Of a DNA stretch of 64,000 nucleotides, positions 1 through 64,000 are shown piece by piece. The stretch is from Kiloniella laminariae DSM 19542 (GTDB lineage Bacteria > Pseudomonadota > Alphaproteobacteria > Kiloniellales > Kiloniellaceae), in NCBI RefSeq assembly GCF_000374005.1, contig NZ_KB893157.1, positions 251,950 through 315,949 on the forward strand, given 5' to 3'. The notes beneath the pieces were generated by a model. It saw only the letters and a list, made by a program, of their open reading frames with translations, was not told where the DNA came from and searched no databases. How positions within the stretch are numbered: position 1 is the first letter of the stretch; every line of letters starts with the position of its first letter. A program made the position numbers and the translations under genes.

Positions 1-1136
1 GGGTGCCACTTGCGCCGCCATTCTTCGCCCATGGTTGGGTTCTGGGTACAGCGGATCGGAACACAGAGATTATCGCCGGTCACACAGATGTTGCAGCCGA
101 TACATTCGCGGATTTCATCAACACGGCCCTCGGCGATCTTGTTGGGCAGGAAGGGATCGGCAATGGAGGGCCGGGCGGCACCGATCAGATCGAGAACACC
201 TCGTTTGATTTGGGAAACCATTGCATCGGGCGAGGTAAAGCGCCCGACACCGACCACGGGTTTACTGGTCAGGGACTTCACAAAAGCCGTATATTTTTCC
301 TGATAGCCTTCGATGGGTTCAAAACGCGCAGTCGAGGAATCGTTGGTCCAGCCGCTGATGTTGACATCCCAGAGGTCGGGGTGCTCTGCCAGCATACCTA
401 CAACGTCCCTTGCTTCACCTTCTGAAGTCATACCATCTTTGCCCAGCAATTCATCCACAGCAAAGCGGAAGGCGATGGCGCAACGATCACCTACGGCTTC
501 TTTTGTTTCTTCAAGAATCTCCCGTGTCAGACGAACCCGGTTTTCCAGAGATCCGCCATAGGTATCACTGCGCTGATTGTATCGGGGCAACATGAAGTGC
601 ATCAGCGTGGTCATACAGTGCCCGGCATAGACGTAGACGATGTCGTAACCAGCTTCGCGGGCATTAAGGGCAGCCTGACGGTACCATTTGCGCAGATTCT
701 TGATGTCGGTTAGATCCATGGCCCGGGCGTGCACAGGATCATAGGCACTTACCGGCATGGCCGAGGGAGCCATCGGCGGAAGGCGAGATGTGCGGTTGGG
801 TGCGTGAAAGCCATTGTGAACAAGCTCAACCCCGGCAAGGGAGCCGTGCTGGTGTACAGCTTCGGTCATAAGGCGATGGGCAGGGATATCGCGTTGATCC
901 CACAGGCGGCCTTCAATATAGGGAGAAATTTCCGATGAGGGATGAATTTCTACTTCTTCGGTACAGACAGCACCCCACCCGCCTTCCGCTTTCATGCCGC
1001 GCATGGCGGCGAGGCTCTTGGGGCGGGCGTAGCCCAGGCCATTGCAGTGCGGCACCTGATAGAAGCGATTTTTTATAGTAACAGGGCCGATTTGCAGCGG
1101 TTCAAAAAGAATATCGTATCTGGGATCGCGGGGCAT
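1..1136 (-). CDS. Trimethylamine/dimethylamine-dehydrogenase-like FMN / 4Fe-4S enzyme (3' part outside window)
   Basis: About 378 N-terminal residues lie here; the C-terminal dinucleotide-binding part runs off the left edge. Family enzymes oxidatively demethylate or deaminate small amines in the cytoplasm and pass electrons to an ETF. The N-terminus reads MPRDPRYDILFEPLQIGP and continues NRFYQVPHC, which carries the cysteine (residue 31, Cys30 of TMADH) that binds FMN covalently. YNQRSDTYGGSLENR marks the old-yellow-enzyme barrel, and CIGCNICVTGDNLCVPIRC is the 4Fe-4S ligand loop. By eye the substrate bowl differs from TMADH: Tyr60 is Glu here and Trp355 is Asp, while the WD pair at 264 is kept, so the substrate is uncertain (dimethylamine, histamine or another amine). 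The start ATG at 1136 follows a purine-rich AAGAAAG. Confidence 0.88.
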   Translation of the reverse strand, partial: MPRDPRYDILFEPLQIGPVTIKNRFYQVPHCNGLGYARPKSLAAMRGMKAEGGWGAVCTEEVEIHPSSEISPYIEGRLWDQRDIPAHRLMTEAVHQHGSLAGVELVHNGFHAPNRTSRLPPMAPSAMPVSAYDPVHARAMDLTDIKNLRKWYRQAALNAREAGYDIVYVYAGHCMTTLMHFMLPRYNQRSDTYGGSLENRVRLTREILEETKEAVGDRCAIAFRFAVDELLGKDGMTSEGEARDVVGMLAEHPDLWDVNISGWTNDSSTARFEPIEGYQEKYTAFVKSLTSKPVVGVGRFTSPDAMVSQIKRGVLDLIGAARPSIADPFLPNKIAEGRVDEIRECIGCNICVTGDNLCVPIRCTQNPTMGEEWRRKWH

Positions 1137-1348
1137 TTTGTACTTTCTTAAGTCTCAGGCTGACAGTTCGTTCCCGGGTTTTTTTACGGATTTCCTGGGA
1201 ATTTTTATGAATGATGTCAGATCCTGACCCGGGCAACCAACCAGAATTTCTTATCAGCCTTTTGTTGTGCTTATGGCATCGTGTAAAAAATATCACTTGG
1301 GATAAGGGCGCTGGAAAAAAGCTGAAGATATCGAGGAATATTTAGATT

Positions 1349-1382
1349 ACGTCATAAAAAATTCACACATAATCTTTATATT
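1349..1382 (+). promoter_or_regulatory. Possible PhoB-type promoter of gapdh-arsJ
   Basis: Two direct half-sites, CGTCATA (1350-1356) and ATTCACA (1361-1367), lie 11 bp apart with an AAAA spacer. They resemble the Pho box CTGTCAT-AAAA-CTGTCAY, with 6/7 and 5/7 matches. A TATATT -10 element (1377-1382) sits 10 bp downstream, the position expected when PhoB replaces the -35 contact. Arsenate enters cells through phosphate transporters, so phosphate control would make sense. Read by eye; not scored against a matrix. Confidence 0.42.
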
Positions 1383-1428
1383 TCCGGAATTATGGAATTA
1401 TAAGCAAGGCATTTAGGAGATGAAGCCA

Positions 1429-2439
1429 GTGACTCTACGTGTTGGTATTAACGGCTTTGGCCGGATGGGGCGTTTGGTGTTCAGGGCAGGTTGGGACGTC
1501 CCGGGAATTGATTTCGTTCATGTGAACGAGATCCAGGGCGGGGTTGACTGCGCAGCACATCTGCTGGAATTCGATACTGTCCATGGTCGGTGGCATAACG
1601 AAGTGATTGCTTCTGAGGGAGGCATAACGGTCGGAGAACAGAAAATCTCTTTTTCTGAAGAGAAGGACCCGGTGAAGGTTGACTGGAAAGCCCGGGGTGT
1701 GGATGTGGTTCTCGAGTGTTCGGGCAAGTTCAAGACACAAGAGGTTTTGGCTCCTCTTCTTGAAGCTGGCGTGAAGAAGATCGTGGTCGCGGCGCCGGTG
1801 AAATCGGAAGGGGTGCTGAATCTTGTTTATGGTGTGAACCACGAACTCTACAAACCAGATCAGCACCACATTATTACCGCGGCCTCCTGCACAACCAACT
1901 GTCTGGCCCCGGTGGTCAAGGTAATTCATGAAGCGATTGGTATCGAACGGGGATCAATCACCACGATCCACGACGTGACCAATACCCAGGTCATGGTCGA
2001 TTCTCCGCACAAGGATCTGCGGCGTGCCCGTTCGGCCCTGAACTCTTTGATCCCGACGACCACGGGGTCGGCAACGGCGATTACGATGATCTATCCAGAG
2101 CTGAAGGGAAAATTTAACGGTCATGCGGTTCGCGTTCCGTTGCTCAATGCATCGCTGACCGACTGTGTATTTGAACTTGCGCGTTCGACGACTGCTGAAG
2201 AAGTCAATCAGCTGTTCAAAACAGCGGCAAGTGGCTCCTTGAAAGGGGTGCTCGGTTTCGAGGAACGACCGCTGGTCTCGGCAGATTTTGTCAATGATCC
2301 CCGCTCTTCGATCATCGATGGTCCCAGTACCATGGTGGTCGATGGACAGCATCTCAAAGTTTATGCCTGGTATGATAATGAGTGGGGCTATGTGAACCGG
2401 ATGGTCGATCTGCTTCGCCTGATCGGGCAGGATCTCTAA
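1429..2439 (+). CDS. gapdh: Glyceraldehyde-3-phosphate dehydrogenase, arsenate-resistance type
   Basis: This is a full-length GAPDH of about 336 residues. It has the NAD-binding [11 protein letters not shown] motif at the N-terminus, the catalytic cysteine in [11 protein letters not shown] (about residue 154) and the C-terminal [12 protein letters not shown]. The stop codon abuts the ATG of arsJ, so the two are translationally coupled. In this pairing GAPDH uses arsenate in place of phosphate, giving 1-arseno-3-phosphoglycerate for ArsJ to expel. An ATG at 1420 is in frame but directly touches the AGGAG sequence; GTG at 1429 has normal spacing and gives the usual family start ([11 protein letters not shown]), so it is preferred. 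A housekeeping glycolytic role is less likely given the neighbour. Confidence 0.9.
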
Positions 2440-3669
2440 ATGGCTGATCTGCGGGGTTATGCGGTTGTAACGGCTGCCTACTGGGGCTTTACCCTGACCG
2501 ACGGGGCTTTGCGCATGCTGGTCCTGCTGCACTTTCATCAGCTCGGGTTTTCGCCTCTGGATCTGGCCAGCCTGTTTCTGCTGTATGAGGCCATGGGGAT
2601 TGTCACCAACCTTGCCGGGGGCTGGATCGCAGCACGCTTTGGCCTGCGGCTGACCTTGCTGGTGGGGCTGGCAATACAAGTTTTTGCCCTGCTGCTGCTT
2701 TCCGCACTGGATACAACCTGGTCCATCGGTTTTTCGGTTTTTTATGTCATGGTGGCACAGGCTCTGTCTGGCGTTGCCAAGGACTTGACCAAGATGAGTT
2801 CAAAATCTGCTGTCAAACTGGTGGTAAAAGAAGACAGTGGAGAAGCATCGAATAACAGGCCAGGTCTGCTCTTTCGTTGGGTTGCCTTGTTAACCGGATC
2901 CAAGAATGCCTTAAAGGGGCTGGGTTTCCTGCTTGGAGGACTGTTGCTGGAAGGACTGGGCTTCCAGCTTTCGCTCTGGGTGATGGCCTTTGGTCTGGCG
3001 CTGGTTTTGCTCGGGAGTTTTCTCCTGGCCGAACGCGCGTTGGGGCGGGTGAAAAGCCCAGTCGGGACTCGGGAGCTTTTCTCAAAAACCAGGCAGATCA
3101 ATCTATTGTCTTTCTCCAGAGTTTTCCTCTTTGCAGCCAGAGATGTCTGGTTCGTGGTCGCTCTTCCGGTTTTTCTCTATTCATCTCTGGGGTGGAGTTT
3201 TGAAGAAGTAGGGGCCTTTATGGCTGTCTGGGTTATTGGCTATGGTCTGGTTCAGGCTGTGGTGCCGAAATTTACCCGCGGGGTTGTGACGCCACAGCAA
3301 GGAGTTAAGGCAGCAGAATTTTGGGGAGGAATACTGATGGTTGTTCCCCTGTGCATTGCAGGTGGAATCTGGATGGATACAGCAGCCGGACCCTATATTC
3401 TGATCATCGGATTACTGGTTTTCGGTTTTGTCTTTGCCGTGAATTCCTCCTTACATTCCTATCTTATTGTCGGTTTTTCGGATGCGGACAAGGTGGCGCT
3501 GAATGTCGGGTTCTACTATATGGCCAATGCGGTCGGACGGCTGGGGGGAACTCTTTTGTCTGGTATTGTCTTTCAGTTCGCCGGACTGACGGCCTGCCTT
3601 GTTGTTTCAGCGGCTATGATTCTGATTGCTACTTTCCCGCTGTTACTTCTCTCACGGCAGAGAGAATAA
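2440..3669 (+). CDS. arsJ: Organoarsenical efflux MFS transporter ArsJ
   Basis: A 409-residue major-facilitator protein with about 11-12 hydrophobic segments. The N-terminus (GYAVVTAAYWGFTLTDGALR) and the loop containing VAKDLTKMSSKSAVK are typical of ArsJ. ArsJ exports 1-arseno-3-phosphoglycerate across the inner membrane; the product then breaks down to arsenate outside, giving arsenate resistance without reduction. The start codon follows the gapdh stop with no gap, which is the standard GAPDH-ArsJ operon order. No arsR or arsB lies nearby; an ArsC/YfgD-type protein is encoded about 48 kb away at 52.0-52.4 kb. Confidence 0.9.
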   Translation: MADLRGYAVVTAAYWGFTLTDGALRMLVLLHFHQLGFSPLDLASLFLLYEAMGIVTNLAGGWIAARFGLRLTLLVGLAIQVFALLLLSALDTTWSIGFSVFYVMVAQALSGVAKDLTKMSSKSAVKLVVKEDSGEASNNRPGLLFRWVALLTGSKNALKGLGFLLGGLLLEGLGFQLSLWVMAFGLALVLLGSFLLAERALGRVKSPVGTRELFSKTRQINLLSFSRVFLFAARDVWFVVALPVFLYSSLGWSFEEVGAFMAVWVIGYGLVQAVVPKFTRGVVTPQQGVKAAEFWGGILMVVPLCIAGGIWMDTAAGPYILIIGLLVFGFVFAVNSSLHSYLIVGFSDADKVALNVGFYYMANAVGRLGGTLLSGIVFQFAGLTACLVVSAAMILIATFPLLLLSRQRE

Positions 3670-3702
3670 TTTTTCCCGGGCGTGCAGGAGATATTGCGTC
3701 TT

Positions 3703-4899
3703 ATGCGTGAAGAGCTAAAGTGGATTAAAACATCCATGGGGGCTGACATGACTGATCCACGCAAAAACTCAAGCGCAGCAGGAGAACAGGACACACCAAA
3801 GACAAAAGGGATGAACCGGCGGGAGTTGCTGGGGGCCTTTGCAGTTGGTGGGGCTGCCAGTCTTGCGGCCCCTGCTGTTGTGCGAGCGGATGAAAAAATC
3901 GTCTGGAAAATGGCCATGAGCTGGCCGCGTAATGTGCCTGGCGTCGGAGTGAATGCGCAGCGACTGGCCGAGATGATTACAGCAATGTCCGGAGGACGTC
4001 TGACGATTGAACTCTTCGCCGCCGGGGAGCTGGTGCCGCCCTTTGAAGTCTTTGATGCGGTTTCGAACAATGTTGCCCAGATGGGGCATGCGACGCCCTA
4101 TTACTGGCAGGGCAAGGATCAGGCTTTTCACTTTTTTACCGGTGTTCCTTTCGGGCTGACAGCTGCAGAACATAGTGGATGGCTCTACTTTGGCGGTGGT
4201 CAGGAGCTCTGGCAACGGGCTTATGAGCCCTTTGGTGTGCTTCCATTCTATGCGGGGTCCTCGGGACCGCAGGCTGGCGGCTGGTTCCGCAAGGAAATCA
4301 ACAGTCTTGCTGACCTGCAGGGGATCAAGATGCGCATTGCCGGACTGGGTGGCGAGGCCATGCGCAGGGTTGGTGTGAATGTGGTGCTGTTGCCACCGGG
4401 CGAGATCTTTCCGGCGATGCAGGCTGGAACGGTGGATGCTGCGGAGTGGGTTGGCCCCTGGAATGACCTGGCTTTTGGTCTCTACAAGGTTGCCAAATAT
4501 TATTACATGCCTGCTTTCCACGAGATTGGTCCGGCGCTGGAGGCTATTGTCAACAAAGAGGCCTATGCGGCCTTGCCGGAGGATTTACAGGAGCTGGTGA
4601 AACGGGCCGTGATGGCTTCAGCGACGGAGAGTTACGCAGATTTCACCTATGGAAATGTGAAGTCCTTTGCCCCGCTTTTGGAGAAAGAAGGGGTTGAACT
4701 CCGGACCTTCCCCGATGAGGTGATGCGCGAGCTTTACAAGGCTTCTGAAGATACCTTACTTGAGATCAGTCAGGGCAGTTCGCTGGCCGGAGAGATTTAT
4801 CAGAGCTTTATGTCTTATCGCAAGGAAGCTGACAGTTACGCGCGTGAGGCTGATCTTGCAGCGTTGAAAATGCGGGCAATGGTCATGGGGGAGGTATAG
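3703..4899 (+). CDS. TRAP transporter solute-binding protein (DctP family, Tat signal)
   Basis: Periplasmic solute receptor of about 380-400 residues. A twin-arginine signal (MNRRELLGAFAVGGAASLAA, cleaved near VVRA) implies export in folded form. The mature protein starts IVWKMAMSWPRNVPGVG and contains GIKMRIAGLGGEAMRRVG and GTVDAAEWVGPWND, typical of the TakP/lactate branch that binds 2-oxoacids or monocarboxylates. Several in-frame starts exist: GTG 3682, ATG 3703, ATG 3736 and ATG 3748 (preceded by GGGGG). All leave an unusually long hydrophilic stretch before the Tat motif. The DctQ and DctM membrane subunits are not in the window, so this receptor is an orphan or works with a distant permease. 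Confidence 0.85.
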   Translation: MREELKWIKTSMGADMTDPRKNSSAAGEQDTPKTKGMNRRELLGAFAVGGAASLAAPAVVRADEKIVWKMAMSWPRNVPGVGVNAQRLAEMITAMSGGRLTIELFAAGELVPPFEVFDAVSNNVAQMGHATPYYWQGKDQAFHFFTGVPFGLTAAEHSGWLYFGGGQELWQRAYEPFGVLPFYAGSSGPQAGGWFRKEINSLADLQGIKMRIAGLGGEAMRRVGVNVVLLPPGEIFPAMQAGTVDAAEWVGPWNDLAFGLYKVAKYYYMPAFHEIGPALEAIVNKEAYAALPEDLQELVKRAVMASATESYADFTYGNVKSFAPLLEKEGVELRTFPDEVMRELYKASEDTLLEISQGSSLAGEIYQSFMSYRKEADSYAREADLAALKMRAMVMGEV

Positions 4900-4936
4900 T
4901 CGCTCCGATTATATTATAGAGCCGGGATTGAATTAT

Positions 4937-4961
4937 TATAATGTTATACTATAACTATTGA
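4937..4961 (+). promoter_or_regulatory. Zur box overlapping a TATAAT -10 element
   Basis: The 13-bp perfect palindrome GTTATA-C-TATAAC (4943-4955) sits inside ATGTTATACTATAACTATT, which closely matches the proteobacterial Zur consensus (ATGTTATANTATAACATT). TATAAT at 4937-4942 abuts it, so zinc-bound Zur would block polymerase directly. The first gene downstream encodes a ZevA-like zinc protein. Confidence 0.72.
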
Positions 4962-5078
4962 TCCTGGCGCTCGACTTTTCCGATCGGGCGATTATGACGA
5001 GGCATGTTCCGTTGTTCTGGTAACCGTCTTGTCTTTTTATGTGAGTTGCTCGCTGTGGTTCTGTTTTCTCTTTTTCAT

Positions 5079-5735
5079 ATGAAGGCCTGTTTCAGAGGGG
5101 TCCTTCTGGGACTGGCTGTTGTGATTCTTTGCGGTACGACAGCCCAGGCTCATCCGCATGTCTGGGTCGATGCGGCTGTGATTGTTCACCTGAATGATGA
5201 TGGTCGAATTGTTGCGCTTGAGCCCGTCTGGATATTTGATGATCTTTATACCGAAACGCTATTGCAGGATCTGGATCAGGATCTCAGCGGGCAGGTGGAA
5301 AAGGCCGAACTGAACAACTTTGCCGGGGATGCCGTACGCAATCTTCATGAATGGGACTATTTTCTCTCTGCGCGGAAAGCCGGGGCTGAAAAACTTGTTT
5401 TCACAAAAGAAGTCACCGCGGATGGGGATCTGTTGAATAACCGTCTGGTGCTGCGCTTCAAGCTGACTCTGGATCAACCGATTGTGCTTTCTCAGGCCAT
5501 AGAGCTGAAGATGTACGATCCTTCCTATTTTATCTCGATTGAGTTGGTACCGGAAAATACGGTGAGTTTTGTTGCCGGAGAGGCAAAAGGCTGCGGGTAC
5601 AAAACTATAGAACCTGATGATGCTGTCGGTACTGAGCAACCCCTTTCAGATCTCTTTTTCAGTGATGAAGAAGTTGCAGCCAACCCGGAGCTGGGATCTA
5701 TTTTTGCTGCGACTCTCCGGGTGACTTGCTCATGA
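5079..5735 (+). CDS. zevA: DUF1007 periplasmic protein, ZevA-like
   Basis: Secreted protein of about 218 residues. The signal peptide MKACFRGVLLGLAVVILCG ends at AQA and the mature chain begins HPHVWVDA, a potential metal-binding start typical of DUF1007. An EF-hand-like loop (DQDLSGQVEKAE) follows about 50 residues in. In Haemophilus the DUF1007/NicO pair ZevAB supports zinc acquisition, and the Zur box upstream fits that role here. The gene overlaps zevB by ATGA. An upstream in-frame ATG (5004) would add a second hydrophobic stretch; ATG 5079 gives a clean signal peptide, although neither start has a good Shine-Dalgarno sequence. Nickel or cobalt supply for B12 is an alternative role. Confidence 0.8.
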   Translation: MKACFRGVLLGLAVVILCGTTAQAHPHVWVDAAVIVHLNDDGRIVALEPVWIFDDLYTETLLQDLDQDLSGQVEKAELNNFAGDAVRNLHEWDYFLSARKAGAEKLVFTKEVTADGDLLNNRLVLRFKLTLDQPIVLSQAIELKMYDPSYFISIELVPENTVSFVAGEAKGCGYKTIEPDDAVGTEQPLSDLFFSDEEVAANPELGSIFAATLRVTCS

Positions 5736-6805
5736 CCAAGGTTTCATTCAGTCGGGGCGGGGCAAGGTTATTACTTCTTGTCGTTCTGTTGGTCGGGCTG
5801 GGTCTTCTGGTGGATGCCTTGTTTGATGTTGTCGGGCTCTTTCCTTCTGCAGAGGCAGGTATCTGGAGCAGCTTTCTTGAAATCTTACGCAATCAGCAAC
5901 GTGCCTTTTCCTCTCTTTTAGGTGACGGAGTCCGGGCCCTGGGGGATGGTCTCGGATTTGACTCCCTGGTCTATCTTGTCTGGATCTGTTTTCTCTATGG
6001 TGTTTTCCACGCTCTGGGGCCCGGGCATGGCAAGGCAGTGATCGCTACCTATACCCTGAGCACGGATACAAAAATAAGGTCTGTGGTCGGGCTGTCCATG
6101 GCTGCATCATTTATGCAGGGGCTGACAGCGATTGTGATCGTCGGGGTCTGTTATCTGCTGATTGAAAGTGGCGTACGTGGCGCTTCCTTAGCTGTCGAAT
6201 CAGTGATGGAACCTCTCAGCTATGGTGCTGTCGTGGTGGTTGGGGGTGTCTTGCTGTGGCGCGGGCTGCGTCTTCGGGCATCACAATGCTGCGATCATGA
6301 TCATGGTGGCCAACAGAACCATGTATCTATTGCTCCAGATCAGAATTCAAAAAGTACCTGTGGACATTCCCATGATGCCCATCCTCACAAATCAACCATG
6401 CCAGAGAATACAGAACAGCATAGCTGCTGTACCCCTCCTATGCCACAGCGCCGCTTCGCCGGATTAAAGCAGTACCGGGATATTTTTGCGATTGTTCTGG
6501 CGATCGGTATTCGCCCCTGTACCGGGGCGCTGCTGGTTTTGATTCTGGCTTTTGTGCTTGGGCACTGGGCAGGGGGACTGGCAGCTGTTTTGGCGATGTC
6601 TCTCGGGACAGGGATTACGGTGTCCTTGCTGGCACTGGCTGCCAAGGGGATCCGCTTTCCGCTGCTTAAAATTCTGGATGAACTGGGTGTGCAAACCGCA
6701 GTTGTCGGGCGGGTGGTCTCCATCGGAGGAGGCTTGTTGATTATCTTTATTGGCGGGACACTGCTGCTTGAGGTTCTTATGACCCCGGATCATCCCTTTA
6801 TGTGA
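5732..6805 (+). CDS. zevB: NicO-family metal transporter, ZevB-like
   Basis: Integral membrane protein of about 357 residues with roughly six helices. The conserved metal motif HALGPGHGK lies at residues 93-101. A cytosolic or periplasmic loop rich in His and Cys (about 187-232, including CCDHDHGGQ and HSHDAHPH) probably buffers metal, and IRPCTGALLVLILA marks the second half of the fold. The start overlaps the zevA stop (ATGA), so both come from one message. NicO proteins are often annotated as nickel/cobalt exporters; pairing with ZevA and the Zur box argue for zinc uptake instead. Confidence 0.85.
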   Translation: MTKVSFSRGGARLLLLVVLLVGLGLLVDALFDVVGLFPSAEAGIWSSFLEILRNQQRAFSSLLGDGVRALGDGLGFDSLVYLVWICFLYGVFHALGPGHGKAVIATYTLSTDTKIRSVVGLSMAASFMQGLTAIVIVGVCYLLIESGVRGASLAVESVMEPLSYGAVVVVGGVLLWRGLRLRASQCCDHDHGGQQNHVSIAPDQNSKSTCGHSHDAHPHKSTMPENTEQHSCCTPPMPQRRFAGLKQYRDIFAIVLAIGIRPCTGALLVLILAFVLGHWAGGLAAVLAMSLGTGITVSLLALAAKGIRFPLLKILDELGVQTAVVGRVVSIGGGLLIIFIGGTLLLEVLMTPDHPFM

Positions 6806-6902
6806 GGCAGACAGGGGCTTTATAATAGAGGTCTTATGATTGTGGTGTTTGGTTCCGCGCGCGCTTTCCTGTAGGCTGTTAAAAACAGCGCGAAGGTCCT
6901 TG

Positions 6903-7223
6903 ATGTCAGACCTGTTCAAACAATCCCTTACAATCGCGGCCCTAATGGGGCTTGTTGTCTTGGTTTACCTTGGATTTTTGGTGATAACTGGTCAATTTAA
7001 CCAGGTTTTACTTAAGCATGAAAAATTCTGGGGTGGGGTCTGTCGTGATGAAAAACAGGGGCCTCCGGCCGTGCTGGCTGTCGTTGCCGGTGTTTTGCTT
7101 CTCACTGGTTTAGTACGCGAAAATCCCTGGTTGCTGGGGAGTGGTTTTGCCACAGTCGTCTGGTGTTATGTCAAGCACAGGCAATCTCTGGTCGAAGACC
7201 CTTTTGACCAGAATGAACCCTAA
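6903..7223 (+). CDS. Small two-helix membrane protein, unknown
   Basis: A 106-residue protein I do not recognise. One hydrophobic helix lies near the start (LTIAALMGLVVLVYLGFLVI) and a second near residues 55-75 (AVLAVVAGVLLLTGLV), followed by a short third hydrophobic stretch and a polar acidic tail (EDPFDQNEP). The ATG at 6903 is preceded by GAAGG with 6-nt spacing, which favours it over an in-frame ATG at 6840. It follows zevB by about 100 bp and may or may not share its transcript. Confidence 0.6.
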   Translation: MSDLFKQSLTIAALMGLVVLVYLGFLVITGQFNQVLLKHEKFWGGVCRDEKQGPPAVLAVVAGVLLLTGLVRENPWLLGSGFATVVWCYVKHRQSLVEDPFDQNEP

Positions 7224-7335
7224 CCAGCACAAACCTTAACCAAAATAAATTCTGATCAGGATCAGGCCTCTGTTGCTTATCTTCCTTTGTGACGTAAGCT
7301 GCTGCTTTGGCAAGCAATCCAGATTGGGGGCACTT

Positions 7336-8148
7336 ATGTTTGATGCGATTGAAAAGAATGACCTTGTCTTGCTGGGCGTTCCCCTCGACCACAATGGCTC
7401 CTACATGACCGGACCTGCCCTAGCCCCGCAGCGTATCAGGGAAGCCCTGCATTGCGGCTCGGCCAATATGACCAGTGAAGCCGGGCATGATCTCGGTTCT
7501 GATTCCCGCTTTAAAGATTGTGGCGATTTGCAGTTTTCCAGCAGGGAAACCGCACTGTCAGAAATCTCGGCCCGAGCTGCAGCGATAGTCTCTCTGGGGG
7601 CAAAGCTTCTCAGTCTTGGAGGCGATCACTCCGTATCTGCACCCTTGATTACAGCGCATGCCAAAGCTTATCCGGGGCTTAATATTCTTCATTTTGATGC
7701 CCATTCCGATCTTTATGACGAGTTGGATGGCAATCGGGACAGTCACGCCTGCCCCTTTGCCCGGATTATGGAAACCGGGTTGGTGAAACGGCTGGTTCAG
7801 GTGGGCATCCGGACATTGAATCAGCATCAAAAAGAGCAGGCCGAGCGTTTTGGAGTGGAAATAATCCAGATGAAAGACTGGAATGGTGATCTGAAGCTGG
7901 ATTTTGACGGGCCACTTTATCTTTCGATTGATCTGGATGTTCTCGATCCTGCCTTTGCCCCGGGGGTATCCCACCATGAGCCCGGCGGGATGTCAGTCCG
8001 GGATCTGATCAATAGCCTGCACAAGCTGAATGCAGATCTTGTCGGGGCGGATATTGTCGAACTGAACCCGCATCGGGATCTGGTGGGAATGACCGCGATG
8101 GTCGGGGCCAAGCTGGTGAAGGAAGTTGGTTCCAAGCTCCTGAAATGA
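7336..8148 (+). CDS. Arginase/agmatinase-family ureohydrolase
   Basis: A binuclear-manganese hydrolase of about 270 residues. The ligand motifs occur in order: SLGGDHSVSAPL, ILHFDAHSDLYD and YLSIDLDVLDPAFAPG, with the substrate-side HHEPGGMSVRD. The family cleaves guanidino groups (agmatine, arginine, guanidinobutyrate, formimidoylglutamate); the sequence alone does not say which. It is slightly shorter at the N-terminus than typical agmatinases. The start at ATG 7336 follows a run of G (7325-7329); the upstream in-frame extension to 7273 has no homologous look. A strong terminator lies 20 bp downstream. Confidence 0.85.
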   Translation: MFDAIEKNDLVLLGVPLDHNGSYMTGPALAPQRIREALHCGSANMTSEAGHDLGSDSRFKDCGDLQFSSRETALSEISARAAAIVSLGAKLLSLGGDHSVSAPLITAHAKAYPGLNILHFDAHSDLYDELDGNRDSHACPFARIMETGLVKRLVQVGIRTLNQHQKEQAERFGVEIIQMKDWNGDLKLDFDGPLYLSIDLDVLDPAFAPGVSHHEPGGMSVRDLINSLHKLNADLVGADIVELNPHRDLVGMTAMVGAKLVKEVGSKLLK

Positions 8149-8163
8149 GAAAAACAGCTTGTG

Positions 8164-8198
8164 AAAAAGCCCTGTGCCGAATGACACAGGGCTTTTTT
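8164..8198. terminator. Bidirectional intrinsic terminator
   Basis: Nine-base-pair stem AGCCCTGTG (8168-8176) with CACAGGGCT (8185-8193), an 8-nt loop, TTTTTT on the plus side and TTTTT on the minus side. It ends both the ureohydrolase and the convergent chemoreceptor gene. Confidence 0.9.
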
Positions 8199-8215
8199 GT
8201 TCGTGAGGCAGATAC

Positions 8216-10294
8216 TCAGGCGCTGCGAACTTCGGCGACCAGACGATTTGCTTCTTCGTTCAGGGCCCGGACCTTCTGGTCCAGATTGGCAATGGTATCG
8301 ACAACGGAACGGGCTGCAGAGTCCGTCTGTTCAGAGACCTGATCAACCCCGGCAATACTTTCGCGAATGGAGCTGACACCTGTTGCGACCATCTGGATTT
8401 TTTCAGAAATATCCTGGGTGGCTGCCCCCTGTTCTTCAACAGCTCCGGCAATGACTGTACTGATTTCGTCGATCTGACCAATTACGCGGCTGATTTCCCC
8501 GATAGATTCCACAGCATTGTTGGTTTGGGTCTGGATGGCAAAAACCTGCTGCTCGATCTCGCCTGTGGCATTGGATGTTTGTGTGGCAAGCGACTTGACT
8601 TCGGAGGCCACAACAGCAAAACCTTTCCCCGCTTCACCGGCGCGTGCCGCCTCGATAGTTGCATTGAGGGCCAGAAGGTTGGTTTGTTCGGCAATGTCCG
8701 AGATCAACTTCACCACTTCGCCAATACGCTGGGCAGCCTGCGCCAGTGACTGGACGTTTTCGTTGGATCGACCCGCTTCGCCAACAGCTTTGTTGGTGAT
8801 AGTGGTTGCCTGTCCGACCTGTTGGCCGATTTCCCCGACGGAAGCGGCCAGCTGTTCAGAAGCGCTGGCAACAGCCTGGGCGTTGTCATTGGCATTTTCG
8901 GAAGACTGGGAGGCTTCAGAAGCTCTCGAGCGGGTTTCCTGTGCCATACCTGTCATGGTATCGGCAAAAGTCTTCATGTCCCTTACAGAGCCTTCGATGT
9001 CCTGGATCAGACCACTGACTCCTTCATGAAAGCGGGTGGCGATCTTGTCGAGGGTTGATTTGCGCTCAATGACGGCAGTTTCCTGCTGATGCTTCTGTTC
9101 TGCCTCAAGTTTTTGTTTCTCAAGGGCATTTTCACGGAAAACCGCAACAGTTTGTGCCATGGCACCAATTTCATCCCGGCGGTTCCGACCTGGAATTTCA
9201 AGGTCGGTTTGCCCGTCTGCGAGGTTGCGCATGGTATTCGTGACTTTGCCAAGCATAGCCATGGCCTGGGTTCCGATCAGGGCATTAATGGCAATCACCG
9301 CGACGACAACAAGCAGGGAGATAATAATCATCAGGTTTCGTGCCTGATTGGCCTGGGCCATGATTTCGCTTTCCGGAACGGATACGACGATCCCCCAGAC
9401 AGTTTCTGCCTTGCCAAATGTCATTGGCTGGACCGATACAAAGCGTTCGCCACCGACTGCGGCATCATCCACCGTGCCAAAGAAGTTTTTTCCTGCCTTC
9501 AGGGCTGCCAAAACCGGTGTAAGTGCTGGACTGTTTTCCAGCTGTGCCAGTTTAGTATCATCAGGATGGGATACCCACATCCCTTCGGCAGTGATCAGGG
9601 AAACTGTTCCTGTATCAAAAAGTTTCAGTTCAGAAAGGCGGATCTGGATATCCTTGAGGGCCATATCTGTTGTGGCGACACCAACGGCCCGATCCTGAGC
9701 GTCAAAAATAGGTACCGTTGCGGTGGTCATAACCACGTCTTCTCCGTTTACCGGATAGACATAAGGTTCGGTGACAACTTCCTGTTTGGTGGTTTTTGGC
9801 AGGTCGTACCAGAGCTCGGATCCGCTGTCTCCGCCGAGAGCAAGAGGTTCCCAGGCGACACCACCTTTTCCATCCTGATAAAAATAAGGAAGCAGGCGGC
9901 CTGCTGCATCGTTGTAACCCTGACCGGAAACGTCGCTGTCCTGTCCGGCAATATTTGAATCCAGCCCGACAGCACCGCCGACAAAATTGGGGTATCGGCG
10001 AATGGTGTTTTCGACAGTCTGGGCAAAAGCAGAGCGATCGGTGGAGCCGTTTCTTAAAGGCCCTTCTATAGAATGCGCCATGCCCCGGGCGGCAACCAGA
10101 GCTTCCTCGATATCAATACGGACATCCAGTGCGTACTGTTCTGCCAGGCTGGAAAGATACCGCTGGGCATCTTCCTGCGAGTTTTTAACCTGACTGTAGG
10201 TTGAATAGGAGACCAGTACGGCAAAGCCGAGGATAACCATGATGGCCGTGAGGCCAACAAGCCTGAAGCTCAGACTGTGGAAGGCAAGACGCAT
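8216..10294 (-). CDS. Methyl-accepting chemotaxis protein with dCache sensor
   Basis: A 692-residue transmembrane chemoreceptor. A first helix lies at about residues 10-32. A double-Cache periplasmic domain (about 40-315) includes [19 protein letters not shown] and [14 protein letters not shown]-type sensor strands. A second helix ([16 protein letters not shown], about 320-345) is followed by HAMP (about 345-400) and the long signalling hairpin with the invariant tip ([19 protein letters not shown]). It passes ligand state to CheA and sets flagellar direction. The ligand is unknown: the amino-acid-binding signature of dCache_1 receptors (RxWY) is not seen. It is monocistronic between a terminator and a 190-bp upstream gap. 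Confidence 0.92.
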
Positions 10295-10488
10295 TTTCTT
10301 TTCCCGATGTTGCGATGAACGAAGACAAGCTTTTGATTTCAGGTGTTTTTATTCTTGTCCTGTTGGAGGATTAATTTAGGTCGCATCAGTGTCGGTTATA
10401 AAAGCTAACAAAGCCTTTAGTTCAATGGAGAGTTGTACGAATTACCCGATTGATAGAGCAGTTAAACCGGGGAGGTGCTGAAGCGGGG

Positions 10489-11397
10489 TCACTGTGCCAC
10501 TGCAGGAAGCGGGACAGCCTTCCTGAGCGATTCCCGCAAGGAGATATAAATCCCGCTGGCCATAATGATGGTCATACCAATCCAGGTCCAGAAATCGGGG
10601 AAGTCATCAAAAAATACATATCCGATCAGGGTTGCCGAAATAATTTCGATATACCCAAGGGGAGCAATGACCGAGGCGGGGGCATAGTCACAGGATTTGA
10701 TAATGAGAAAGTGACCGGAGGCAGCGAGAAGGCCGATCATACACATCCAAAACAGGGCACTCGTGTCGGGTGCTGTCCAGGCCAAAGGAACAGCTAAAGT
10801 AAGGAGGATGCTACCGATAACGCCGGTAAAAAAGAGAGTGTGCAAAGCAGTTGAGTGTCCTGAAAGGTGCCGGGTCGTAATAATGTAGGAGCCATGGCAA
10901 ACTCCTGAGGCCAGGGCATAAAAAGCCCCGGGGCCGATGGTGTCAAAACCGGGTCTCAGAACAACAAGAATACCAAAAAATCCCGCGATTACGGCAAGCC
11001 ATCGCCTGATACCAATGATTTCTTTCAGAAAGATGGCGGAAAAAAGCGTGACGATAAGGGGATAGATAAATACCAGTGCCAGACCATCGGTGATCGGGAT
11101 CAGGGCAATAGCAGAAAAAAACAGATAGGTTGAGCCGAGCAGAAACAGGGATCGCAGAATTTGCCACCGGATCTGGCCGGGAAAAAATGCCCCGGATCTG
11201 AATTTCCACAAGGCAAAGGGAAGCAGGAAGAGAGTCATGGAAGCATAACGGGCCCAGGAAATCTGCAAGACGCTGAAGTTCGCACTGAGGTATTTTGCGA
11301 TTCCATCCATGCCGGGAACGAGTACCATAGCCAGAACCATGAGAATGATTCCCCGCATCGCTCTTGCTTCTGTGGTTGGTGCGGTGTTTCCAGCCAT
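10489..11397 (-). CDS. EamA/DMT-superfamily transporter
   Basis: A 302-residue protein with ten predicted helices in two EamA repeats (first repeat about 15-150, second about 160-290). The end of repeat one, ALIPITDGLALVFIYPL, is typical, as is the second-repeat YAPASVIAPLGYIEIISATL. Such proteins export or import small metabolites across the inner membrane; no residue points to the substrate. It is downstream of the U32 gene on the same strand with a 122-bp gap, so it probably has its own promoter. Confidence 0.85.
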   Translation of the reverse strand: MAGNTAPTTEARAMRGIILMVLAMVLVPGMDGIAKYLSANFSVLQISWARYASMTLFLLPFALWKFRSGAFFPGQIRWQILRSLFLLGSTYLFFSAIALIPITDGLALVFIYPLIVTLFSAIFLKEIIGIRRWLAVIAGFFGILVVLRPGFDTIGPGAFYALASGVCHGSYIITTRHLSGHSTALHTLFFTGVIGSILLTLAVPLAWTAPDTSALFWMCMIGLLAASGHFLIIKSCDYAPASVIAPLGYIEIISATLIGYVFFDDFPDFWTWIGMTIIMASGIYISLRESLRKAVPLPAVAQ

Positions 11398-11519
11398 AAT
11401 TTGTCCCGTAACGTTTATCTCGGGAATAGATTTTCCCTCCCACCTCGACGCTAGGGGATAATTCTGATCTGTTCAATCTAAACTGGAGAGACGCCATTAC
11501 AGTAAAGGCGGTATCAGGG

Positions 11520-13181
11520 CTATTCTGAAAGAACGAGATCCTCGCGCATATCGCGGTCAAATAGCTGGCCCTGTTTTTTCTGGGCGAGCAGTTTGCGGGC
11601 CTTGTCATAGAGCGGATCGTGCCAGAAAATCATGCAGCCATTGCAGCCTCGGCCACAACAGCCACTTGTTCCGATCCGGGGTGTTTTGGCAATCCGCTCC
11701 CCGTTCTCAACCAGAAGGCTATTCTGTAAGCGATCTCTTTGTCTCTCGTAAAATGCTTCACTGCCCTGCCCAAGTTCAATCTTCCGGGCCGTCTGGTCCA
11801 GCTTGAGCCGGTCCCATTCTGCCTGTGAAAGGGATTTTTCTTTTCTGATCACAGTTAACGGACAGAGGACTTGTTTCAATCGCTCAATATTTTCCTGATC
11901 AAACAGGGACCAGCGGAGGAGGATTACCGGTTTCTGTCCGGCATTGATGACGTCATCTATGTGACCCGTTCGCGCATCTTCGAAGCTGTAAAGCCGGATG
12001 AGAACAACCTGCAGTCCACCAGGAGGAAGAAGTTCAAGAACATCCCCGGCTTCAAGGCGGTTTTTGACTGTGACGTGGATGCCGATTTGATCCAGATCTG
12101 TGACTAGGCCGGCAAATTCATAGTCGGCAAAGGTTTTGGTGTGATCGTAATTGTGTGCATGGTTGCGCAGGCGTCCCTCGTGGAAAGCCAGGGTATATCC
12201 CCGGCTGGGGACAGTGGAGAGTTCTTCCATATAGGGATCGGGGGACCAGTCTTCGGGGGACTGATACCAGTCGTCGATTGCCTGGCGATAGGCCCGCGCG
12301 GTTACCGCCGCGTAATAGGCACTCTTGTTTCTGCCTTCGATTTTGAGGGAATCAACACCAATTTTCAGATAGTCATCAAGCCGGGGCATGAGACAAAGGT
12401 CCTTGGAGTTGAGGATATAGGCGCCACGTTCGTCCTCTTCTATGGGCATCAGCTCTCCCTGACGGCATTCTTCTTCGAGCAGGAATTCAAAAAGCTGGAG
12501 ATTTTCCTCGGTAAGTTCAAGTTCTTTGATCGTGCCATCCTTGAGTTTCATATGCACCTTGTAATGCCAGCGACAGGAGTTGGCGCAGCTGCCCTGGTTC
12601 GCGCCGCGTTCAGCCATGAAGTTGGACAGGAGGCAGCGACCGGAATAGGTCATGCACATGGCACCGTGCACAAAGGCTTCAAGCTTTATGTCCGGGCATT
12701 TCTTTCTGATTTCACAAAGCTCGTCGTAGGTTACTTCGCGGGCAAGAACACAGAGGCTGGCGCCCTGTTTTTGCCAGAAATCAACCGATAACCAGGAGCA
12801 GACATTGGCCTGGGTTGAAATGTGGAGCTCCAGTTCCGGCGCCTCTTCGCGGACGTAATTGAAAATACCCGGGTCGGCAATAATTACGCCGTCAGGTTCA
12901 ACTGCCCGGATGGTTTCGATAAACAGGGGGAGTTTGGCAATGTCCTTGTTATGAGAGAAAAGATTGAGAGTGAGATAAGCCCGCTTGCCGTGATTATGGG
13001 CAAAGCGAACACCCTCGATGACTTCTTCCAGGCTGAAATCCGATTTGGTGCGTAAAGACATATCCGGTGTGCCGAGATATACGGCATCAGCGCCATAAAG
13101 TATGGCGATCTTCAGTTTCTCTAGAGAACCGGCAGGCATAAGAAGTTCTGCGCGGTGAGGGCGGGGCACGATCTTGATCAT
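11520..13181 (-). CDS. U32-family protein (TrhP/RlhA-type RNA hydroxylation)
   Basis: A 553-residue protein with the exact U32 signature EAFVHGAMCMTYSGRC around residue 170, followed by two further cysteines (GSCANSC), giving the Fe-S ligands of this family. Start: AELLMPAGSLEKLKIAILYGADAVYLG. Family members in enterobacteria (YegQ/TrhP and YdcP/RlhA) act in prephenate-dependent hydroxylation of tRNA U34 or 23S rRNA C2501, so the old 'peptidase' name is probably wrong. The last 60 residues hold a cysteine cluster CCGRGCNGCMIFWHDP. Which RNA is modified cannot be told here. Confidence 0.85.
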   Translation of the reverse strand: MIKIVPRPHRAELLMPAGSLEKLKIAILYGADAVYLGTPDMSLRTKSDFSLEEVIEGVRFAHNHGKRAYLTLNLFSHNKDIAKLPLFIETIRAVEPDGVIIADPGIFNYVREEAPELELHISTQANVCSWLSVDFWQKQGASLCVLAREVTYDELCEIRKKCPDIKLEAFVHGAMCMTYSGRCLLSNFMAERGANQGSCANSCRWHYKVHMKLKDGTIKELELTEENLQLFEFLLEEECRQGELMPIEEDERGAYILNSKDLCLMPRLDDYLKIGVDSLKIEGRNKSAYYAAVTARAYRQAIDDWYQSPEDWSPDPYMEELSTVPSRGYTLAFHEGRLRNHAHNYDHTKTFADYEFAGLVTDLDQIGIHVTVKNRLEAGDVLELLPPGGLQVVLIRLYSFEDARTGHIDDVINAGQKPVILLRWSLFDQENIERLKQVLCPLTVIRKEKSLSQAEWDRLKLDQTARKIELGQGSEAFYERQRDRLQNSLLVENGERIAKTPRIGTSGCCGRGCNGCMIFWHDPLYDKARKLLAQKKQGQLFDRDMREDLVLSE

Positions 13182-13357
13182 ATTTTGAACCAGCCTTAAC
13201 AGGAATATTCCGCTGTTATGCTGTATCCAAAGACGCAGGCAATTGATCTAGGACAAAGGAGGTATCGTTGGGGGCAAGATACCGGGAAATATCAGAGAAA
13301 AGATATGCCTGTTCTATGCGGGATACGGTCTTTGTCGGCAGTCCGGCCTTCTACAAG

Positions 13358-13609
13358 TCAGGCAACCATGCTGGTTCGGCGCTGTTCGATTATATTCAGC
13401 AGGGATTTTTTTTCTTCGCCAGTCATGATGACCCAGTCGCGAATCTCATCGATGTTGCGCTGACACCCGATACAGAGCTGGGTCAGGTCATCCATTTGGC
13501 AGACAGAAGTACAGGGAGATGGAATTGTTGAATCCAACTCCTGGAGCAACTTCTCTTTCCGCTGCTGCCTTCTGGCGGAACGTTCTTCTCTGGAAAGTCC
13601 TGATACCAA
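13358..13609 (-). CDS. DUF1289 domain protein
   Basis: An 83-residue protein with the DUF1289 pattern SPCTSVCQMDDLTQLCIGC followed by QRNIDEIRDWV. The four cysteines suggest a small zinc or iron-sulfur site; the family is widespread in proteobacteria and its function is not known. A basic N-terminal helix (REERSARRQQRKEK) precedes the domain. The start is probably TTG at 13609, about 9 nt after an AGGA; no ATG occurs before the cysteine motif. The 176-bp gap to the U32 gene shows no feature I can name. Confidence 0.78.
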   Translation of the reverse strand: MVSGLSREERSARRQQRKEKLLQELDSTIPSPCTSVCQMDDLTQLCIGCQRNIDEIRDWVIMTGEEKKSLLNIIEQRRTSMVA

Positions 13610-13805
13610 ATTCGTGTTTCCTAACGCTGGCTATCCTCGCTAATCCCAACTATCCTACTCATCTATTTGTTAATCACTCGTCTATTTCGCGACCCTTAGT
13701 CTGCGTCGAAGCGACAAAAACAAGCAGTTGATAGAATTTTTTACTGAAAAATAGCGTTACACAATCCGGTTTTCTTTAGCAGATCAAAAAGCAGGTGTCA
13801 TCAGG

Positions 13806-15464
13806 ATGGTCAGAAAGATCCGGTTATACGGCGGGCTTGTACTATTTTTCTATCTCTTTACTCATCTTCTCAATCATGCCCTGGGGTTACATTCCATTGC
13901 CCTGATGGACGAAGGACGAAAGGCTTTTCTGGCGCTATGGCGCAATCCCCTTGGCACGTTGTTGCTCTATGGTGCGCTGGTCTCACATATGTCTCTGTCC
14001 CTGTGGGGGATATATCGCCGTCAGCATCTGCATATGCGGTTCTGGGAAATAGCACAGCTGTTGTCGGGGGCTATAATTCCTCTCCTGCTGGTTCTGCATG
14101 TGTTGGGAACCCGTTTTGCTCATGAGATTTATGGACTTGAAGATAACTATTATTACGAACTCTATGCGCTGGTGGTTTGGCGGCCGGATGCCGGGGTCCG
14201 GCAGGTAATCCTGTTTTTCCTTGCCTGGGGGCATGGCTGTGTCGGTTTGCATTACTGGCTGAGATACCGCCCAGGCTATCAGGCATTCAAGCCTTATGCC
14301 TTGTCATTGGTGGTGATACTCCCTGTGGTTTCCCTGGCTGGGTTCTATGTATCCAGCCTGAAAATAACGGCGTTGGCCGCCAATCCCCTCTGGATGGAAA
14401 ATTTCCTGGCTTCGGCACGCTTGCCTTCTGCGGAAGAGGTCGCGGATATCTACAGGTTTGAGACCTTGCTGCAGGTTGTTTTTATTGCTTTGTTACTTCT
14501 TACATTCTCTGCACGCTGGCTGCGCTACGCCTACCAACGGTGGCAGGGAACCTTTAAGGTAAGTTATCCGGATGGACGGGCTCTAAGGGCGATAAAGGGC
14601 ACAAGTTTGCTGGATGTTAGTCTGATGAACGGTGTGCCTCATGCATCGGTTTGCGGCGGTCGTGGGCGCTGTTCAACCTGCCGTGTCAGGGTCGGGCGCG
14701 GTCTGGACCATCTGCCAGGCATCGAACAGGATGAACAGAGAGTCCTGCAGAGGATCGGTGCTGCAGAAAACATGCGCCTCGCCTGCCAGACCTATCCGAT
14801 ATCAGATCTGGAGATTACGCCGCTTCTGCCTGCTGAAAGCGGGATGAACTCGGCCCGGCGTCAGATCAGTTCTATCGCGCAGGGGCAGGAGCGGGAAATT
14901 GCAATTCTCTTTGCCGATATCAGGGGCTTTACCAGTCTTTCTGAAAAGAAATTGCCCTATGATGTGGTCTTTATCCTCAACCGGTATTTTGAAGCGATGG
15001 GTACGGCGGTCGAAGAATCTGGTGGACGGCTGGACAAGTTTATCGGTGACGGTGTGATGGCACTTTTCGGGATTGACCGTGGTGTGGAAATCGGCTGCCG
15101 CAATGCCTTGAAGGCAGCCAGACGGATGGCTGAAAAACTGGACGAGCTCAATGCCCATCTGGCCCATGAATTGCCGCAACCTCTGCGGATCGGGATCGGG
15201 ATACATACCGGCCCGGTAATCGTTGGTGAACTGGGATGGGGGCAAGCAACCTCGATTACAGCCATCGGTGATGCTGTAAATACAGCCAGTCGACTGGAGA
15301 GCATGAGCAAGGAGCTGGGGGCTCAGCTGGTGATTTCACAGCCTGTTGCCGAAATAGCGGGTGGGGATTTCAGTGCTTTTCCCAAACAGCACATTCAAGT
15401 TCGCGGCAGAACTGGGGGCATGGATGTCTGGTCCCTGACCAGTGCCAAAGATCTCCCGCATTGA
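13806..15464 (+). CDS. Membrane class III adenylate cyclase with 2Fe-2S ferredoxin domain (CyaC-like)
   Basis: A 552-residue protein with three parts. Residues 1-245 contain about six helices rich in His (20, 24, 29, 61, 98, 143, 149), resembling the succinate-dehydrogenase-like diheme anchor of Sinorhizobium CyaC, which senses quinone redox state. Residues 248-342 form a plant-type ferredoxin with C283, C289, C292 and C327. Residues 362-545 are a class III cyclase: metal aspartates D371 (FADIRGFT) and D415 (DKFIGDG), adenine-contact pair K411/T485, and transition-state N492 and R496. All catalytic residues are present, so cAMP production is expected. The layout suggests electrons from heme or a soluble donor gate the cyclase. 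Confidence 0.88.
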   Translation: MVRKIRLYGGLVLFFYLFTHLLNHALGLHSIALMDEGRKAFLALWRNPLGTLLLYGALVSHMSLSLWGIYRRQHLHMRFWEIAQLLSGAIIPLLLVLHVLGTRFAHEIYGLEDNYYYELYALVVWRPDAGVRQVILFFLAWGHGCVGLHYWLRYRPGYQAFKPYALSLVVILPVVSLAGFYVSSLKITALAANPLWMENFLASARLPSAEEVADIYRFETLLQVVFIALLLLTFSARWLRYAYQRWQGTFKVSYPDGRALRAIKGTSLLDVSLMNGVPHASVCGGRGRCSTCRVRVGRGLDHLPGIEQDEQRVLQRIGAAENMRLACQTYPISDLEITPLLPAESGMNSARRQISSIAQGQEREIAILFADIRGFTSLSEKKLPYDVVFILNRYFEAMGTAVEESGGRLDKFIGDGVMALFGIDRGVEIGCRNALKAARRMAEKLDELNAHLAHELPQPLRIGIGIHTGPVIVGELGWGQATSITAIGDAVNTASRLESMSKELGAQLVISQPVAEIAGGDFSAFPKQHIQVRGRTGGMDVWSLTSAKDLPH

Positions 15465-15507
15465 TCCATCCAGTAAAGTTAAAGGAGGATCAGTGCGGGG
15501 CGGTCAG

Positions 15508-15969
15508 TTACTGATTGCTTTTATATTTTTCGATGGCGCTTTTCAGCTCTGAATATTCATCACAGCCAAAAAAACAGCTTTCATCCAGAATTTCCAAACG
15601 CTCCTGCGCTTTGTTTGGCTGATTCATTTCCAGATAAAGTTCACCGAGATAGGCGTTGGCCCCGCGATGACGCGGGTTGATTTCCAGGGCCCTGGTGTAG
15701 TTACTCAGAGCGTCATCCTTGTTCCCCAGCTTGCGGAGGCTGTAGCCGAGCATGTTGAAGGCATCAGCATTTTTCGGGTCTTCCGCGGTAACTTTTGTCA
15801 GCAAGGGGAGGGCTTCGGTATATTTCTCGTCTTTGATAAGATTGACGGCTTCCTTGAGCTCGGGAGAGCTCTGACTATCCCAACCGCTCCCGGCTGCGGA
15901 GGCGGGAATACTGTATGCGGAGAGGCTTGCTGCAAAAAGCAGACCTAGGGCAGCGTGACGAAATTGCAT
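15508..15969 (-). CDS. Secreted TPR-repeat protein
   Basis: A 153-residue protein with a signal peptide (LGLLFAASLSAYSIPASAA) and about three TPR units, e.g. YTEALPLLTKVTAEDPKNADA and KDDALSNYTRALEINPRHRGA. TPR arrays bind peptides or partner proteins; this one should act in the periplasm. A CFFGC pair near the C-terminus could form a disulfide. It lies 125 bp downstream of recX on the same strand and ends close to the convergent cyclase gene. No specific role can be assigned. Confidence 0.75.
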   Translation of the reverse strand: MQFRHAALGLLFAASLSAYSIPASAAGSGWDSQSSPELKEAVNLIKDEKYTEALPLLTKVTAEDPKNADAFNMLGYSLRKLGNKDDALSNYTRALEINPRHRGANAYLGELYLEMNQPNKAQERLEILDESCFFGCDEYSELKSAIEKYKSNQ

Positions 15970-16094
15970 TATTCTGTGTCCCTGTTGTCAAGACAGATGA
16001 TCATACGTCCTTTTATAAGGATTGGGTGTCTGATCTTTGAATTCAATGTTTCTTTGCGGCAAATAAGTGAAATCGGATTCACTGATGCAGAATT

Positions 16095-16688
16095 TTAAAA
16101 AAGTCCGGCTTCTTCCTCAAGCAGCTCAAGATCTTCAGCCTGAATGACCTTTTCGGCGATTGCATAGGAAAAACCTTTCCTGCCGAGGGCAGCCATATCG
16201 CGTTCCCGCCGTTCTTCGCGCTCTTCGTCCGGGCGATAAGGTCCCATTCGACGGCGGCGGGCGTAGGACACCGCGGCTTCAAGATCGGGATTGATACTTT
16301 CCTCCTCAATAATGTTTATGGCCTTGTTGATCTCTTCTTCCGGCACGCCTTTGAGGGAAAGATCCTGGCGGATTGCGCGCAAGGATGTGCCCCGGCGATG
16401 AAGACTGCCACTGCGTCCTTCGGCATAGCGTTCGTCGTTGAGGAAATTGAGATCGCGAAACTTTGTGATCAAGGCTTCTATCGCCTCAATCCCTTCCTGA
16501 GGGTCGGTATCATGCTCCTTGGCCGAGAGGGTGACTTTACGCATCAGGTAACGTCTCAAGCCGGTTTCTGTGGTGGCATAGCGCTCAAGATAAAAACGGG
16601 CTACGTTGCCAAGATACTTGGGTGTCGCTTTGCGGGGCACTTTCCGTTTCGGAGGGCCGTCTTCCGGTTGTCGGGTGAACTTTTTCAT
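16095..16688 (-). CDS. recX: RecX family regulatory protein
   Basis: A 197-residue, highly charged protein with the RecX three-helix repeats: YLERYATTETGLRRYLMRKV, then LNDERYAEGRSGSLHRRGTS, and a C-terminal repeat with MAALGRKGFSYAIAEKVI. RecX binds RecA filaments and limits strand exchange. The N-terminal 25 residues are basic and proline-rich. recA is not adjacent, which is common in alphaproteobacteria. It is divergent from the TfoX-C gene across a 144-bp gap. Confidence 0.85.
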   Translation of the reverse strand: MKKFTRQPEDGPPKRKVPRKATPKYLGNVARFYLERYATTETGLRRYLMRKVTLSAKEHDTDPQEGIEAIEALITKFRDLNFLNDERYAEGRSGSLHRRGTSLRAIRQDLSLKGVPEEEINKAINIIEEESINPDLEAAVSYARRRRMGPYRPDEEREERRERDMAALGRKGFSYAIAEKVIQAEDLELLEEEAGLF

Positions 16689-16832
16689 GTACTAAAAATG
16701 CCATGTCCCAGAGCGTGAACCAATTTTTTTCTGCAACAGGTTTATAAATTTTTCCCTTCAGCAGTATTGTCTGATGAGATCAGGTTATACTTTCAGAATA
16801 GTCAGCAAAAACAGAAATAGGATGAGTTAGGT

Positions 16833-17150
16833 ATGTCTGCAAAAATCCAGGGGATGCAGGCACTGTTGGCAATGCGCAACATTGGTCCCAAGTCTGTACC
16901 CCAGCTGTTGGAAGTCGGGATAACCAGCCCGGATGACCTGCGAAATTATGGTACTGAAGAAACCTTTCGCCGCCTTTATTTTCGCTTTTGTGACGAGCAT
17001 AAATTCTCGCTGAATTATCTCTATGCGCTTGAAGGAGCAATTCTTGATTGTGACTGGCGTCAGGTGCCTGATGAGCGCAAAAAGTACTTAAAGCTTGTTT
17101 TGAAAGCCTCCAGAGAGAAGCGAGATAACGGGGCGGAGCCTGCAGTGTAA
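16833..17150 (+). CDS. TfoX/Sxy C-terminal domain protein
   Basis: A 105-residue protein equal to the TfoX C-terminal domain alone: AMRNIGPKSVPQLLEVGI is a helix-hairpin-helix-like start and LNYLYALEGAILDCDW the family's end motif. Full TfoX regulates competence in gamma-proteobacteria; stand-alone C-domains are common elsewhere and their role is unclear. Nothing nearby is competence-related. Confidence 0.75.
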   Translation: MSAKIQGMQALLAMRNIGPKSVPQLLEVGITSPDDLRNYGTEETFRRLYFRFCDEHKFSLNYLYALEGAILDCDWRQVPDERKKYLKLVLKASREKRDNGAEPAV

Positions 17151-17298
17151 AGAGTGACAGATAAAAGTAAAATTCTATGATTGTGTGTTGATCGCACTCG
17201 GCGCGTTTTGATTGATTTTTGCCTAAATTTGATATCGTATAGGTATTGGTTTCATTCTGAATTATTAAAAATCAGATGAAGTTTGAAGGATTTCAGAA

Positions 17299-18369
17299 TT
17301 GCAAGATAAGCGTTTCCAAGTCTTTATCAGCTCAACATATGAAGATCTTAAAGCGGAGCGGCGGGCTGTAGAGGATGTCATTATTAGTACTGGGGATTTT
17401 CCTGTTCAGATGGAGGGTTTTCCTGCTGCAGATGAAGACCAGTTTGAGTTTATCAAATCACTAATAGACCAATGTGATTACTATGTCCTTATTCTTGCTG
17501 GGCGTTATGGAACCGTTGCGGAGAATGGTCTTAGCTATACAGAGAAAGAGTATCGTTATGCTGTATCAAGGGGAGTTCCTGTTTTAGTAATGCTTCATGC
17601 TGAGCGAGGACGTATCCCTGCCGATAAAACAGAACAAACCGAAGTCGGGAAGCAACAGTTAGACAAATTTATTGCAGAGGCATCACAAGGGCGGATACGA
17701 AAAGATTGGAGCACAGTTGATGGCCTGAAATTAGCTGTCCGTGAAGCTTTAGATCATGCAAAAAGAACAAAACCCCGCATTGGCTGGGTGCGCGGGGATT
17801 CTGTTGCAAGTCTCGAAGTGTTGAACGAGCTTAATAAGTTAAGAAAAGAAAACGAAAATTTAAAAAACAACATTGGAAAATTAAAGATAAATATTCCAGA
17901 TCTTGAGATTCCAAATTGCAATGATGAAATTACTATTGATATTAATTTAAATAATATTTCAAAAAAGGGATATTATCGTGTTTCCGGGTGTGGGGCTAAA
18001 ATAAAATGTTCTTGGATTGGTTGTTTTTTTGTTTTCTATCGAAATTTTATTTGGCACATAGATGATCATCATAGTGGATATCGGTTAGATGAAGCTAAAA
18101 GTTGTATTCATATCGGCTCAGGGTTGGCTTCTGAAGTTTCTGGGGTAGATACAGGGGATTTTTTCAAAATTAGTAAGCTAACTTTTGGAATTCTCTTCAA
18201 CTACTATATTGAAGCGGGACTTATGAGAGCGGAGGGTTCTTCGGAGCCTTTCACAGAGTCTGCTAAACGGTTTGCACGGCGCCAAAGTGTTCAAAGCATA
18301 AAGTCCTCAGAAATTTTTTTAATTGAGGGTGGGGTAGAAATTAAAGAAGATGATGAAATTCCGTTCTGA
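17299..18369 (+). CDS. DUF4062 protein with unknown C-terminal domain
   Basis: A 356-residue protein starting at TTG 17299, 8 nt after GAAGGA. Residues 1-150 are a DUF4062 domain (FQVFISSTYEDLKAERRAV, then DYYVLILAGRYG and SYTEKEYRYAVSRGVPVLV), a TIR-like fold often found at the head of NTPase or effector proteins. A short coiled coil (about 170-195, NKLRKENENLKNN) joins it to a 160-residue C-terminal region I do not recognise, which has no transmembrane helix. The second half is much more AT-rich than its neighbours, and the flanking 130-150 bp are also AT-rich, which suggests horizontal acquisition. A role in defence is possible but is inference only. Confidence 0.72.
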   Translation: MQDKRFQVFISSTYEDLKAERRAVEDVIISTGDFPVQMEGFPAADEDQFEFIKSLIDQCDYYVLILAGRYGTVAENGLSYTEKEYRYAVSRGVPVLVMLHAERGRIPADKTEQTEVGKQQLDKFIAEASQGRIRKDWSTVDGLKLAVREALDHAKRTKPRIGWVRGDSVASLEVLNELNKLRKENENLKNNIGKLKINIPDLEIPNCNDEITIDINLNNISKKGYYRVSGCGAKIKCSWIGCFFVFYRNFIWHIDDHHSGYRLDEAKSCIHIGSGLASEVSGVDTGDFFKISKLTFGILFNYYIEAGLMRAEGSSEPFTESAKRFARRQSVQSIKSSEIFLIEGGVEIKEDDEIPF

Positions 18370-18483
18370 GAAATAGAATCAGAAGCTGAGTTCATGCCTG
18401 AGTAGTGATCGAATGGGTGGTTTCTGAATGTTTCTGGTTTATTCACTATTCCATCCCTTGAAGATTTCCCCAAGGTTGCGTAA

Positions 18484-19308
18484 ATGTGCAACATGACTTT
18501 GATCGACCCACCCTTAAGCAAGATTGCTCCCCGTCAGATTGGTGCCATGAATTTTCTGGGCCTCTGGACGCTTTATAGTCGTGAAGTGAAGCGTTTTCTA
18601 AACGTCTTCACTCAGACCCTGATGGCACCGGTGATTACCACCCTGCTGTTTTTGGCCGTCTTTGCACTGGCACTGGGGGGGCTGGGGCGTACGGTTGGAG
18701 GCGTTGACTATATTACCTTCCTCGCGCCTGGTCTGATGATGATGACCATGACGCAGAATTCTTTTGCCAATACCTCGTCTTCGATCCTGATCGCCAAGGT
18801 TCAGGGAAACATTGTTGATATTCTCATGCCACCTCTGGCCCCCTGGGAAATGACCCTCGCCATCGCGGCGGGTGGTGTTACCCGCGGGCTTCTTGTCGGT
18901 CTGACAGTTTTTGTTGCGATGTTGTTTTTTGTACCCAGTGGTGTTGCTCATCCTTTGTCCGCGCTATGGTTTGCCGTAAATGCTTGCCTGATGCTCTCGC
19001 TTTTGGGGATGCTTGGCGGGATCTGGGCCCAGAAATACGATCATATCGCGGCAGTCACCAATTTTGTGATCACACCCTTGTCCTTTCTTTCAGGAACGTT
19101 CTATTCCATAGATCGCCTGCCTGAAGCCTGGGTGGCTGTGGCGCACTTTAATCCCTTCTTCTATATGATTGATGGTTTTCGCTACGGCTTTATCGGTCAT
19201 GCTGACGGGAATGTGATTATCGGATACCTGCTGCTGCCTTGTGTAAATCTGCTGCTCTGGCTTTTGACACACCGTCTGATTTCCATCGGTTACAGGCTGA
19301 AGGCCTGA
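18484..19308 (+). CDS. ABC-2 type transporter permease (first of tandem pair)
   Basis: A 274-residue permease with six helices of the ABC-2 family. LWTLYSREVKRFLNVFTQTLMAPVITTLLFLAVF starts the first helix region (quoted in part) and FLSGTFYSIDRLPE with FNPFFYMIDGFRYG form the conserved C-terminal signature of YadH-like permeases. It would export a lipid-linked or hydrophobic substrate when joined by an ATPase; no ATPase gene is adjacent. The next gene, four bases on, is a paralogue, so the two products may form a heterodimer. Confidence 0.85.
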   Translation: MCNMTLIDPPLSKIAPRQIGAMNFLGLWTLYSREVKRFLNVFTQTLMAPVITTLLFLAVFALALGGLGRTVGGVDYITFLAPGLMMMTMTQNSFANTSSSILIAKVQGNIVDILMPPLAPWEMTLAIAAGGVTRGLLVGLTVFVAMLFFVPSGVAHPLSALWFAVNACLMLSLLGMLGGIWAQKYDHIAAVTNFVITPLSFLSGTFYSIDRLPEAWVAVAHFNPFFYMIDGFRYGFIGHADGNVIIGYLLLPCVNLLLWLLTHRLISIGYRLKA

Positions 19309-19312
19309 TCTG

Positions 19313-20140
19313 ATGACAGGCGCAGGTCCAGAAATTCCAACTGTATCAGGGATTGACCAGCCCATAAGGGTGGTTGCTCTTCTGCGGGTCTGGACCCTGT
19401 TTTATCGGCGCGGTGTGGTGCGCTTCATGCGTTTCTGGACCGAAAGCCTGTTGGGGCCGATGATTTCAACGATGCTGTTCATGACGGTCTTTACCCTGGC
19501 GCTTGATAGCGGCCAGCAGATCGCACCGGGGCTTACGGCATTACAGTTTGTCGCGCCGGGCTTGGCCGCTTTTGTTCTGGTACAGATTTCTTTCCAGAAT
19601 GTCTGCTTTATGCTGATCATCGACAAACAGGAAGGTGTTATTGCCGATGTGCTTATGGCACCTTTAACGCCGCTTGAGCTTTTGCTGGGCTATGGACTGG
19701 CTGCTGTTATGAATGGCTTGGTCGTTTCGGTATTGATCATGCTGGCGATGACCGTTTTTACCGGTCCGATGCTTTATGCTGCGGGCTACACTCTCTTTTT
19801 TGGAATAGTGGCGGCTTTCCTTTTTGCCATGATCGGCGTTCTGGTGGGGCTTTGGTCTGAAAAGTGGGATCAGTTCTCCATGATTGATAACTTTCTGGTC
19901 TTACCTTTGGGGTTGTTGTCAGGCACCTTTTTTACACTTGATCGTATTCCCGTGAACCTGCAGTGGCTGTTTGAAGCAAATCCCATGTTCTGGATCATCA
20001 ATGGCTTTCGCTATGGTGTCACGGGGTATGGCGATCCTTCTATGGTTCTCTGGCAGGGGATTGCATTGCTTATTGCTGCTCTGGTCGCTTTTCTTGCTGG
20101 CTGGACATTGATGGCACGGGGTTACAAGATAAAAGCCTGA
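19313..20140 (+). CDS. ABC-2 type transporter permease (second of tandem pair)
   Basis: A 275-residue paralogue of the preceding permease with the same layout: LRVWTLFYRRGVVRFMRFWT at the start, the family signature LLSGTFFTLDRIPVN, and FEANPMFWIINGFRYG. It starts 4 nt after the upstream stop, so the two are cotranscribed. The missing ATPase must be encoded elsewhere. Duplication followed by divergence into a heterodimer is the simplest reading. Confidence 0.85.
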   Translation: MTGAGPEIPTVSGIDQPIRVVALLRVWTLFYRRGVVRFMRFWTESLLGPMISTMLFMTVFTLALDSGQQIAPGLTALQFVAPGLAAFVLVQISFQNVCFMLIIDKQEGVIADVLMAPLTPLELLLGYGLAAVMNGLVVSVLIMLAMTVFTGPMLYAAGYTLFFGIVAAFLFAMIGVLVGLWSEKWDQFSMIDNFLVLPLGLLSGTFFTLDRIPVNLQWLFEANPMFWIINGFRYGVTGYGDPSMVLWQGIALLIAALVAFLAGWTLMARGYKIKA

Positions 20141-20184
20141 TCCTTCAAATATTCAATCCCGTGATCTGTACAGGACGAGAGTGG

Positions 20185-21198
20185 ATGAAAATCTTTGGTT
20201 TTGCGATCCCGAGCACTGTCTCCCGTGTATCACAGGCTGTTCTGGACACAGCCCTTCACTGTATCCGCTTCGGGACTGTTCTGCGCTTCTCCCTGATGCT
20301 CTTTATGGGGTTTGGGGCTTCGCTCCCTTTGTCAGTCCAGGCAAAAGGTGGCGAGACAGAAGAAGTTCTCTATGGACAGGGACTGTTCTGGAAGATTGAG
20401 CGCGAAGGGCGTGCCCCGAGTTATCTGCTCGGCACCATGCATGTTTCCGACCCCCGGGTGCTGAAGCAGAAAGATCGGGTGAAACCCTATCTGAGCAAGG
20501 CCGAGGTGCTCTATCTCGAAATAGATCCGACCTTTCGGGAGGTCCGGGAAGCTTACAATGTAAGAATCCGTGATGATGGAAAAACCCTGGATGAAGTTCT
20601 GCCGAAAGAGATTTATGGCAAGATCCGCGATATCGCCCTCAAACAGGACATTCCGGAAGAAGATCTCAAGCAGCTGGAACTCTGGGCTGCCTATTCGATG
20701 ATCCAGTCTCTGCTGGGTGAAGAGAGCCAGAAACTGGAAGAGGAAGGGGTTGCTCTCGACTTCCAGCTGGGACAAATGGCCGAGGAGCACAACGTTCCGG
20801 TTAAATCCCTCGAAACAGCAAGAGAACAGCTGGGTGTTTTTCATGAACGCGATGACAAGATTTTCTATGATGCTATCGTCCGGGCACTTGAAAGCCCTCT
20901 TGCGGTTCAAAATACTCTGGAACTGATGGAGCAATACAAGGAATGGTATCTGGCGGAAAACACCGCTGCATTTTACCACTCCATGCTGGAAGAGCTTAAA
21001 CAGGAGCCGCCAGAGATTTATGATATCATGAAGACCAGACTGATTGATAAACGTAACCTGACCATGGCAAACCGGATGGCGCGAGGACTGGTGCGGGGAA
21101 ATTCTTTTACCGCTGTCGGCGCCCTGCATCTGCCGGGGGAAAAGGGTATCCTGAATATTCTGGTGGAACGGGGATATCAGGTCAGCCCCATGAAGTGA
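20185..21198 (+). CDS. TraB/GumN-family protein (first of tandem pair)
   Basis: About 337 residues, secreted by a long N-terminal hydrophobic segment (FSLMLFMGFGASLPLSVQA). The TraB/GumN core has SYLLGTMHVSDPRV, with the GTxH metal motif, and the terminal FTAVGALHLPGEKG. Eukaryotic relatives (TIKI) are metalloproteases; the bacterial role is not known. ATG 20185 is preceded by AGGACGAGAG; an in-frame GTG lies at 20161. It is only 44 bp after the ABC permeases and may be cotranscribed with them. Confidence 0.82.
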   Translation: MKIFGFAIPSTVSRVSQAVLDTALHCIRFGTVLRFSLMLFMGFGASLPLSVQAKGGETEEVLYGQGLFWKIEREGRAPSYLLGTMHVSDPRVLKQKDRVKPYLSKAEVLYLEIDPTFREVREAYNVRIRDDGKTLDEVLPKEIYGKIRDIALKQDIPEEDLKQLELWAAYSMIQSLLGEESQKLEEEGVALDFQLGQMAEEHNVPVKSLETAREQLGVFHERDDKIFYDAIVRALESPLAVQNTLELMEQYKEWYLAENTAAFYHSMLEELKQEPPEIYDIMKTRLIDKRNLTMANRMARGLVRGNSFTAVGALHLPGEKGILNILVERGYQVSPMK

Positions 21199-21331
21199 GG
21201 GGAATAGGTCGCTCATTTCTCAAGGCCGGGCCAGAAAAATCAAAAAACCGGATCTTTGAGATAATAGCCTGTAAATGCTGCACAGATTTGCTACCTTCAC
21301 AGGCCTGTCGCCTTTGCATCAGGGATGCTCC

Positions 21332-22294
21332 ATGTTGAAAAACTGTTCTCTTATTCATTCCGTTTCTGTGCATCTTGCTCTGAGGCCGTTGGGGCATGTC
21401 CGGGATCGGATTGTACTCATCTGTCTGTTCCCGGCTTTGCTGGCCCTTACACAGCTGGCCCAGGCGCAGGAGATGCCGTTCGGGCAGGGTGTGATGTGGC
21501 AGGTGAGCAAGGAAGGCGTTGAACCAAGTATAATCTACGGAACCTTGCACAGCAGCGAGCGTCGCGTCGTTGATTCCAGTGCTTTGGCCCATCGAAAGCT
21601 TTTGACTGCGAAAAGCCTGGTCATTGAAGTCGAAGATGATGACGCCATTCAGCAACGCCTGTTTGAAACCATGATTTATGATGACGGGCGGCGGCTGGAT
21701 CAGCTTGTCTCTCCGGAGACTTTTGAGAAGATCAAGGTTCTGGGGTATGAATACGGTTTTCTGGCACGTCAGATGAACGTCCTTCGTCCCTGGGCTGCTG
21801 GCGTTATGTTTTCCTTCCCTCCTTCAGAAGCATCCAGGATCTCGCTGGGGATCAGGACGCTTGATCAATCACTTCAGGATCTGGCGAGAAAACAGGAAAT
21901 AGAGATTATTGCCCTGGAAACGATTCAGGAACAGCTTCTGGCTTTACAGGGTGAAGGAGAGCAGGAACAGATCCTGCTGCTGACAAGTCTGCCCGAGACG
22001 ATACAGGAAGTTGAAAACAATTTTGAAAGCCTGGTCGGTGAATACCTGTCGCAAAATGTTGCGGGCCTTTATGCGCGCAAGCGACAGAGCCTGGCGGTTC
22101 TACCGCCCGAACAGGCTGATGCCTATATCCATCGCCTTATAACATCGCGGAATTACAGCATGGTGGAACGGATGCGGGGCCTGTTGAACAAGGGAAATGC
22201 TTTTGTGGCTGTGGATGCGCTGCACCTGCCGGGGAATGAAGGACTTCTCAGCCTTTTGCAGGCACAGGGATACAGGATTGCGCCTGTTAAGTGA
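21332..22294 (+). CDS. TraB/GumN-family protein (second of tandem pair)
   Basis: About 320 residues, paralogous to the preceding gene: IIYGTLHSSERRVVD is the first motif and FVAVDALHLPGNEG the last. The N-terminus holds a hydrophobic export segment (LICLFPALLALTQLAQAQ). ATG 21332 is 6 nt from an AGGGA; an in-frame upstream ATG (21275) lacks a ribosome site. A 130-bp gap separates the two paralogues, so this copy could have its own promoter. Confidence 0.82.
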   Translation: MLKNCSLIHSVSVHLALRPLGHVRDRIVLICLFPALLALTQLAQAQEMPFGQGVMWQVSKEGVEPSIIYGTLHSSERRVVDSSALAHRKLLTAKSLVIEVEDDDAIQQRLFETMIYDDGRRLDQLVSPETFEKIKVLGYEYGFLARQMNVLRPWAAGVMFSFPPSEASRISLGIRTLDQSLQDLARKQEIEIIALETIQEQLLALQGEGEQEQILLLTSLPETIQEVENNFESLVGEYLSQNVAGLYARKRQSLAVLPPEQADAYIHRLITSRNYSMVERMRGLLNKGNAFVAVDALHLPGNEGLLSLLQAQGYRIAPVK

Positions 22295-22432
22295 ATTTTC
22301 CTGCTGAAAAGGCAGAAAATCAGCTTTCTCCTTATTGACAGGTCCAGACGATCTTGGGTTAATACCTTGCTCCGGGGTGGCAGAATTGTCGCCCCGGGTT
22401 TTGTTTTTCAGCAGATATCAAGAGAGATCCCA

Positions 22433-23611
22433 ATGAGTGACGCAGTAATGCCGACCTATGCACGTATCGACCTCGCCTTCGAGCGGGGAGAAGGACCTTA
22501 TCTCTATACTGCTGAGAACCGACGATATCTCGATTTTGCAGGTGGTATTGCCGTCAACTCTCTGGGGCACAGTCATCCCCGGCTGGTGGCCGCGTTGGAA
22601 GAGCAAGGGCGCAAGCTCTGGCATACCTCGAACCTCTACCGGATTTCCGGGGGGGAGAAACTTGCAGAGCGACTTGTAGAGCATAGCTTTGCGGACAAGG
22701 TTTTCTTTACCAACTCCGGGACCGAAGCGCTTGAAGGCGCGATCAAGCTGGCAAGAAAATATCATAGCCATCATGGACAGCCGCAAAAATACCGGATTAT
22801 TACCTGTGACAGTGCTTTTCATGGCCGGACCATGACGGCCCTGTCTGCAGCTGGTAACGCAAAACATCTGGAGGGATTTGGTCCACAGACACCCGGATTT
22901 GACCATGTGGCTTTCGGAAACCTGAACGAACTTAGGGCCGCCATCACGGAAGAAACCGCCGCGATACTGGTAGAACCTATTCAGGGGGAAGGCGGTATTC
23001 GTGCCGCTTCAATGGATTTCCTCAAAGGCCTTCGGACGGTTTGTGATGAATTTGGTCTGCTGCTGATTCTTGACGAAGTGCAGTGTGGTAATGGCCGTAC
23101 CGGCAAATTTTTTGCCCATGAATGGGCTGGTATAACACCTGATGTTCTGGCGACGGCCAAGGGTATTGGCGGGGGCTTTCCTCTCGGGGCGTTCATGGCG
23201 ACTGACAAGGCGGCGGCCGGGATGAAGCCGGGAACACATGGCAGTACCTATGGCGGTAATCCTCTGGCGATGGCTATTGGCAACGCGGTGCTTGATGTTT
23301 TGCTTGAGGAAGGATTTCTGGATGGCGTTCTGGAAATTTCGGACTATGCCCGCGAACAGTTTGATGGGCTTGTTGCCCGCTATCCTGATATTTTTGAGGA
23401 AGTACGTGGCTCCGGACTGATGCTTGGCCTGAAGTGCAAGGTCCTCAACTCTGATGTGATTGCGGCAATGCGCGCCGGAGGCCTGCTTTCTGTCGGTGCC
23501 GCAGACAACGTTATCCGTCTGTTGCCGCCACTGACCATAGAGCGGGCGCATGTTGACGAGGCAATCGCCATTCTTGAAGATGTGAGCCAGAAACTGGCGC
23601 AGGCAGCCTGA
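22433..23611 (+). CDS. argD: Acetylornithine aminotransferase
   Basis: A 392-residue class III PLP aminotransferase, fourth step of arginine synthesis (N-acetylglutamate semialdehyde to N-acetylornithine); many members also act on succinyl-diaminopimelate. Seen motifs: [16 protein letters not shown] at the N-terminus, [17 protein letters not shown] for phosphate binding, [14 protein letters not shown] with the PLP aspartate, and [14 protein letters not shown] with the Schiff-base lysine. The start ATG 22433 follows AGAGAGATC. argF follows 29 bp later in the usual alphaproteobacterial argD-argF-hslO order. Confidence 0.92.
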
Positions 23612-23640
23612 AGGTCGCCGGATACCCCGAGGTAAATAAA

Positions 23641-24546
23641 ATGACTGATGTAAAACACTTTCTTGATCTGAACCGGTTTGATACCCGGCAGCTGCGCGAG
23701 ATTCTTGATTATGGAACAAAGCTGAAATCAGGAGAAATTCCAGGTCGGCCACTGGAAGGCAAGTCCCTGGCAATGATTTTCGAGAAACCTTCGACACGGA
23801 CAAGGGTGTCATTCGAGGTTGGTATTTCTCAACTGGGCGGCGATGCGGTATTGCTTGATTCCAGCAGCACCCAGATGGAACAGGGGGAAAGTATCGCAGA
23901 TACAGCTCGGGTCCTTTCCCGTTTTGTCGATGCAATCATGATTCGGACCTCTTCTGAAAGTATCCTGCATGAACTGGCTGAATATGCCAGCGTTCCGGTG
24001 ATCAATGGCCTTACGGATGAGTCGCATCCCTGTCAGCTGATGGCGGATATCATGACCTATGAAGAGCACCGCGGGTCTATTGCCGGGAAGACGGTGACCT
24101 GGTGCGGCGATGGCAACAATGTTGGCACCTCCTGGATCCATGCGGCAGTGCGTTTTGGTTTTCACCTGAAGCTGGCGACCCCGGCCGAGCTGCCCCCAAA
24201 CCAGGCTGTGCTTGACTGGGCCAAAGCAGAAGGTGGCAAAATTACCGTTACCCGGTCGGTTGAAGAAGCGGCGGCAGATAGCGACTGCATCGTAACAGAT
24301 ACCTGGGTCTCTATGGGGGACACCGATGCTGCCAATCGCCACAATCTTCTGAAGCCTTATCAGGTGGATCAGCGCGTGATGGGACTGGCCAAGCCGGATG
24401 CTCTCTTTATGCACTGCCTGCCTGCCCACCGTGGCGAAGAGGTGACTGAAGAGGTCATTGATGGCCCCCAGTCGGTTGTTTTTGATGAAGCCGGTAACAG
24501 ACTGCATGCCCAAAAGGGCATTATGTACTGGTGTATGAGCAAGTAA
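23641..24546 (+). CDS. argF: Ornithine carbamoyltransferase
   Basis: A 301-residue enzyme making citrulline from ornithine and carbamoyl phosphate. Carbamoyl-phosphate motif [14 protein letters not shown], then [14 protein letters not shown], and the ornithine-side [16 protein letters not shown] are all intact. Length is standard for the anabolic form. It lies between argD and hslO with short gaps (29 and 19 bp), consistent with one transcript. Confidence 0.94.
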
Positions 24547-24565
24547 AAAGCTGGAGTAATGTTGT

Positions 24566-25522
24566 ATGAGTAACACTGTCGGGACCAGCATGAGAGATGA
24601 TCTGATCCAGCCATTTTTGTTAGAGGCAACCGGCATTCGAGGTCGCCTGGTTCGGACCGGGCCAGCAATCAGCACGATTCTGGCGCGTCATGACTATCCG
24701 CCGGTGGTTAACGAACTGCTGGCTGAAGTGCTGACCCTGACAGCGGTGCTTTCTTCGCTGATGAAATTTGACGGATGCTTTACCCTTCAAAGCAAAAGTG
24801 ACGGCCCAGTGAAAATGCTGGTCAGCGACATGACTTCGGAAGGTGTGCTGCGTGGCTATGCCGGGATCAACGAGGAAACGCTTGCACAGTTGCTTGAACG
24901 GACAGAGGACCCAGCCACCCTGACCCTCAAAGATCTGACCGGAAAGGGGTATCTGGCCTTCACCGTTGATCAGGGAGAACACATGGAACGCTATCAGGGC
25001 ATTGTCGAGCTCGAAGGAGCTACTCTGTCCGAATGTATCCAGGGCTATTTCAAACAGTCTGATCAAATCAAAACAGGCGTACTGGTCAAAACAGAAAATA
25101 AGGAGGGGATCTGGCGTAGTGGCGGCATGATCCTCCAGTACATGCCCGGAGAGGGGGGCGTGCAGGGGAAAAAAGACCAGGACGAGGAGACTTTGAGGGA
25201 AGACTGGCAGCGTTCCATGGTTCTGATGGCCAGCTGTACTGCAGGCGAACTCCTCGACCTTGATCTGCCCGTGACAGATCTGCTTTATCGATTGTTTCAC
25301 GAGGAAGAGGTCAGGGTTTTTGATCAGAAAGCCATCCTGGAAGGGTGCCGCTGTTCCCGGGAAAAGCTGGAAACAGTCATCAAGACCATTCCTCTGGAAG
25401 AGATCGAAACCTACAAGGTTGAGGGCAAGATTGTTGCCTCCTGCGAATTCTGCAGCCGCAGTTATGATTTCGATGATGCGGATCTTGCCCGACTTAATTC
25501 TGGAGCAGAGACGGAGACCTGA
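24566..25522 (+). CDS. hslO: Redox-regulated chaperone Hsp33
   Basis: A 318-residue cytosolic holdase, switched on by oxidation when zinc leaves its cysteine site. The C-terminal cysteines are intact: GCRCSREKL (C-x-C) and CEFCSRSYDF (C-x2-C). The N-terminal part, LLEATGIRGRLVR followed by GPVKMLVSDMTSEGVLRGYA, matches the Hsp33 fold. It is 19 bp after argF, the arrangement found in many alphaproteobacteria. Confidence 0.93.
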   Translation: MSNTVGTSMRDDLIQPFLLEATGIRGRLVRTGPAISTILARHDYPPVVNELLAEVLTLTAVLSSLMKFDGCFTLQSKSDGPVKMLVSDMTSEGVLRGYAGINEETLAQLLERTEDPATLTLKDLTGKGYLAFTVDQGEHMERYQGIVELEGATLSECIQGYFKQSDQIKTGVLVKTENKEGIWRSGGMILQYMPGEGGVQGKKDQDEETLREDWQRSMVLMASCTAGELLDLDLPVTDLLYRLFHEEEVRVFDQKAILEGCRCSREKLETVIKTIPLEEIETYKVEGKIVASCEFCSRSYDFDDADLARLNSGAETET

Positions 25523-25653
25523 GAGGTCTTCTTTGTGCCATAATTTCTGGGTATTCCCCTAGTCGTCATTAGACCCGGTCCCTGCTTGTATCTTCTTTGA
25601 TTGGTTAGGAAGACAACCCGGAGAGGGCGCTCATAGAAGAGGTAGATCAGATC

Positions 25654-26250
25654 ATGGAACTTAGCAGAAGAAATTTTGTGCTCGGGGGCGTTTCCCTTTC
25701 AGGTGCTTTATTGGCAGGGTGTCAAACGGCACCTTCTTCAGGCAAACAAGCGGAACTAACCTATTCGCATCTTCCTTCCTATCAGTTGTTGGTCAGCGAG
25801 ATTGTGATCGAGCAGGCTTACGTCAGCCCTGGACAAAGCCCGAATGTTGAACATCTCTTTAACAAGACTCCTGCTGAGGTTGCCGAGCGCTGGGCCCAGG
25901 ATCGGCTGCAGGCAATGGGCAATGACGGGGTGCTGAACTTTATCATCAAGAACGCTTCCGTCACGGAAACCAAGCTGGAGCGTCAGACCGGGATCACGGG
26001 TCTGGTTACCTATGATCAGTCCGAACGCTATGACGGTGTGATCGAGATTGAAATGCAGGTGCGCGATGGCCGGGGATATAAAGATGCCCAGGTGTTTGCC
26101 CGCGCTGAGCGGAGCAAAACCGTGCCTGAAAATCTTACGTTACGCGAGCGTGAAAAAGTCTGGTTCAAGATTACAGAGGATCTGATGATTGAAATCGACC
26201 GTCAGCTTCAACAGGGAATTGCCAAACATCTGAGCAGTTTTGTGATGTAG
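25654..26250 (+). CDS. Putative lipoprotein, unknown
   Basis: A 198-residue protein with a Tat-like start (MELSRRNFVLGGVSLSGALL) and a lipobox LLAGC, so probably an acylated periplasmic protein. The rest, including YSHLPSYQLLVSEIVIEQAYV and the C-terminal LTLREREKVWFKITEDLM, looks like a conserved alphaproteobacterial hypothetical. No catalytic motif is seen. A terminator follows 50 bp downstream. Confidence 0.7.
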   Translation: MELSRRNFVLGGVSLSGALLAGCQTAPSSGKQAELTYSHLPSYQLLVSEIVIEQAYVSPGQSPNVEHLFNKTPAEVAERWAQDRLQAMGNDGVLNFIIKNASVTETKLERQTGITGLVTYDQSERYDGVIEIEMQVRDGRGYKDAQVFARAERSKTVPENLTLREREKVWFKITEDLMIEIDRQLQQGIAKHLSSFVM

Positions 26251-26293
26251 CCCGGAGATATTTTCGTGCAATGAGCTCTTCGCGATAAGCCAA

Positions 26294-26328
26294 CAAAAAA
26301 GCAGGTCTTGAAACGGACCTGCTTTTTT
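26294..26328. terminator. Bidirectional intrinsic terminator
   Basis: Stem GCAGGTC (26301-26307) with GACCTGC (26316-26322), loop 8 nt, extended by A6/T6 on both sides. It lies between the convergent lipoprotein gene and trkH and works for both. Confidence 0.9.
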
Positions 26329-26339
26329 GTTGCGATAAA

Positions 26340-27827
26340 TCAGCCGCGCCAGAAGCGGGGCAGGACCATGACAAGAATGGTGAAGAGTTCCAGGCGCCCG
26401 AGCAGCATCCCGGCAGCCATGAGCCACTTTGCGCCATCGGGCAGGGTCTTGAAGTTGCCAACGGGGCCGATGACATCCCCTAACCCGGGGCCAACGTTGG
26501 CGATAGCGGTGGCCGCGCCGGAAACCGCGGTAATAAAATCAAGCCCGAAAGCGCCCAACCCTACGGCAAGAAATACAAAACTGACGGCAAAAAGGAAAAA
26601 GAAGCTCATCACAGAGTTGGAAACACTCTCTGGAATGGGGTTGTTGTTGTAGTTGGGAAAGAAAATCCCGTTCGGTTGAATAAGACGGTTAAGCTGTGCC
26701 TGGGTTGTGGCGTAGAGCACCTGGAGACGGAATATTTTGATGCCGCATGTGGTCGATCCAGCACAACCGCCGACAAACATCAAAATGAACATCAAGGCGA
26801 GGGCAAAACCACCCCATTGGCCATAATCAGCCGAGCTGTAGCCTGTCCCTGTCATAACAGAAATCACATTGAATGCTGACAGACGCAGGGATGTCCCCAG
26901 GCTCATCTCGTCGATGTACCAAAGCCAGAGAGCGACCGTCAGGATCGAGACAGCGAGAATAATGAGAAAGGTTTTGACCTGGCTATCCTGAAGCAGGCTG
27001 GTCAGGTCGCCCCGGATGACCCGGAGATAGAGGATAAAGGGAATGCTGCCAAGAACCATGAAAAGACAAATGGCCCAGTGGATCATCGGATTTTTGAAGT
27101 GGGCAATTGAAGAATCGTAATTGGAGAAACCACCTGTCGCTATTGAGGTCATTGCATGCACAACGGCATCAAATCCGGACATTCCGAGCAGGGAGAGGAT
27201 AACCGCAGCGGCGATGGTGATGAAGACATAGAAAATAGAAATGGCAGCAGCAATCTGGGCGGCCTTGGGCAAAACCTTGTCGGCTTCAAAGGCTTCAACC
27301 CGGAACATCTGCATGCCCCCGACCTGCAGCATGGGAAGGATGGCAACGGCCATGACGATAATGCCGATACCGCCCAGCCACTGCAGGATGCCGCGCCAGA
27401 GAAGAATGCCCGGTGGGGAGCTGTCCAACCCGACGATAATGGTTGAGCCAGTTGTGGTGATGCCGGACATGGATTCAAAAAATGCATCAGTGATACTGAG
27501 TTCCAGCTCTGAAAAAGCGAGAGGAATGGCCCCGGCAACGGCAATGGTCAGCCAGGCAACATTGGTGATGACAAAAGCTTCCCGCAACGAAAAACGATGC
27601 CAGGAGGCATTGGTTGCGAGAACCATGGCAATGCCGATAGAGAGGCTCAGGGCGGAAGATGTTGCAAATACGCGCCAGTCCGGGTGACCGGCAGCGGCAT
27701 CAACCACGGCCGGAATAATCATGGCAATGGCCATGATCGAGAGCAGAATTCCGGTTACGAAGACGACGGGACGAAACTGGATCATCCACAGGGCCTTTTC
27801 ATTAATAGGACTGAGTGCACCAAACAA
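26340..27827 (-). CDS. trkH: TrkH family potassium uptake protein
   Basis: A 495-residue inner-membrane potassium channel subunit. Four selectivity P-loops can be read: ITTTGSTII, IATGGFSNY, TGTGYSSADY and NVGPGLGDV, each with the key glycine. SMSGITTTGS near residue 130 begins the first. It imports potassium together with the NAD-binding TrkA, which is not in this window. It is followed by a terminator and separated from folE by 170 bp. Confidence 0.93.
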   Translation of the reverse strand: MFGALSPINEKALWMIQFRPVVFVTGILLSIMAIAMIIPAVVDAAAGHPDWRVFATSSALSLSIGIAMVLATNASWHRFSLREAFVITNVAWLTIAVAGAIPLAFSELELSITDAFFESMSGITTTGSTIIVGLDSSPPGILLWRGILQWLGGIGIIVMAVAILPMLQVGGMQMFRVEAFEADKVLPKAAQIAAAISIFYVFITIAAAVILSLLGMSGFDAVVHAMTSIATGGFSNYDSSIAHFKNPMIHWAICLFMVLGSIPFILYLRVIRGDLTSLLQDSQVKTFLIILAVSILTVALWLWYIDEMSLGTSLRLSAFNVISVMTGTGYSSADYGQWGGFALALMFILMFVGGCAGSTTCGIKIFRLQVLYATTQAQLNRLIQPNGIFFPNYNNNPIPESVSNSVMSFFFLFAVSFVFLAVGLGAFGLDFITAVSGAATAIANVGPGLGDVIGPVGNFKTLPDGAKWLMAAGMLLGRLELFTILVMVLPRFWRG

Positions 27828-27949
27828 TGGAACGGTGATGCGTCGGGGACAATAAAGGGTGACATGCCAAAGTCCAGTTCTGGCCGGAGCAACTGATCTG
27901 TCTCTTTACAGCAGCAGAGGTTAGCAGAAAAAAAACAAGTTTGGTATGC

Positions 27950-27984
27950 AAAAGCCCCCGGTCCCGAATGCAGGGAACGGGGGC
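27950..27984 (-). terminator. Intrinsic terminator of folE
   Basis: GC-rich 12-bp stem, GCCCCCGGTCCC (27954-27965) with GGGAACGGGGGC (27973-27984), one mismatch and a 7-nt loop, followed on the minus strand by TTTTG. Confidence 0.8.
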
Positions 27985-28001
27985 CTTGAAAAGTGCTGTA
28001 C

Positions 28002-28610
28002 TCAGGAGGCCGAGGAGGAAGGATTTCCGATCAGGGAAAGGAACTCTCGCCTGGTTGAAGGGTTGGTCCTGAACAAGCCGAGCATCCGGCTGGTTACCAT
28101 TGTCACGCCAGATTTGTGGACCCCGCGAGTGGTCATGCACTGGTGTGCGGCCTCAATCACGACAGCAACTCCTTTGGGCTGCAGGACGTCATTGATGGCG
28201 TTGGCGATCTGGGCGGTCATCTTTTCCTGAATCTGCAAACGTTTGGCATAGGCCTCGACAACTCTTGCGAGTTTGCTGATGCCAACCACGCGGTTGTTGG
28301 GCAGATAGGCGACATGGGCCTTGCCGATAATCGGCGCCATGTGGTGCTCGCAATGGGATTCAAAGCGGATATCGCGCAGGAGCACGATCTCGTCGTAGCC
28401 TTCAACTTCTTCGAAGGTTCTTTCAAGAAGTTCGTTGGGGTCAACATCGTAACCGGCGAAAAATTCCTGATAACTGCGGACAACACGGTCAGGCGTGCCC
28501 AGGAGACCTTCGCGGCTGGGATTATCTCCCGCCCAGCGAAGCAAGGTTTCCACGGCCGACAGCGCTTCTTCTCGTGTCGGACGGATGACTGTGTTTTCGG
28601 TGTTGCTCAC
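28002..28610 (-). CDS. folE: GTP cyclohydrolase I
   Basis: A 202-residue enzyme turning GTP into dihydroneopterin triphosphate, the first step to tetrahydrofolate and queuosine-type pterins. Zinc ligands lie in [19 protein letters not shown] and in [26 protein letters not shown] is the conserved subunit-interface motif. Zinc-dependent type I form. It lies 38 bp downstream of apaG on the same strand. Confidence 0.94.
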
Positions 28611-28648
28611 GGGCTCTTTCCTTTTATCTTCCTGCTGGAAGTGTTGTG

Positions 28649-29065
28649 CTAGTTCGGGCGCGCCACTTCGTGTGGACTGTCCAGTGAAAAGGCCGGGACG
28701 ATGACGTCGAAAAGTTCACCATTCGGGCCTTCCATCTCGTAACTGCCTGACATGATACCTGAAGGCGTCGGTAAAGGGGTGCCACTGGTATACTCAAAAC
28801 TTTCGCCGGGTTTGAGGCAAGGTTGTTCACCAACAACACCTGCGCCGCGGACTTCCTGTACCCTGCCCATGGAGTCTGTAATACACCAGTAACGGTTTCT
28901 CAGTGTGACGGCGTCATCACCCTTGTTTTCTATCTGGACCTGATAGGCCCATACATAATGGTCGTCAGCGGGAGACGACTGATCCTCGAGAAAAGTCGGT
29001 TTTACTGTCACCGTTATAGACCTGGTGGTCTGGCTATACATGGGCACTGGCTCCGGGGCTGTCAT
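28649..29065 (-). CDS. apaG: ApaG family protein
   Basis: A 138-residue ApaG/CorD domain protein of immunoglobulin-like fold. [23 protein letters not shown] and [20 protein letters not shown] are conserved, as is the final [12 protein letters not shown]. The family is linked with cobalt/magnesium efflux phenotypes and is a likely pyrophosphate-binding domain; the exact role is unsettled. It starts the apaG-folE pair. The ~220 bp upstream of it shows no clear motif. Confidence 0.9.
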
Positions 29066-29289
29066 AAATCGTGACAGCTTTTATCCTGAATTTGCCGTTG
29101 GGGCAAAATCAAGATGGCATACTGCAGTAAAAAAAACTGCGGTTTTCACTCTAACACGACGATATTTATTGAAAATTCCCCGATCCGGGCATTTTCTTGA
29201 AATTATTTCTCATCTGAAAACACTGAGTACAAAACAATTTGGATACTGACCAGAACAAAGATCTGTGCCTGGGGGGCATATGCTGGTGA

Positions 29290-29979
29290 TCATTTAAATG
29301 GCATATTCAGGATGAGGCCTTCGGCAGAACGCGCATCTTCAGGATCATGTGTGACCAGCAGGGTTGGGAGGTTATGAGCCCGGGCGTGTTCAAATATGAA
29401 TGTTCGGAAACGTTCACGCAAGGCGCTGTCGAGTTTGGAGAAGGGTTCGTCAAGCAACAAGGCAGAAGGTCGAGATAGCAGGGTTCGCATCACGGCAACC
29501 CTCGCCCGCTGTCCACCAGACAAAGTGGCGGGGTCCTGATCCGCATAGCCGGATAATCCGGCTTCTTCCAGGGCTTCTTCTATCAACATTTTCCGCTGGT
29601 TTTTCTGGCGTACAGCGGCTGGAATACCAAAGCCGAGGTTTTCCCCCACCGAGAGATGCGGGAAGAGCAGGTCTTCCTGGAATAACATGCCGATGTGTCG
29701 CTGTTCTGGCGGGGAGCTGGTAATATCGCGTTGTCCAAGACAAACTCGTCCGACCGCGTTGAAATCTTTTGCAAGCGTCCCGCTGATGAAGGAGAGAAGG
29801 CTGGATTTCCCACAGCCACTGGGGCCCATGATCGTCGTGATTTCACCCGGCTGTATTTCGAGATCAAACTTTTTAAAAAGGGTTTTGGTGATCCCGGAAC
29901 TGCAGAGGGAAAGCGTGAGATCTTGGAGTATGAGAGGCTCGGGTATCTGAACTGCACCGGGGCGCTGGTTTGTCGTCAT
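29290..29979 (-). CDS. ynjD: ABC importer ATP-binding protein (YnjD-like)
   Basis: A 229-residue ATPase. Walker A IMGPSGCGKSSLLSFI, Q-loop FQEDLLFPHLSVGENL, signature TLSGGQRARVAVMRTLL, Walker B ALLLDEPFSKLD and switch VTHDPEDA are all intact. It overlaps the permease gene by ATGA, giving the ynjB-ynjC-ynjD order of an uncharacterised Escherichia coli importer. The substrate is not known; resemblance to thiamine/iron-type importers is general only. Confidence 0.88.
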   Translation of the reverse strand: MTTNQRPGAVQIPEPLILQDLTLSLCSSGITKTLFKKFDLEIQPGEITTIMGPSGCGKSSLLSFISGTLAKDFNAVGRVCLGQRDITSSPPEQRHIGMLFQEDLLFPHLSVGENLGFGIPAAVRQKNQRKMLIEEALEEAGLSGYADQDPATLSGGQRARVAVMRTLLSRPSALLLDEPFSKLDSALRERFRTFIFEHARAHNLPTLLVTHDPEDARSAEGLILNMPFK

Positions 29980-31739
29980 GGTTGGGACAAAGCCCTTCTG
30001 TGGCGGAAGATAAAGTTCGAAAATCCTATGGCTGCACTGAAGACCAGGAGCGGGAACAGGCCTTGTAACAATGCATAAACCGAAATGATCCGGCGGTTAC
30101 CGCTGGCTGACAGGTTCACGGCCTCTGTGGTTAAGGTCATAAAGCGCCCGCCACCTGCAAAGAGCGTCGGGAGATACTGTGCGACCGAGACGGCAAAGCC
30201 AATAGCCAGAGCAAAAAGCAAGGGGCGTAAAAGCAGGGGCAGTCGTATCTTCCAGAAAGCGCGCCAAGGGCTGGCACCAAGGCAGTGGGCAATATTGACA
30301 AAACGTTCATCCTGATAGCGATAGGGATCAGCCAGCGAAAGAAACACGTAGGGCAGTACAAAGAGCAGATGGCTCCAGATCAGGGCCAGCCAACTTCCAT
30401 CTATACCAAGTTTTATGGCAATCACTTGGGTGCCGAAAAGAAAGGAAACCTGTGGAACCATCAGAGGAAGATACAACAGCCAGAGGGCACCTGATCCAGC
30501 TGTTTTGCCCCGCCGTTTTTCATTCTCGAGACAGGCAACGCTCAGAGTGATGGCAATCAGGGCACTGATAATCCCGGTGATCAATGTTGTGCAGCCGCTC
30601 AACAAGAGCGTGTCGAGATTGCTGTGCCAGCTCTGGATGCTCCATTCGGAAGGCAAGGCATCGGGATAGCGCCATCTTCGGGTAAAGGACCAGAGGACGA
30701 TGACCAGCAGAGAACCGCAAAAAATACTGCCGAGAAGCTGGAAAAATGAGCGGGAGAAAAAACGGATGGTTTGCTCGGCAAATGATCTCTGCCCATTACT
30801 GAGCCAGCCACAAAGGATTTGCGCCACCAACTGTTCAAGAAGATACCAGGCAAGTATTGACAGAATGACAATGACAAGTTGAAAGGCCGCCGCGGTTGAG
30901 GCGAGTGCGCGGTAACTCAGATCAGGGTCATTGAACCATCGCAGGATAAGGACCGGCAGGGTTGGTGGTGTTGTCGGGCCGAGAATAAGCGCGACGTCGA
31001 CAACAGAGAGGGAGAAGGCGAGAACGGCATAAATCGGCAGACGGATCTGACGGTAGATCAGGGGGAGAACAGCCTTGATCCATGCTGCAACAGGGCTGTA
31101 CCCCAGAGTCTGTGCCAGAACAAGTCGTTGTCTTGCCTGTCCCTGATCAGACGCCGCGATAATCATCAGAAGCAGATAGGGGGTTTCCTTGATCACAAGC
31201 CCGAGGATCAGGGAGACAGCAAAAGGGTCATGAATGATGGCGATATCTGGCGGGGTATCCCATCCCGTCAACCCGGGAGAGAAAAGACGCGCGAGCCACC
31301 CGCTGGGAGCAAGAAGAAAGGCAAAACCGATGGCCAAGGCGGAGTGGGGGATTGCCAGAATGGGTGCCAGCAGTTTTCGAACCCGGTTAAAGCTGGGGCT
31401 GCCTTGCCAGGCGGCAGTAAAGGCAATGGCGAGACCGAGGGAGAGAGCCGTCGCGATAAAACCGCTCAGGAGTGTAAGGTACAGGGCTTCGGGCAAGGCC
31501 GGATGCTCTATCAGGTGTTCCCAGCTCAGGAGAGAAAAATCTTTTGAGCCCAAGGCTGGAAAGTACCCGAAGGCAGGCAGAATTGTGCCGATTAATCCTG
31601 CAGCCAGCGGGCCAAGGAAAACCAGAAGGGTGAATGCCGGGACGTATTTCAGGCTTAGGCAGTCAGTGATGATAGAGAGTCTGGCCATGTTTTGTCTTGA
31701 GGATAGCAAAAAAACTACTGGCCGTAGCGCTTCAGCCAT
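29976..31739 (-). CDS. ynjC: ABC importer permease, two fused permease domains (YnjC-like)
   Basis: A 587-residue permease with 12 helices made of two binding-protein-dependent domains in one chain, as in YnjC and FbpB-type proteins. EAA-like coupling motifs occur in both halves, e.g. AQTLGYSPVAAWIKAVLPLI and AHCLGASPWRAFWKIRLPLL. It pairs with the ATPase by a 4-bp overlap and with the binding protein by a 25-bp overlap. An alternative start is ATG at 31688, which would remove the overlap but lacks a ribosome site. Confidence 0.88.
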   Translation of the reverse strand: MAEALRPVVFLLSSRQNMARLSIITDCLSLKYVPAFTLLVFLGPLAAGLIGTILPAFGYFPALGSKDFSLLSWEHLIEHPALPEALYLTLLSGFIATALSLGLAIAFTAAWQGSPSFNRVRKLLAPILAIPHSALAIGFAFLLAPSGWLARLFSPGLTGWDTPPDIAIIHDPFAVSLILGLVIKETPYLLLMIIAASDQGQARQRLVLAQTLGYSPVAAWIKAVLPLIYRQIRLPIYAVLAFSLSVVDVALILGPTTPPTLPVLILRWFNDPDLSYRALASTAAAFQLVIVILSILAWYLLEQLVAQILCGWLSNGQRSFAEQTIRFFSRSFFQLLGSIFCGSLLVIVLWSFTRRWRYPDALPSEWSIQSWHSNLDTLLLSGCTTLITGIISALIAITLSVACLENEKRRGKTAGSGALWLLYLPLMVPQVSFLFGTQVIAIKLGIDGSWLALIWSHLLFVLPYVFLSLADPYRYQDERFVNIAHCLGASPWRAFWKIRLPLLLRPLLFALAIGFAVSVAQYLPTLFAGGGRFMTLTTEAVNLSASGNRRIISVYALLQGLFPLLVFSAAIGFSNFIFRHRRALSQP

Positions 31740-32932
31740 TCCCGCTCAATTTTCTCCATCCAGGTCGGATGAGGCTCAAGCAGGGTTGGTCCGAGGTCCT
31801 GTGGAGCGAGAGTTGCGATGCCCAGTTCTATTGCTTCAAATATGCTGCGGTCCTCTGCGGAGAGTTTATCTATTGCCAGAACGGTATCGTCCCCCCAGTA
31901 GCGAGGATCCTGTTTTCGGGCCTGGGCTTCAGGGCTCATCAGAAAGTTTGCGGCAACCATGGCAGCTTCCCTGTGGGACGAGTTATAGGGGATTGCGACA
32001 AAATGAGTGTTGCCAATGGTCCCGTCCTTGAAGGTAAAGGTGCGGACAGTCGCTGGGAGCTCACCACTTTCGATCAGAGCTGATGCCGCACCCGGGTTGA
32101 AAGAGAGGTGAATATCGACCTCGCCGTCATCCAGAAGCTGCTGTTGGGCAGAGCTGCTGACCGGGAACTGTTTGCCGCTGCGCCAGAGTGTGGGATGAAG
32201 CTGATCAAGAAATTGCCAGAGAGGTTTTGTTGTCTCGTCAAACTGAGTCTGGCTGGCCAGAGGAGAGCGCAAGGCATTATTTTCGCTGGTAATATCAATC
32301 AGGGCCTGCTTCAGGAAAGTAGAGCCAAGGTAGTCCGGGGGGGCGGGATAGGTAAAACGTCCGGGGTGGTTTTCGCTCCATTCAGATAATTCCTGTAAAG
32401 AACTGGGAGCTTGGCTGATGCGGGCAGAATCGTAGATAAAATTGAATTTTGCCATACCCCAGGGGGCCTCGAACCCTTCAACTGGAATGGTGAAGTCAAC
32501 GGTCGTGGTCGCTTTGCCTTCAGTATCAACATAGCGGTAGTTGGGCAGGCTTGTGGTGAAAGGACCAAAGAGTAAATGGTGTTGTTTCATCGAAGCAAAA
32601 TTTTCACCATTGATCCAGACCAAATCAACACTGCCATTCTGGTCTTTCCCGGCAGTTTTTTCGGCAAGGACACGGCTGACAACATCGGCCGTATCTGTGA
32701 CCTTGACGTGCGTCAAACGAATGGAATATTGCTGATCCAGCTGCTGTCCTACCCAGGCTATATAGTCATTGATCTTTTCACTTCCGCCCCAGGCATTCCA
32801 GTAGAGGGTTTGGCCTTCGGCCTTTGCCGTAATCTCTTGCCAGTCCGGTTCTTCAGCCAGGGAAATCGATATTGCTCCACCCCAGAACAAGCCTGCTGCC
32901 AGCGCGATAAAACCCAGTTTTCTTCTGATCAC
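31715..32932 (-). CDS. ynjB: ABC importer solute-binding protein (YnjB-like)
   Basis: About 405 residues with a signal peptide (LGFIALAAGLFWGGAISISLA) and a family-1-type fold: QTLYWNAWGGSEKINDYIAW at the start and VDLVWINGENFASMK further on match YnjB. GAGGA (32939-32943) is spaced 6 nt from GTG 32932, making this a better start than the ATG at 32938 that touches it. It heads the ynjBCD operon. A 15-bp perfect palindrome lies 60 bp upstream. Confidence 0.86.
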   Translation of the reverse strand: MIRRKLGFIALAAGLFWGGAISISLAEEPDWQEITAKAEGQTLYWNAWGGSEKINDYIAWVGQQLDQQYSIRLTHVKVTDTADVVSRVLAEKTAGKDQNGSVDLVWINGENFASMKQHHLLFGPFTTSLPNYRYVDTEGKATTTVDFTIPVEGFEAPWGMAKFNFIYDSARISQAPSSLQELSEWSENHPGRFTYPAPPDYLGSTFLKQALIDITSENNALRSPLASQTQFDETTKPLWQFLDQLHPTLWRSGKQFPVSSSAQQQLLDDGEVDIHLSFNPGAASALIESGELPATVRTFTFKDGTIGNTHFVAIPYNSSHREAAMVAANFLMSPEAQARKQDPRYWGDDTVLAIDKLSAEDRSIFEAIELGIATLAPQDLGPTLLEPHPTWMEKIEREWLKRYGQ

Positions 32933-32989
32933 GTTCATTCCTCTTTTAAACCTGCTGCTGCATGGGAACAACAATCCTGCTTCTCCCGG

Positions 32990-33004
32990 GACTATCTGAT
33001 AGTC
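32990..33004. promoter_or_regulatory. Palindrome upstream of ynjBCD
   Basis: GACTATC-T-GATAGTC, perfect 7-bp arms around one central base, about 58 bp before the ynjB start. It could be a repressor operator or an RNA hairpin in the leader. No known regulator motif is recognised. Confidence 0.35.
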
Positions 33005-33188
33005 TCAATGGAGACAGCCTACAGGGTGACCTGAGAGCTGTCAGCCTTAAGCCTCTATCATCACGAGGGTTTTACCGAAATTGTCTGTTTTTGTGAGGTC
33101 GGCAGAGAGGAATTAAAAGAAGGCTTGCGCAGTTTTGTTCCGGGAGCTAGAAGAATCAAAGGCGATTCATCATCGCGCTGCGGCGATC

Positions 33189-33262
33189 GCGGGTGTAGTT
33201 CAATGGTAGAACATTAGCTTCCCAAGCTAAATACGGGAGTTCGATTCTCCTCACCCGCTCCA
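33189..33262 (+). tRNA. tRNA-Gly (CCC)
   Basis: A 74-nt cloverleaf with encoded CCA. Acceptor GCGGGTG pairs with CACCCGC, discriminator T; D-arm TAGTTCAATGGTAGAA; anticodon stem TTAGC/GCTAA with loop TTCCCAA (anticodon CCC); T-arm GGGAGTTCGATTCTCC. The CCC anticodon reads GGG codons. A weak CTAAGC/GCTTAG hairpin (33266-33291) follows and may terminate it. Confidence 0.95.
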
Positions 33263-33468
33263 AAGCTAAGCAGCTGATTTATTACGCTTAGATTTCTTGC
33301 GTAGAAGAAAATTTCATTTTTAAGTTAGACACTTGTTATCGCCAGCCGCTGTCTCAGTGATTTTCGATCTCTTTCCTTTTAACTTGCTCCCTTCTTCAGA
33401 CGAATCTACAAAAATGTAATCTCGTCTCATCACAAAGGGGCCGCATCTATTGCGGGCATTCAAAGATA

Positions 33469-33720
33469 ATGGTTGGTCGTATCGTTCAGGTTATTCTTCT
33501 TTGTTTTGTCGTTGGCGTGATTTTAGCCGCTTTCAATACCGATGCGCTGGGCCTGGTGAAATGGGTTACCGGTAATTTCAAGGAAGTGGTCGATTATATC
33601 ATTGAGTTTCTGGATTGGGGCGGGCGCTATATTCTGCTGGGGGCAGGGGTGGTTCTGCCGATTGTCGCAATTAATATTTTGCTTCATTTTCTCAAAAAGC
33701 GCCGTTCGAGCGAAGAATAG
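33469..33720 (+). CDS. Small two-helix membrane protein (DUF6460-like)
   Basis: An 83-residue protein with two helices (IVQVILLCFVVGVILAAF and ILLGAGVVLPIVAINILLHF) and a short basic-acidic tail KKRRSSEE. The pattern, including DALGLVKWVTGNFKEVVDYI between helices, resembles the alphaproteobacterial DUF6460 group, but I judge this by general look only. Function unknown. Confidence 0.55.
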   Translation: MVGRIVQVILLCFVVGVILAAFNTDALGLVKWVTGNFKEVVDYIIEFLDWGGRYILLGAGVVLPIVAINILLHFLKKRRSSEE

Positions 33721-33879
33721 CAATAAATATAAAATTGTTTCGATAAAAGAGATGAATCCAGCCAGGTGTTTACACTCCAGTAACCGTCATTTTGTTAGGT
33801 TAGGAGAAGGCGTGCAAGAAAACCCGCTCAAAGAATAGTGCTGCAGAACTTTAGGATTTGAAATGAGTCGACCTTATGG

Positions 33880-36072
33880 ATGGCTATCCCCAGGATTTGC
33901 CCTAGATCTGGTCTCGGGGATAAATTGAACACGAACATACGACATATACTGGATACTCTCCCTGATTTTGCGATGCTTGTCCGGGAGGGGAACATCACCT
34001 TTTGCAATAAAGCGGGTCTTGTCTTGCTTAAGGCGGAGGCTGATTCCGAGATTGTTAACGGCCCTCTGGTTGAGCTGGTTCACGAGCAGTATCGCGATGT
34101 TTTTGCCGAAATATGGCAAGAGCTCCTGAAAAAAGGGACAACGCGATTTCCCTTAAAAATCAAAAGCAACGATGGCATGTTTCATGAAATTATGTTCCAT
34201 GCCGACTGTTCGCTGGAAGTTGGCAAGGATGTGGTTATCCTTTATGGCAAGGATTTCTCATCGATAGAGCTGGACGCGACAGTTCAGATGGGAAATGCCC
34301 TTTCCCGGCGGGTACTTAATGACGTTTCCCTTTCCCTACTGTGTATTTGTGATCCGGAAGGGATCAGCTATATCAACCCGACGGGCTTGAAACTGCTTGA
34401 AGCAGAACAAGAAGATGAAATCTTGGGATTGAGGTTCGCCCAGCTTGTCCATCCTGATTATAAATCAATCTTTAAAAACGAGCTGGATGTTCTTGCTGAA
34501 GAAGTTGAGCCACTTCCTCTGAAACTCATAGGTTTGCACGGAACTGAACTGCGCGTGGAGATGAAGGTCTCACGGTTTCGCCACGGCTGTCGGGATGGTT
34601 TCCTTCTGGAAGCCCGGGACATCACCGAGCTGTTGTTACGGCAGGAAGAACTGTTGCGCATTCAGGGGGTCCTCAAACGAAAAGTCGAGGAACAGACCCA
34701 GGAGCTTAGTCAGGAAATTCATGCACGGATCAAAGCCGAGGAAACTGTTGAGCATATGATTTTGCACGACGGATTGACCGGGCTTGGAAACCGTACACAG
34801 TTCGTACGGCATATGGATGCGGAAACTAAGCGCTGCGGGGAAGAGGATAAATGGGCTGTCTTTGTTCTCGACCTGGACCACTTCAAGGATTTGAATGATA
34901 TTTTCGGGCACGAAACCGGTGACCAGCTTTTGCGGAATGTAGCCAGAATCCTTAGTAAGAGAATAACCGGTGATGGTTATATGGCCCGGTTGGGCGGCGA
35001 TGAATTTGCCCTGATGATCCCTTATGACGATGATCAGGAGCCTGAACTGTTCGCCCAGAAAATCCTTCGTAAAATGAGCAGGGCATTCGTTTTGAATGAT
35101 CAGGAAGTCTATTCCGGCTGCAGTATCGGTATTTCACTCTTTCCGGTACACGGGGACAAGGCTGCTTCTTTACTTGGTTGTGCCGAGATGGCGCTTTATC
35201 ACGCCAAAAACAAGGGTCGGGCAACCTATTCGTTTTTCAATAACTCGCTCAAGCAGAATGCAGAGGAAAGCAGCAGGATCGAACATCTGTTGCGCGCAGC
35301 ATTGGTCCGGAATGAGTTTGAGCTGTATTATCAGCCACAGATTGACTTGAAGACTGGAAATCTGGTTGGAGCCGAAGCGTTGATCCGCTGGCACAGCAGC
35401 GAAGGAATGGTCAGCCCTGATCGTTTTATTCCCATTGCCGAGAAGACGGGTTTAATTGACCCTATCACGGACTGGGTGATGACGACGGCCTGTACACAGG
35501 CGAAGGAGTGGCAAAGTATCATTCCAGGAATAAGAGTTGCAGTGAATCTGTCTGCTGTTTCTTTCCGTCAGGCAGATTTTGTCAACAAGGTCAGTGAAGT
35601 TCTTGAGTTTACCCAGGTGCGCCCGGAATGTCTTGAGCTGGAAATTACCGAAACTGCCATTATGGCGGACTTTAAGGAAGCTGATCGTATCCTTAACCGT
35701 CTGGATGATCTGGGAGTGAACCTGGCGATTGACGATTTTGGCATGGGCTATTCCTCGCTGTCCTATCTTAAGCGGTTTCCGGTAGATAAGCTGAAAATTG
35801 ACAAGTCTTTTGTCATGAAGCTGGATCAGAACCCGGATGATGCCGCGATTACCGCTGCGATTATATCCATGGCTCATGCGATGGGAACGCGGGTTCTTGC
35901 CGAGGGGGTCGAGGAAAAAGCTCATATGCTGTTCCTGAAAGAACGGGGCTGTGAAGAAGCTCAGGGTTTTTACTTCGCCCGTCCCATGCCAGCCGAGGAG
36001 TTTGTTAAATGGTGCTCACAGGGCGGCACTGGAAATGCTCCGCCAGTTCCGGGTCTGGGGAGTTCGAATTAA
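33880..36072 (+). CDS. PAS-PAS-GGDEF-EAL c-di-GMP protein
   Basis: A 730-residue soluble protein. Two PAS-like domains occupy about residues 10-245 (ILDTLPDFAMLVREGNITFCNKAG opens the first, quoted in part). A coiled segment (VEEQTQELSQEIHARIKAEE) leads to a GGDEF domain with intact RLGGDEFALMIP near residue 370, then an EAL domain with LVGAEALIRWH near 490 and AIDDFGMGYSSL. Both active sites look intact, so it could make and break c-di-GMP. The start is uncertain: ATG 33880 has no ribosome site; TTG 33925 follows GGGG. Confidence 0.88.
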   Translation: MAIPRICPRSGLGDKLNTNIRHILDTLPDFAMLVREGNITFCNKAGLVLLKAEADSEIVNGPLVELVHEQYRDVFAEIWQELLKKGTTRFPLKIKSNDGMFHEIMFHADCSLEVGKDVVILYGKDFSSIELDATVQMGNALSRRVLNDVSLSLLCICDPEGISYINPTGLKLLEAEQEDEILGLRFAQLVHPDYKSIFKNELDVLAEEVEPLPLKLIGLHGTELRVEMKVSRFRHGCRDGFLLEARDITELLLRQEELLRIQGVLKRKVEEQTQELSQEIHARIKAEETVEHMILHDGLTGLGNRTQFVRHMDAETKRCGEEDKWAVFVLDLDHFKDLNDIFGHETGDQLLRNVARILSKRITGDGYMARLGGDEFALMIPYDDDQEPELFAQKILRKMSRAFVLNDQEVYSGCSIGISLFPVHGDKAASLLGCAEMALYHAKNKGRATYSFFNNSLKQNAEESSRIEHLLRAALVRNEFELYYQPQIDLKTGNLVGAEALIRWHSSEGMVSPDRFIPIAEKTGLIDPITDWVMTTACTQAKEWQSIIPGIRVAVNLSAVSFRQADFVNKVSEVLEFTQVRPECLELEITETAIMADFKEADRILNRLDDLGVNLAIDDFGMGYSSLSYLKRFPVDKLKIDKSFVMKLDQNPDDAAITAAIISMAHAMGTRVLAEGVEEKAHMLFLKERGCEEAQGFYFARPMPAEEFVKWCSQGGTGNAPPVPGLGSSN

Positions 36073-36131
36073 CACGAACATCCCCAGGGCAAAGTAGCAG
36101 ATCTCTGGCTGAAATTTCTTTGCTATAATTC

Positions 36132-37244
36132 TCAGTGTAAATCTGTGCTTTCTTCGATAAAAGCGCGGAAGGTCTCGTCAAACATGTCCCGTTTCAGATC
36201 GCGGACAATGAAGACCAGTTTGGAGCGACGGTCTTCATCCGGCCAGCTTTCGAGCATGACAGGGGGATGAAAGACATGCTGGACTCCGTGAATGACGATG
36301 GGGTTCTTATCGCCTTCAACGTTCAAAATTCCCTTTATTCGCAGAATATTATTGCCATAGAGCGTAATCAGCATATCAATCCAGGAATTCATCTGATCCC
36401 AGTCAATTGGCTTGTCGTGGGTCAGGCAGAAGGCATGGACCTTGTCGTCATGACGGTTAACATCGTGATGATGAGCGTGTCCATGACCGTGGTGATCATC
36501 GTCATGATCATGATGATGCCCGTGAGACGTTTCTTCGAAGGCTTCGGCTTTTAACCATTTCTGCACATCAAGAGATTTGGTTTCAGGATTATATAGTCCG
36601 GCATTAAACAGGTCGGCTGGGTTAATCTTGCCAAAGCTGACCTGCTGAATTGCTGCGGTCGGGTTCAGCGCTTTGATCCGCTGGAGCAAGTCGCTATCTT
36701 TTCTCTCTGCAGCCATATCGGTTTTGGTCACGAGAAGGCGATCTGCAACGGCAACCTGCTTTACGGATTCCGGATGATTGTCCAGTGTGCTGTTGCCATT
36801 GAGGGCATCAACCGTGGTGATAACACCATCCAGCCGGAAACGTTCACTCAGAAAAGGATCCGTCATCAATGTCTGAAGGATTGGTGCTGGATCTGCCAGA
36901 CCTGTTGTTTCAATGACAAGCCGCTTGAAAGCAGGAACTTCCTTCATAAGGCGCTTTTTATAGAGCTTGCGGATGGTTTCAACCAGATCCCCACGCACAG
37001 TACAACAGAGGCAGCCACTGTTCATCAGCACGATGTCTTCCTGCGAGCTTTCGACCAGCAGATGATCCAGACCAATTTCGCCAAACTCGTTTACAATAAC
37101 AGCTGTCTCATCCATCGCCGGATGCTGCAGAAGCTGTTTGAGCAGGGTGGTTTTGCCACTGCCGAGAAAGCCAGTCAGGACAGACAGGGCGAGGGGCTCT
37201 TCGGGGATGTCCATATCGTGGACCTGAAACTTAATATCGGACAT
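36132..37244 (-). CDS. COG0523 (CobW-type) G3E GTPase, putative metallochaperone
   Basis: A 370-residue GTPase. Walker A TGFLGSGKTTLLKQL, metal motif MNSGCLCCTVRGDL, then ETTGLADPAPI and the TKTD guanine motif. A long His-rich run (about residues 235-265, with HGHHHDHDDDHHGHGH) separates it from the C-terminal CobW_C domain. Members deliver zinc, cobalt or other metals under limitation. No Zur box was seen upstream; it follows ctaA by 11 bp and is probably cotranscribed, so metal delivery to a heme or copper enzyme should be considered. Confidence 0.9.
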   Translation of the reverse strand: MSDIKFQVHDMDIPEEPLALSVLTGFLGSGKTTLLKQLLQHPAMDETAVIVNEFGEIGLDHLLVESSQEDIVLMNSGCLCCTVRGDLVETIRKLYKKRLMKEVPAFKRLVIETTGLADPAPILQTLMTDPFLSERFRLDGVITTVDALNGNSTLDNHPESVKQVAVADRLLVTKTDMAAERKDSDLLQRIKALNPTAAIQQVSFGKINPADLFNAGLYNPETKSLDVQKWLKAEAFEETSHGHHHDHDDDHHGHGHAHHHDVNRHDDKVHAFCLTHDKPIDWDQMNSWIDMLITLYGNNILRIKGILNVEGDKNPIVIHGVQHVFHPPVMLESWPDEDRRSKLVFIVRDLKRDMFDETFRAFIEESTDLH

Positions 37245-37255
37245 GATCAGATCTT

Positions 37256-38311
37256 TCAGATGAGCGAGGGATTTTTGTCCCGGCGAACCAGAAACAGACT
37301 ATAAAGACTGGCGGTGAGGAAAAGAAGCCCCCCGGCCTGGTGCAGGGCAGCCAGAGTGATGGGGACAACCAGAAGCAGGGTCGAGATACCAAGAGACACC
37401 TGGATTATAGCCGCGAGCAACAGAAGGTTGAGGGCTCTGTTCAGGGTGGTTGAGCGCGGCAGACGCAAGGCAGAGAGCCAAATGCCAAGCGTCACGATAA
37501 AAGTGGTCACAGCCAGCAGGCGATGATTGAACTGAACGGCAGCCACGTTCTCGAAGATATTGACGTACCAAGGAGTGATGTCGTGATAGGCGGGCGGAAT
37601 AATCTGGCCTTCCATCAGAGGAAAGCTGTTGTAGATCATACCGGCATTAAGACCGGCGACCAGTCCGCCCGAAGCAATCGTTGTCACAATAAGCCAGGGA
37701 AGAAACGCGAGAGGGCGGTAAAGACGGGTGCTGGCTTCTGCGGACTTGTGACCGGGTTGGGGAAAGAGCAGGCCCAGGGCAACCCAGAAAAGATAGGCAT
37801 AAATGGCAAAAGCCGCGAGCAAGTGCGCGGTGAGGCGATATTGGCTGACATCTGTTCTGTCGGCGAAACCACTTGCAACCATGTACCAGCCAAGACCGCC
37901 CTGCAGGCCACCAAGCAAGAACATAAAGACCAGATGTGGTGCAAGCGGTTTCCTGATCTGTCCACGGAACCAGAACCAGAGGAAAGGAACAAGAAACACA
38001 ACACCGATGGCCCGACCCCAGAGACGATGGATGAACTCCCACCAGAAAATCCCTTTGAACTCTTCCAGACTCATTCCCGCATTTTCCTGCTGATATTCGG
38101 GAATCTGTTGATAGATGGCAAAAATCCTTTGCCATTCGTTTTCGGACAGGGGAGGAAGCGCGCCACCTACGGGGTTCCACTCCATAATCGACAGGCCGGA
38201 TTCAGTCAGGCGGGTAATCGCCCCGATGACGGCCATAATCAGAACCATCGCACAGCAAACCAGAAGCCAGATCGCAATGGGGCGGTCCTGTTGGCGGGTG
38301 TCTTTAGTCAT
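37256..38311 (-). CDS. ctaA: Heme A synthase (CtaA/Cox15)
   Basis: A 351-residue membrane enzyme with eight helices that oxidises heme O to heme A for cytochrome aa3 oxidases. Seen: ITRLTESGLSIMEWNPVGGALPP near the start (in part), EFIHRLWGRAIG with the first heme-ligand histidine, VQFNHRLLAV and AALHQAGGLLFL with others. This is the eukaryote-like form of alphaproteobacteria. The downstream COG0523 GTPase is 11 bp away. The oxidase genes are not in the window. Confidence 0.93.
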   Translation of the reverse strand: MTKDTRQQDRPIAIWLLVCCAMVLIMAVIGAITRLTESGLSIMEWNPVGGALPPLSENEWQRIFAIYQQIPEYQQENAGMSLEEFKGIFWWEFIHRLWGRAIGVVFLVPFLWFWFRGQIRKPLAPHLVFMFLLGGLQGGLGWYMVASGFADRTDVSQYRLTAHLLAAFAIYAYLFWVALGLLFPQPGHKSAEASTRLYRPLAFLPWLIVTTIASGGLVAGLNAGMIYNSFPLMEGQIIPPAYHDITPWYVNIFENVAAVQFNHRLLAVTTFIVTLGIWLSALRLPRSTTLNRALNLLLLAAIIQVSLGISTLLLVVPITLAALHQAGGLLFLTASLYSLFLVRRDKNPSLI

Positions 38312-38421
38312 TCTCAGTCCAATTGACGAATAGAGTTACACTTGGGTTTTATAGAGAGAATCCGGGGGGGTTCAAGACAGGATAACGTTCACCCCAACAG
38401 GACGATGCAAGAGGTGGGAAC

Positions 38422-39132
38422 TTAACGGCCTGATGCCGGGGTGATCCTGCAGGAGGGTAGCTGAAGATGATGCGTGATCTTGCCAGCCTGATCTTTGAGA
38501 GACAGCCGTATTCCCGGGGTGTCGGCTCTGTAAGTTATCACTGGTATCAAAGACAGTTGTTGCAGCTTTATCAGGTCATCAGAAAAGCCTTCATTCTGTG
38601 GCAGCTGTAGTTCTATCAGGTCAAGGTCGCTAAAATTCTGCCGCTTGGTAGTCTCCCATTGGTCCGGCCGTTTTGTACCGGGAGACTGGAAAACCATCGG
38701 ATGCCTGGGGTCCTGACTTGAGAGGCTGACGGGAATTGCCATGCCGGGAGGCAGGTAGGGCGGGCAGTAATCCCACGTTGCCAGAGGAAAGAGGGAATGG
38801 GCAGTCCGTCGCAACGCCAGCCCAAAGGGAGAAGCCCCATTTGTTTTCCAGTGAGCACGTTCGGCCAGAGCTGTCCTGGCGATCAAGGGGCTGCGGGCCT
38901 CTTGCTCGTCTGTGAGCCACAGGAGTTCGAGATAACAGTTATCAAAACAATAACAGATGTTGGCTGTTCCCTGCCCGGGATGCTCCCGTTGGTAACTTTC
39001 CTGCACACCTGCCTGTTCCAGCAGGCTTGCCTCAAGCGGTTTCGTTTCTCCGTCCTCAAGTGTGACAAAAACAAAGACATGGTCAAGTTCTGGCATTGCA
39101 GGTACGGGAGGTTGGTCCGGAAGGTCAGGCAT
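38422..39132 (-). CDS. Glyoxalase-like (VOC) domain protein
   Basis: A 236-residue protein. It opens with the VOC-type strand ELDHVFVFV, followed by CYCFDNCYLELLWL, and resembles the 'Glyoxalase_3' type of DUF4172-free VOC proteins used in many proteobacteria. Substrate unknown. An in-frame ATG at 39096 would start directly before the VOC strand. It is 110 bp upstream of ctaA on the same strand. Confidence 0.68.
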   Translation of the reverse strand: MPDLPDQPPVPAMPELDHVFVFVTLEDGETKPLEASLLEQAGVQESYQREHPGQGTANICYCFDNCYLELLWLTDEQEARSPLIARTALAERAHWKTNGASPFGLALRRTAHSLFPLATWDYCPPYLPPGMAIPVSLSSQDPRHPMVFQSPGTKRPDQWETTKRQNFSDLDLIELQLPQNEGFSDDLIKLQQLSLIPVITYRADTPGIRLSLKDQAGKITHHLQLPSCRITPASGR

Positions 39133-39160
39133 AGGGGAGGCAATCTTGGCATGAATATAA

Positions 39161-39197
39161 AAAATAAGAGGAAAGTGCTGTAAACTTTCCTCTTATT
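39161..39197 (-). terminator. Intrinsic terminator of the TerB gene
   Basis: Perfect 14-bp inverted repeat AATAAGAGGAAAGT (39163-39176) and ACTTTCCTCTTATT (39184-39197) with a 7-nt loop, followed on the minus strand by a T run. It directly follows the TerB stop and precedes the VOC gene. Confidence 0.85.
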
Positions 39198-39215
39198 CGG
39201 GCTTGAATTCGAAGG

Positions 39216-39620
39216 TCAGACTGAAGTGTAGCGAGCCCGGGTGCCGCGCTCGATCGCGGCAGCAACAAGACGCTCAACATTCAGCGTATGACGGAGAATT
39301 TCCAGCAGCCGGAGTTCTTCCTGGCTGGCAAAGCCGTCGGCAGCGACGACTTCCAGAGCAAGAGCGTAGGCGGTTTCATGAAGTTTTTCCGGCAGGGCTT
39401 TGGCAGCCTGCGCGATAACTTCCTCAAAGCCGTCTTCTCCACCCAGAAGTTCGGCGCAGGCATTGGCGTCCTTGGGCAGGTCATCCGGATTATAGCCTTT
39501 GAAAACCGGAAGAAATTTCACGATTTCGCCAATGGTCTGCAATTCGGAATCCGTCATGTCGCTATCAGCAGCTGATGCGAGAACCATAATGTAGACAAGT
39601 GCGGTTCTATAATCGGTCAT
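39216..39620 (-). CDS. TerB-family protein
   Basis: A 134-residue all-alpha protein: ALVYIMVLASAADSDMTDSEL and ALEVVAADGFASQEELRLLEIL are the paired acidic repeats of TerB, which bind calcium in relatives. Tellurite-resistance naming is historical; stand-alone TerB proteins act in stress responses of unknown kind. The start ATG 39620 fits an AGGA about 9-10 nt upstream; the in-frame extension to 39707 has no homology look. Confidence 0.78.
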   Translation of the reverse strand: MTDYRTALVYIMVLASAADSDMTDSELQTIGEIVKFLPVFKGYNPDDLPKDANACAELLGGEDGFEEVIAQAAKALPEKLHETAYALALEVVAADGFASQEELRLLEILRHTLNVERLVAAAIERGTRARYTSV

Positions 39621-39785
39621 TAAGGAACGTCCTTTTACCTTTTTGTGTTTATGTACTGACTGGCCTGGAAATCCAAACTCCACATGGTGAAGCGAGCCCA
39701 AAAGCAATCCCCTTGGTGATACTATACCAGCCCCTTGTCGGAAAGGCCTAGAGAAGTCTTTGTCGAATGTGGACGCTGGTGTTGA

Positions 39786-40604
39786 TCAGAGCTGTTGATA
39801 GACAAAATCGGCAAGCTGGGAGAGTTCCTGGCGATTCAACTCGCCAACCAGGGCATATCCCAAGGGGCCATCATACCAGTAGAAGGCTCTGGTGGTGCCC
39901 GCTTCGTGATAGCGGAAGGCTGTTTCTTTACTGTCTGATTGTCTGGACAGATACAGCGTAATCCGGTTTTTATCCGCGTTTTGATACATAAACTGTGCTG
40001 CAGGCCCGTTGCTGGAAGGCAGCAGGCGCCCGCCGACGAGTTGGAATCCTGCTGTGGACAGATCCGGAATGGAGAGGGGCACTTCCATACGATTGGAGAG
40101 CCATTTGGCAAGATGGCTTTCCTCATTAGCCAGGACCTCGACCGGGTGCCTTGCTTCGGGAGTGTAGACCCAGTGTGCTTCCAGTGCAGGTTGGGTGAAA
40201 TCGTCATTCTGGGTGGTTTGAATGCCTGATGTCAGAAAAGGAACGGAATTGTACGAAAGGTATTCATGACCAAGCCATCCTCCGCTGCCTCCGATGGCAA
40301 GCCATAGAACAGCAGCGGCAATCCGGGACCCGATGCGTGAGGTTTTCCTTGTGGCGAGGGAAGGGGGGGGGATGTTTACTGCCAAAGGTTCGCCGGGAAA
40401 CAGCTGTGGCGGGATCACTTCTTCCGTTTTGTGGTCAAACAGGGCCCGGAGCCCGAGAGTCTGTTTTTGCCAGGAAGCGACCCGCTCAGCATCTTCGGGG
40501 TGTGTGGATAACCAGAGCTCTACGCGTTTTTTCTCCGCTGTAGTTAGCTCGCCGTCTACATAAGCATGGAGAAGGTCGGAGCCTTCGAATTTATGTTTGT
40601 TCAT
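39786..40604 (-). CDS. Anti-sigma factor, membrane-anchored
   Basis: A 272-residue protein with the anti-sigma N-terminal pattern LLHAYVDGELTTAEKKRVELW, a single transmembrane helix (about residues 93-112, RIAAAVLWLAIGGSGGW) and a periplasmic domain of about 150 residues. No zinc-binding cysteines are present, so it is not a ZAS-type factor. It overlaps the sigma gene by ATGA, the hallmark of a sigma/anti-sigma pair. Confidence 0.82.
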   Translation of the reverse strand: MNKHKFEGSDLLHAYVDGELTTAEKKRVELWLSTHPEDAERVASWQKQTLGLRALFDHKTEEVIPPQLFPGEPLAVNIPPPSLATRKTSRIGSRIAAAVLWLAIGGSGGWLGHEYLSYNSVPFLTSGIQTTQNDDFTQPALEAHWVYTPEARHPVEVLANEESHLAKWLSNRMEVPLSIPDLSTAGFQLVGGRLLPSSNGPAAQFMYQNADKNRITLYLSRQSDSKETAFRYHEAGTTRAFYWYDGPLGYALVGELNRQELSQLADFVYQQL

Positions 40605-41131
40605 TTGACCCGCCTTATGTTTGTGCTTGTTTCAGCGGTTCCTGAAGTTTTATGGCGGAGCGTTTCCCGGGCGCGGGAAAGGCGTGACATAACCGTGCCG
40701 AGGGGGAGTTCAAGTGTCGTTGCTGCCTCTTGATAGGAAAAGCCTTCGAGGCAGACTAACAACAGGATCTGTTTTTGTTCCTCTGGCAGCTGGGCGATGG
40801 CAGCTTCGAGATCCTGTAAATAAAGATGATCGATCTGGTTGGCAGGGCTTTGTGCCGCTGCAGCAGTGATATCAGCTTCGCTTGTGGTGTCTGAGGTTTT
40901 CAAAAAATCTCTCTTGTCTGCCCGTACTTGATTAAGATGGATATTGCTCAGGATTCTGTACAGCCAGGTTTTCAGATTTCCCTCTCCCCGCCATTGGGCG
41001 CGATGCGCCAATCCTTTTTCGAGGCAGTCCTGAACGAGGTCATCGGCCAGAGACGAGTCCCTGACCAGTGCAAAAGCATAGCGCCGCAATGTCGGAATTG
41101 CTTTGGTCAGCTGTTCTAGAAACTCGTCCAT
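40601..41131 (-). CDS. ECF-family RNA polymerase sigma factor
   Basis: A 176-residue sigma-70 of the ECF type with only regions 2 and 4: RYAFALVRDSSLADDLVQDC then NLKTWLYRILSNIHLNQVR for region 2, and EGFSYQEAATTLELPLGTV for region 4. It is held inactive by the adjacent anti-sigma factor until a cell-envelope signal. ATG 41131 is preferred to TTG 41161. The secreted protein gene directly upstream on the same strand may be a target or part of the same transcript. Confidence 0.88.
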   Translation of the reverse strand: MDEFLEQLTKAIPTLRRYAFALVRDSSLADDLVQDCLEKGLAHRAQWRGEGNLKTWLYRILSNIHLNQVRADKRDFLKTSDTTSEADITAAAAQSPANQIDHLYLQDLEAAIAQLPEEQKQILLLVCLEGFSYQEAATTLELPLGTVMSRLSRARETLRHKTSGTAETSTNIRRVK

Positions 41132-41249
41132 ATCTGTCCCTGATCCGGTGCCAATCGGCAAGCGGGTTTGCCAGCCTCTGCTGTTTCCAGTCTCTGTTAT
41201 TCCTGGAGCAGAGAGGCAATACCTGTATTTGCGCTATATCCGGCAGGAA

Positions 41250-41654
41250 TCAGGGTTTTGCAACGTGCCAGACATCTTTGAAGTTGTCGCCAGTCACATC
41301 ACCGGGCTTTTTATCCTGTACCCAGCCGTAAAGTGCTTTGCCTTTATATGCCCACTGTTGCGCGCCATCATCCCGTGTAATTTTTGTGAAATCGTTCGTT
41401 TCTGCTGTTTCACCTGCTGCGAGAAGGGGCGGCCATGCTTGGGCACAACCACCGTTGCAGGCAGACTTTCCATCAGAATCATTGGCAAAAGTATATAGGG
41501 TCATACCTTTGTTGTCCGTCAGGACAGGACCAAGTGATGTTTCGCCTGTGCTAACGACGCCGCTTAGTTCCTGAGCATAGACCGCACCAAAGAAACTGGT
41601 ACTGGCAAACAGTAATGAAGCTGATAGGGCAAGGATGTTAAGTGTCGGTTTCAT
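41250..41654 (-). CDS. Secreted protein with YxFWYxxD repeats (COG4315-like)
   Basis: A 134-residue protein with a signal peptide (ILALSASLLFASTSFFGAVYA) and two repeats of the PF03640 type: KGMTLYTFANDSDGKSAC and KALYGWVQDKKPGD. Cysteines in CNGGCAQAWPPL probably form a disulfide. The family is unassigned and is often found near ECF sigma factors, as here. A perfect 7-bp hairpin TGCCCCC-AATC-GGGGGCA (41677-41694) lies in its leader. Confidence 0.75.
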   Translation of the reverse strand: MKPTLNILALSASLLFASTSFFGAVYAQELSGVVSTGETSLGPVLTDNKGMTLYTFANDSDGKSACNGGCAQAWPPLLAAGETAETNDFTKITRDDGAQQWAYKGKALYGWVQDKKPGDVTGDNFKDVWHVAKP

Positions 41655-41676
41655 GAGAATAGTATCCTTCTGGTAG

Positions 41677-41694
41677 TGCCCCCAATCGGGGGCA
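41677..41694. promoter_or_regulatory. GC-rich inverted repeat in the leader of the COG4315-like gene
   Basis: TGCCCCC, loop AATC, GGGGGCA, about 23 bp before the start codon. Its closeness to the start suggests a hairpin in the leader RNA or an operator. No T tract follows, so it is not a terminator. Confidence 0.35.
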
Positions 41695-41746
41695 GGTAAA
41701 GGTTAGACACCTCAGAAGCAGATTTATTCCAGCAATGTTGAAATAT

Positions 41747-42370
41747 TTATTTGGATATCGCCAAAAGTCCACCTGCCCCGATAAGCAGGCTGCCACTGGT
41801 CCGGTTCATAATTTTCTGCCCCCGGACTGTCCGGGTGAGAAACGCCAGCTGTCTTCCCGAAACCGCATAAAGGATCAGGGCAATGATTTCGAGCACAGTG
41901 AAAGTTATGCCCATGATGCCGAACTGGGGAAGCATGGGGGTGTCCGCGACCAGAAACTGAGGGAAAAAGGCGGTGAAAATCAGGATTGCCTTCGGGTTTG
42001 TGATGGCAACAAAGAACTCCTGACGAATGATGTTTCGGGTCGAAACTTTCTGTTCTTTTGTAAACGCGCTGTCACTTATTGCCTCGGGCTGGCTACGCCA
42101 GAGACGATATCCGAGATAAACCAGATAGAGAGCTCCGGCAATTTTGAGAAGATAAAAGGCTGTTACAGATGTGGAGAGAATTGCGCCGAGGCCCGTTGCG
42201 GTCAAAAATATCAGAATACTGAATGCCAGAAGCCGTCCCACACCGCCCTTCAGGGCGTAGAGAAGGCCATATCGCAGGCCATTGGTCATGGCGAGCATGT
42301 TGTTGGGGCCTGGCAGTACATTCAGGGCAAAGGCGGCTGGGACAAAAAGTAACCAGAGTTCGAGAGACAT
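41747..42370 (-). CDS. LysE/RhtB-family amino-acid exporter
   Basis: A 207-residue protein with about six helices. FALNVLPGPNNMLAMTNGLRYG is the LysE family's N-terminal signature (quoted in part), and NPKAILIFTAFFPQF the conserved middle motif. It would export an amino acid or related amine; the substrate is not predictable. It is monocistronic. Confidence 0.88.
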   Translation of the reverse strand: MSLELWLLFVPAAFALNVLPGPNNMLAMTNGLRYGLLYALKGGVGRLLAFSILIFLTATGLGAILSTSVTAFYLLKIAGALYLVYLGYRLWRSQPEAISDSAFTKEQKVSTRNIIRQEFFVAITNPKAILIFTAFFPQFLVADTPMLPQFGIMGITFTVLEIIALILYAVSGRQLAFLTRTVRGQKIMNRTSGSLLIGAGGLLAISK

Positions 42371-42503
42371 TTTCGGGATCCTGGAGATGGTTCAGGAAAT
42401 GAGCCTATCGCCAAAAACCGTGCTTGTATAGATTGCTTGCGAGCTTCCGGAATTGTCAGGAGACACGGTCTGTAGAGGGGCTGGTGGGCTCGGCCATAAA
42501 TGA

Positions 42504-42530
42504 CAAAAGGTCGCCCTGGGCGACCTTTGA
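42504..42530 (-). terminator. Intrinsic terminator of tRNA-Pro
   Basis: Ten-bp perfect stem AAAGGTCGCC (42506-42515) and GGCGACCTTT (42519-42528) with a 3-nt loop, followed by TTTTG on the minus strand. Confidence 0.85.
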
Positions 42531-42552
42531 ATGTCAATCTTCTAGCGAAGAT

Positions 42553-42629
<77 letters not shown>

Positions 42630-42786
42630 ATCCGGAGTGAGGTTTATGCTTCCTCTTTTCCTTTTGCAAGAAAAAAATAAAGGAAAATTTTCTTGAGGAT
42701 AATAATGCAGCCAGGACAGGCATTTTATGTCCAGGAAAGAAGCTGTGTGTCGGGTCGCGGGGGTGAGGGTATCCGGTATGGATCTG

Positions 42787-45585
42787 TTATTTGACAGCAG
42801 GTGGGGCAAAGAAACTCCTGATCTGTTGCACCGTTTCCGCCAGCCCGATTTTCTGGATAGAGACTCCTTCGGGAAAGGCGTTCTGGAGTCTGCTGGGCAT
42901 CATCGGATCAAGCAGAACAAAGACACCCCGGTCATTGGCTCGGCGGACAAGACGACCGTAAGCCTGCTTCAGTTTGAGACGTGTCTGGCTGTCATTGTAC
43001 CTGTTGCCGCCAAAATGTTCTTTGCGGGCTCGGTGCTGGATGGTTGGTCGTGGCCAGGGAACCCGGTCAAAAACGATCAGACGCAGGGAATCGCCAGGAA
43101 CATCAACACCGTCGCGAACGGCATCGGTTCCAAGCAGGGAGGAATTTCTTTCGGCCCGGAAAATATCAATCAGGGTGGAGGTGTCGAGATTATCCATATG
43201 CTGGCTGTAAAGTGTCAATCCGGCCCGATCAAGTTCGGGTCCGATTTTCTGGTGCACATTACGGAGTCTGGAAATCGCGGTGAACAGGCCGAGTGCGCCT
43301 CCTTGTGAGGCCAGGAACAGCTCGCGATAGGCGGCCGCGACCTGTTCCATATCATCCTTGCGCACATCGTTGATGATGAAGACGCGGGTTTGATCCACGT
43401 AATCATAGGGTGATTTGAACTTCACCCGGATCGGATTGCCGGGCACAAAAGAAGCTCCGGTACGGCGCTCAGCCCCGATCCAGTCACCTTCTTCGCTGCC
43501 GCTGCCTTCTGTCAGGGTTGCCGAGGTGATAACCGTGCCGTGTGCTTGCGCCAACAGTGTATTTGCCAGGGGTTTGGTGGGGTCAATCCAGTGACGGTGC
43601 AAGCCAACGTCTAAATCTTTTCCGCCAGCTCTTTCAACCGAGAACCAGTCGGTGAACTCTTCAGGGGTTTCGTCTTCAAGGGCATCAAGCATGGAAACCC
43701 AGGCCTGGACCTGATTACTGCCGCGTTGTTCCAGGCTTTTACAGGCTGCTTCTATTCTGCGCCGGGTATCGCTATCGAGCTCATCGGCTTCGGTATCCAG
43801 GCGCTGTTCCAGCCTGCGGCGCAGGTTTTTGATTGGTTCAAGCAGCTCTTTCAAGGCGGTTTTCAGCTCAAGGGCGGTCTCAAGCAAACCCGGAACAGAA
43901 GGTTTTGTCTCGGTCTCCAGGCTGTAGGGGGAATTTTCTGGATCAGTCCGAGCGTAAACCTGGGTACGAACATGCGCCAGAAAGCTTTCCATAGGACCAA
44001 CGGGGAGATTATCTTCCAGCCGATTAACCCAGCCATCTCCAGTAAGGTGACGTGCTGCGTGAATGGTTTCTGTAACAAGCTCTCCTGTGCGCGGATCTGT
44101 TGCAATCAGGTCCTCGAGACGTTTTTTCAGGCCACGGGCTCGGCTGGCAGAGCGGGTTGTGCTGCTTTCGACGCCAGTAAGCCAGCGGCGCAGCTCCTGG
44201 CTTTCCTGAGCTGTGAGGTGGGCAGAAAAAGCGGCATCCGCGGCATCAAACAGATGATGCCCCTCGTCAAAAACATAGTGGCTGGGCAGATTGCCTTCAT
44301 CCCGTCCACCGCCCATGGCGGCCTGAACCATGACGAGGGCATGGTTGGCGACAACAATATTGGCCCGCTTGGCTTTACGGATGTTTCGTTCGATGTAACA
44401 GCGGCTGTAGTGAGGGCAGGCTGAATAGATACATTCGCCCCGGCGGTCGGTTAAGCCCGTGGTCCTGCTTCGGCCGACGAGGTCGGACAGCCAGCCGGGG
44501 AAGTCTCCGCCGACCATGTCGCCATTGCGGGACCGACCGGCCCAGCGTGCCATTAACCCGATGGCAATGGCGTCATTGGGGCGAGCTGGCAAGGCCTGGG
44601 TTGCCTCGGCAAGATTGAGCAAACAGAGATAATTTTCCCGCCCCTTGCGGATGACGACCCGTTTTGCCTTGTCGTAACGTTCGGGAAAAAGACGGTCCAG
44701 TTCACTGTCGATCTGGGTTTGCAAGTTTCTGGTATAGGTCGAGATCCAGACCGGGGCGCCGTTTTTTTCTGCCCAGATGCTGGCGGGGGCAATATAGCCG
44801 AGGGTTTTTCCGACACCTGTACCAGCCTCGGCGAGCAAAATATTGGGCTCTCCAGCAATATTTCTGGGCGCGAAGGCACTGGCAACTGCAGAAGCATAAT
44901 CAGCCTGTTGTGGCCGTGATTCTGCTTCTTCCCCGAGGAGCTCTGCCAAGCGATTACGGGATTCTTCTGGGCTGACCGACAGTTGGCGCGGGGGATCTTC
45001 CGGCGCATGATCACTCCATTCCTCGAGACGTTCCCATACATTGAGCCCTCTTCCCGGTCGGGAGGCCGGGGTGTGGAGATCCTCTTCCCCCATAGCCGCG
45101 AGAACAGCCGGACCCCAGAGCCAGCCACCCATCATCATGGTACGGGCTACATCAGCGGCATAGGGATCAAAGCTCCTGCCGCGCGAAGCCAGCTCACGCA
45201 ACAGCAGCTCAGCTGTTTGATAAAGGAGGAGTGTGGCCGCTTCAATGGATGTTGGCTCCGGGGCGCCGATAAAGGTGGCAAGCCCCCGGGGGGTCGGGGT
45301 ACAGGCGGCTGTCGGTCGGACAAAAGCTATCAGTTCAAGAACATCATAGGCGAGGAAAGGCTCTACTCCCAGACGCTGTGCTGTAGCTCTGGCGTGGCAG
45401 ACAAAAGGAGGCTCGAGCGTGATCCGGGTAGCGATGTCGCTGTTGGCCAGGCGTTCGATCTCGCCATCCGGGCTGATCCAGACCGAAAAGCGCATACCCG
45501 AAAGCAGCAGCGGTGCTTTGGGCATCATCAGGCTGGTTGTTGTGCCTGCTGCCTGTGGTGCTGGATTGTCGTGGTCTGCAGTCAT
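42787..45585 (-). CDS. DinG-type ATP-dependent helicase (XPD-like)
   Basis: A 932-residue superfamily 2 helicase. Walker A EAGTGVGKTLGYIAPA, an FeS-cluster set of four cysteines (one in ENYLCLLNL, then ECIYSACPHYSRC), box II VFDEGHHLFDAAD (DEGH in place of DEAH) and the C-terminal LLGTDAVRDGVDVPGD plus QAYGRLVRRANDRG. The N-terminal 170 residues form an extra domain common in alphaproteobacteria. It unwinds 5'-3' at damaged or blocked forks. It is monocistronic and divergent from lysS. Confidence 0.9.
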   Translation of the reverse strand: MTADHDNPAPQAAGTTTSLMMPKAPLLLSGMRFSVWISPDGEIERLANSDIATRITLEPPFVCHARATAQRLGVEPFLAYDVLELIAFVRPTAACTPTPRGLATFIGAPEPTSIEAATLLLYQTAELLLRELASRGRSFDPYAADVARTMMMGGWLWGPAVLAAMGEEDLHTPASRPGRGLNVWERLEEWSDHAPEDPPRQLSVSPEESRNRLAELLGEEAESRPQQADYASAVASAFAPRNIAGEPNILLAEAGTGVGKTLGYIAPASIWAEKNGAPVWISTYTRNLQTQIDSELDRLFPERYDKAKRVVIRKGRENYLCLLNLAEATQALPARPNDAIAIGLMARWAGRSRNGDMVGGDFPGWLSDLVGRSRTTGLTDRRGECIYSACPHYSRCYIERNIRKAKRANIVVANHALVMVQAAMGGGRDEGNLPSHYVFDEGHHLFDAADAAFSAHLTAQESQELRRWLTGVESSTTRSASRARGLKKRLEDLIATDPRTGELVTETIHAARHLTGDGWVNRLEDNLPVGPMESFLAHVRTQVYARTDPENSPYSLETETKPSVPGLLETALELKTALKELLEPIKNLRRRLEQRLDTEADELDSDTRRRIEAACKSLEQRGSNQVQAWVSMLDALEDETPEEFTDWFSVERAGGKDLDVGLHRHWIDPTKPLANTLLAQAHGTVITSATLTEGSGSEEGDWIGAERRTGASFVPGNPIRVKFKSPYDYVDQTRVFIINDVRKDDMEQVAAAYRELFLASQGGALGLFTAISRLRNVHQKIGPELDRAGLTLYSQHMDNLDTSTLIDIFRAERNSSLLGTDAVRDGVDVPGDSLRLIVFDRVPWPRPTIQHRARKEHFGGNRYNDSQTRLKLKQAYGRLVRRANDRGVFVLLDPMMPSRLQNAFPEGVSIQKIGLAETVQQIRSFFAPPAVK

Positions 45586-45894
45586 TCTTGCCAGGTCAGG
45601 TTTTTAGGCCGGGTTTTTTCTTGCAGGTTTCTATATCAGGGCGGGACTGGCCTGGACAGCTATAAAAACCTGAAGATTAAACGCCATTTCATTTCTTATA
45701 GAACGGGGAGAGGATGATTGGCTACAGAAAAGAACAATTAGCGAACATGAGGTCTTTGCAGCCATTACTTTAATTGCCTATCGCGTGATTGTTGACGTGA
45801 GGGCCGTCTCAGCCTAATTTCCCGGGTCTGGACAGGTGTGCAGGGCACGCCAGCCGATTTCATTAGAACACCAGCCCTTGAGGGATTTTTTAAG
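45586..45894. other. Intergenic region between dinG-type helicase and lysS
   Basis: About 309 bp between two divergent genes; it must hold both promoters. I see a 19-codon open frame (45714-45773) after a GGGGAGAGG stretch, which could be a chance frame or a short leader peptide. No repeats, tRNA or clear terminator. Confidence 0.4.
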
Positions 45895-47478
45895 ATGTCT
45901 AACCACCAGGAACTTGCCATGCAGGCGAAAGCATGGCCGTTTGAAGAAGCGCGAAGAGTATTGGCTCGTGTCGGTGGAAAGACGCCGAAGAAGGGCTATG
46001 TTCTGTTTCAGACTGGTTATGGGCCTTCTGGCCTGCCTCATATCGGGACATTTGGTGAAGTTGCCCGCACAACGATGGTGCGCAAGGCCTTTGAGCAGAT
46101 CAGCGATATTCCGACCAGACTGTTCTGTTTTTCTGACGATCTGGATGGTTTTCGCAAGGTTCCGGATAACCTGCCGCAAAAGGAAATGCTGGCGCAGAAC
46201 CTTGGCCTGCCGCTGACAGCTGTCCCCGATCCTTTTGGCGAGTATGATAGTTTGGGGCACCATAATAACGCCCGCCTCCGCCAGTTTCTTGACAATTTCG
46301 GTTTTGAATATGAGTTCAAATCGGCCACAGAAGTGTATCGGTCGGGACAGCTGGATGAGGCTCTGCTAAAGGTTCTTTCCTGTTATGACGGCATCATGGA
46401 TGTGATGTTGCCGACCCTAGGTCAGGAACGTCGCGCGACCTATAGTCCCTTTATGCCGATTTGCCCAAAAACCGGCAAAGTGTTGCAGGTTGCTATTGAA
46501 GAAGTTCGTCAGGACAGCGGGACGGTTGTTTACCGCGATGACGCTGGTGACCTGGTCGAAGTGCCTGTGACGGGGGGGCATTGCAAGCTTCAGTGGAAGC
46601 CAGACTGGGCCATGCGTCAGTATGCGCTGGATGTTGATTATGAAATGTCCGGGAAAGATTTGATCGATTCAGTGGCGTTGGGTAAAAAAATCCACCGTGT
46701 TCTTGGAATTAAGGGTCCGGAAACCTTCACTTACGAACTTTTCCTGGATGAAAAAGGTCAGAAAATCTCCAAGTCGAAAGGCAATGGCCTGTCGATGGAG
46801 GAGTGGCTGACCTATGCGCCACCGGAAAGTCTGGCGCTTTTCATGTACAATAAGCCCAAAACGGCGAAAAAGCTCTACTTTGATGTCATTCCACGTATGG
46901 TCGATGACTATGTGACTTTCCGGGATAATGCTGGTGCTCAGGAGCAGGACAAGCTGTTTGAAAACCCTGCCTGGCATATTCATTCCGGTAATATCCCTTC
47001 CGAACCCGCTTCTCTCTCCTTTGGCATTTTGCTGAACTTGGCGAGTGTTTGTAATGCAAGTGAAAGTGACCGTCTCTGGGCATTTATCAAACGTTATGCC
47101 CCTGATGCCTCACCGGAATCAACGCCGTTTCTTGATCAACTGGTTGGTTTTGCCGTTCGCTATTATCAGGATTTTGTCAAACCGACTCTCGAGTATCGTA
47201 CCGCTGACGACAAGGAACGGGCTGCACTGGAGGAACTTCTCGTTGTTCTGAGAAAGCTTCCTGCTGATACATCGGCGGAAGATATTCAGACAGAAGTCTA
47301 TACAGTTGGTAAAAATCACGGGTTCGAAAATCTGCGTGACTGGTTCAGGTGCCTCTATGAAGTCCTGCTTGGACAATCCCAGGGGCCAAGAATGGGCACA
47401 TTCTTTGCGCTTTATGGTATGGGCGAAAGTATTTCATTGATTGAACGGGCGCTGGCTGGCGAAGATCTTTCTGCCTAA
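45895..47478 (+). CDS. lysS: Lysyl-tRNA synthetase, class I
   Basis: A 527-residue class I LysRS, the archaeal-type enzyme used by many alphaproteobacteria in place of class II. HIGH-equivalent SGLPHIGTFGE near residue 45 and KISKSKGNGLS near 290 are intact. A further zinc-free domain follows. ATG 45895 is chosen because it is followed by the expected N-terminus; a GAGGGA lies 10 nt upstream. A strong terminator lies 23 bp after the stop. Confidence 0.93.
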   Translation: MSNHQELAMQAKAWPFEEARRVLARVGGKTPKKGYVLFQTGYGPSGLPHIGTFGEVARTTMVRKAFEQISDIPTRLFCFSDDLDGFRKVPDNLPQKEMLAQNLGLPLTAVPDPFGEYDSLGHHNNARLRQFLDNFGFEYEFKSATEVYRSGQLDEALLKVLSCYDGIMDVMLPTLGQERRATYSPFMPICPKTGKVLQVAIEEVRQDSGTVVYRDDAGDLVEVPVTGGHCKLQWKPDWAMRQYALDVDYEMSGKDLIDSVALGKKIHRVLGIKGPETFTYELFLDEKGQKISKSKGNGLSMEEWLTYAPPESLALFMYNKPKTAKKLYFDVIPRMVDDYVTFRDNAGAQEQDKLFENPAWHIHSGNIPSEPASLSFGILLNLASVCNASESDRLWAFIKRYAPDASPESTPFLDQLVGFAVRYYQDFVKPTLEYRTADDKERAALEELLVVLRKLPADTSAEDIQTEVYTVGKNHGFENLRDWFRCLYEVLLGQSQGPRMGTFFALYGMGESISLIERALAGEDLSA

Positions 47479-47500
47479 CCCTGAATGTACTGTCATTTTG

Positions 47501-47536
47501 ACATGAAAAAACCCGGGTATCCGGGTTTTTTCATGT
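47501..47536. terminator. Bidirectional intrinsic terminator
   Basis: Perfect 16-bp inverted repeat: ACATGAAAAAACCCGG (47501-47516) and CCGGGTTTTTTCATGT (47521-47536) with loop GTAT. Core CCCGG stem with A6/T6 arms. It serves lysS and the convergent hypothetical gene. Confidence 0.92.
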
Positions 47537-47559
47537 CGGCAGATTGTGATTGATCCGGA

Positions 47560-47988
47560 TTACCCGGTTTTGATTTTAAAGTTTGCGCTCAGTTCCGCTG
47601 TACAGCGATCACAGGCCCAGTCTTTGCCCCTTGGCGGGCGGGGATGCTCTTTGTTGTTGAGCTTTTTGGTGCCGCCAAACTCATGGAAATTTTTGCATGA
47701 TTTCTGGTAACTGGCCTCTACAGACATGGCATAGCTGAACTTGAAGGCATTGATCGGGTTTTTGCCCTTCAGTTTGTCAAACAGTCCGCCTTTGCCGATG
47801 CCTTTCTTCAGGCATTTCAAAAGAGCTTCTTGAACTGTTGTGTCGGCAAAGTCGACGTAGAGAACCTCGAAGCTGCGGTTGGCCGCAAGATAGCCAAGTG
47901 CGATGCTGCCTGGCATCGGCTGGCCAGTTTCTCTCAGGATTGCCTCCTCTTCCAGCGGGAAGGGGCCATCCATATCCAGTTTGGCCAT
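47560..47988 (-). CDS. Hypothetical protein, unknown
   Basis: A 142-residue basic protein I do not recognise. Its first part, LEEEAILRETGQPMPGSIALGY, is followed by FEVLYVDFADTTVQEALLKCL; the C-terminus has one C-x2-C pair (WACDRCTAEL) preceded by a proline-rich HPRPPRGKD. A single CxxC is not enough for a zinc ribbon. ATG 47988 is more likely than the upstream 48009 start. Confidence 0.6.
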   Translation of the reverse strand: MAKLDMDGPFPLEEEAILRETGQPMPGSIALGYLAANRSFEVLYVDFADTTVQEALLKCLKKGIGKGGLFDKLKGKNPINAFKFSYAMSVEASYQKSCKNFHEFGGTKKLNNKEHPRPPRGKDWACDRCTAELSANFKIKTG

Positions 47989-48152
47989 TTGATTCTGCCT
48001 TTCAAACACTGGTCGTCAATGAGAGACGACTAATTGCGATATTTCTATGTTACAGTTTGACTTATAAAGGCTTTAAGAAAGGTAAAAATGCTTAATTTGC
48101 AATCTATTGTCGTTTTTATTGCCTTAAGTTCGCACCTAAGATTGCGGGTAAT

Positions 48153-48782
48153 TTACTGACTGACCCAGAGAATGCGGGCGATCCATACGATGTCCTGAGC
48201 AAGATAAGATTTATCTTCCTGTGATCCCAGCCCCTTCAGTTCAACCTTTAAGGGGCTGTTTCGTATGAGTTCTTTGATCAGAATTTGAAAATTTTTGGTC
48301 ATGACGGCCACTCTGTCACCCCGTCTGAGATCTGCAGCCGGAGAGACGATCAGGACATTGCCATCATTATAAATCGGAGCGTAGAGGCTTCCAATAATTT
48401 CCAATCCATAAGCTGCAGGATCGTCGACGTGGGCAAAGAGTGTTTCATCCCAGCTGTTACCAGTGGGCCTTCCTTGTGGATCGAAGTTTTTACCTGAGGC
48501 GGCGTGGGTGAGGTCCAGTACAGGGATGCGTTGGGCAAGCAAGCCGCCACTCTCCCCGCCAACGAGTTCGACGAACTCTGCCAGAGTGGAGTTTGTCGCT
48601 GCGAGAATTTTGGCTATGGATTCCGTGCTGGGCCAGCGCTGTTTGTTTTGTGGGGTGATCCGCTTGCTTTTATTAAAGGTGGTCGGATCAAGCCCAGCCT
48701 TGCGGGCGAGGCCAGAAGGAGAAAGAGAGTTTCGGATGGCGAGACTGTCTACGGCTCGCCAGATGTCTGCGTGCTTCAGCAT
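48153..48782 (-). CDS. HTH regulator with S24/LexA-like C-terminal domain, catalytic serine apparently lost
   Basis: A 209-residue repressor-type protein. The N-terminal HTH (LSPSGLARKAGLDPTTFNKS) and the following WPSTESIAKILAATN match an alphaproteobacterial S24 group. In that group the C-terminal domain reads GDSMEPxY, with the nucleophile serine; here it is GSLYAPIY, so the serine position is Leu. The lysine in LIKEL is kept. It should dimerise and bind DNA but not self-cleave. It is monocistronic, with 190 bp upstream. Confidence 0.78.
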   Translation of the reverse strand: MLKHADIWRAVDSLAIRNSLSPSGLARKAGLDPTTFNKSKRITPQNKQRWPSTESIAKILAATNSTLAEFVELVGGESGGLLAQRIPVLDLTHAASGKNFDPQGRPTGNSWDETLFAHVDDPAAYGLEIIGSLYAPIYNDGNVLIVSPAADLRRGDRVAVMTKNFQILIKELIRNSPLKVELKGLGSQEDKSYLAQDIVWIARILWVSQ

Positions 48783-48974
48783 TTTACAGTCACCACAGAT
48801 TGGGGAAACGAAATGTGATCCGCGTTATGTACAGTCGATTGTACCGCATTTTGAATAATAATAGGACCAAAAACTTAGTAACATTTCTTTCGCCCTCCAG
48901 ATGACACATAAAGTGGTGCCAGGTTGGCGGCTTTATGCGTGGACCGTAATAAAGCTCTAGGGTAATAAGGTGGA

Positions 48975-49655
48975 ATGAAAAGCGGGAAAACAAAACAAGT
49001 GCATAAAAAAGATAACCGTCCTGGCAGGAGCGCGGCTGGCAGGTCAAGACCCCTGGTCCGAAAGCTTGTTTCGCCGGTTCGAACACCGCCTGAGCAGAAA
49101 AATCCACTCTATATTGCCCTTTTTAAGCCTTATGGCATGTTGAGCCAGTATACCGGGGAGGGAAATCAGCGCACCTTGCGTGAGCTTGATTTGCCGGCAG
49201 GTGTCTATGCTGCGGGCCGGCTTGATCAGGATAGTGAGGGGCTGTTGCTTCTGAGTAATGACGGGCCTTTCATTGATCGTTTGATCCATCCAAGAAACGG
49301 TCATAGCCGAAGTTATCTTGTCCAGGTCGAAAAGGTGCCTGATGCTGCCGCTTTGCGGAAATTGCGCGAGGGCATCCTGATCAAGGGATATCAGACCCGG
49401 CCATGCAAAGTCGAACTGTTGCAGGATGAACCCTGTCTTCCCTTGCGGGACCCGCCGATCCGCGAGAGAAAACATATCCCGACGGCTTGGCTTAGAATGA
49501 CCCTGACCGAGGGGAAAAATCGCCAAGTCAGACGCATGACAGCTGCAGCAGGTTATCCAACGCTCCGTCTGGTGCGTGAATCAATCGGCAAGCTGGAACT
49601 CGGCGATCTGTTGCCAGGGCAGTGGAAGGCTGTCGTTCCCGAGGATATTATATAG
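48975..49655 (+). CDS. rluE: 23S rRNA pseudouridine synthase RluE-like
   Basis: A 226-residue RsuA-family pseudouridine synthase. AAGRLDQDSEGLLLLSNDG carries the catalytic aspartate, and GKNRQVRRMTAAAGYPTLRL is the family's C-terminal motif. There is no S4 domain, as is usual for RluE, which modifies U2457 of 23S rRNA in E. coli. The basic N-terminus (about 30 residues, KSGKTKQVHKKDNR) probably binds RNA. Confidence 0.88.
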   Translation: MKSGKTKQVHKKDNRPGRSAAGRSRPLVRKLVSPVRTPPEQKNPLYIALFKPYGMLSQYTGEGNQRTLRELDLPAGVYAAGRLDQDSEGLLLLSNDGPFIDRLIHPRNGHSRSYLVQVEKVPDAAALRKLREGILIKGYQTRPCKVELLQDEPCLPLRDPPIRERKHIPTAWLRMTLTEGKNRQVRRMTAAAGYPTLRLVRESIGKLELGDLLPGQWKAVVPEDII

Positions 49656-49730
49656 AGGCAGGCTTACTGCCAATATGATCAAGCCTGATCTTGTTAATCC
49701 GGTCTTGTTAGTCAGGGAAGGATTGAGGAT

Positions 49731-49760
49731 AAAAAAAAGCGGGAAGCAAGCTTCCCGCTT
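49731..49760 (-). terminator. Intrinsic terminator of the small 49.8-kb gene
   Basis: Ten-bp stem AAGCGGGAAG (49737-49746) and CTTCCCGCTT (49751-49760), loop CAAG, followed on the minus strand by T8. Confidence 0.85.
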
Positions 49761-49827
49761 TGGTAGACCGCCTTTCACAGGCTAAAGACAGTCTTTGGTG
49801 ACACTCATGATTGATACAGTGAGGGGG

Positions 49828-50037
49828 TTATTGTTCTGCCTCAACCATGGAAACGAAGATTTTTCTTACTGTCTCTTCGCTTAAGCCACCGATTAGCGAT
49901 CCTGCTTTGAGCATCGCCAGGGTTGGAGTTTCCGGTATTATAAGATGACCGGTTTGTCCCATGGCGGAAACGGCGTCTAGGGCAGTTGCCAATGCCCTGC
50001 TGCCGATGGTGCTCGCTGTCATGTTTTGATGTGCCAT
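49828..50037 (-). CDS. Small protein of 69 residues, unknown
   Basis: Starts at ATG 50037 with a strong AAAGGAG six bases upstream; the long in-frame upstream extension is not supported by a ribosome site. The sequence, SRALATALDAVSAMGQTGHL then EETVRKIFVSMVEAEQ, is mostly helical with alanines and glycines, with no signal peptide. Unrecognised. It has its own terminator, so it is a real monocistronic gene. Confidence 0.68.
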   Translation of the reverse strand: MAHQNMTASTIGSRALATALDAVSAMGQTGHLIIPETPTLAMLKAGSLIGGLSEETVRKIFVSMVEAEQ

Positions 50038-50370
50038 GGGTTTCTCCTTTCGTGATGGAAGTCTAGCTCGCAATAGACTTCCTGAAAGTAGTAATTGCAG
50101 GGACTGTGCCAGTTTGGGGAGAGTGATTGGTGGTTTTAAATTTATTTCTCTAATCATTTGTATTTAAAGGAAAAAATATGACGGAAAATTTTCCCCGAGT
50201 ATTTCCGTCAAGTTGTATCGGGAGAAAAGATAAGGGTTTCTGCGATATTTTGGATTGTACAGTAGTGTTTCTTGTGCCGGACACCCTTTTTTAGTGTTGA
50301 AAATACCGGATTTCTGCGGGATTTTAGAGAAATACCACGATGAATATCAAATCTGGGGTGTTGAGAGTTA

Positions 50371-50413
50371 TTGCATATTGCAAAAATAAATCTGTATTAT
50401 TTGCAATATGCAA
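50371..50413. promoter_or_regulatory. Pair of TTGCA-N3-TGCAA dyads (candidate operators)
   Basis: TTGCATATTGCAA (50371-50383) and TTGCAATATGCAA (50401-50413) are exact reverse complements of each other, each with TTGCA/TGCAA arms, with centres 30 bp apart (about three helical turns). They lie 33-75 bp before the DUF952 start, so a repressor or activator probably binds both. No named regulator is certain; half-sites resemble TTTGCAAA sites of acyl-CoA-sensing ScfR/PccR regulators. Confidence 0.5.
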
Positions 50414-50445
50414 TGCATTTTACTAAATAATACAAGGTGTATCTA

Positions 50446-50802
50446 ATGAATGAGCAGTGGATTTACCACGTTTGTAAAGCAACCGAGTGGCAAGAGGTCA
50501 TTGATGCAGGTGTTTATTCTGGGTCATCTCAGGATCGTGCCGACGGGTTTATTCATTTCTCGTCAGGACGGCAATTACGGCTCTCTGTTGCGAAGCATCG
50601 CGCCGGGCAGGACAATCTTGTTCTTCTTGAGGTTGATAGTGCTTTATTGGGAGAAAAGCTGGTTTGGGAAGAATCACGAGGCGGCCAGCTGTTCCCGCAT
50701 CTCTATGGGGCGCTGCCGCTTTCTGCGGTTCACCGGAACGGGCCGGTCCGTCTGGGGCCCGACGGCAAGCACCTTTTACCCGACTGGTTTGATCAGCCCT
50801 GA
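50446..50802 (+). CDS. DUF952 family protein
   Basis: A 118-residue protein. IYHVCKATEWQEVIDAGVY, then DGFIHFSSGRQLRLSVAKH and FPHLYGALPLSAVH are the DUF952 pattern. Function unknown; the fold is related to ADP-ribosyl-binding or glutathione-type small enzymes only by general look. ATG 50446 is spaced 6 nt from AAGGTG. It lies 120 bp before pyrD, possibly as one operon. Confidence 0.82.
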   Translation: MNEQWIYHVCKATEWQEVIDAGVYSGSSQDRADGFIHFSSGRQLRLSVAKHRAGQDNLVLLEVDSALLGEKLVWEESRGGQLFPHLYGALPLSAVHRNGPVRLGPDGKHLLPDWFDQP

Positions 50803-50922
50803 AGGCGGTACGGTCTGGTTCGATCTGGTCATTGACGAAGAGCGGCTGTGATACTGGTTCTTGTGGTCGTGCTGTGCTACTTCCGAAGAACAGTTCTTTC
50901 TATTTAAGCCTTGGAGCCCTTT

Positions 50923-51987
50923 GTGAATACTTTTCGTTTTGCTGGTCCCCTGATCCGGTTGCTGGAGCCTGAAAAAGCTCACAACCTTACACTCTGGTGT
51001 TTGAAGAGGGGGCTGGTTCCGGCACAACAACCTGTAATGTCACCTCTTCTGAAAACAAACCTCTGGGGGCGGGAGTTTAGTAATCCGCTTGGACTGGCTG
51101 CAGGATTTGACAAGAATGCTGAAGTTGTCCGGCCCATGCTGGCCCAGGGCTTCGGCTTTGTTGAAGTCGGCTCGATTACACCGCGTGCCCAGCCGGGCAA
51201 CCCGCGACCCCGGATTTTTCGTCTGACGGAAGATCAGGCTGTGATCAACCGTATGGGGTTTAACAACGGCGGAGCAGAAGCTGCCTGTGAAAGATTACAG
51301 AAGCTCAAGTCGAAAGGGTATGAAGGCCTGCTTGGTGTCAATCTGGGCAAGAACAAGGACACTGCAGTAGCCCTTGATGATTATAAAAAAGGGGCAGAGC
51401 TGCTTGCCCCTTATGCCGATTATATGGTGATTAATGTTTCATCCCCGAATACACCGGGCCTTCGTGCTTTACAGGGGCGGGCGGAACTACAGGCGCTGAT
51501 TGCCGGAGTCCAGGAAACTCTCACACAACAATTGGGTGACAAGGCTCCTCCGCTGGTTCTGAAGATTGCACCTGATCTGACCGAGGCAGACAAGCAAGAT
51601 ATCGCAGCAGTGGCGCTGGAGCTCAAACTGGATGGCTTGACCGTGACCAATACGACGATCGAGCGGCCTCAGAGTCTGAAAAGTGTGTATCGTAGCGAGG
51701 CAGGTGGACTCAGTGGTGCGCCTTTGTTTGAAGCCTCGACAAAGGTTCTTGGTGACATCTACCGCCTCACCGAAGGAAAAATTCCACTGATCGGGGTGGG
51801 GGGGATCTCCTCCGGGGCGCAGGCCTATACAAAAATCCGGGCGGGGGCTTCCTTGATACAGCTTTATTCCGCACTGGTTTACGGCGGTCCTGCCCTGATA
51901 CCCCTTATTCTGAGCGAACTGGTTCAGCTTTTGACGCGGGATGGTTTTGCATCGGTGGCTGAAGCTGTCGGTGCCGATCACCGCTGA
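50923..51987 (+). CDS. pyrD: Dihydroorotate dehydrogenase (quinone), class 2
   Basis: A 354-residue FMN enzyme oxidising dihydroorotate to orotate with quinone as acceptor, tied to the inner face of the membrane. NPLGLAAGFDKNAEVV, FVEVGSITPRAQPGNPRPR, VINVSSPNTPGLRALQG and LIGVGGISSGAQAYTKI are typical of class 2. GTG 50923 has GGAG with 6-nt spacing, so it is the chosen start over TTG 50911. It feeds pyrimidine synthesis and the respiratory chain. Confidence 0.93.
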   Translation: MNTFRFAGPLIRLLEPEKAHNLTLWCLKRGLVPAQQPVMSPLLKTNLWGREFSNPLGLAAGFDKNAEVVRPMLAQGFGFVEVGSITPRAQPGNPRPRIFRLTEDQAVINRMGFNNGGAEAACERLQKLKSKGYEGLLGVNLGKNKDTAVALDDYKKGAELLAPYADYMVINVSSPNTPGLRALQGRAELQALIAGVQETLTQQLGDKAPPLVLKIAPDLTEADKQDIAAVALELKLDGLTVTNTTIERPQSLKSVYRSEAGGLSGAPLFEASTKVLGDIYRLTEGKIPLIGVGGISSGAQAYTKIRAGASLIQLYSALVYGGPALIPLILSELVQLLTRDGFASVAEAVGADHR

Positions 51988-52034
51988 GGCACTGCGGATG
52001 GGGCGGCTGTTTTTTCTGCTTTTCTTGAGACTGC

Positions 52035-52394
52035 TCAGAGGATCTCGAGCACCGATTCTGGGGGGCGTCCGATTCTGGCTGCTGTTTCGGTTATCACAAT
52101 CGGCCGTTCAATCAGGATCGGATTTTCCAGAATGGCAGCAATCAGGACCTCGTCCGACAGATCAGGGTTGGCGAGCCCGAGTTCCTGATAGATCTTCTCT
52201 CCCTTGCGCAGAATGTTGCGCGGGGACAGATCTAGTTTGGCAAGGATGGTTTCCAGCTCTGCCCGGCCCAGTGTGTTTTTGAGATAGTCCACCACTTCCG
52301 GGGTAAAGCCTTTCTCGATAAGAAGCTGAAGTGTCTGGCGGGATTTGCTGCAACGCGGGTTGTGGAGTATTTTTACGCTCATGGGATCCGGCAT
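52035..52394 (-). CDS. ArsC/YfgD-family protein
   Basis: A 119-residue thioredoxin-fold protein. The active-site motif ILHNPRCSKSRQTLQLL and the end RPIVITETAARIGRPPESVLEIL match E. coli YfgD rather than true ArsC: CSKSR replaces CGTSR. Arsenate reductase activity is therefore uncertain. ATG 52382 is an alternative start. It converges on pyrD and is not linked to the GAPDH-ArsJ pair. Confidence 0.82.
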   Translation of the reverse strand: MPDPMSVKILHNPRCSKSRQTLQLLIEKGFTPEVVDYLKNTLGRAELETILAKLDLSPRNILRKGEKIYQELGLANPDLSDEVLIAAILENPILIERPIVITETAARIGRPPESVLEIL

Positions 52395-52531
52395 TCTGTG
52401 GTAAGGAATTAAAGCTCAGTGTGTGACAGATTTTATAGATTTTGTTAAGGGTCTCTCAAGGCCGTTCTGACAAGGTTGGTTTCCGGACGTGTCGCCATCT
52501 CAATTCACTGGATGAAAATTAACTCAATATT

Positions 52532-53830
52532 ATGCCTCTGCTTCAGCATCTTTTTTTTATAACTCTATACTGCGGGCTTGCTCTTCTTGCAGTGTTGTTT
52601 GGCCCAACCTACATTCCCGAGTTGCAAACAGGCGGCGCCATGTTGCTTGGCCTCTGGGTCTTTTTGGCCGGGGTGGTTCTGCACGAGATCATGACACGCC
52701 GATCCCGGGAAGAGGAAACGACAAGCACTCTGGAGACGCTGCATCACAATCAGGCTGTCCTCAGAGACAGGATTTCCTGGACGCGGCGTGAAATGCTCGG
52801 AATGGCCGAAGCGCTGGAAGGTGCCGCGAAGTCGAGTAAACTCAGTGCAGAACAAAGCATTATCAATGATGCCCTTTCAGAAGTTAATCTTCTCAAGACC
52901 CTGATGCCCCGTCTGACAGATCCTTTCCTCGGATTGTTTGATGACGAAACCAATGTAATCAAAAAGGATAAGAGAGTCCGGGAGGAAAGTGAGGTTCGCC
53001 GGGCGAAGCACCCGGATTTTCTGGATGATTTCCGACCGGAGAATTATGTCGAAAAAACGGTCAGGGAGCCATCCGAACCAGAAGCTGTTTCGGTTCTGAC
53101 AGGTCTTGGTGAAACTGAAGTACTGTCCATTGTGAGGCAGTCCCTCCGTGACGACCGGATCGAGATGTTTCTGCAGCCCGTTGTTACTCTGCCGCAACGC
53201 AAACGCAAATTTTATGAGTGTCTGTCGAGACTGAGGACGTCTAAGGGCCAGGTTATTGAGCCGGGGCAATATGTGGCGATCGCCACCCGCGCAGGCCTGA
53301 TTACAGCGATTGATAATATGTTGCTGTTCCGCTGTGTGCAGATCATCCGGAAGATCTTGCGTTCCGGAGATGACATTGCCTTTTTTGTCAATCTGTCATC
53401 CCACACACTGAAAGATCATGATTTTTTTGATGACTTCGTCGAATTTGTCCGGGGCAATGTAGAACTGGCACCACATTTGATTATCGAGGTCGCCCAGAAA
53501 GAATTTCTTGAGCTGAAAGCCAGTGAATTGCTCAGCCTTGAACGGCTGATGGGCTTGGGCTGTCGCCTGTCACTGGATCAGGTTCAGAGTCTGGACATGG
53601 ATCTTGAGGCCCTGGCAAATGGTCGGGTCCGGTTCCTCAAGCTGGAGGGCTGGCTTTTTGCCAAGAGCCAGATTGAAACCAAGCGTTTTCTGGAACAGCT
53701 GCGAGGCTTGCCTATCGAACTGGTCATCGAGAAGGTGGAAAGCGAGGACGCGCTGGTACAGGTTCTTGGACAGGATGTTTCATATGGTCAGGGCTATCTT
53801 TTTGGCGAGCCCCGCCCGGCCCGGCCCTGA
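52532..53830 (+). CDS. Degenerate EAL-domain membrane protein
   Basis: A 432-residue protein. Two hydrophobic segments (residues 5-22 and 34-54) are followed by a cytosolic linker rich in charged helices, then an EAL domain from about 200. Key residues are changed: the EAL motif is ECL (FYECLSRLR), and DDFG is DQV (SLDQVQSLDMD). It is probably a c-di-GMP-blind regulator or receptor rather than a phosphodiesterase. It stands alone between the ArsC-like and HAD genes. Confidence 0.82.
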   Translation: MPLLQHLFFITLYCGLALLAVLFGPTYIPELQTGGAMLLGLWVFLAGVVLHEIMTRRSREEETTSTLETLHHNQAVLRDRISWTRREMLGMAEALEGAAKSSKLSAEQSIINDALSEVNLLKTLMPRLTDPFLGLFDDETNVIKKDKRVREESEVRRAKHPDFLDDFRPENYVEKTVREPSEPEAVSVLTGLGETEVLSIVRQSLRDDRIEMFLQPVVTLPQRKRKFYECLSRLRTSKGQVIEPGQYVAIATRAGLITAIDNMLLFRCVQIIRKILRSGDDIAFFVNLSSHTLKDHDFFDDFVEFVRGNVELAPHLIIEVAQKEFLELKASELLSLERLMGLGCRLSLDQVQSLDMDLEALANGRVRFLKLEGWLFAKSQIETKRFLEQLRGLPIELVIEKVESEDALVQVLGQDVSYGQGYLFGEPRPARP

Positions 53831-54027
53831 TCCAGCTTTCCTGGTTTTATCTGGCGCGACTTTACCCGACAGGATTACAGGCGCAGCTGTCAGACAACTT
53901 CTCTTATCCAGAGGTTTGCAAGTTGGTCAGGCTATGGCACAAAGGCTGCCTGTTTTCTTAATGCCATGACCGAATGTTTCGGCTGTTGGTTTATTCGCTT
54001 TATCTGGTGTTTTTTCTGGAGCCCTTT

Positions 54028-54915
54028 ATGTCTGTGACCACGCCCCGAACGATTCCTCTCCTGTCTGGTGTCTCCGAGATCCTTGATGATTACGACGGGT
54101 TTGTCATCGATCTCTGGGGGGTGATGCATGATGGTGAAGAGGCTTTTCCCGACGCGGTCAATGCGTTGCAAAAACTCCGCTCTGCGGGCAAGCGGATCGT
54201 CATCCTCTCGAATGCGCCCCGTCGCTCGGATTCTGTCGCTGAACGCAACGAGGAACTGGGCATCGCCCGGGATCTGGCCGATGCGGTCCTTTCTTCTGGT
54301 GAGGTAACCTGGCGCAACCTGAAAGAACGTACTCTGCCTTTTTATCAGAAGCTTGGGGAGAAGACTTTCCTGATCGGGCCTGCCCGGGATTTGGGAATGA
54401 AAGAGGGTTTGCCTTATGAGTTTGTTGAGGAGATCGGGGAAGCACACTTTATTCTTCTGACGGGGATCTGGGATCCGGCTGATACTGTCGAACGGTATGA
54501 CTTTTTGCTGAAGCCTGCCCTGGCCAAAGGACTGCCAATGGTTTGTGCCAATCCTGATCTCGAGGTTATTCGGGGCGGGAACAGAGAGCTTTGTGCGGGG
54601 GCCGTTGCACAACATTATGAAAAGATGGGCGGGGAGGTCCAGTACCACGGCAAGCCCCACCAGGACATTTACCGGGAGTGTATGGCGCTGCTTGGTGTGA
54701 GTGATCCTTCCCGTGTTCTGGCTGTTGGTGATTCCCTGCGCACAGATATTGCCGGGGCCAATGCAGCGGGAATCCACGGACTCTTTATCGCCGGAGGCAT
54801 CCATTGCGAGGACCTTCACGGGCTGAGATCGCTCGGTGACATGATGCGGCTGGTTACTCTGTGTGATAAATATAAAGAGTACCCTGTTGCCGCCATGCCG
54901 GTTTTTCGCTGGTAG
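54028..54915 (+). CDS. TIGR01459-type HAD hydrolase
   Basis: A 295-residue HAD of the NagD/PGP class. DGFVIDLWGVMHDGEEAFPDA holds the nucleophile aspartate (quoted in part), VILSNAPRRSD the second motif, GKPHQDIY the lysine motif and VLAVGDSLRTDIAGANAAG the metal motif. TIGR01459 proteins are widespread in alphaproteobacteria; substrate unknown. ATG 54028 follows TGGAG with 8-nt spacing. Confidence 0.87.
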   Translation: MSVTTPRTIPLLSGVSEILDDYDGFVIDLWGVMHDGEEAFPDAVNALQKLRSAGKRIVILSNAPRRSDSVAERNEELGIARDLADAVLSSGEVTWRNLKERTLPFYQKLGEKTFLIGPARDLGMKEGLPYEFVEEIGEAHFILLTGIWDPADTVERYDFLLKPALAKGLPMVCANPDLEVIRGGNRELCAGAVAQHYEKMGGEVQYHGKPHQDIYRECMALLGVSDPSRVLAVGDSLRTDIAGANAAGIHGLFIAGGIHCEDLHGLRSLGDMMRLVTLCDKYKEYPVAAMPVFRW

Positions 54916-54937
54916 TTTTCGTGAAGGCTGTTTTCGT

Positions 54938-55856
54938 TTAAGGACGGTTCTTTTTTTTGGGTGGTCTTGTGTCGGGTGGGGGAGGCTTTCCCTGCGGGCT
55001 GCTCCCGTGCCGTTTATGGAAAGAAGGATCGGGAGTTCCCCGGAGCAGACGGGGAATGAATGGATAATCTGCAGTTAGAAAATAGGCATAGGTACCCTGC
55101 GGGTAGTCAGGGGTGATGCACAAGCCGGCCATTGCACTCATCAAGATCACCTGCCTGGGGCAGATAATGATAATCCTGAACAAAAGTCCCGTCATGTCGA
55201 CCTCCGGGACCACCGTTTCTTGTTCCGGGTCTCAGCTGATAACTTGAAGTCAGTGACCTGATTGTGCTTCCCGGATCTTCTGGTTTGTCCAGTCCATAGA
55301 GCACATAAATCGGAAAGCCATCTGCGGCATAACCAATGAGAGGGGAGTGCTGACGATCAGACCAGCTCCTGATCAACCCGGTGGGCAGGCCATGGTAATG
55401 GTAAGCGCCATTGGGCTGGACATGGGCGTTGTTTTGATCAAGCCCGAGATTGATTTTTCCTGAGAGAGCTTCATAACGCCAACCCGAGTTTCGATCTTTT
55501 TTCCAGAACTCGTTAGCTGCAGGATCAAAGGGGATGCCGTTCAAGGCGATGCCTATTGTCATGAGGCCAGCGTCTCGTGCTGTAGGGTTGATTTCAGGAA
55601 TGAGGGGGACCCGGAAGTGGTGATTCTGGGTTTCGATCCGGTTGGGGTTATTCCGGTTTGGAAAACTGCCCGTCGTATGATCTGGGATGCCGTTGGCGCG
55701 AATATAACGATACCTGCTGTCTTCGGTAACCTCGACTTTACTTTCCAGAGCCCAGGCATTCCGATTTGCCATGGCAACAAAACCTGCGGCAGGCAGAACC
55801 CCCATCAAAATCATGAATTGTCGGCGTTGCATTGACGTCTTGTCGTTCATGGTCAA
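54938..55856 (-). pseudogene. YHYH-domain protein, frameshifted near its C-terminus
   Basis: The first 249 residues carry a Tat-type signal (MQRRQFMILMGVLPAAGFVA) and the YHYH core (PNGAYHYHGLPTG, GYAADGFPIYVLYG, VQDYHYLPQAGDLDECNGR) before a stop at 55107. The expected continuation, CITPDYPQGTYAYFLTADYP then FIPRLLRGTPD, is found in a shifted frame down to 54938. One extra base at about 55119-55126 accounts for the break. It may be a real mutation or a sequencing error. The start is TTG 55856 (AAGGAG 7 nt upstream) or ATG 55850. The family is secreted and uncharacterised. Confidence 0.8.
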
Positions 55857-56013
55857 TTTGCTTCTCCTTCTTTTTCTGACTTCGATTTTAACGCAAGAGA
55901 TGCAACATTCTGTCGAAAAAAAATACGGCCAGGTCTGTTCTGCAAGAATGTGAGGGTGGGTCTGCCAATATCCCTTCCCTGCGGAGCATGGACTTGACCG
56001 GAAAACTGTTTAA

Positions 56014-56028
56014 TATTGCACTGCAATA
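56014..56028. promoter_or_regulatory. TTGCA palindrome upstream of methylmalonyl-CoA mutase
   Basis: TATTGCA-C-TGCAATA, a palindrome with perfect 7-bp arms around a single central base, 84 bp before the mutase start. The arms share TTGCA with the dyads at 50.4 kb. A regulator of propionate metabolism such as a ScfR/PccR-type protein is a reasonable guess. Confidence 0.5.
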
Positions 56029-56111
56029 AAAAGCCAAGCAGGATAGCCTGTTTTAAAAATGAACAAATGCGACAAAGCCAGAGTAGTACTCTGAAGGCGG
56101 GAGAGGCAAAG

Positions 56112-58256
56112 ATGTCCGATTTTCCTAAGAAAACGACCAGTGACTGGCAAAACCTTGTTGAGAAAGAACTTAAGGGAAAGCCAAGTGAAAGTCTGAACTG
56201 GGAAACGCCAGAAGGGATTGTGGTCAAACCACTTTATACTGCAGAAGATCTTGAGGGCCTGGACACTCTTGATAGTCTTCCCGGCTTTGCGCCTTTCCTG
56301 CGGGGACCCCGCGGCAGTATGTATGCGGCGCATCCCTGGACCATCCGTCAATACGCCGGTTTCTCGACTGCTGAGGAGTCCAACGCCTTTTACCGTCGCA
56401 ATCTGGCTGCGGGACAAAAAGGTCTGTCCGTTGCCTTTGATCTGGCCACGCACAGAGGTTATGACTCGGACCATCCGCGTGTTGTCGGAGATGTTGGAAA
56501 AGCAGGGGTCGCCATTGATTCTGTTGAGGATATGAAAATCCTGTTTGATGGTATTCCTCTGGATCAGATGTCGGTATCCATGACCATGAACGGGGCGGTT
56601 CTGCCGGTTCTGGCCGGATATATCGTTGCGGCAGAAGAACAGGGCGTCAGCGCAGATAAACTTTCCGGAACAATCCAGAACGATATCCTCAAAGAATTCA
56701 TGGTGCGAAACACCTATATCTTCCCGCCGGCACCCTCGATGCGGATTGTCTCTGACATTATCGCCTATACCGCGGAAAACATGCCGCGCTTCAATTCGAT
56801 CTCGATTTCCGGCTACCACATGCAAGAAGCGGGTTCGACCCTGGTTCAGGAACTTGCCTTTACCATCGCGGATGGTATCGAGTATGTGCGCACTGCCATT
56901 GCCAGAGGCCTTGATGTTGATGCCTTTGCACCACGACTGAGCTTTTTCTTTGCTATCGGGATGAACTTTTTCATGGAGGCATCCAAGCTGCGAGCGGCGC
57001 GATTCCTCTGGGCCCACTATATGAAAGAGCTGTTTGATCCCAAAGATACCAAATCCCTGATGCTGCGCACCCACTGCCAGACCTCGGGTGTCTCCTTGAC
57101 GGAACAGGATCCCTACAACAACGTAATCAGGACCACTGTTGAAGCCATGGCAGCTATTCTCGGGGGCACACAGTCCCTGCATACCAATGCTCTGGATGAA
57201 GCGGTTGCCTTGCCAACGGATTTCTCGGCAAGGATTGCCCGGAATACCCAGCTGGTTTTGCAGGAAGAAACCGGTATCACAAAGGTCGTCGATCCCTTGG
57301 CCGGAAGCTATTATGTTGAAAGCCTGACGGCGAGCATGATTGAAGAAGCGCGCAAGTTGATTGACGAGGTCGAGGCCATGGGCGGCATGACCAAGGCGGT
57401 TGAAACCGGTATGCCCAAGCTTCGGATCGAAGAAGCTGCAGCGCGAAAACAGGCGCGGGTGGATCGCGGACAAGAAACTGTTGTTGGTGTTAACAAGTAT
57501 CGTCTGGCCAAGGAAGACGATATGGATATTCTGAACATCGACAATACGGTGGTCCGGGAGAAGCAGCTGGAGCGTCTGGCTTCGATCAAAGCCAAGCGGG
57601 ATGACAAGGCTTGTCAGGCTGCTCTGACAGAGCTGACTGCAGCAGCAGAAGCCGGAACGGGCAACCTGCTGGATCTGGCCGTCAAGGCGACCCGTCAGCG
57701 GGCGACGGTAGGAGAGATTTCCGATGCTCTTGAAAAGGTTTTTGGGCGACATCGTGCAGTGAACAGGAGTATTTCAGGCGTGTATGGTTCAGCCTACGAA
57801 GGGGATGAAACCTTCGCCCAGATACAGAAAGAAATTGAGGACTTTGCCACAGAAGAAGGGCGTCGTCCGCGTATGCTGGTTGTAAAGCTGGGGCAGGACG
57901 GTCATGACCGCGGCGCCAAGGTCATTGCAACAGCCTTTGCCGATATTGGTTTTGATGTTGATGTCGGGCCGTTGTTCCAGACGCCGGAAGAGGCGGCGAT
58001 GCAGGCAATTGAGAATGATGCCCATGTGGTTGGTGTCTCAACTCAGGCGGCAGGTCACAAGACACTTGTCCCGCAACTGATTGCCGAGCTTCGCAAGCAG
58101 GGAGCCGATGACATTGTTGTTGTCTGTGGCGGTGTTATCCCGGCACAGGATTACCCTGCGTTGAAAGACGCCGGGGTTTCAGCCGTGTATGGCCCCGGGA
58201 GCAATATTCCTCTGGCTGCACGGGAAATCATCTCCATCTTGAAATCTTCTTCCTGA
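56112..58256 (+). CDS. mcm: Methylmalonyl-CoA mutase, B12-dependent
   Basis: A 714-residue enzyme turning (R)-methylmalonyl-CoA into succinyl-CoA in propionyl-CoA breakdown. The substrate barrel includes [20 protein letters not shown], and the C-terminal cobalamin domain has [16 protein letters not shown] with the B12-ligand histidine, then [11 protein letters not shown]. Single-chain homodimer type. ATG 56112 follows GGAGAGGCAAAG. meaB, for cofactor protection, lies about 4.4 kb downstream. Confidence 0.94.
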
Positions 58257-58381
58257 AGTCCGACGCAGTAATTTTTTAAAAAGTTGCTGATCTTGCTGGT
58301 CTTTCTTGGACTGTGAGGGCCTCGTAGCCTATCATCGGTTCAAGACGATAAAAGATCGTGAGCGAAATCAGGGAGTGAGGG

Positions 58382-60745
58382 ATGTCAGGTCATACCTGGA
58401 TCACCAGAGTTTTAACGCTGGTGGGGCTGGCTGCAACAGGCGGGTGGTTATGGCTTTGCTATGACTATATCACCAGGTTGGTCGGGTGGAATGTGGTGAC
58501 AACCATGTTGCCCCAAGAACAGGGACAGATACTGGCTGGAATTACGCTGCCGCTGTTCCTGCTGTGGGTGGTCCTGCTTTTTGTGGTGCGGGGCGCCGCA
58601 ATGTCTGTGTCATCGCAACGTCTGTTGCAACAGATGGAGCGCCTGACCTATCCTGATGATGAAGAGCAGACCCGGGTCAAGGATATAACACGTCAGCTTC
58701 TCGAACAGACTGAAAGCCTCAACAGCGCTTCCAGTGATGTCGAACATCGGTTGAATGGTTTGATTGCTGCCTTTAAAGAGCAGACAAAGCACCTCACCGG
58801 TGCTGCGATCAGGGCTTCTTCCCAGACAGAGCAGATCCAGGAAACTCTCGGAACCCAGCAGACGTCGCTTGATGAAATTCACCGTTCGATCCACAGCAGT
58901 CTTGAAGCAGCGCGGGAGGCTGTGAAAGAGCAGGTTTCTTCACTGGAAAGCGCGGGTGTTCGCAGCGAAGTGATGGCTGAGACAATCGGGAAAACTCTGG
59001 GGGCCGCAGTTGATGTGCTTGATGAAGCTGTCGAGCGGGCAATCAACCGGACGGAAGATGCTGGCGAGATGTTGCGTCAGCAGGCAGAAGATATGGCAGC
59101 TGCAGGGACAACCGCCGAAGTCAGTAGCGAAACCATGCGCGAGAGTTTGAAGCAGGATCTTGAAACGCTGAGGTTGGTCCAGGATACAATTGAAGCCGAG
59201 GGCGATCGTTTCAAGGGGCTTATCAAAGACCGGATCGGAGATGTGGAAGATCTGTTGTCAGGAGCAGGCGACAAGGTCGCCGAACTTCGAGAGCAACTTT
59301 CCGGCGAAAATCAGGCAATGGAACAGCTGGTTGCCGAGATCGGCTATAAAGCGGTCTCGCTTTCGGATGCCATGCGCAAGGACGCCGAAGAAGTGCGTGA
59401 ACTCTTTGCCGATGTTTCTCTCAAGGCGGGGGAAATGACGGATCGTTTCCGAATTCAGGCAAAAGAGCTTGGTAAAAGCGGGGAAGAGGTTGCCGGAAAC
59501 CTTGTTCAGGTTACACGAGATCTTAGCGAAGCGGTTGCCGTTGCAGGACGGCAGGAGGCATCGCGTCTGACCGAAGCAACCGGGCAGGCACAGGATATGC
59601 TGGTATCTGCAGCGGAAAAAATACGCCCCGGGATTGAGAGCCTTCATGAATCTTCTGAAAAACTCAGCGATCTTGCTGATGTTGTGATGGGCGGCTTAAG
59701 TGAACACACCCGCGAGATCGGGCAGGTTAGCCAGGCAGCCCATGATAATGTAGAGAAAGCTTCAAAGTCCCTGAAAGACCAGTCCCGCTTGATGGAACTG
59801 GCGGCTGACAAGGCTGTGCGCCATACGACCGAAGTCGCCAAGGTCTTCAAGTTGCAGACTTCGGCACTGTCCGAGGGAGCCAGCGCAGCAAACCAGGCAG
59901 TTCAGGATCTGCGTCAGGGGGTCCATGAAGAACTTGATGCTTTCAGAGAGCTTTCGGCAGATTTTGAAAAGCTGCTGGAAGAAGTCCGTACCTCCCTTGA
60001 TGGCAGGACAATGGCCCTGACCGAAGCGTCTGAGGAATCCCGTCTGACAGCACAATCGCTGCAGCAGGAAACTGAAAACCAGAAGGAAAAACTTGCAAAA
60101 CTGGCAGAGGAAGCCCGGGTGAGGGTTGAGGAAATCAGTCAGCGAACAGAGGCAACCACCAACGGGCTGGACAAGGTTGTCAAAGCTGCTCTGGAAAAAG
60201 CCGAGAGCCTTAACAAAAGCCTGCATAAAAACAGCACGGATGTTTCCGATATTCACAGCAAGGTATCAAAACTTGCGGAGACCTTTGGCCAGCAGACCCG
60301 GGATTTGACCCATGCCTCGGAAGAAGCAACCCGTCAGGCGCTGAAGCTGCGCGAAGATCGATCTGTGAACAAGCGAGAGGCTTTCCTGCGGGGGGCGACG
60401 TTACTTATTGATGATTTGAACTCTACCGCTATCGACCTGAACAAGATCCTCGACGAAGATCTGCCGGAAGAATACTGGAGGCGATATCACAAGGGGGACC
60501 GCTCGATCTTTGCGCGGCATATCCTGAAGAAAAAGGACATCTATGGCGCGCGCGAAGTGAAACGTTACTTTGAAACCAATCAGGCCTTTCGCAATCAGGT
60601 AAACCGTTACATGGACCAGTTTGATAATCTTATGGCCCAGGCACGAGAGTGTGATAGCGAAGATATCCTGGCCGCGACCTTTATGACAGCAGACGTCGGC
60701 AAGCTTTATGTGCTTTTGGCACGGTCGCTTGGCCGGATGGAGTAA
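58382..60745 (+). CDS. Large coiled-coil membrane protein, unknown
   Basis: A 787-residue protein. Two N-terminal helices (VLTLVGLAATGGWLWLCYDY and ILAGITLPLFLLWVVLLFVV) anchor a 550-residue coiled coil rich in Glu, Lys, Gln and Ala, resembling chemoreceptor and apolipoprotein-type rods. The last 120 residues (LDEDLPEEYWRRYHKGDRSI, then FARHILKKKD) form a distinct conserved domain with a basic helix. I do not recognise the family. It is 6 bp before the Atm1 gene and so probably cotranscribed. Confidence 0.72.
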   Translation: MSGHTWITRVLTLVGLAATGGWLWLCYDYITRLVGWNVVTTMLPQEQGQILAGITLPLFLLWVVLLFVVRGAAMSVSSQRLLQQMERLTYPDDEEQTRVKDITRQLLEQTESLNSASSDVEHRLNGLIAAFKEQTKHLTGAAIRASSQTEQIQETLGTQQTSLDEIHRSIHSSLEAAREAVKEQVSSLESAGVRSEVMAETIGKTLGAAVDVLDEAVERAINRTEDAGEMLRQQAEDMAAAGTTAEVSSETMRESLKQDLETLRLVQDTIEAEGDRFKGLIKDRIGDVEDLLSGAGDKVAELREQLSGENQAMEQLVAEIGYKAVSLSDAMRKDAEEVRELFADVSLKAGEMTDRFRIQAKELGKSGEEVAGNLVQVTRDLSEAVAVAGRQEASRLTEATGQAQDMLVSAAEKIRPGIESLHESSEKLSDLADVVMGGLSEHTREIGQVSQAAHDNVEKASKSLKDQSRLMELAADKAVRHTTEVAKVFKLQTSALSEGASAANQAVQDLRQGVHEELDAFRELSADFEKLLEEVRTSLDGRTMALTEASEESRLTAQSLQQETENQKEKLAKLAEEARVRVEEISQRTEATTNGLDKVVKAALEKAESLNKSLHKNSTDVSDIHSKVSKLAETFGQQTRDLTHASEEATRQALKLREDRSVNKREAFLRGATLLIDDLNSTAIDLNKILDEDLPEEYWRRYHKGDRSIFARHILKKKDIYGAREVKRYFETNQAFRNQVNRYMDQFDNLMAQARECDSEDILAATFMTADVGKLYVLLARSLGRME

Positions 60746-60751
60746 CACGAG

Positions 60752-62602
60752 ATGCGGCGGATGCGTGAGAACAGCCCGGAAGTAACGGGCGAGACCAGTC
60801 AACTGGATACTCTGAAAACCCTGCTGCCCTATTTCTGGCCTGCGGATCGGTTTGACCTGAAAGTCCGAATCATTATCTGTTTCGGTCTGCTGATCCTGGC
60901 CAAACTGACCAATGTATCGGTTCCCTATATTCTGCGCGGTGCGGTTGATGCACTCAGCATCAAAGAATCGGGGTTGCTGGTTGTGCCGCTGGGCTTGCTG
61001 ATTGCCTATGGTCTTGCCCGGGTCAGTGCGATTGCCTTTGACAATATTCGCGAGGGTGTCTTTGCCAAGGTGGTCCAGAATGCTATTCGTCGTGTTGCGC
61101 TGGTGACCTTCAGGCATCTGCATGCTCTCTCGTTACGGTTCCATATCGAACGCCGCACTGGTGGTGTGACCCGGGCCATTGATCGGGGAACCAAGGGCAT
61201 AGAGTTTATGCTTACTTTCCTGATGTTTAATGTCATTCCGACATTGCTTGAGATCGCGGTTGTCTGCAGTTTGCTCTGGTATCTCTTTGACTGGCGCTTT
61301 GCAGTCGTGCCACTGGTGACAATACTTGCCTATATCTATTTGACCCTGCGGATCACCGAGTGGCGAATCACCCTGCGCCGGGATATGAACGCAGCGGACA
61401 ATGATGCAAATACCAAAGCCGTTGATAGCCTGCTGAATTTCGAAACAGTAAAGTACTTCGGTAATGAAGAGCATGAAGCGGCGCGGTATGACCGTGGGCT
61501 TGCGGCCTATGAAAATGCCGCTATCCGCAGCAGGACGAGTCTTTCCAGCCTGAACATCGTCCAGTCCGGTGTGATCTCGCTCGGCGCCAGTCTCATGATG
61601 GTTATGTCGGCCTATGGTGTTTCGTCAGGGGCCATGACTGTCGGCGACTTTGTCATGGTCAATGCCTATCTCCTGCAACTGGCGATGCCTTTGAACTTCC
61701 TTGGGTTTGTCTATCGTGAAATTCGTCAGGCACTGATTGATATGCATACGATGTTCGAGCTGATCCGCCAGGATCTTGAGATCAAGGATGCGGATGGTGC
61801 TACCGAACTGGCGGTCAAGGGGGCGGAAGTGCGCTTTGAAGACTGTCTCTTTGGCTACGACGAACGCCGCCCAATCCTCAAGGGGATCAGCTTCACTGTT
61901 CCAGCTGGAAAAAAGCTCGCGATTGTCGGGTCGAGCGGGGCGGGGAAGTCAACAATCAGTCGCCTGTTATTCCGTTTCTACGATCTTGATGGCGGCAAGA
62001 TCACGATTGACGGGCAGGATATAGCGGGCGTGACCCAGGCATCACTGCGTCAGTCGATCGGTATTGTGCCACAGGATACGGTGCTGTTTAACGACAGTAT
62101 CTATTACAATATTGCCTACGGACGTCCCTCGGCGAACCGGGAAGAGGTCGAGGCGGCGGCCAAACTGGCAAAGATCCATGATTTTATCCTCTCGCTTCCG
62201 GATGGTTATGAGTCTGTAGTGGGTGAACGGGGGCTGAAACTTTCCGGCGGGGAGAAACAGCGGGTGGCGATTGCACGGACTGTTTTGAAAGATCCGTCGA
62301 TCCTGCTGTTCGACGAGGCGACCTCGGCACTGGACAGCAAGACCGAGCGGGCAATTCAGGCCAGTCTGAACGATGTGTCAAAAGACCGGACAACGCTGGT
62401 CATTGCACACCGCCTCTCGACGGTGGTTGATGCTGACGAGATTATTGTCCTTGAACAGGGGCAGGTTGTGGAACAGGGCACCCACCGGGGACTTTTGGGG
62501 CAGAAGGGACACTATGCCGAGATGTGGCAGCGCCAGCTTGAGGTTGCAGAGAAGAGCGAAGATGTCGCTGTGTCGACACTCGAGAAAGACCCAGCTGTTT
62601 AA
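60752..62602 (+). CDS. atm1: Atm1/ABCB7-type ABC exporter
   Basis: A 616-residue half-transporter: six helices (about 30-320) then an ATPase. The Atm1 hallmarks are GGVTRAIDRGTKGIEFML, DSLLNFETVKYFGNEEHEA and the NBD motifs VGSSGAGKSTISRLL, KLSGGEKQRVAIARTVL and ILLFDEATSALDSKTE. It exports a glutathione-based sulfur or metal species, supporting Fe-S maturation and heavy-metal tolerance. It starts 6 bp after the coiled-coil gene. Confidence 0.93.
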   Translation: MRRMRENSPEVTGETSQLDTLKTLLPYFWPADRFDLKVRIIICFGLLILAKLTNVSVPYILRGAVDALSIKESGLLVVPLGLLIAYGLARVSAIAFDNIREGVFAKVVQNAIRRVALVTFRHLHALSLRFHIERRTGGVTRAIDRGTKGIEFMLTFLMFNVIPTLLEIAVVCSLLWYLFDWRFAVVPLVTILAYIYLTLRITEWRITLRRDMNAADNDANTKAVDSLLNFETVKYFGNEEHEAARYDRGLAAYENAAIRSRTSLSSLNIVQSGVISLGASLMMVMSAYGVSSGAMTVGDFVMVNAYLLQLAMPLNFLGFVYREIRQALIDMHTMFELIRQDLEIKDADGATELAVKGAEVRFEDCLFGYDERRPILKGISFTVPAGKKLAIVGSSGAGKSTISRLLFRFYDLDGGKITIDGQDIAGVTQASLRQSIGIVPQDTVLFNDSIYYNIAYGRPSANREEVEAAAKLAKIHDFILSLPDGYESVVGERGLKLSGGEKQRVAIARTVLKDPSILLFDEATSALDSKTERAIQASLNDVSKDRTTLVIAHRLSTVVDADEIIVLEQGQVVEQGTHRGLLGQKGHYAEMWQRQLEVAEKSEDVAVSTLEKDPAV

Positions 62603-62658
62603 GCTGTTGCTATAAAAAAGCAGGCAGTGATATTTCGGGAGCGATAGAAGATCTGGTG

Positions 62659-63657
62659 ATGAAAAAGGCGAATTCGAAGAAGACAACAGGCCGGACGGCT
62701 GAAGGGGTTCTTGCCGGAGAAAGGCGTGCCCTGGCCCGGGCAATCACGCTGATCGAATCGACCCGGCAGGATCACCGGAACGAGGCGGACGCTTTGCTGG
62801 AACAGATTCTGCCTCATAGCGGACAATCCATTCGTATCGGAATTTCTGGCGTGCCGGGTGTGGGCAAGTCGACCTTCATTGAAGCTTTCGGGATGCATTT
62901 GATCCAACAGGGGCACAGAGTTGCTGTCCTGGCTATTGACCCTTCCTCCCAACGCACTGGCGGCTCCATTCTGGGTGACAAGACACGGATGGAGTTACTT
63001 TCCCGGCAACAAGCCGCCTTTATCCGACCTTCTCCAGCCGGGAAAACCCTTGGCGGGGTCGCCCGCCGGACCCGCGAAGCGATGCTGTTGTGTGAGGCGG
63101 CAGGCTTTGATGTCATTCTGGTTGAGACGGTTGGGGTTGGGCAGTCAGAAACCGCCGTATCGGAAATGGTGGATATGTTTCTGCTGTTGCTGCTGCCCGG
63201 CGGGGGCGATGAATTGCAGGGCATTAAAAAAGGCATCATGGAACTGGCTGACATGGTCGTGGTCAACAAGGCTGATGGTGATCTAATTCCGGCTGCTAAT
63301 CGGGCTGCGGTGGAATATCATGCGGCTTTGGGGTTGATGCGTCCCTCCAGCCCGAACTGGAAACCTGCGGTCAAGAAGTGTTCAGCCCTTCAGGACGAGG
63401 GGATAGACGAGATCTGGGAAGCTATTTGTTCATTCAGGCACAAGTTATGGGCAAGTGGCGAGATCCCGCAAAAACGTGCCCAGCAGGCTAAGGCCTGGAT
63501 GTGGAACGAAATCCGGGAAACGTTGCTTGTCGCCTTTCGAGACGATCAGCAGGTGGCGGCTGCGTTGCAAGAGATGGAATCCGATGTTATAGAGGGACGT
63601 CTGGCGCCTGCGTCGGCCGCAAATAGGCTGCTCAATCTGTTTTTAAAGTCCTCATAG
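62659..63657 (+). CDS. meaB: Methylmalonyl-CoA mutase-associated GTPase MeaB
   Basis: A 332-residue G3E GTPase. Walker A GISGVPGVGKSTFIEAFG, base recognition NKAD, and ILGDKTRMELLSRQQAAFIRP are typical of MeaB/ArgK. It protects and reloads B12 in the mutase encoded upstream. ATG 62659 and GTG 62656 are both in frame; ATG is preferred. It is the last gene before a terminator and rpmB. Confidence 0.93.
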   Translation: MKKANSKKTTGRTAEGVLAGERRALARAITLIESTRQDHRNEADALLEQILPHSGQSIRIGISGVPGVGKSTFIEAFGMHLIQQGHRVAVLAIDPSSQRTGGSILGDKTRMELLSRQQAAFIRPSPAGKTLGGVARRTREAMLLCEAAGFDVILVETVGVGQSETAVSEMVDMFLLLLLPGGGDELQGIKKGIMELADMVVVNKADGDLIPAANRAAVEYHAALGLMRPSSPNWKPAVKKCSALQDEGIDEIWEAICSFRHKLWASGEIPQKRAQQAKAWMWNEIRETLLVAFRDDQQVAAALQEMESDVIEGRLAPASAANRLLNLFLKSS

Positions 63658-63670
63658 CTTTGAAAAATCG

Positions 63671-63702
63671 AAGATTCCCAAATAATTTTGAGGAATCTTT
63701 AC
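63671..63702 (+). terminator. Intrinsic terminator of meaB
   Basis: Stem AAGATTCC plus CAAA (63671-63682) pairs with TTTG and GGAATCTT (63687-63699), one bulged A, loop TAAT, then TTT. Moderately stable. Confidence 0.6.
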
Positions 63703-63812
63703 CAGAATCGAGCTTTTGCCTTGACCCTTATGGTCCTGTGGCCTAAAACTCGCGCCGAGCCGATTATCGGCAGTAGTTTTTTATTATTCATCGAGAATAC
63801 AGGATTAAGACC

Positions 63813-64000
63813 ATGGCACGCCGTTGCGACTTTACAGGCAAAGGGGTTCAGACTGGTAACAATGTGAGCCACGCCAAAAACAGAACACGCCGTCGGTTCC
63901 TGCCAAATCTTCAGGAAACTTCGATGTTGAGCGATGCGCTCGGTCAGGTTGTTCAGTTCCGCCTGAGCACCAGCGCTATCCGCACCATCGAAAAGCGTGG
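63813..64000 (+). CDS. rpmB: 50S ribosomal protein L28 (3' end outside window)
   Basis: The first 62 residues, [20 protein letters not shown] then [14 protein letters not shown], are the L28 start. L28 is a basic protein of the large subunit. The zinc-binding cysteines of the C-plus form are absent apart from one Cys near the N-terminus. The reading frame runs off the right edge. The 150-bp upstream gap must hold its promoter. Confidence 0.95.

Follow-up and report, generated by a model that had tools for sequence, protein, structure and literature searches.

In a group of 30 class IIIb cyclases, found in alpha- and betaproteobacteria and termed cluster 1 by Beltz et al. (eLife 2016; PMC4821796), a ferredoxin is placed between a six-transmembrane (6TM) anchor and the catalytic domain, as exemplified by Rhodopseudomonas palustris Q132R4. 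The anchors of this cluster are like the cytochrome b of fumarate reductase and succinate dehydrogenase, and four spaced histidines are predicted to hold two hemes. In the passages of Klein et al. 2023 (PMC10463352) that cite Wissig et al. 2019, Sinorhizobium meliloti CyaC (SMc01818) is described as a ubiquinone-responsive cyclase with two heme B groups that is activated on oxidation, and the legend to Fig. 6 of that paper marks a distal heme B, a proximal heme B and a [2Fe-2S] cluster in the protein. The published catalytic residues are K410, T484, N491 and R495 (PMC10463352), and the published gene order is LysR-cyaC-TetR, with both the TetR protein CycR and the LysR protein binding CyaC. 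The soluble CyaC of Spirulina platensis (PDB 1wc0 and others) shares a class III cyclase domain with these proteins but is bicarbonate-responsive and lacks the anchor and the ferredoxin; only the names clash.

Here, we analyzed a gene for a protein of this kind in a 64-kb stretch (hereafter, the window) of a 4.44-Mb Kiloniella genome. A first-pass annotation had read it as a redox-to-cAMP device one step more complex than the described CyaC. The first part of that reading has good support from conservation, fold and homology, but the claim of novelty does not hold: a literature check showed that the TM-ferredoxin-cyclase architecture was described in 2016 as the cluster of 30 (PMC4821796), and S. 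meliloti CyaC already carries a ferredoxin with a [2Fe-2S] cluster (PMC10463352). The two papers together rule out a new architecture beyond CyaC. Judged from its sequence, the window protein is an ordinary member of the known CyaC-type redox cyclases.

Results

Domain organization of the window cyclase

The gene (13806..15464, + strand) starts with ATG, has no internal stops and encodes 552 amino acids in the order anchor-ferredoxin-cyclase, as deduced from the ORF listing, Pfam and a homologue alignment. Pfam placed Fer2 at residues 260-331, with an E of 4e-8 that passes the cut-off, and Guanylate_cyc at residues 361-544 (E 5e-22), and it recognized no domain in residues 1-250. The [2Fe-2S] ferredoxin domain (residues 252-339; 14559..14822, +) is nearest to ferredoxins of the ISC/adrenodoxin type: the top NCBIfam ferredoxin match was fdx_isc (ISC ferredoxin), a match (E 3e-10) that falls short of the curated cut-off for this model, and a search of PDB sequences returned ferredoxin 1i7h (E 1.4e-8). 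The four cluster cysteines were located at the residues given in the first-pass annotation, three of them in a C-x5-C-x2-C motif (C283, C289 and C292; 14652..14681, +) and the fourth at C327 (14784..14786, +). A linker (residues 340-360; 14823..14885, +) leads to the class III nucleotide cyclase domain (residues 361-544; 14886..15437, +). As had been claimed, this domain has every catalytic residue, with D371 and D415 for metal, K411 and T485 for adenine, and N492 and R496 for the transition state, as aligned with the published CyaC residues. An AlphaFold2 model of the full-length protein had a mean pLDDT of 84.8, with low values in the linker at residues 344-356, and its PDB matches were class III cyclases.

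The membrane anchor and its predicted heme ligands

The anchor (residues 1-246; 13806..14543, +) showed six hydrophobic peaks in hydropathy analysis, at residues 10-28, 51-69, 82-100, 134-152, 165-183 and 218-236, in agreement with the six helices proposed for it earlier. Net charges are +2 to +4 for the short loops predicted to face the cytoplasm; for the long, outward-facing loops they are +1, -2 and -1, which is neutral or negative on balance. This distribution points to an N-in/C-in anchor, which would place the ferredoxin and the cyclase in the cytoplasm.

The anchor alone gave no sequence match in Pfam or the PDB. An AlphaFold2 model of the anchor alone (pLDDT 94.7, pTM 0.88) was compared by Foldseek with 350,542 PDB chains, and the top match was subunit C of the Wolinella succinogenes quinol:fumarate reductase (QFR; 2bs4, 1e7p), with a probability of 1.00, a TM-score of 0.57-0.58, 14-15% identity and a Foldseek E of 0.34, which is not significant alone. 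QFR subunit C was also found at rank 4; the same diheme subunit thus accounted for three of the top four matches, and the next different protein had a probability of 0.16. On the strength of the TM-score and these three matches, the modeled anchor resembles the QFR diheme subunit. The two share a helical bundle and a histidine pattern, whereas QFR subunit C has five helices rather than six and works alongside flavoprotein and iron-sulfur subunits in a respiratory enzyme, and the window anchor is fused to a ferredoxin and a cyclase. No genes for succinate dehydrogenase/fumarate reductase flavoprotein or iron-sulfur subunits were found among those adjoining the window cyclase.

Conservation was counted in one alignment of 81 homologues. 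The first-pass annotation had called the anchor His-rich, and what stands of this is exactly four invariant or near-invariant histidines, one in each of TM1 to TM4: H20 (TM1; 13863..13865, +) is present in 80/81 homologues, and H61 (TM2; 13986..13988, +), H98 (TM3; 14097..14099, +) and H143 (TM4; 14232..14234, +) are present in all 81. The remaining histidines of the anchor vary, with H24 kept in 76/81, H149 in 62/81 and H106 in 40/81. The four are predicted heme b ligands, and a pattern of two bis-histidine pairs is as expected for two b hemes. In W. succinogenes QFR, helices I/IV carry one pair of heme ligands and helices II/V the other, with H44 and H143 as distal ligands and H93 and H182 as proximal ligands. 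If this arrangement is mapped onto TM1-TM4 of the window anchor, H20 would pair with H98 (distal) and H61 with H143 (proximal). A crude depth estimate agrees with this pairing, placing H98 toward the periplasm and H61 and H143 toward the cytoplasm or in mid-membrane.

The cluster cysteines C283, C289, C292 and C327 are each found in 81/81 homologues. In the cyclase domain, D371, D415 and R496 are likewise kept in all 81, N492 in 78, T485 in 76 and K411 in 69, and the departures from K411 fall in divergent branches. The conservation of the predicted histidine and cysteine ligands in this alignment is far beyond chance. The sole row that lacks H20 is the Rhizobium etli CIAT 652 copy, which carries the annotation cyaCa; because its match begins at residue 37 and its N-terminus is unlike that of the near-identical CFN 42 copy, we suspect that this record is frameshifted. 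The reading frame of the window gene is kept within Kiloniella, at 94% identity in K. laminariae and 73-75% in K. spongiae, K. majae and K. litopenaei.

Comparison with cluster 1 and S. meliloti CyaC

The window protein has the architecture of cluster 1, as well as the two hemes predicted on four intramembrane histidines, and we saw no difference from the cluster described by Beltz et al. 2016 (PMC4821796). It combines a six-helix N-in/C-in anchor, four spaced intramembrane histidines, a membrane-proximal ferredoxin with four cysteines and a complete cyclase; a likeness of the anchor to succinate dehydrogenase/fumarate reductase cytochrome b is seen in its fold, at the E of 0.34 given above.

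For a comparison with CyaC itself, we used the protein of Sinorhizobium sp. C101, from a record in a plasmid collection (locus L105). Its gene sits between LysR and TetR genes as assigned by Pfam, and the protein aligns with the window protein end to end, from the anchor through the cyclase, with ∼39% identity over the tblastn match. When its start is set to give Lys 410, T484, N491 and R495 fall as in CyaC, and the window residues K411, T485, N492 and R496 are each numbered one higher than their published CyaC counterparts. Through this orthologue, S. meliloti CyaC and the window protein can be seen to share the order of 6TM anchor, 2Fe-2S ferredoxin and class III cyclase, the four anchor histidines and the K/T/N/R register. 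The two genes differ in their surroundings: S. meliloti cyaC is flanked by LysR and TetR (cycR) genes, whereas the window gene has a convergent TPR gene and RecX. The LysR and TetR genes that accompany the CyaC-CycR-Clr signaling complex of S. meliloti are absent beside the window gene, whose flanks encode a U32 peptidase, the TPR protein and RecX.

Distribution and natural module losses

In a sample of 385 alphaproteobacterial genomes, an anchor-bearing homologue was found in ∼107, or in 128 when cyclase-only matches were counted. Plasmid records with a homologue came from Rhizobium, Phyllobacterium, Azospirillum, Sinorhizobium, Tistrella and Methylocystis, and the betaproteobacteria were represented by one Burkholderia record. 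A named-genome scan with a single-sequence query found no chromosomal homologue in rhizobia.

Proteins that carry only part of the architecture were also detected. Two loci, from two families, encode anchor-ferredoxin proteins of ∼380 residues with the four histidines and four cysteines and no cyclase (L063:4900-6035, -; L064:4007-5137, +), and at both the next same-strand downstream gene encodes an MscS-type mechanosensitive channel. Ferredoxin-cyclase proteins with no match to the anchor occur in Leptospiraceae (L098), Polyangium (L100 and L101) and Hymenobacter (L107), as well as at L066 and L067. Since both partial forms exist, the ferredoxin appears to go along with either module, in the manner of an adaptor. 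At two further loci (L065, in genome G348, and L099), the anchor-ferredoxin part is not in the same reading frame as the cyclase part, which points to a frameshift, to a split gene or to errors in the sequence. The protein at L067 (2767-4278, +), from another genus, is soluble and has 504 residues; Pfam recognizes in it two CDGSH iron-sulfur domains together with a 2Fe-2S ferredoxin and a class III cyclase, and a Rieske domain at the C terminus. A full-length copy that is 87% identical is present in one more genome of that genus (L130; G441:C34:2893-4398). With three kinds of Fe-S domain, this cyclase is more unusual than the window cyclase.

A convergent TPR gene and other neighbors

The convergent neighbor of the cyclase gene (15508..15969, -) was characterized from the gene listing, Pfam and a homologue alignment. 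It encodes a TPR protein of 153 residues with a signal-peptide-like start and is predicted to be periplasmic. A cysteine pair, C132-x3-C136 in the window protein, is invariant in 51 rows of the alignment, with a spacing of x2 to x4. The linkage of the two genes makes the TPR protein a possible functional partner of the cyclase. In the 385 alphaproteobacterial genomes, we found 27 cases of a TPR homologue ≤5 kb from the cyclase, mostly within 320 bp; 18 of these are convergent, 4 divergent, 3 downstream on the same strand and 2 upstream on the same strand. Both genes were present in 79 genomes, only the TPR gene in 46, only the cyclase in 28 and neither in 232 (Fisher odds ratio 14, p 4e-26, a p value that overstates the association since the genomes are non-independent). 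Conserved synteny in close relatives accounts for part of this adjacency; that it has survived several rearrangements suggests that the two genes are functionally linked. That the TPR protein is a dedicated periplasmic partner of the cyclase in this branch of the family, such that one cAMP-producing sensor would read a periplasmic thiol/metal or envelope state together with the quinone pool, is a speculative extension that we consider doubtful. A search of the literature on such cyclases for a periplasmic TPR partner gave nothing relevant, and the CyaC papers examined do not mention one.

Farther downstream, the window contains a gene for a TfoX_C protein (16833-17150) and, adjoining it, a gene for a DUF4062 protein (17299-18369, +; Pfam E 3e-28) that has a TTG start in the listed ORF and no PADLOC match. 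Other contigs of the same genome carry four further genes with a class III cyclase domain (L001, L002, L004 and L005).

Discussion

We propose that the window protein is a class III adenylate cyclase of the CyaC type and under redox control, and we place the probability of this explanation as a whole at about 0.86. Under this proposal, the four histidines on helices 1-4 would hold two b-type hemes within a bundle like that of fumarate reductase, with H61/H143 probably toward the cytoplasm and H20/H98 toward the periplasm. The hemes would equilibrate with the ubiquinone pool, and the redox state would be passed to the cytoplasmic [2Fe-2S] ferredoxin and on through the linker to the cyclase dimer. 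An oxidized chain would yield more cAMP, as reported for S. meliloti CyaC, and the cAMP would act on CRP-family regulators; three strong HTH_Crp_2 matches (E < 1e-12) mark CRP-type regulators in the same genome. Heme B and the quinone response are attributed to the window protein by analogy with its relative CyaC, in which they have been demonstrated, and the sign of the redox response in this organism is likewise a prediction from that relative. An electron path from heme through 2Fe-2S to cyclase is an inference, for the window protein as in the CyaC papers examined.

The place of the ferredoxin in this scheme can be read in other ways. It might be an independent cytoplasmic input, served by a ferredoxin reductase or sensitive to O2/NO damage, in which case the cyclase would integrate two separate redox signals. 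The existence of anchorless ferredoxin-cyclase proteins (the six loci listed above) indicates that a ferredoxin-cyclase unit can work without hemes. However, the histidine and cysteine ligands are both essentially invariant in the full-length family, which suggests one coupled unit, and the anchor-ferredoxin proteins without a cyclase imply that anchor and ferredoxin also form a unit; we therefore regard an independent input as fairly unlikely. The Fe-S domain could also be mainly structural and relay a conformational change of the hemes with no redox change of its own. The CyaC literature examined gives no cluster potential, and the passages of Klein et al. (PMC10463352) on CyaC relate its redox regulation to heme B and quinone. 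A structural role would nonetheless tolerate some loss of the cluster, and the four cysteines are invariant along with the ferredoxin surface motifs, which makes this reading rather improbable.

Two alternatives concern the protein as a whole. A receptor role has been proposed for 6TM cyclase anchors (PMC4821796), and the window anchor could by extension bind a lipid or other ligand, with redox being secondary. We think this very unlikely for the present protein, as the four-histidine pattern and the diheme-subunit fold are specific to this cluster. PADLOC PycC models match the cyclase domain (best E 5e-27), which raised the question of a Pycsar-type phage-defense cyclase, but the matches are limited to the shared catalytic domain, the chromosomal context of the gene is stable across Kiloniella, and the neighbors inspected (U32 peptidase, TPR, RecX, TfoX_C and DUF4062) are not recognized Pycsar effectors and include no cyclic-nucleotide-gated effector. 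With a similarity confined to the catalytic domain, we rejected a defense function, whose probability we judge to be negligible.

As regards the CyaC-type redox cyclase that we favor, the natural losses of modules bear on whether the ferredoxin belongs to the electron path. With an anchor-bearing homologue in >100 of the 385 alphaproteobacterial genomes sampled, against the 30 sequences of 2016, direct sensing from quinone to cAMP would be widespread, and the mechanism of CyaC would be a general alphaproteobacterial signaling route rather than a rhizobial specialty.
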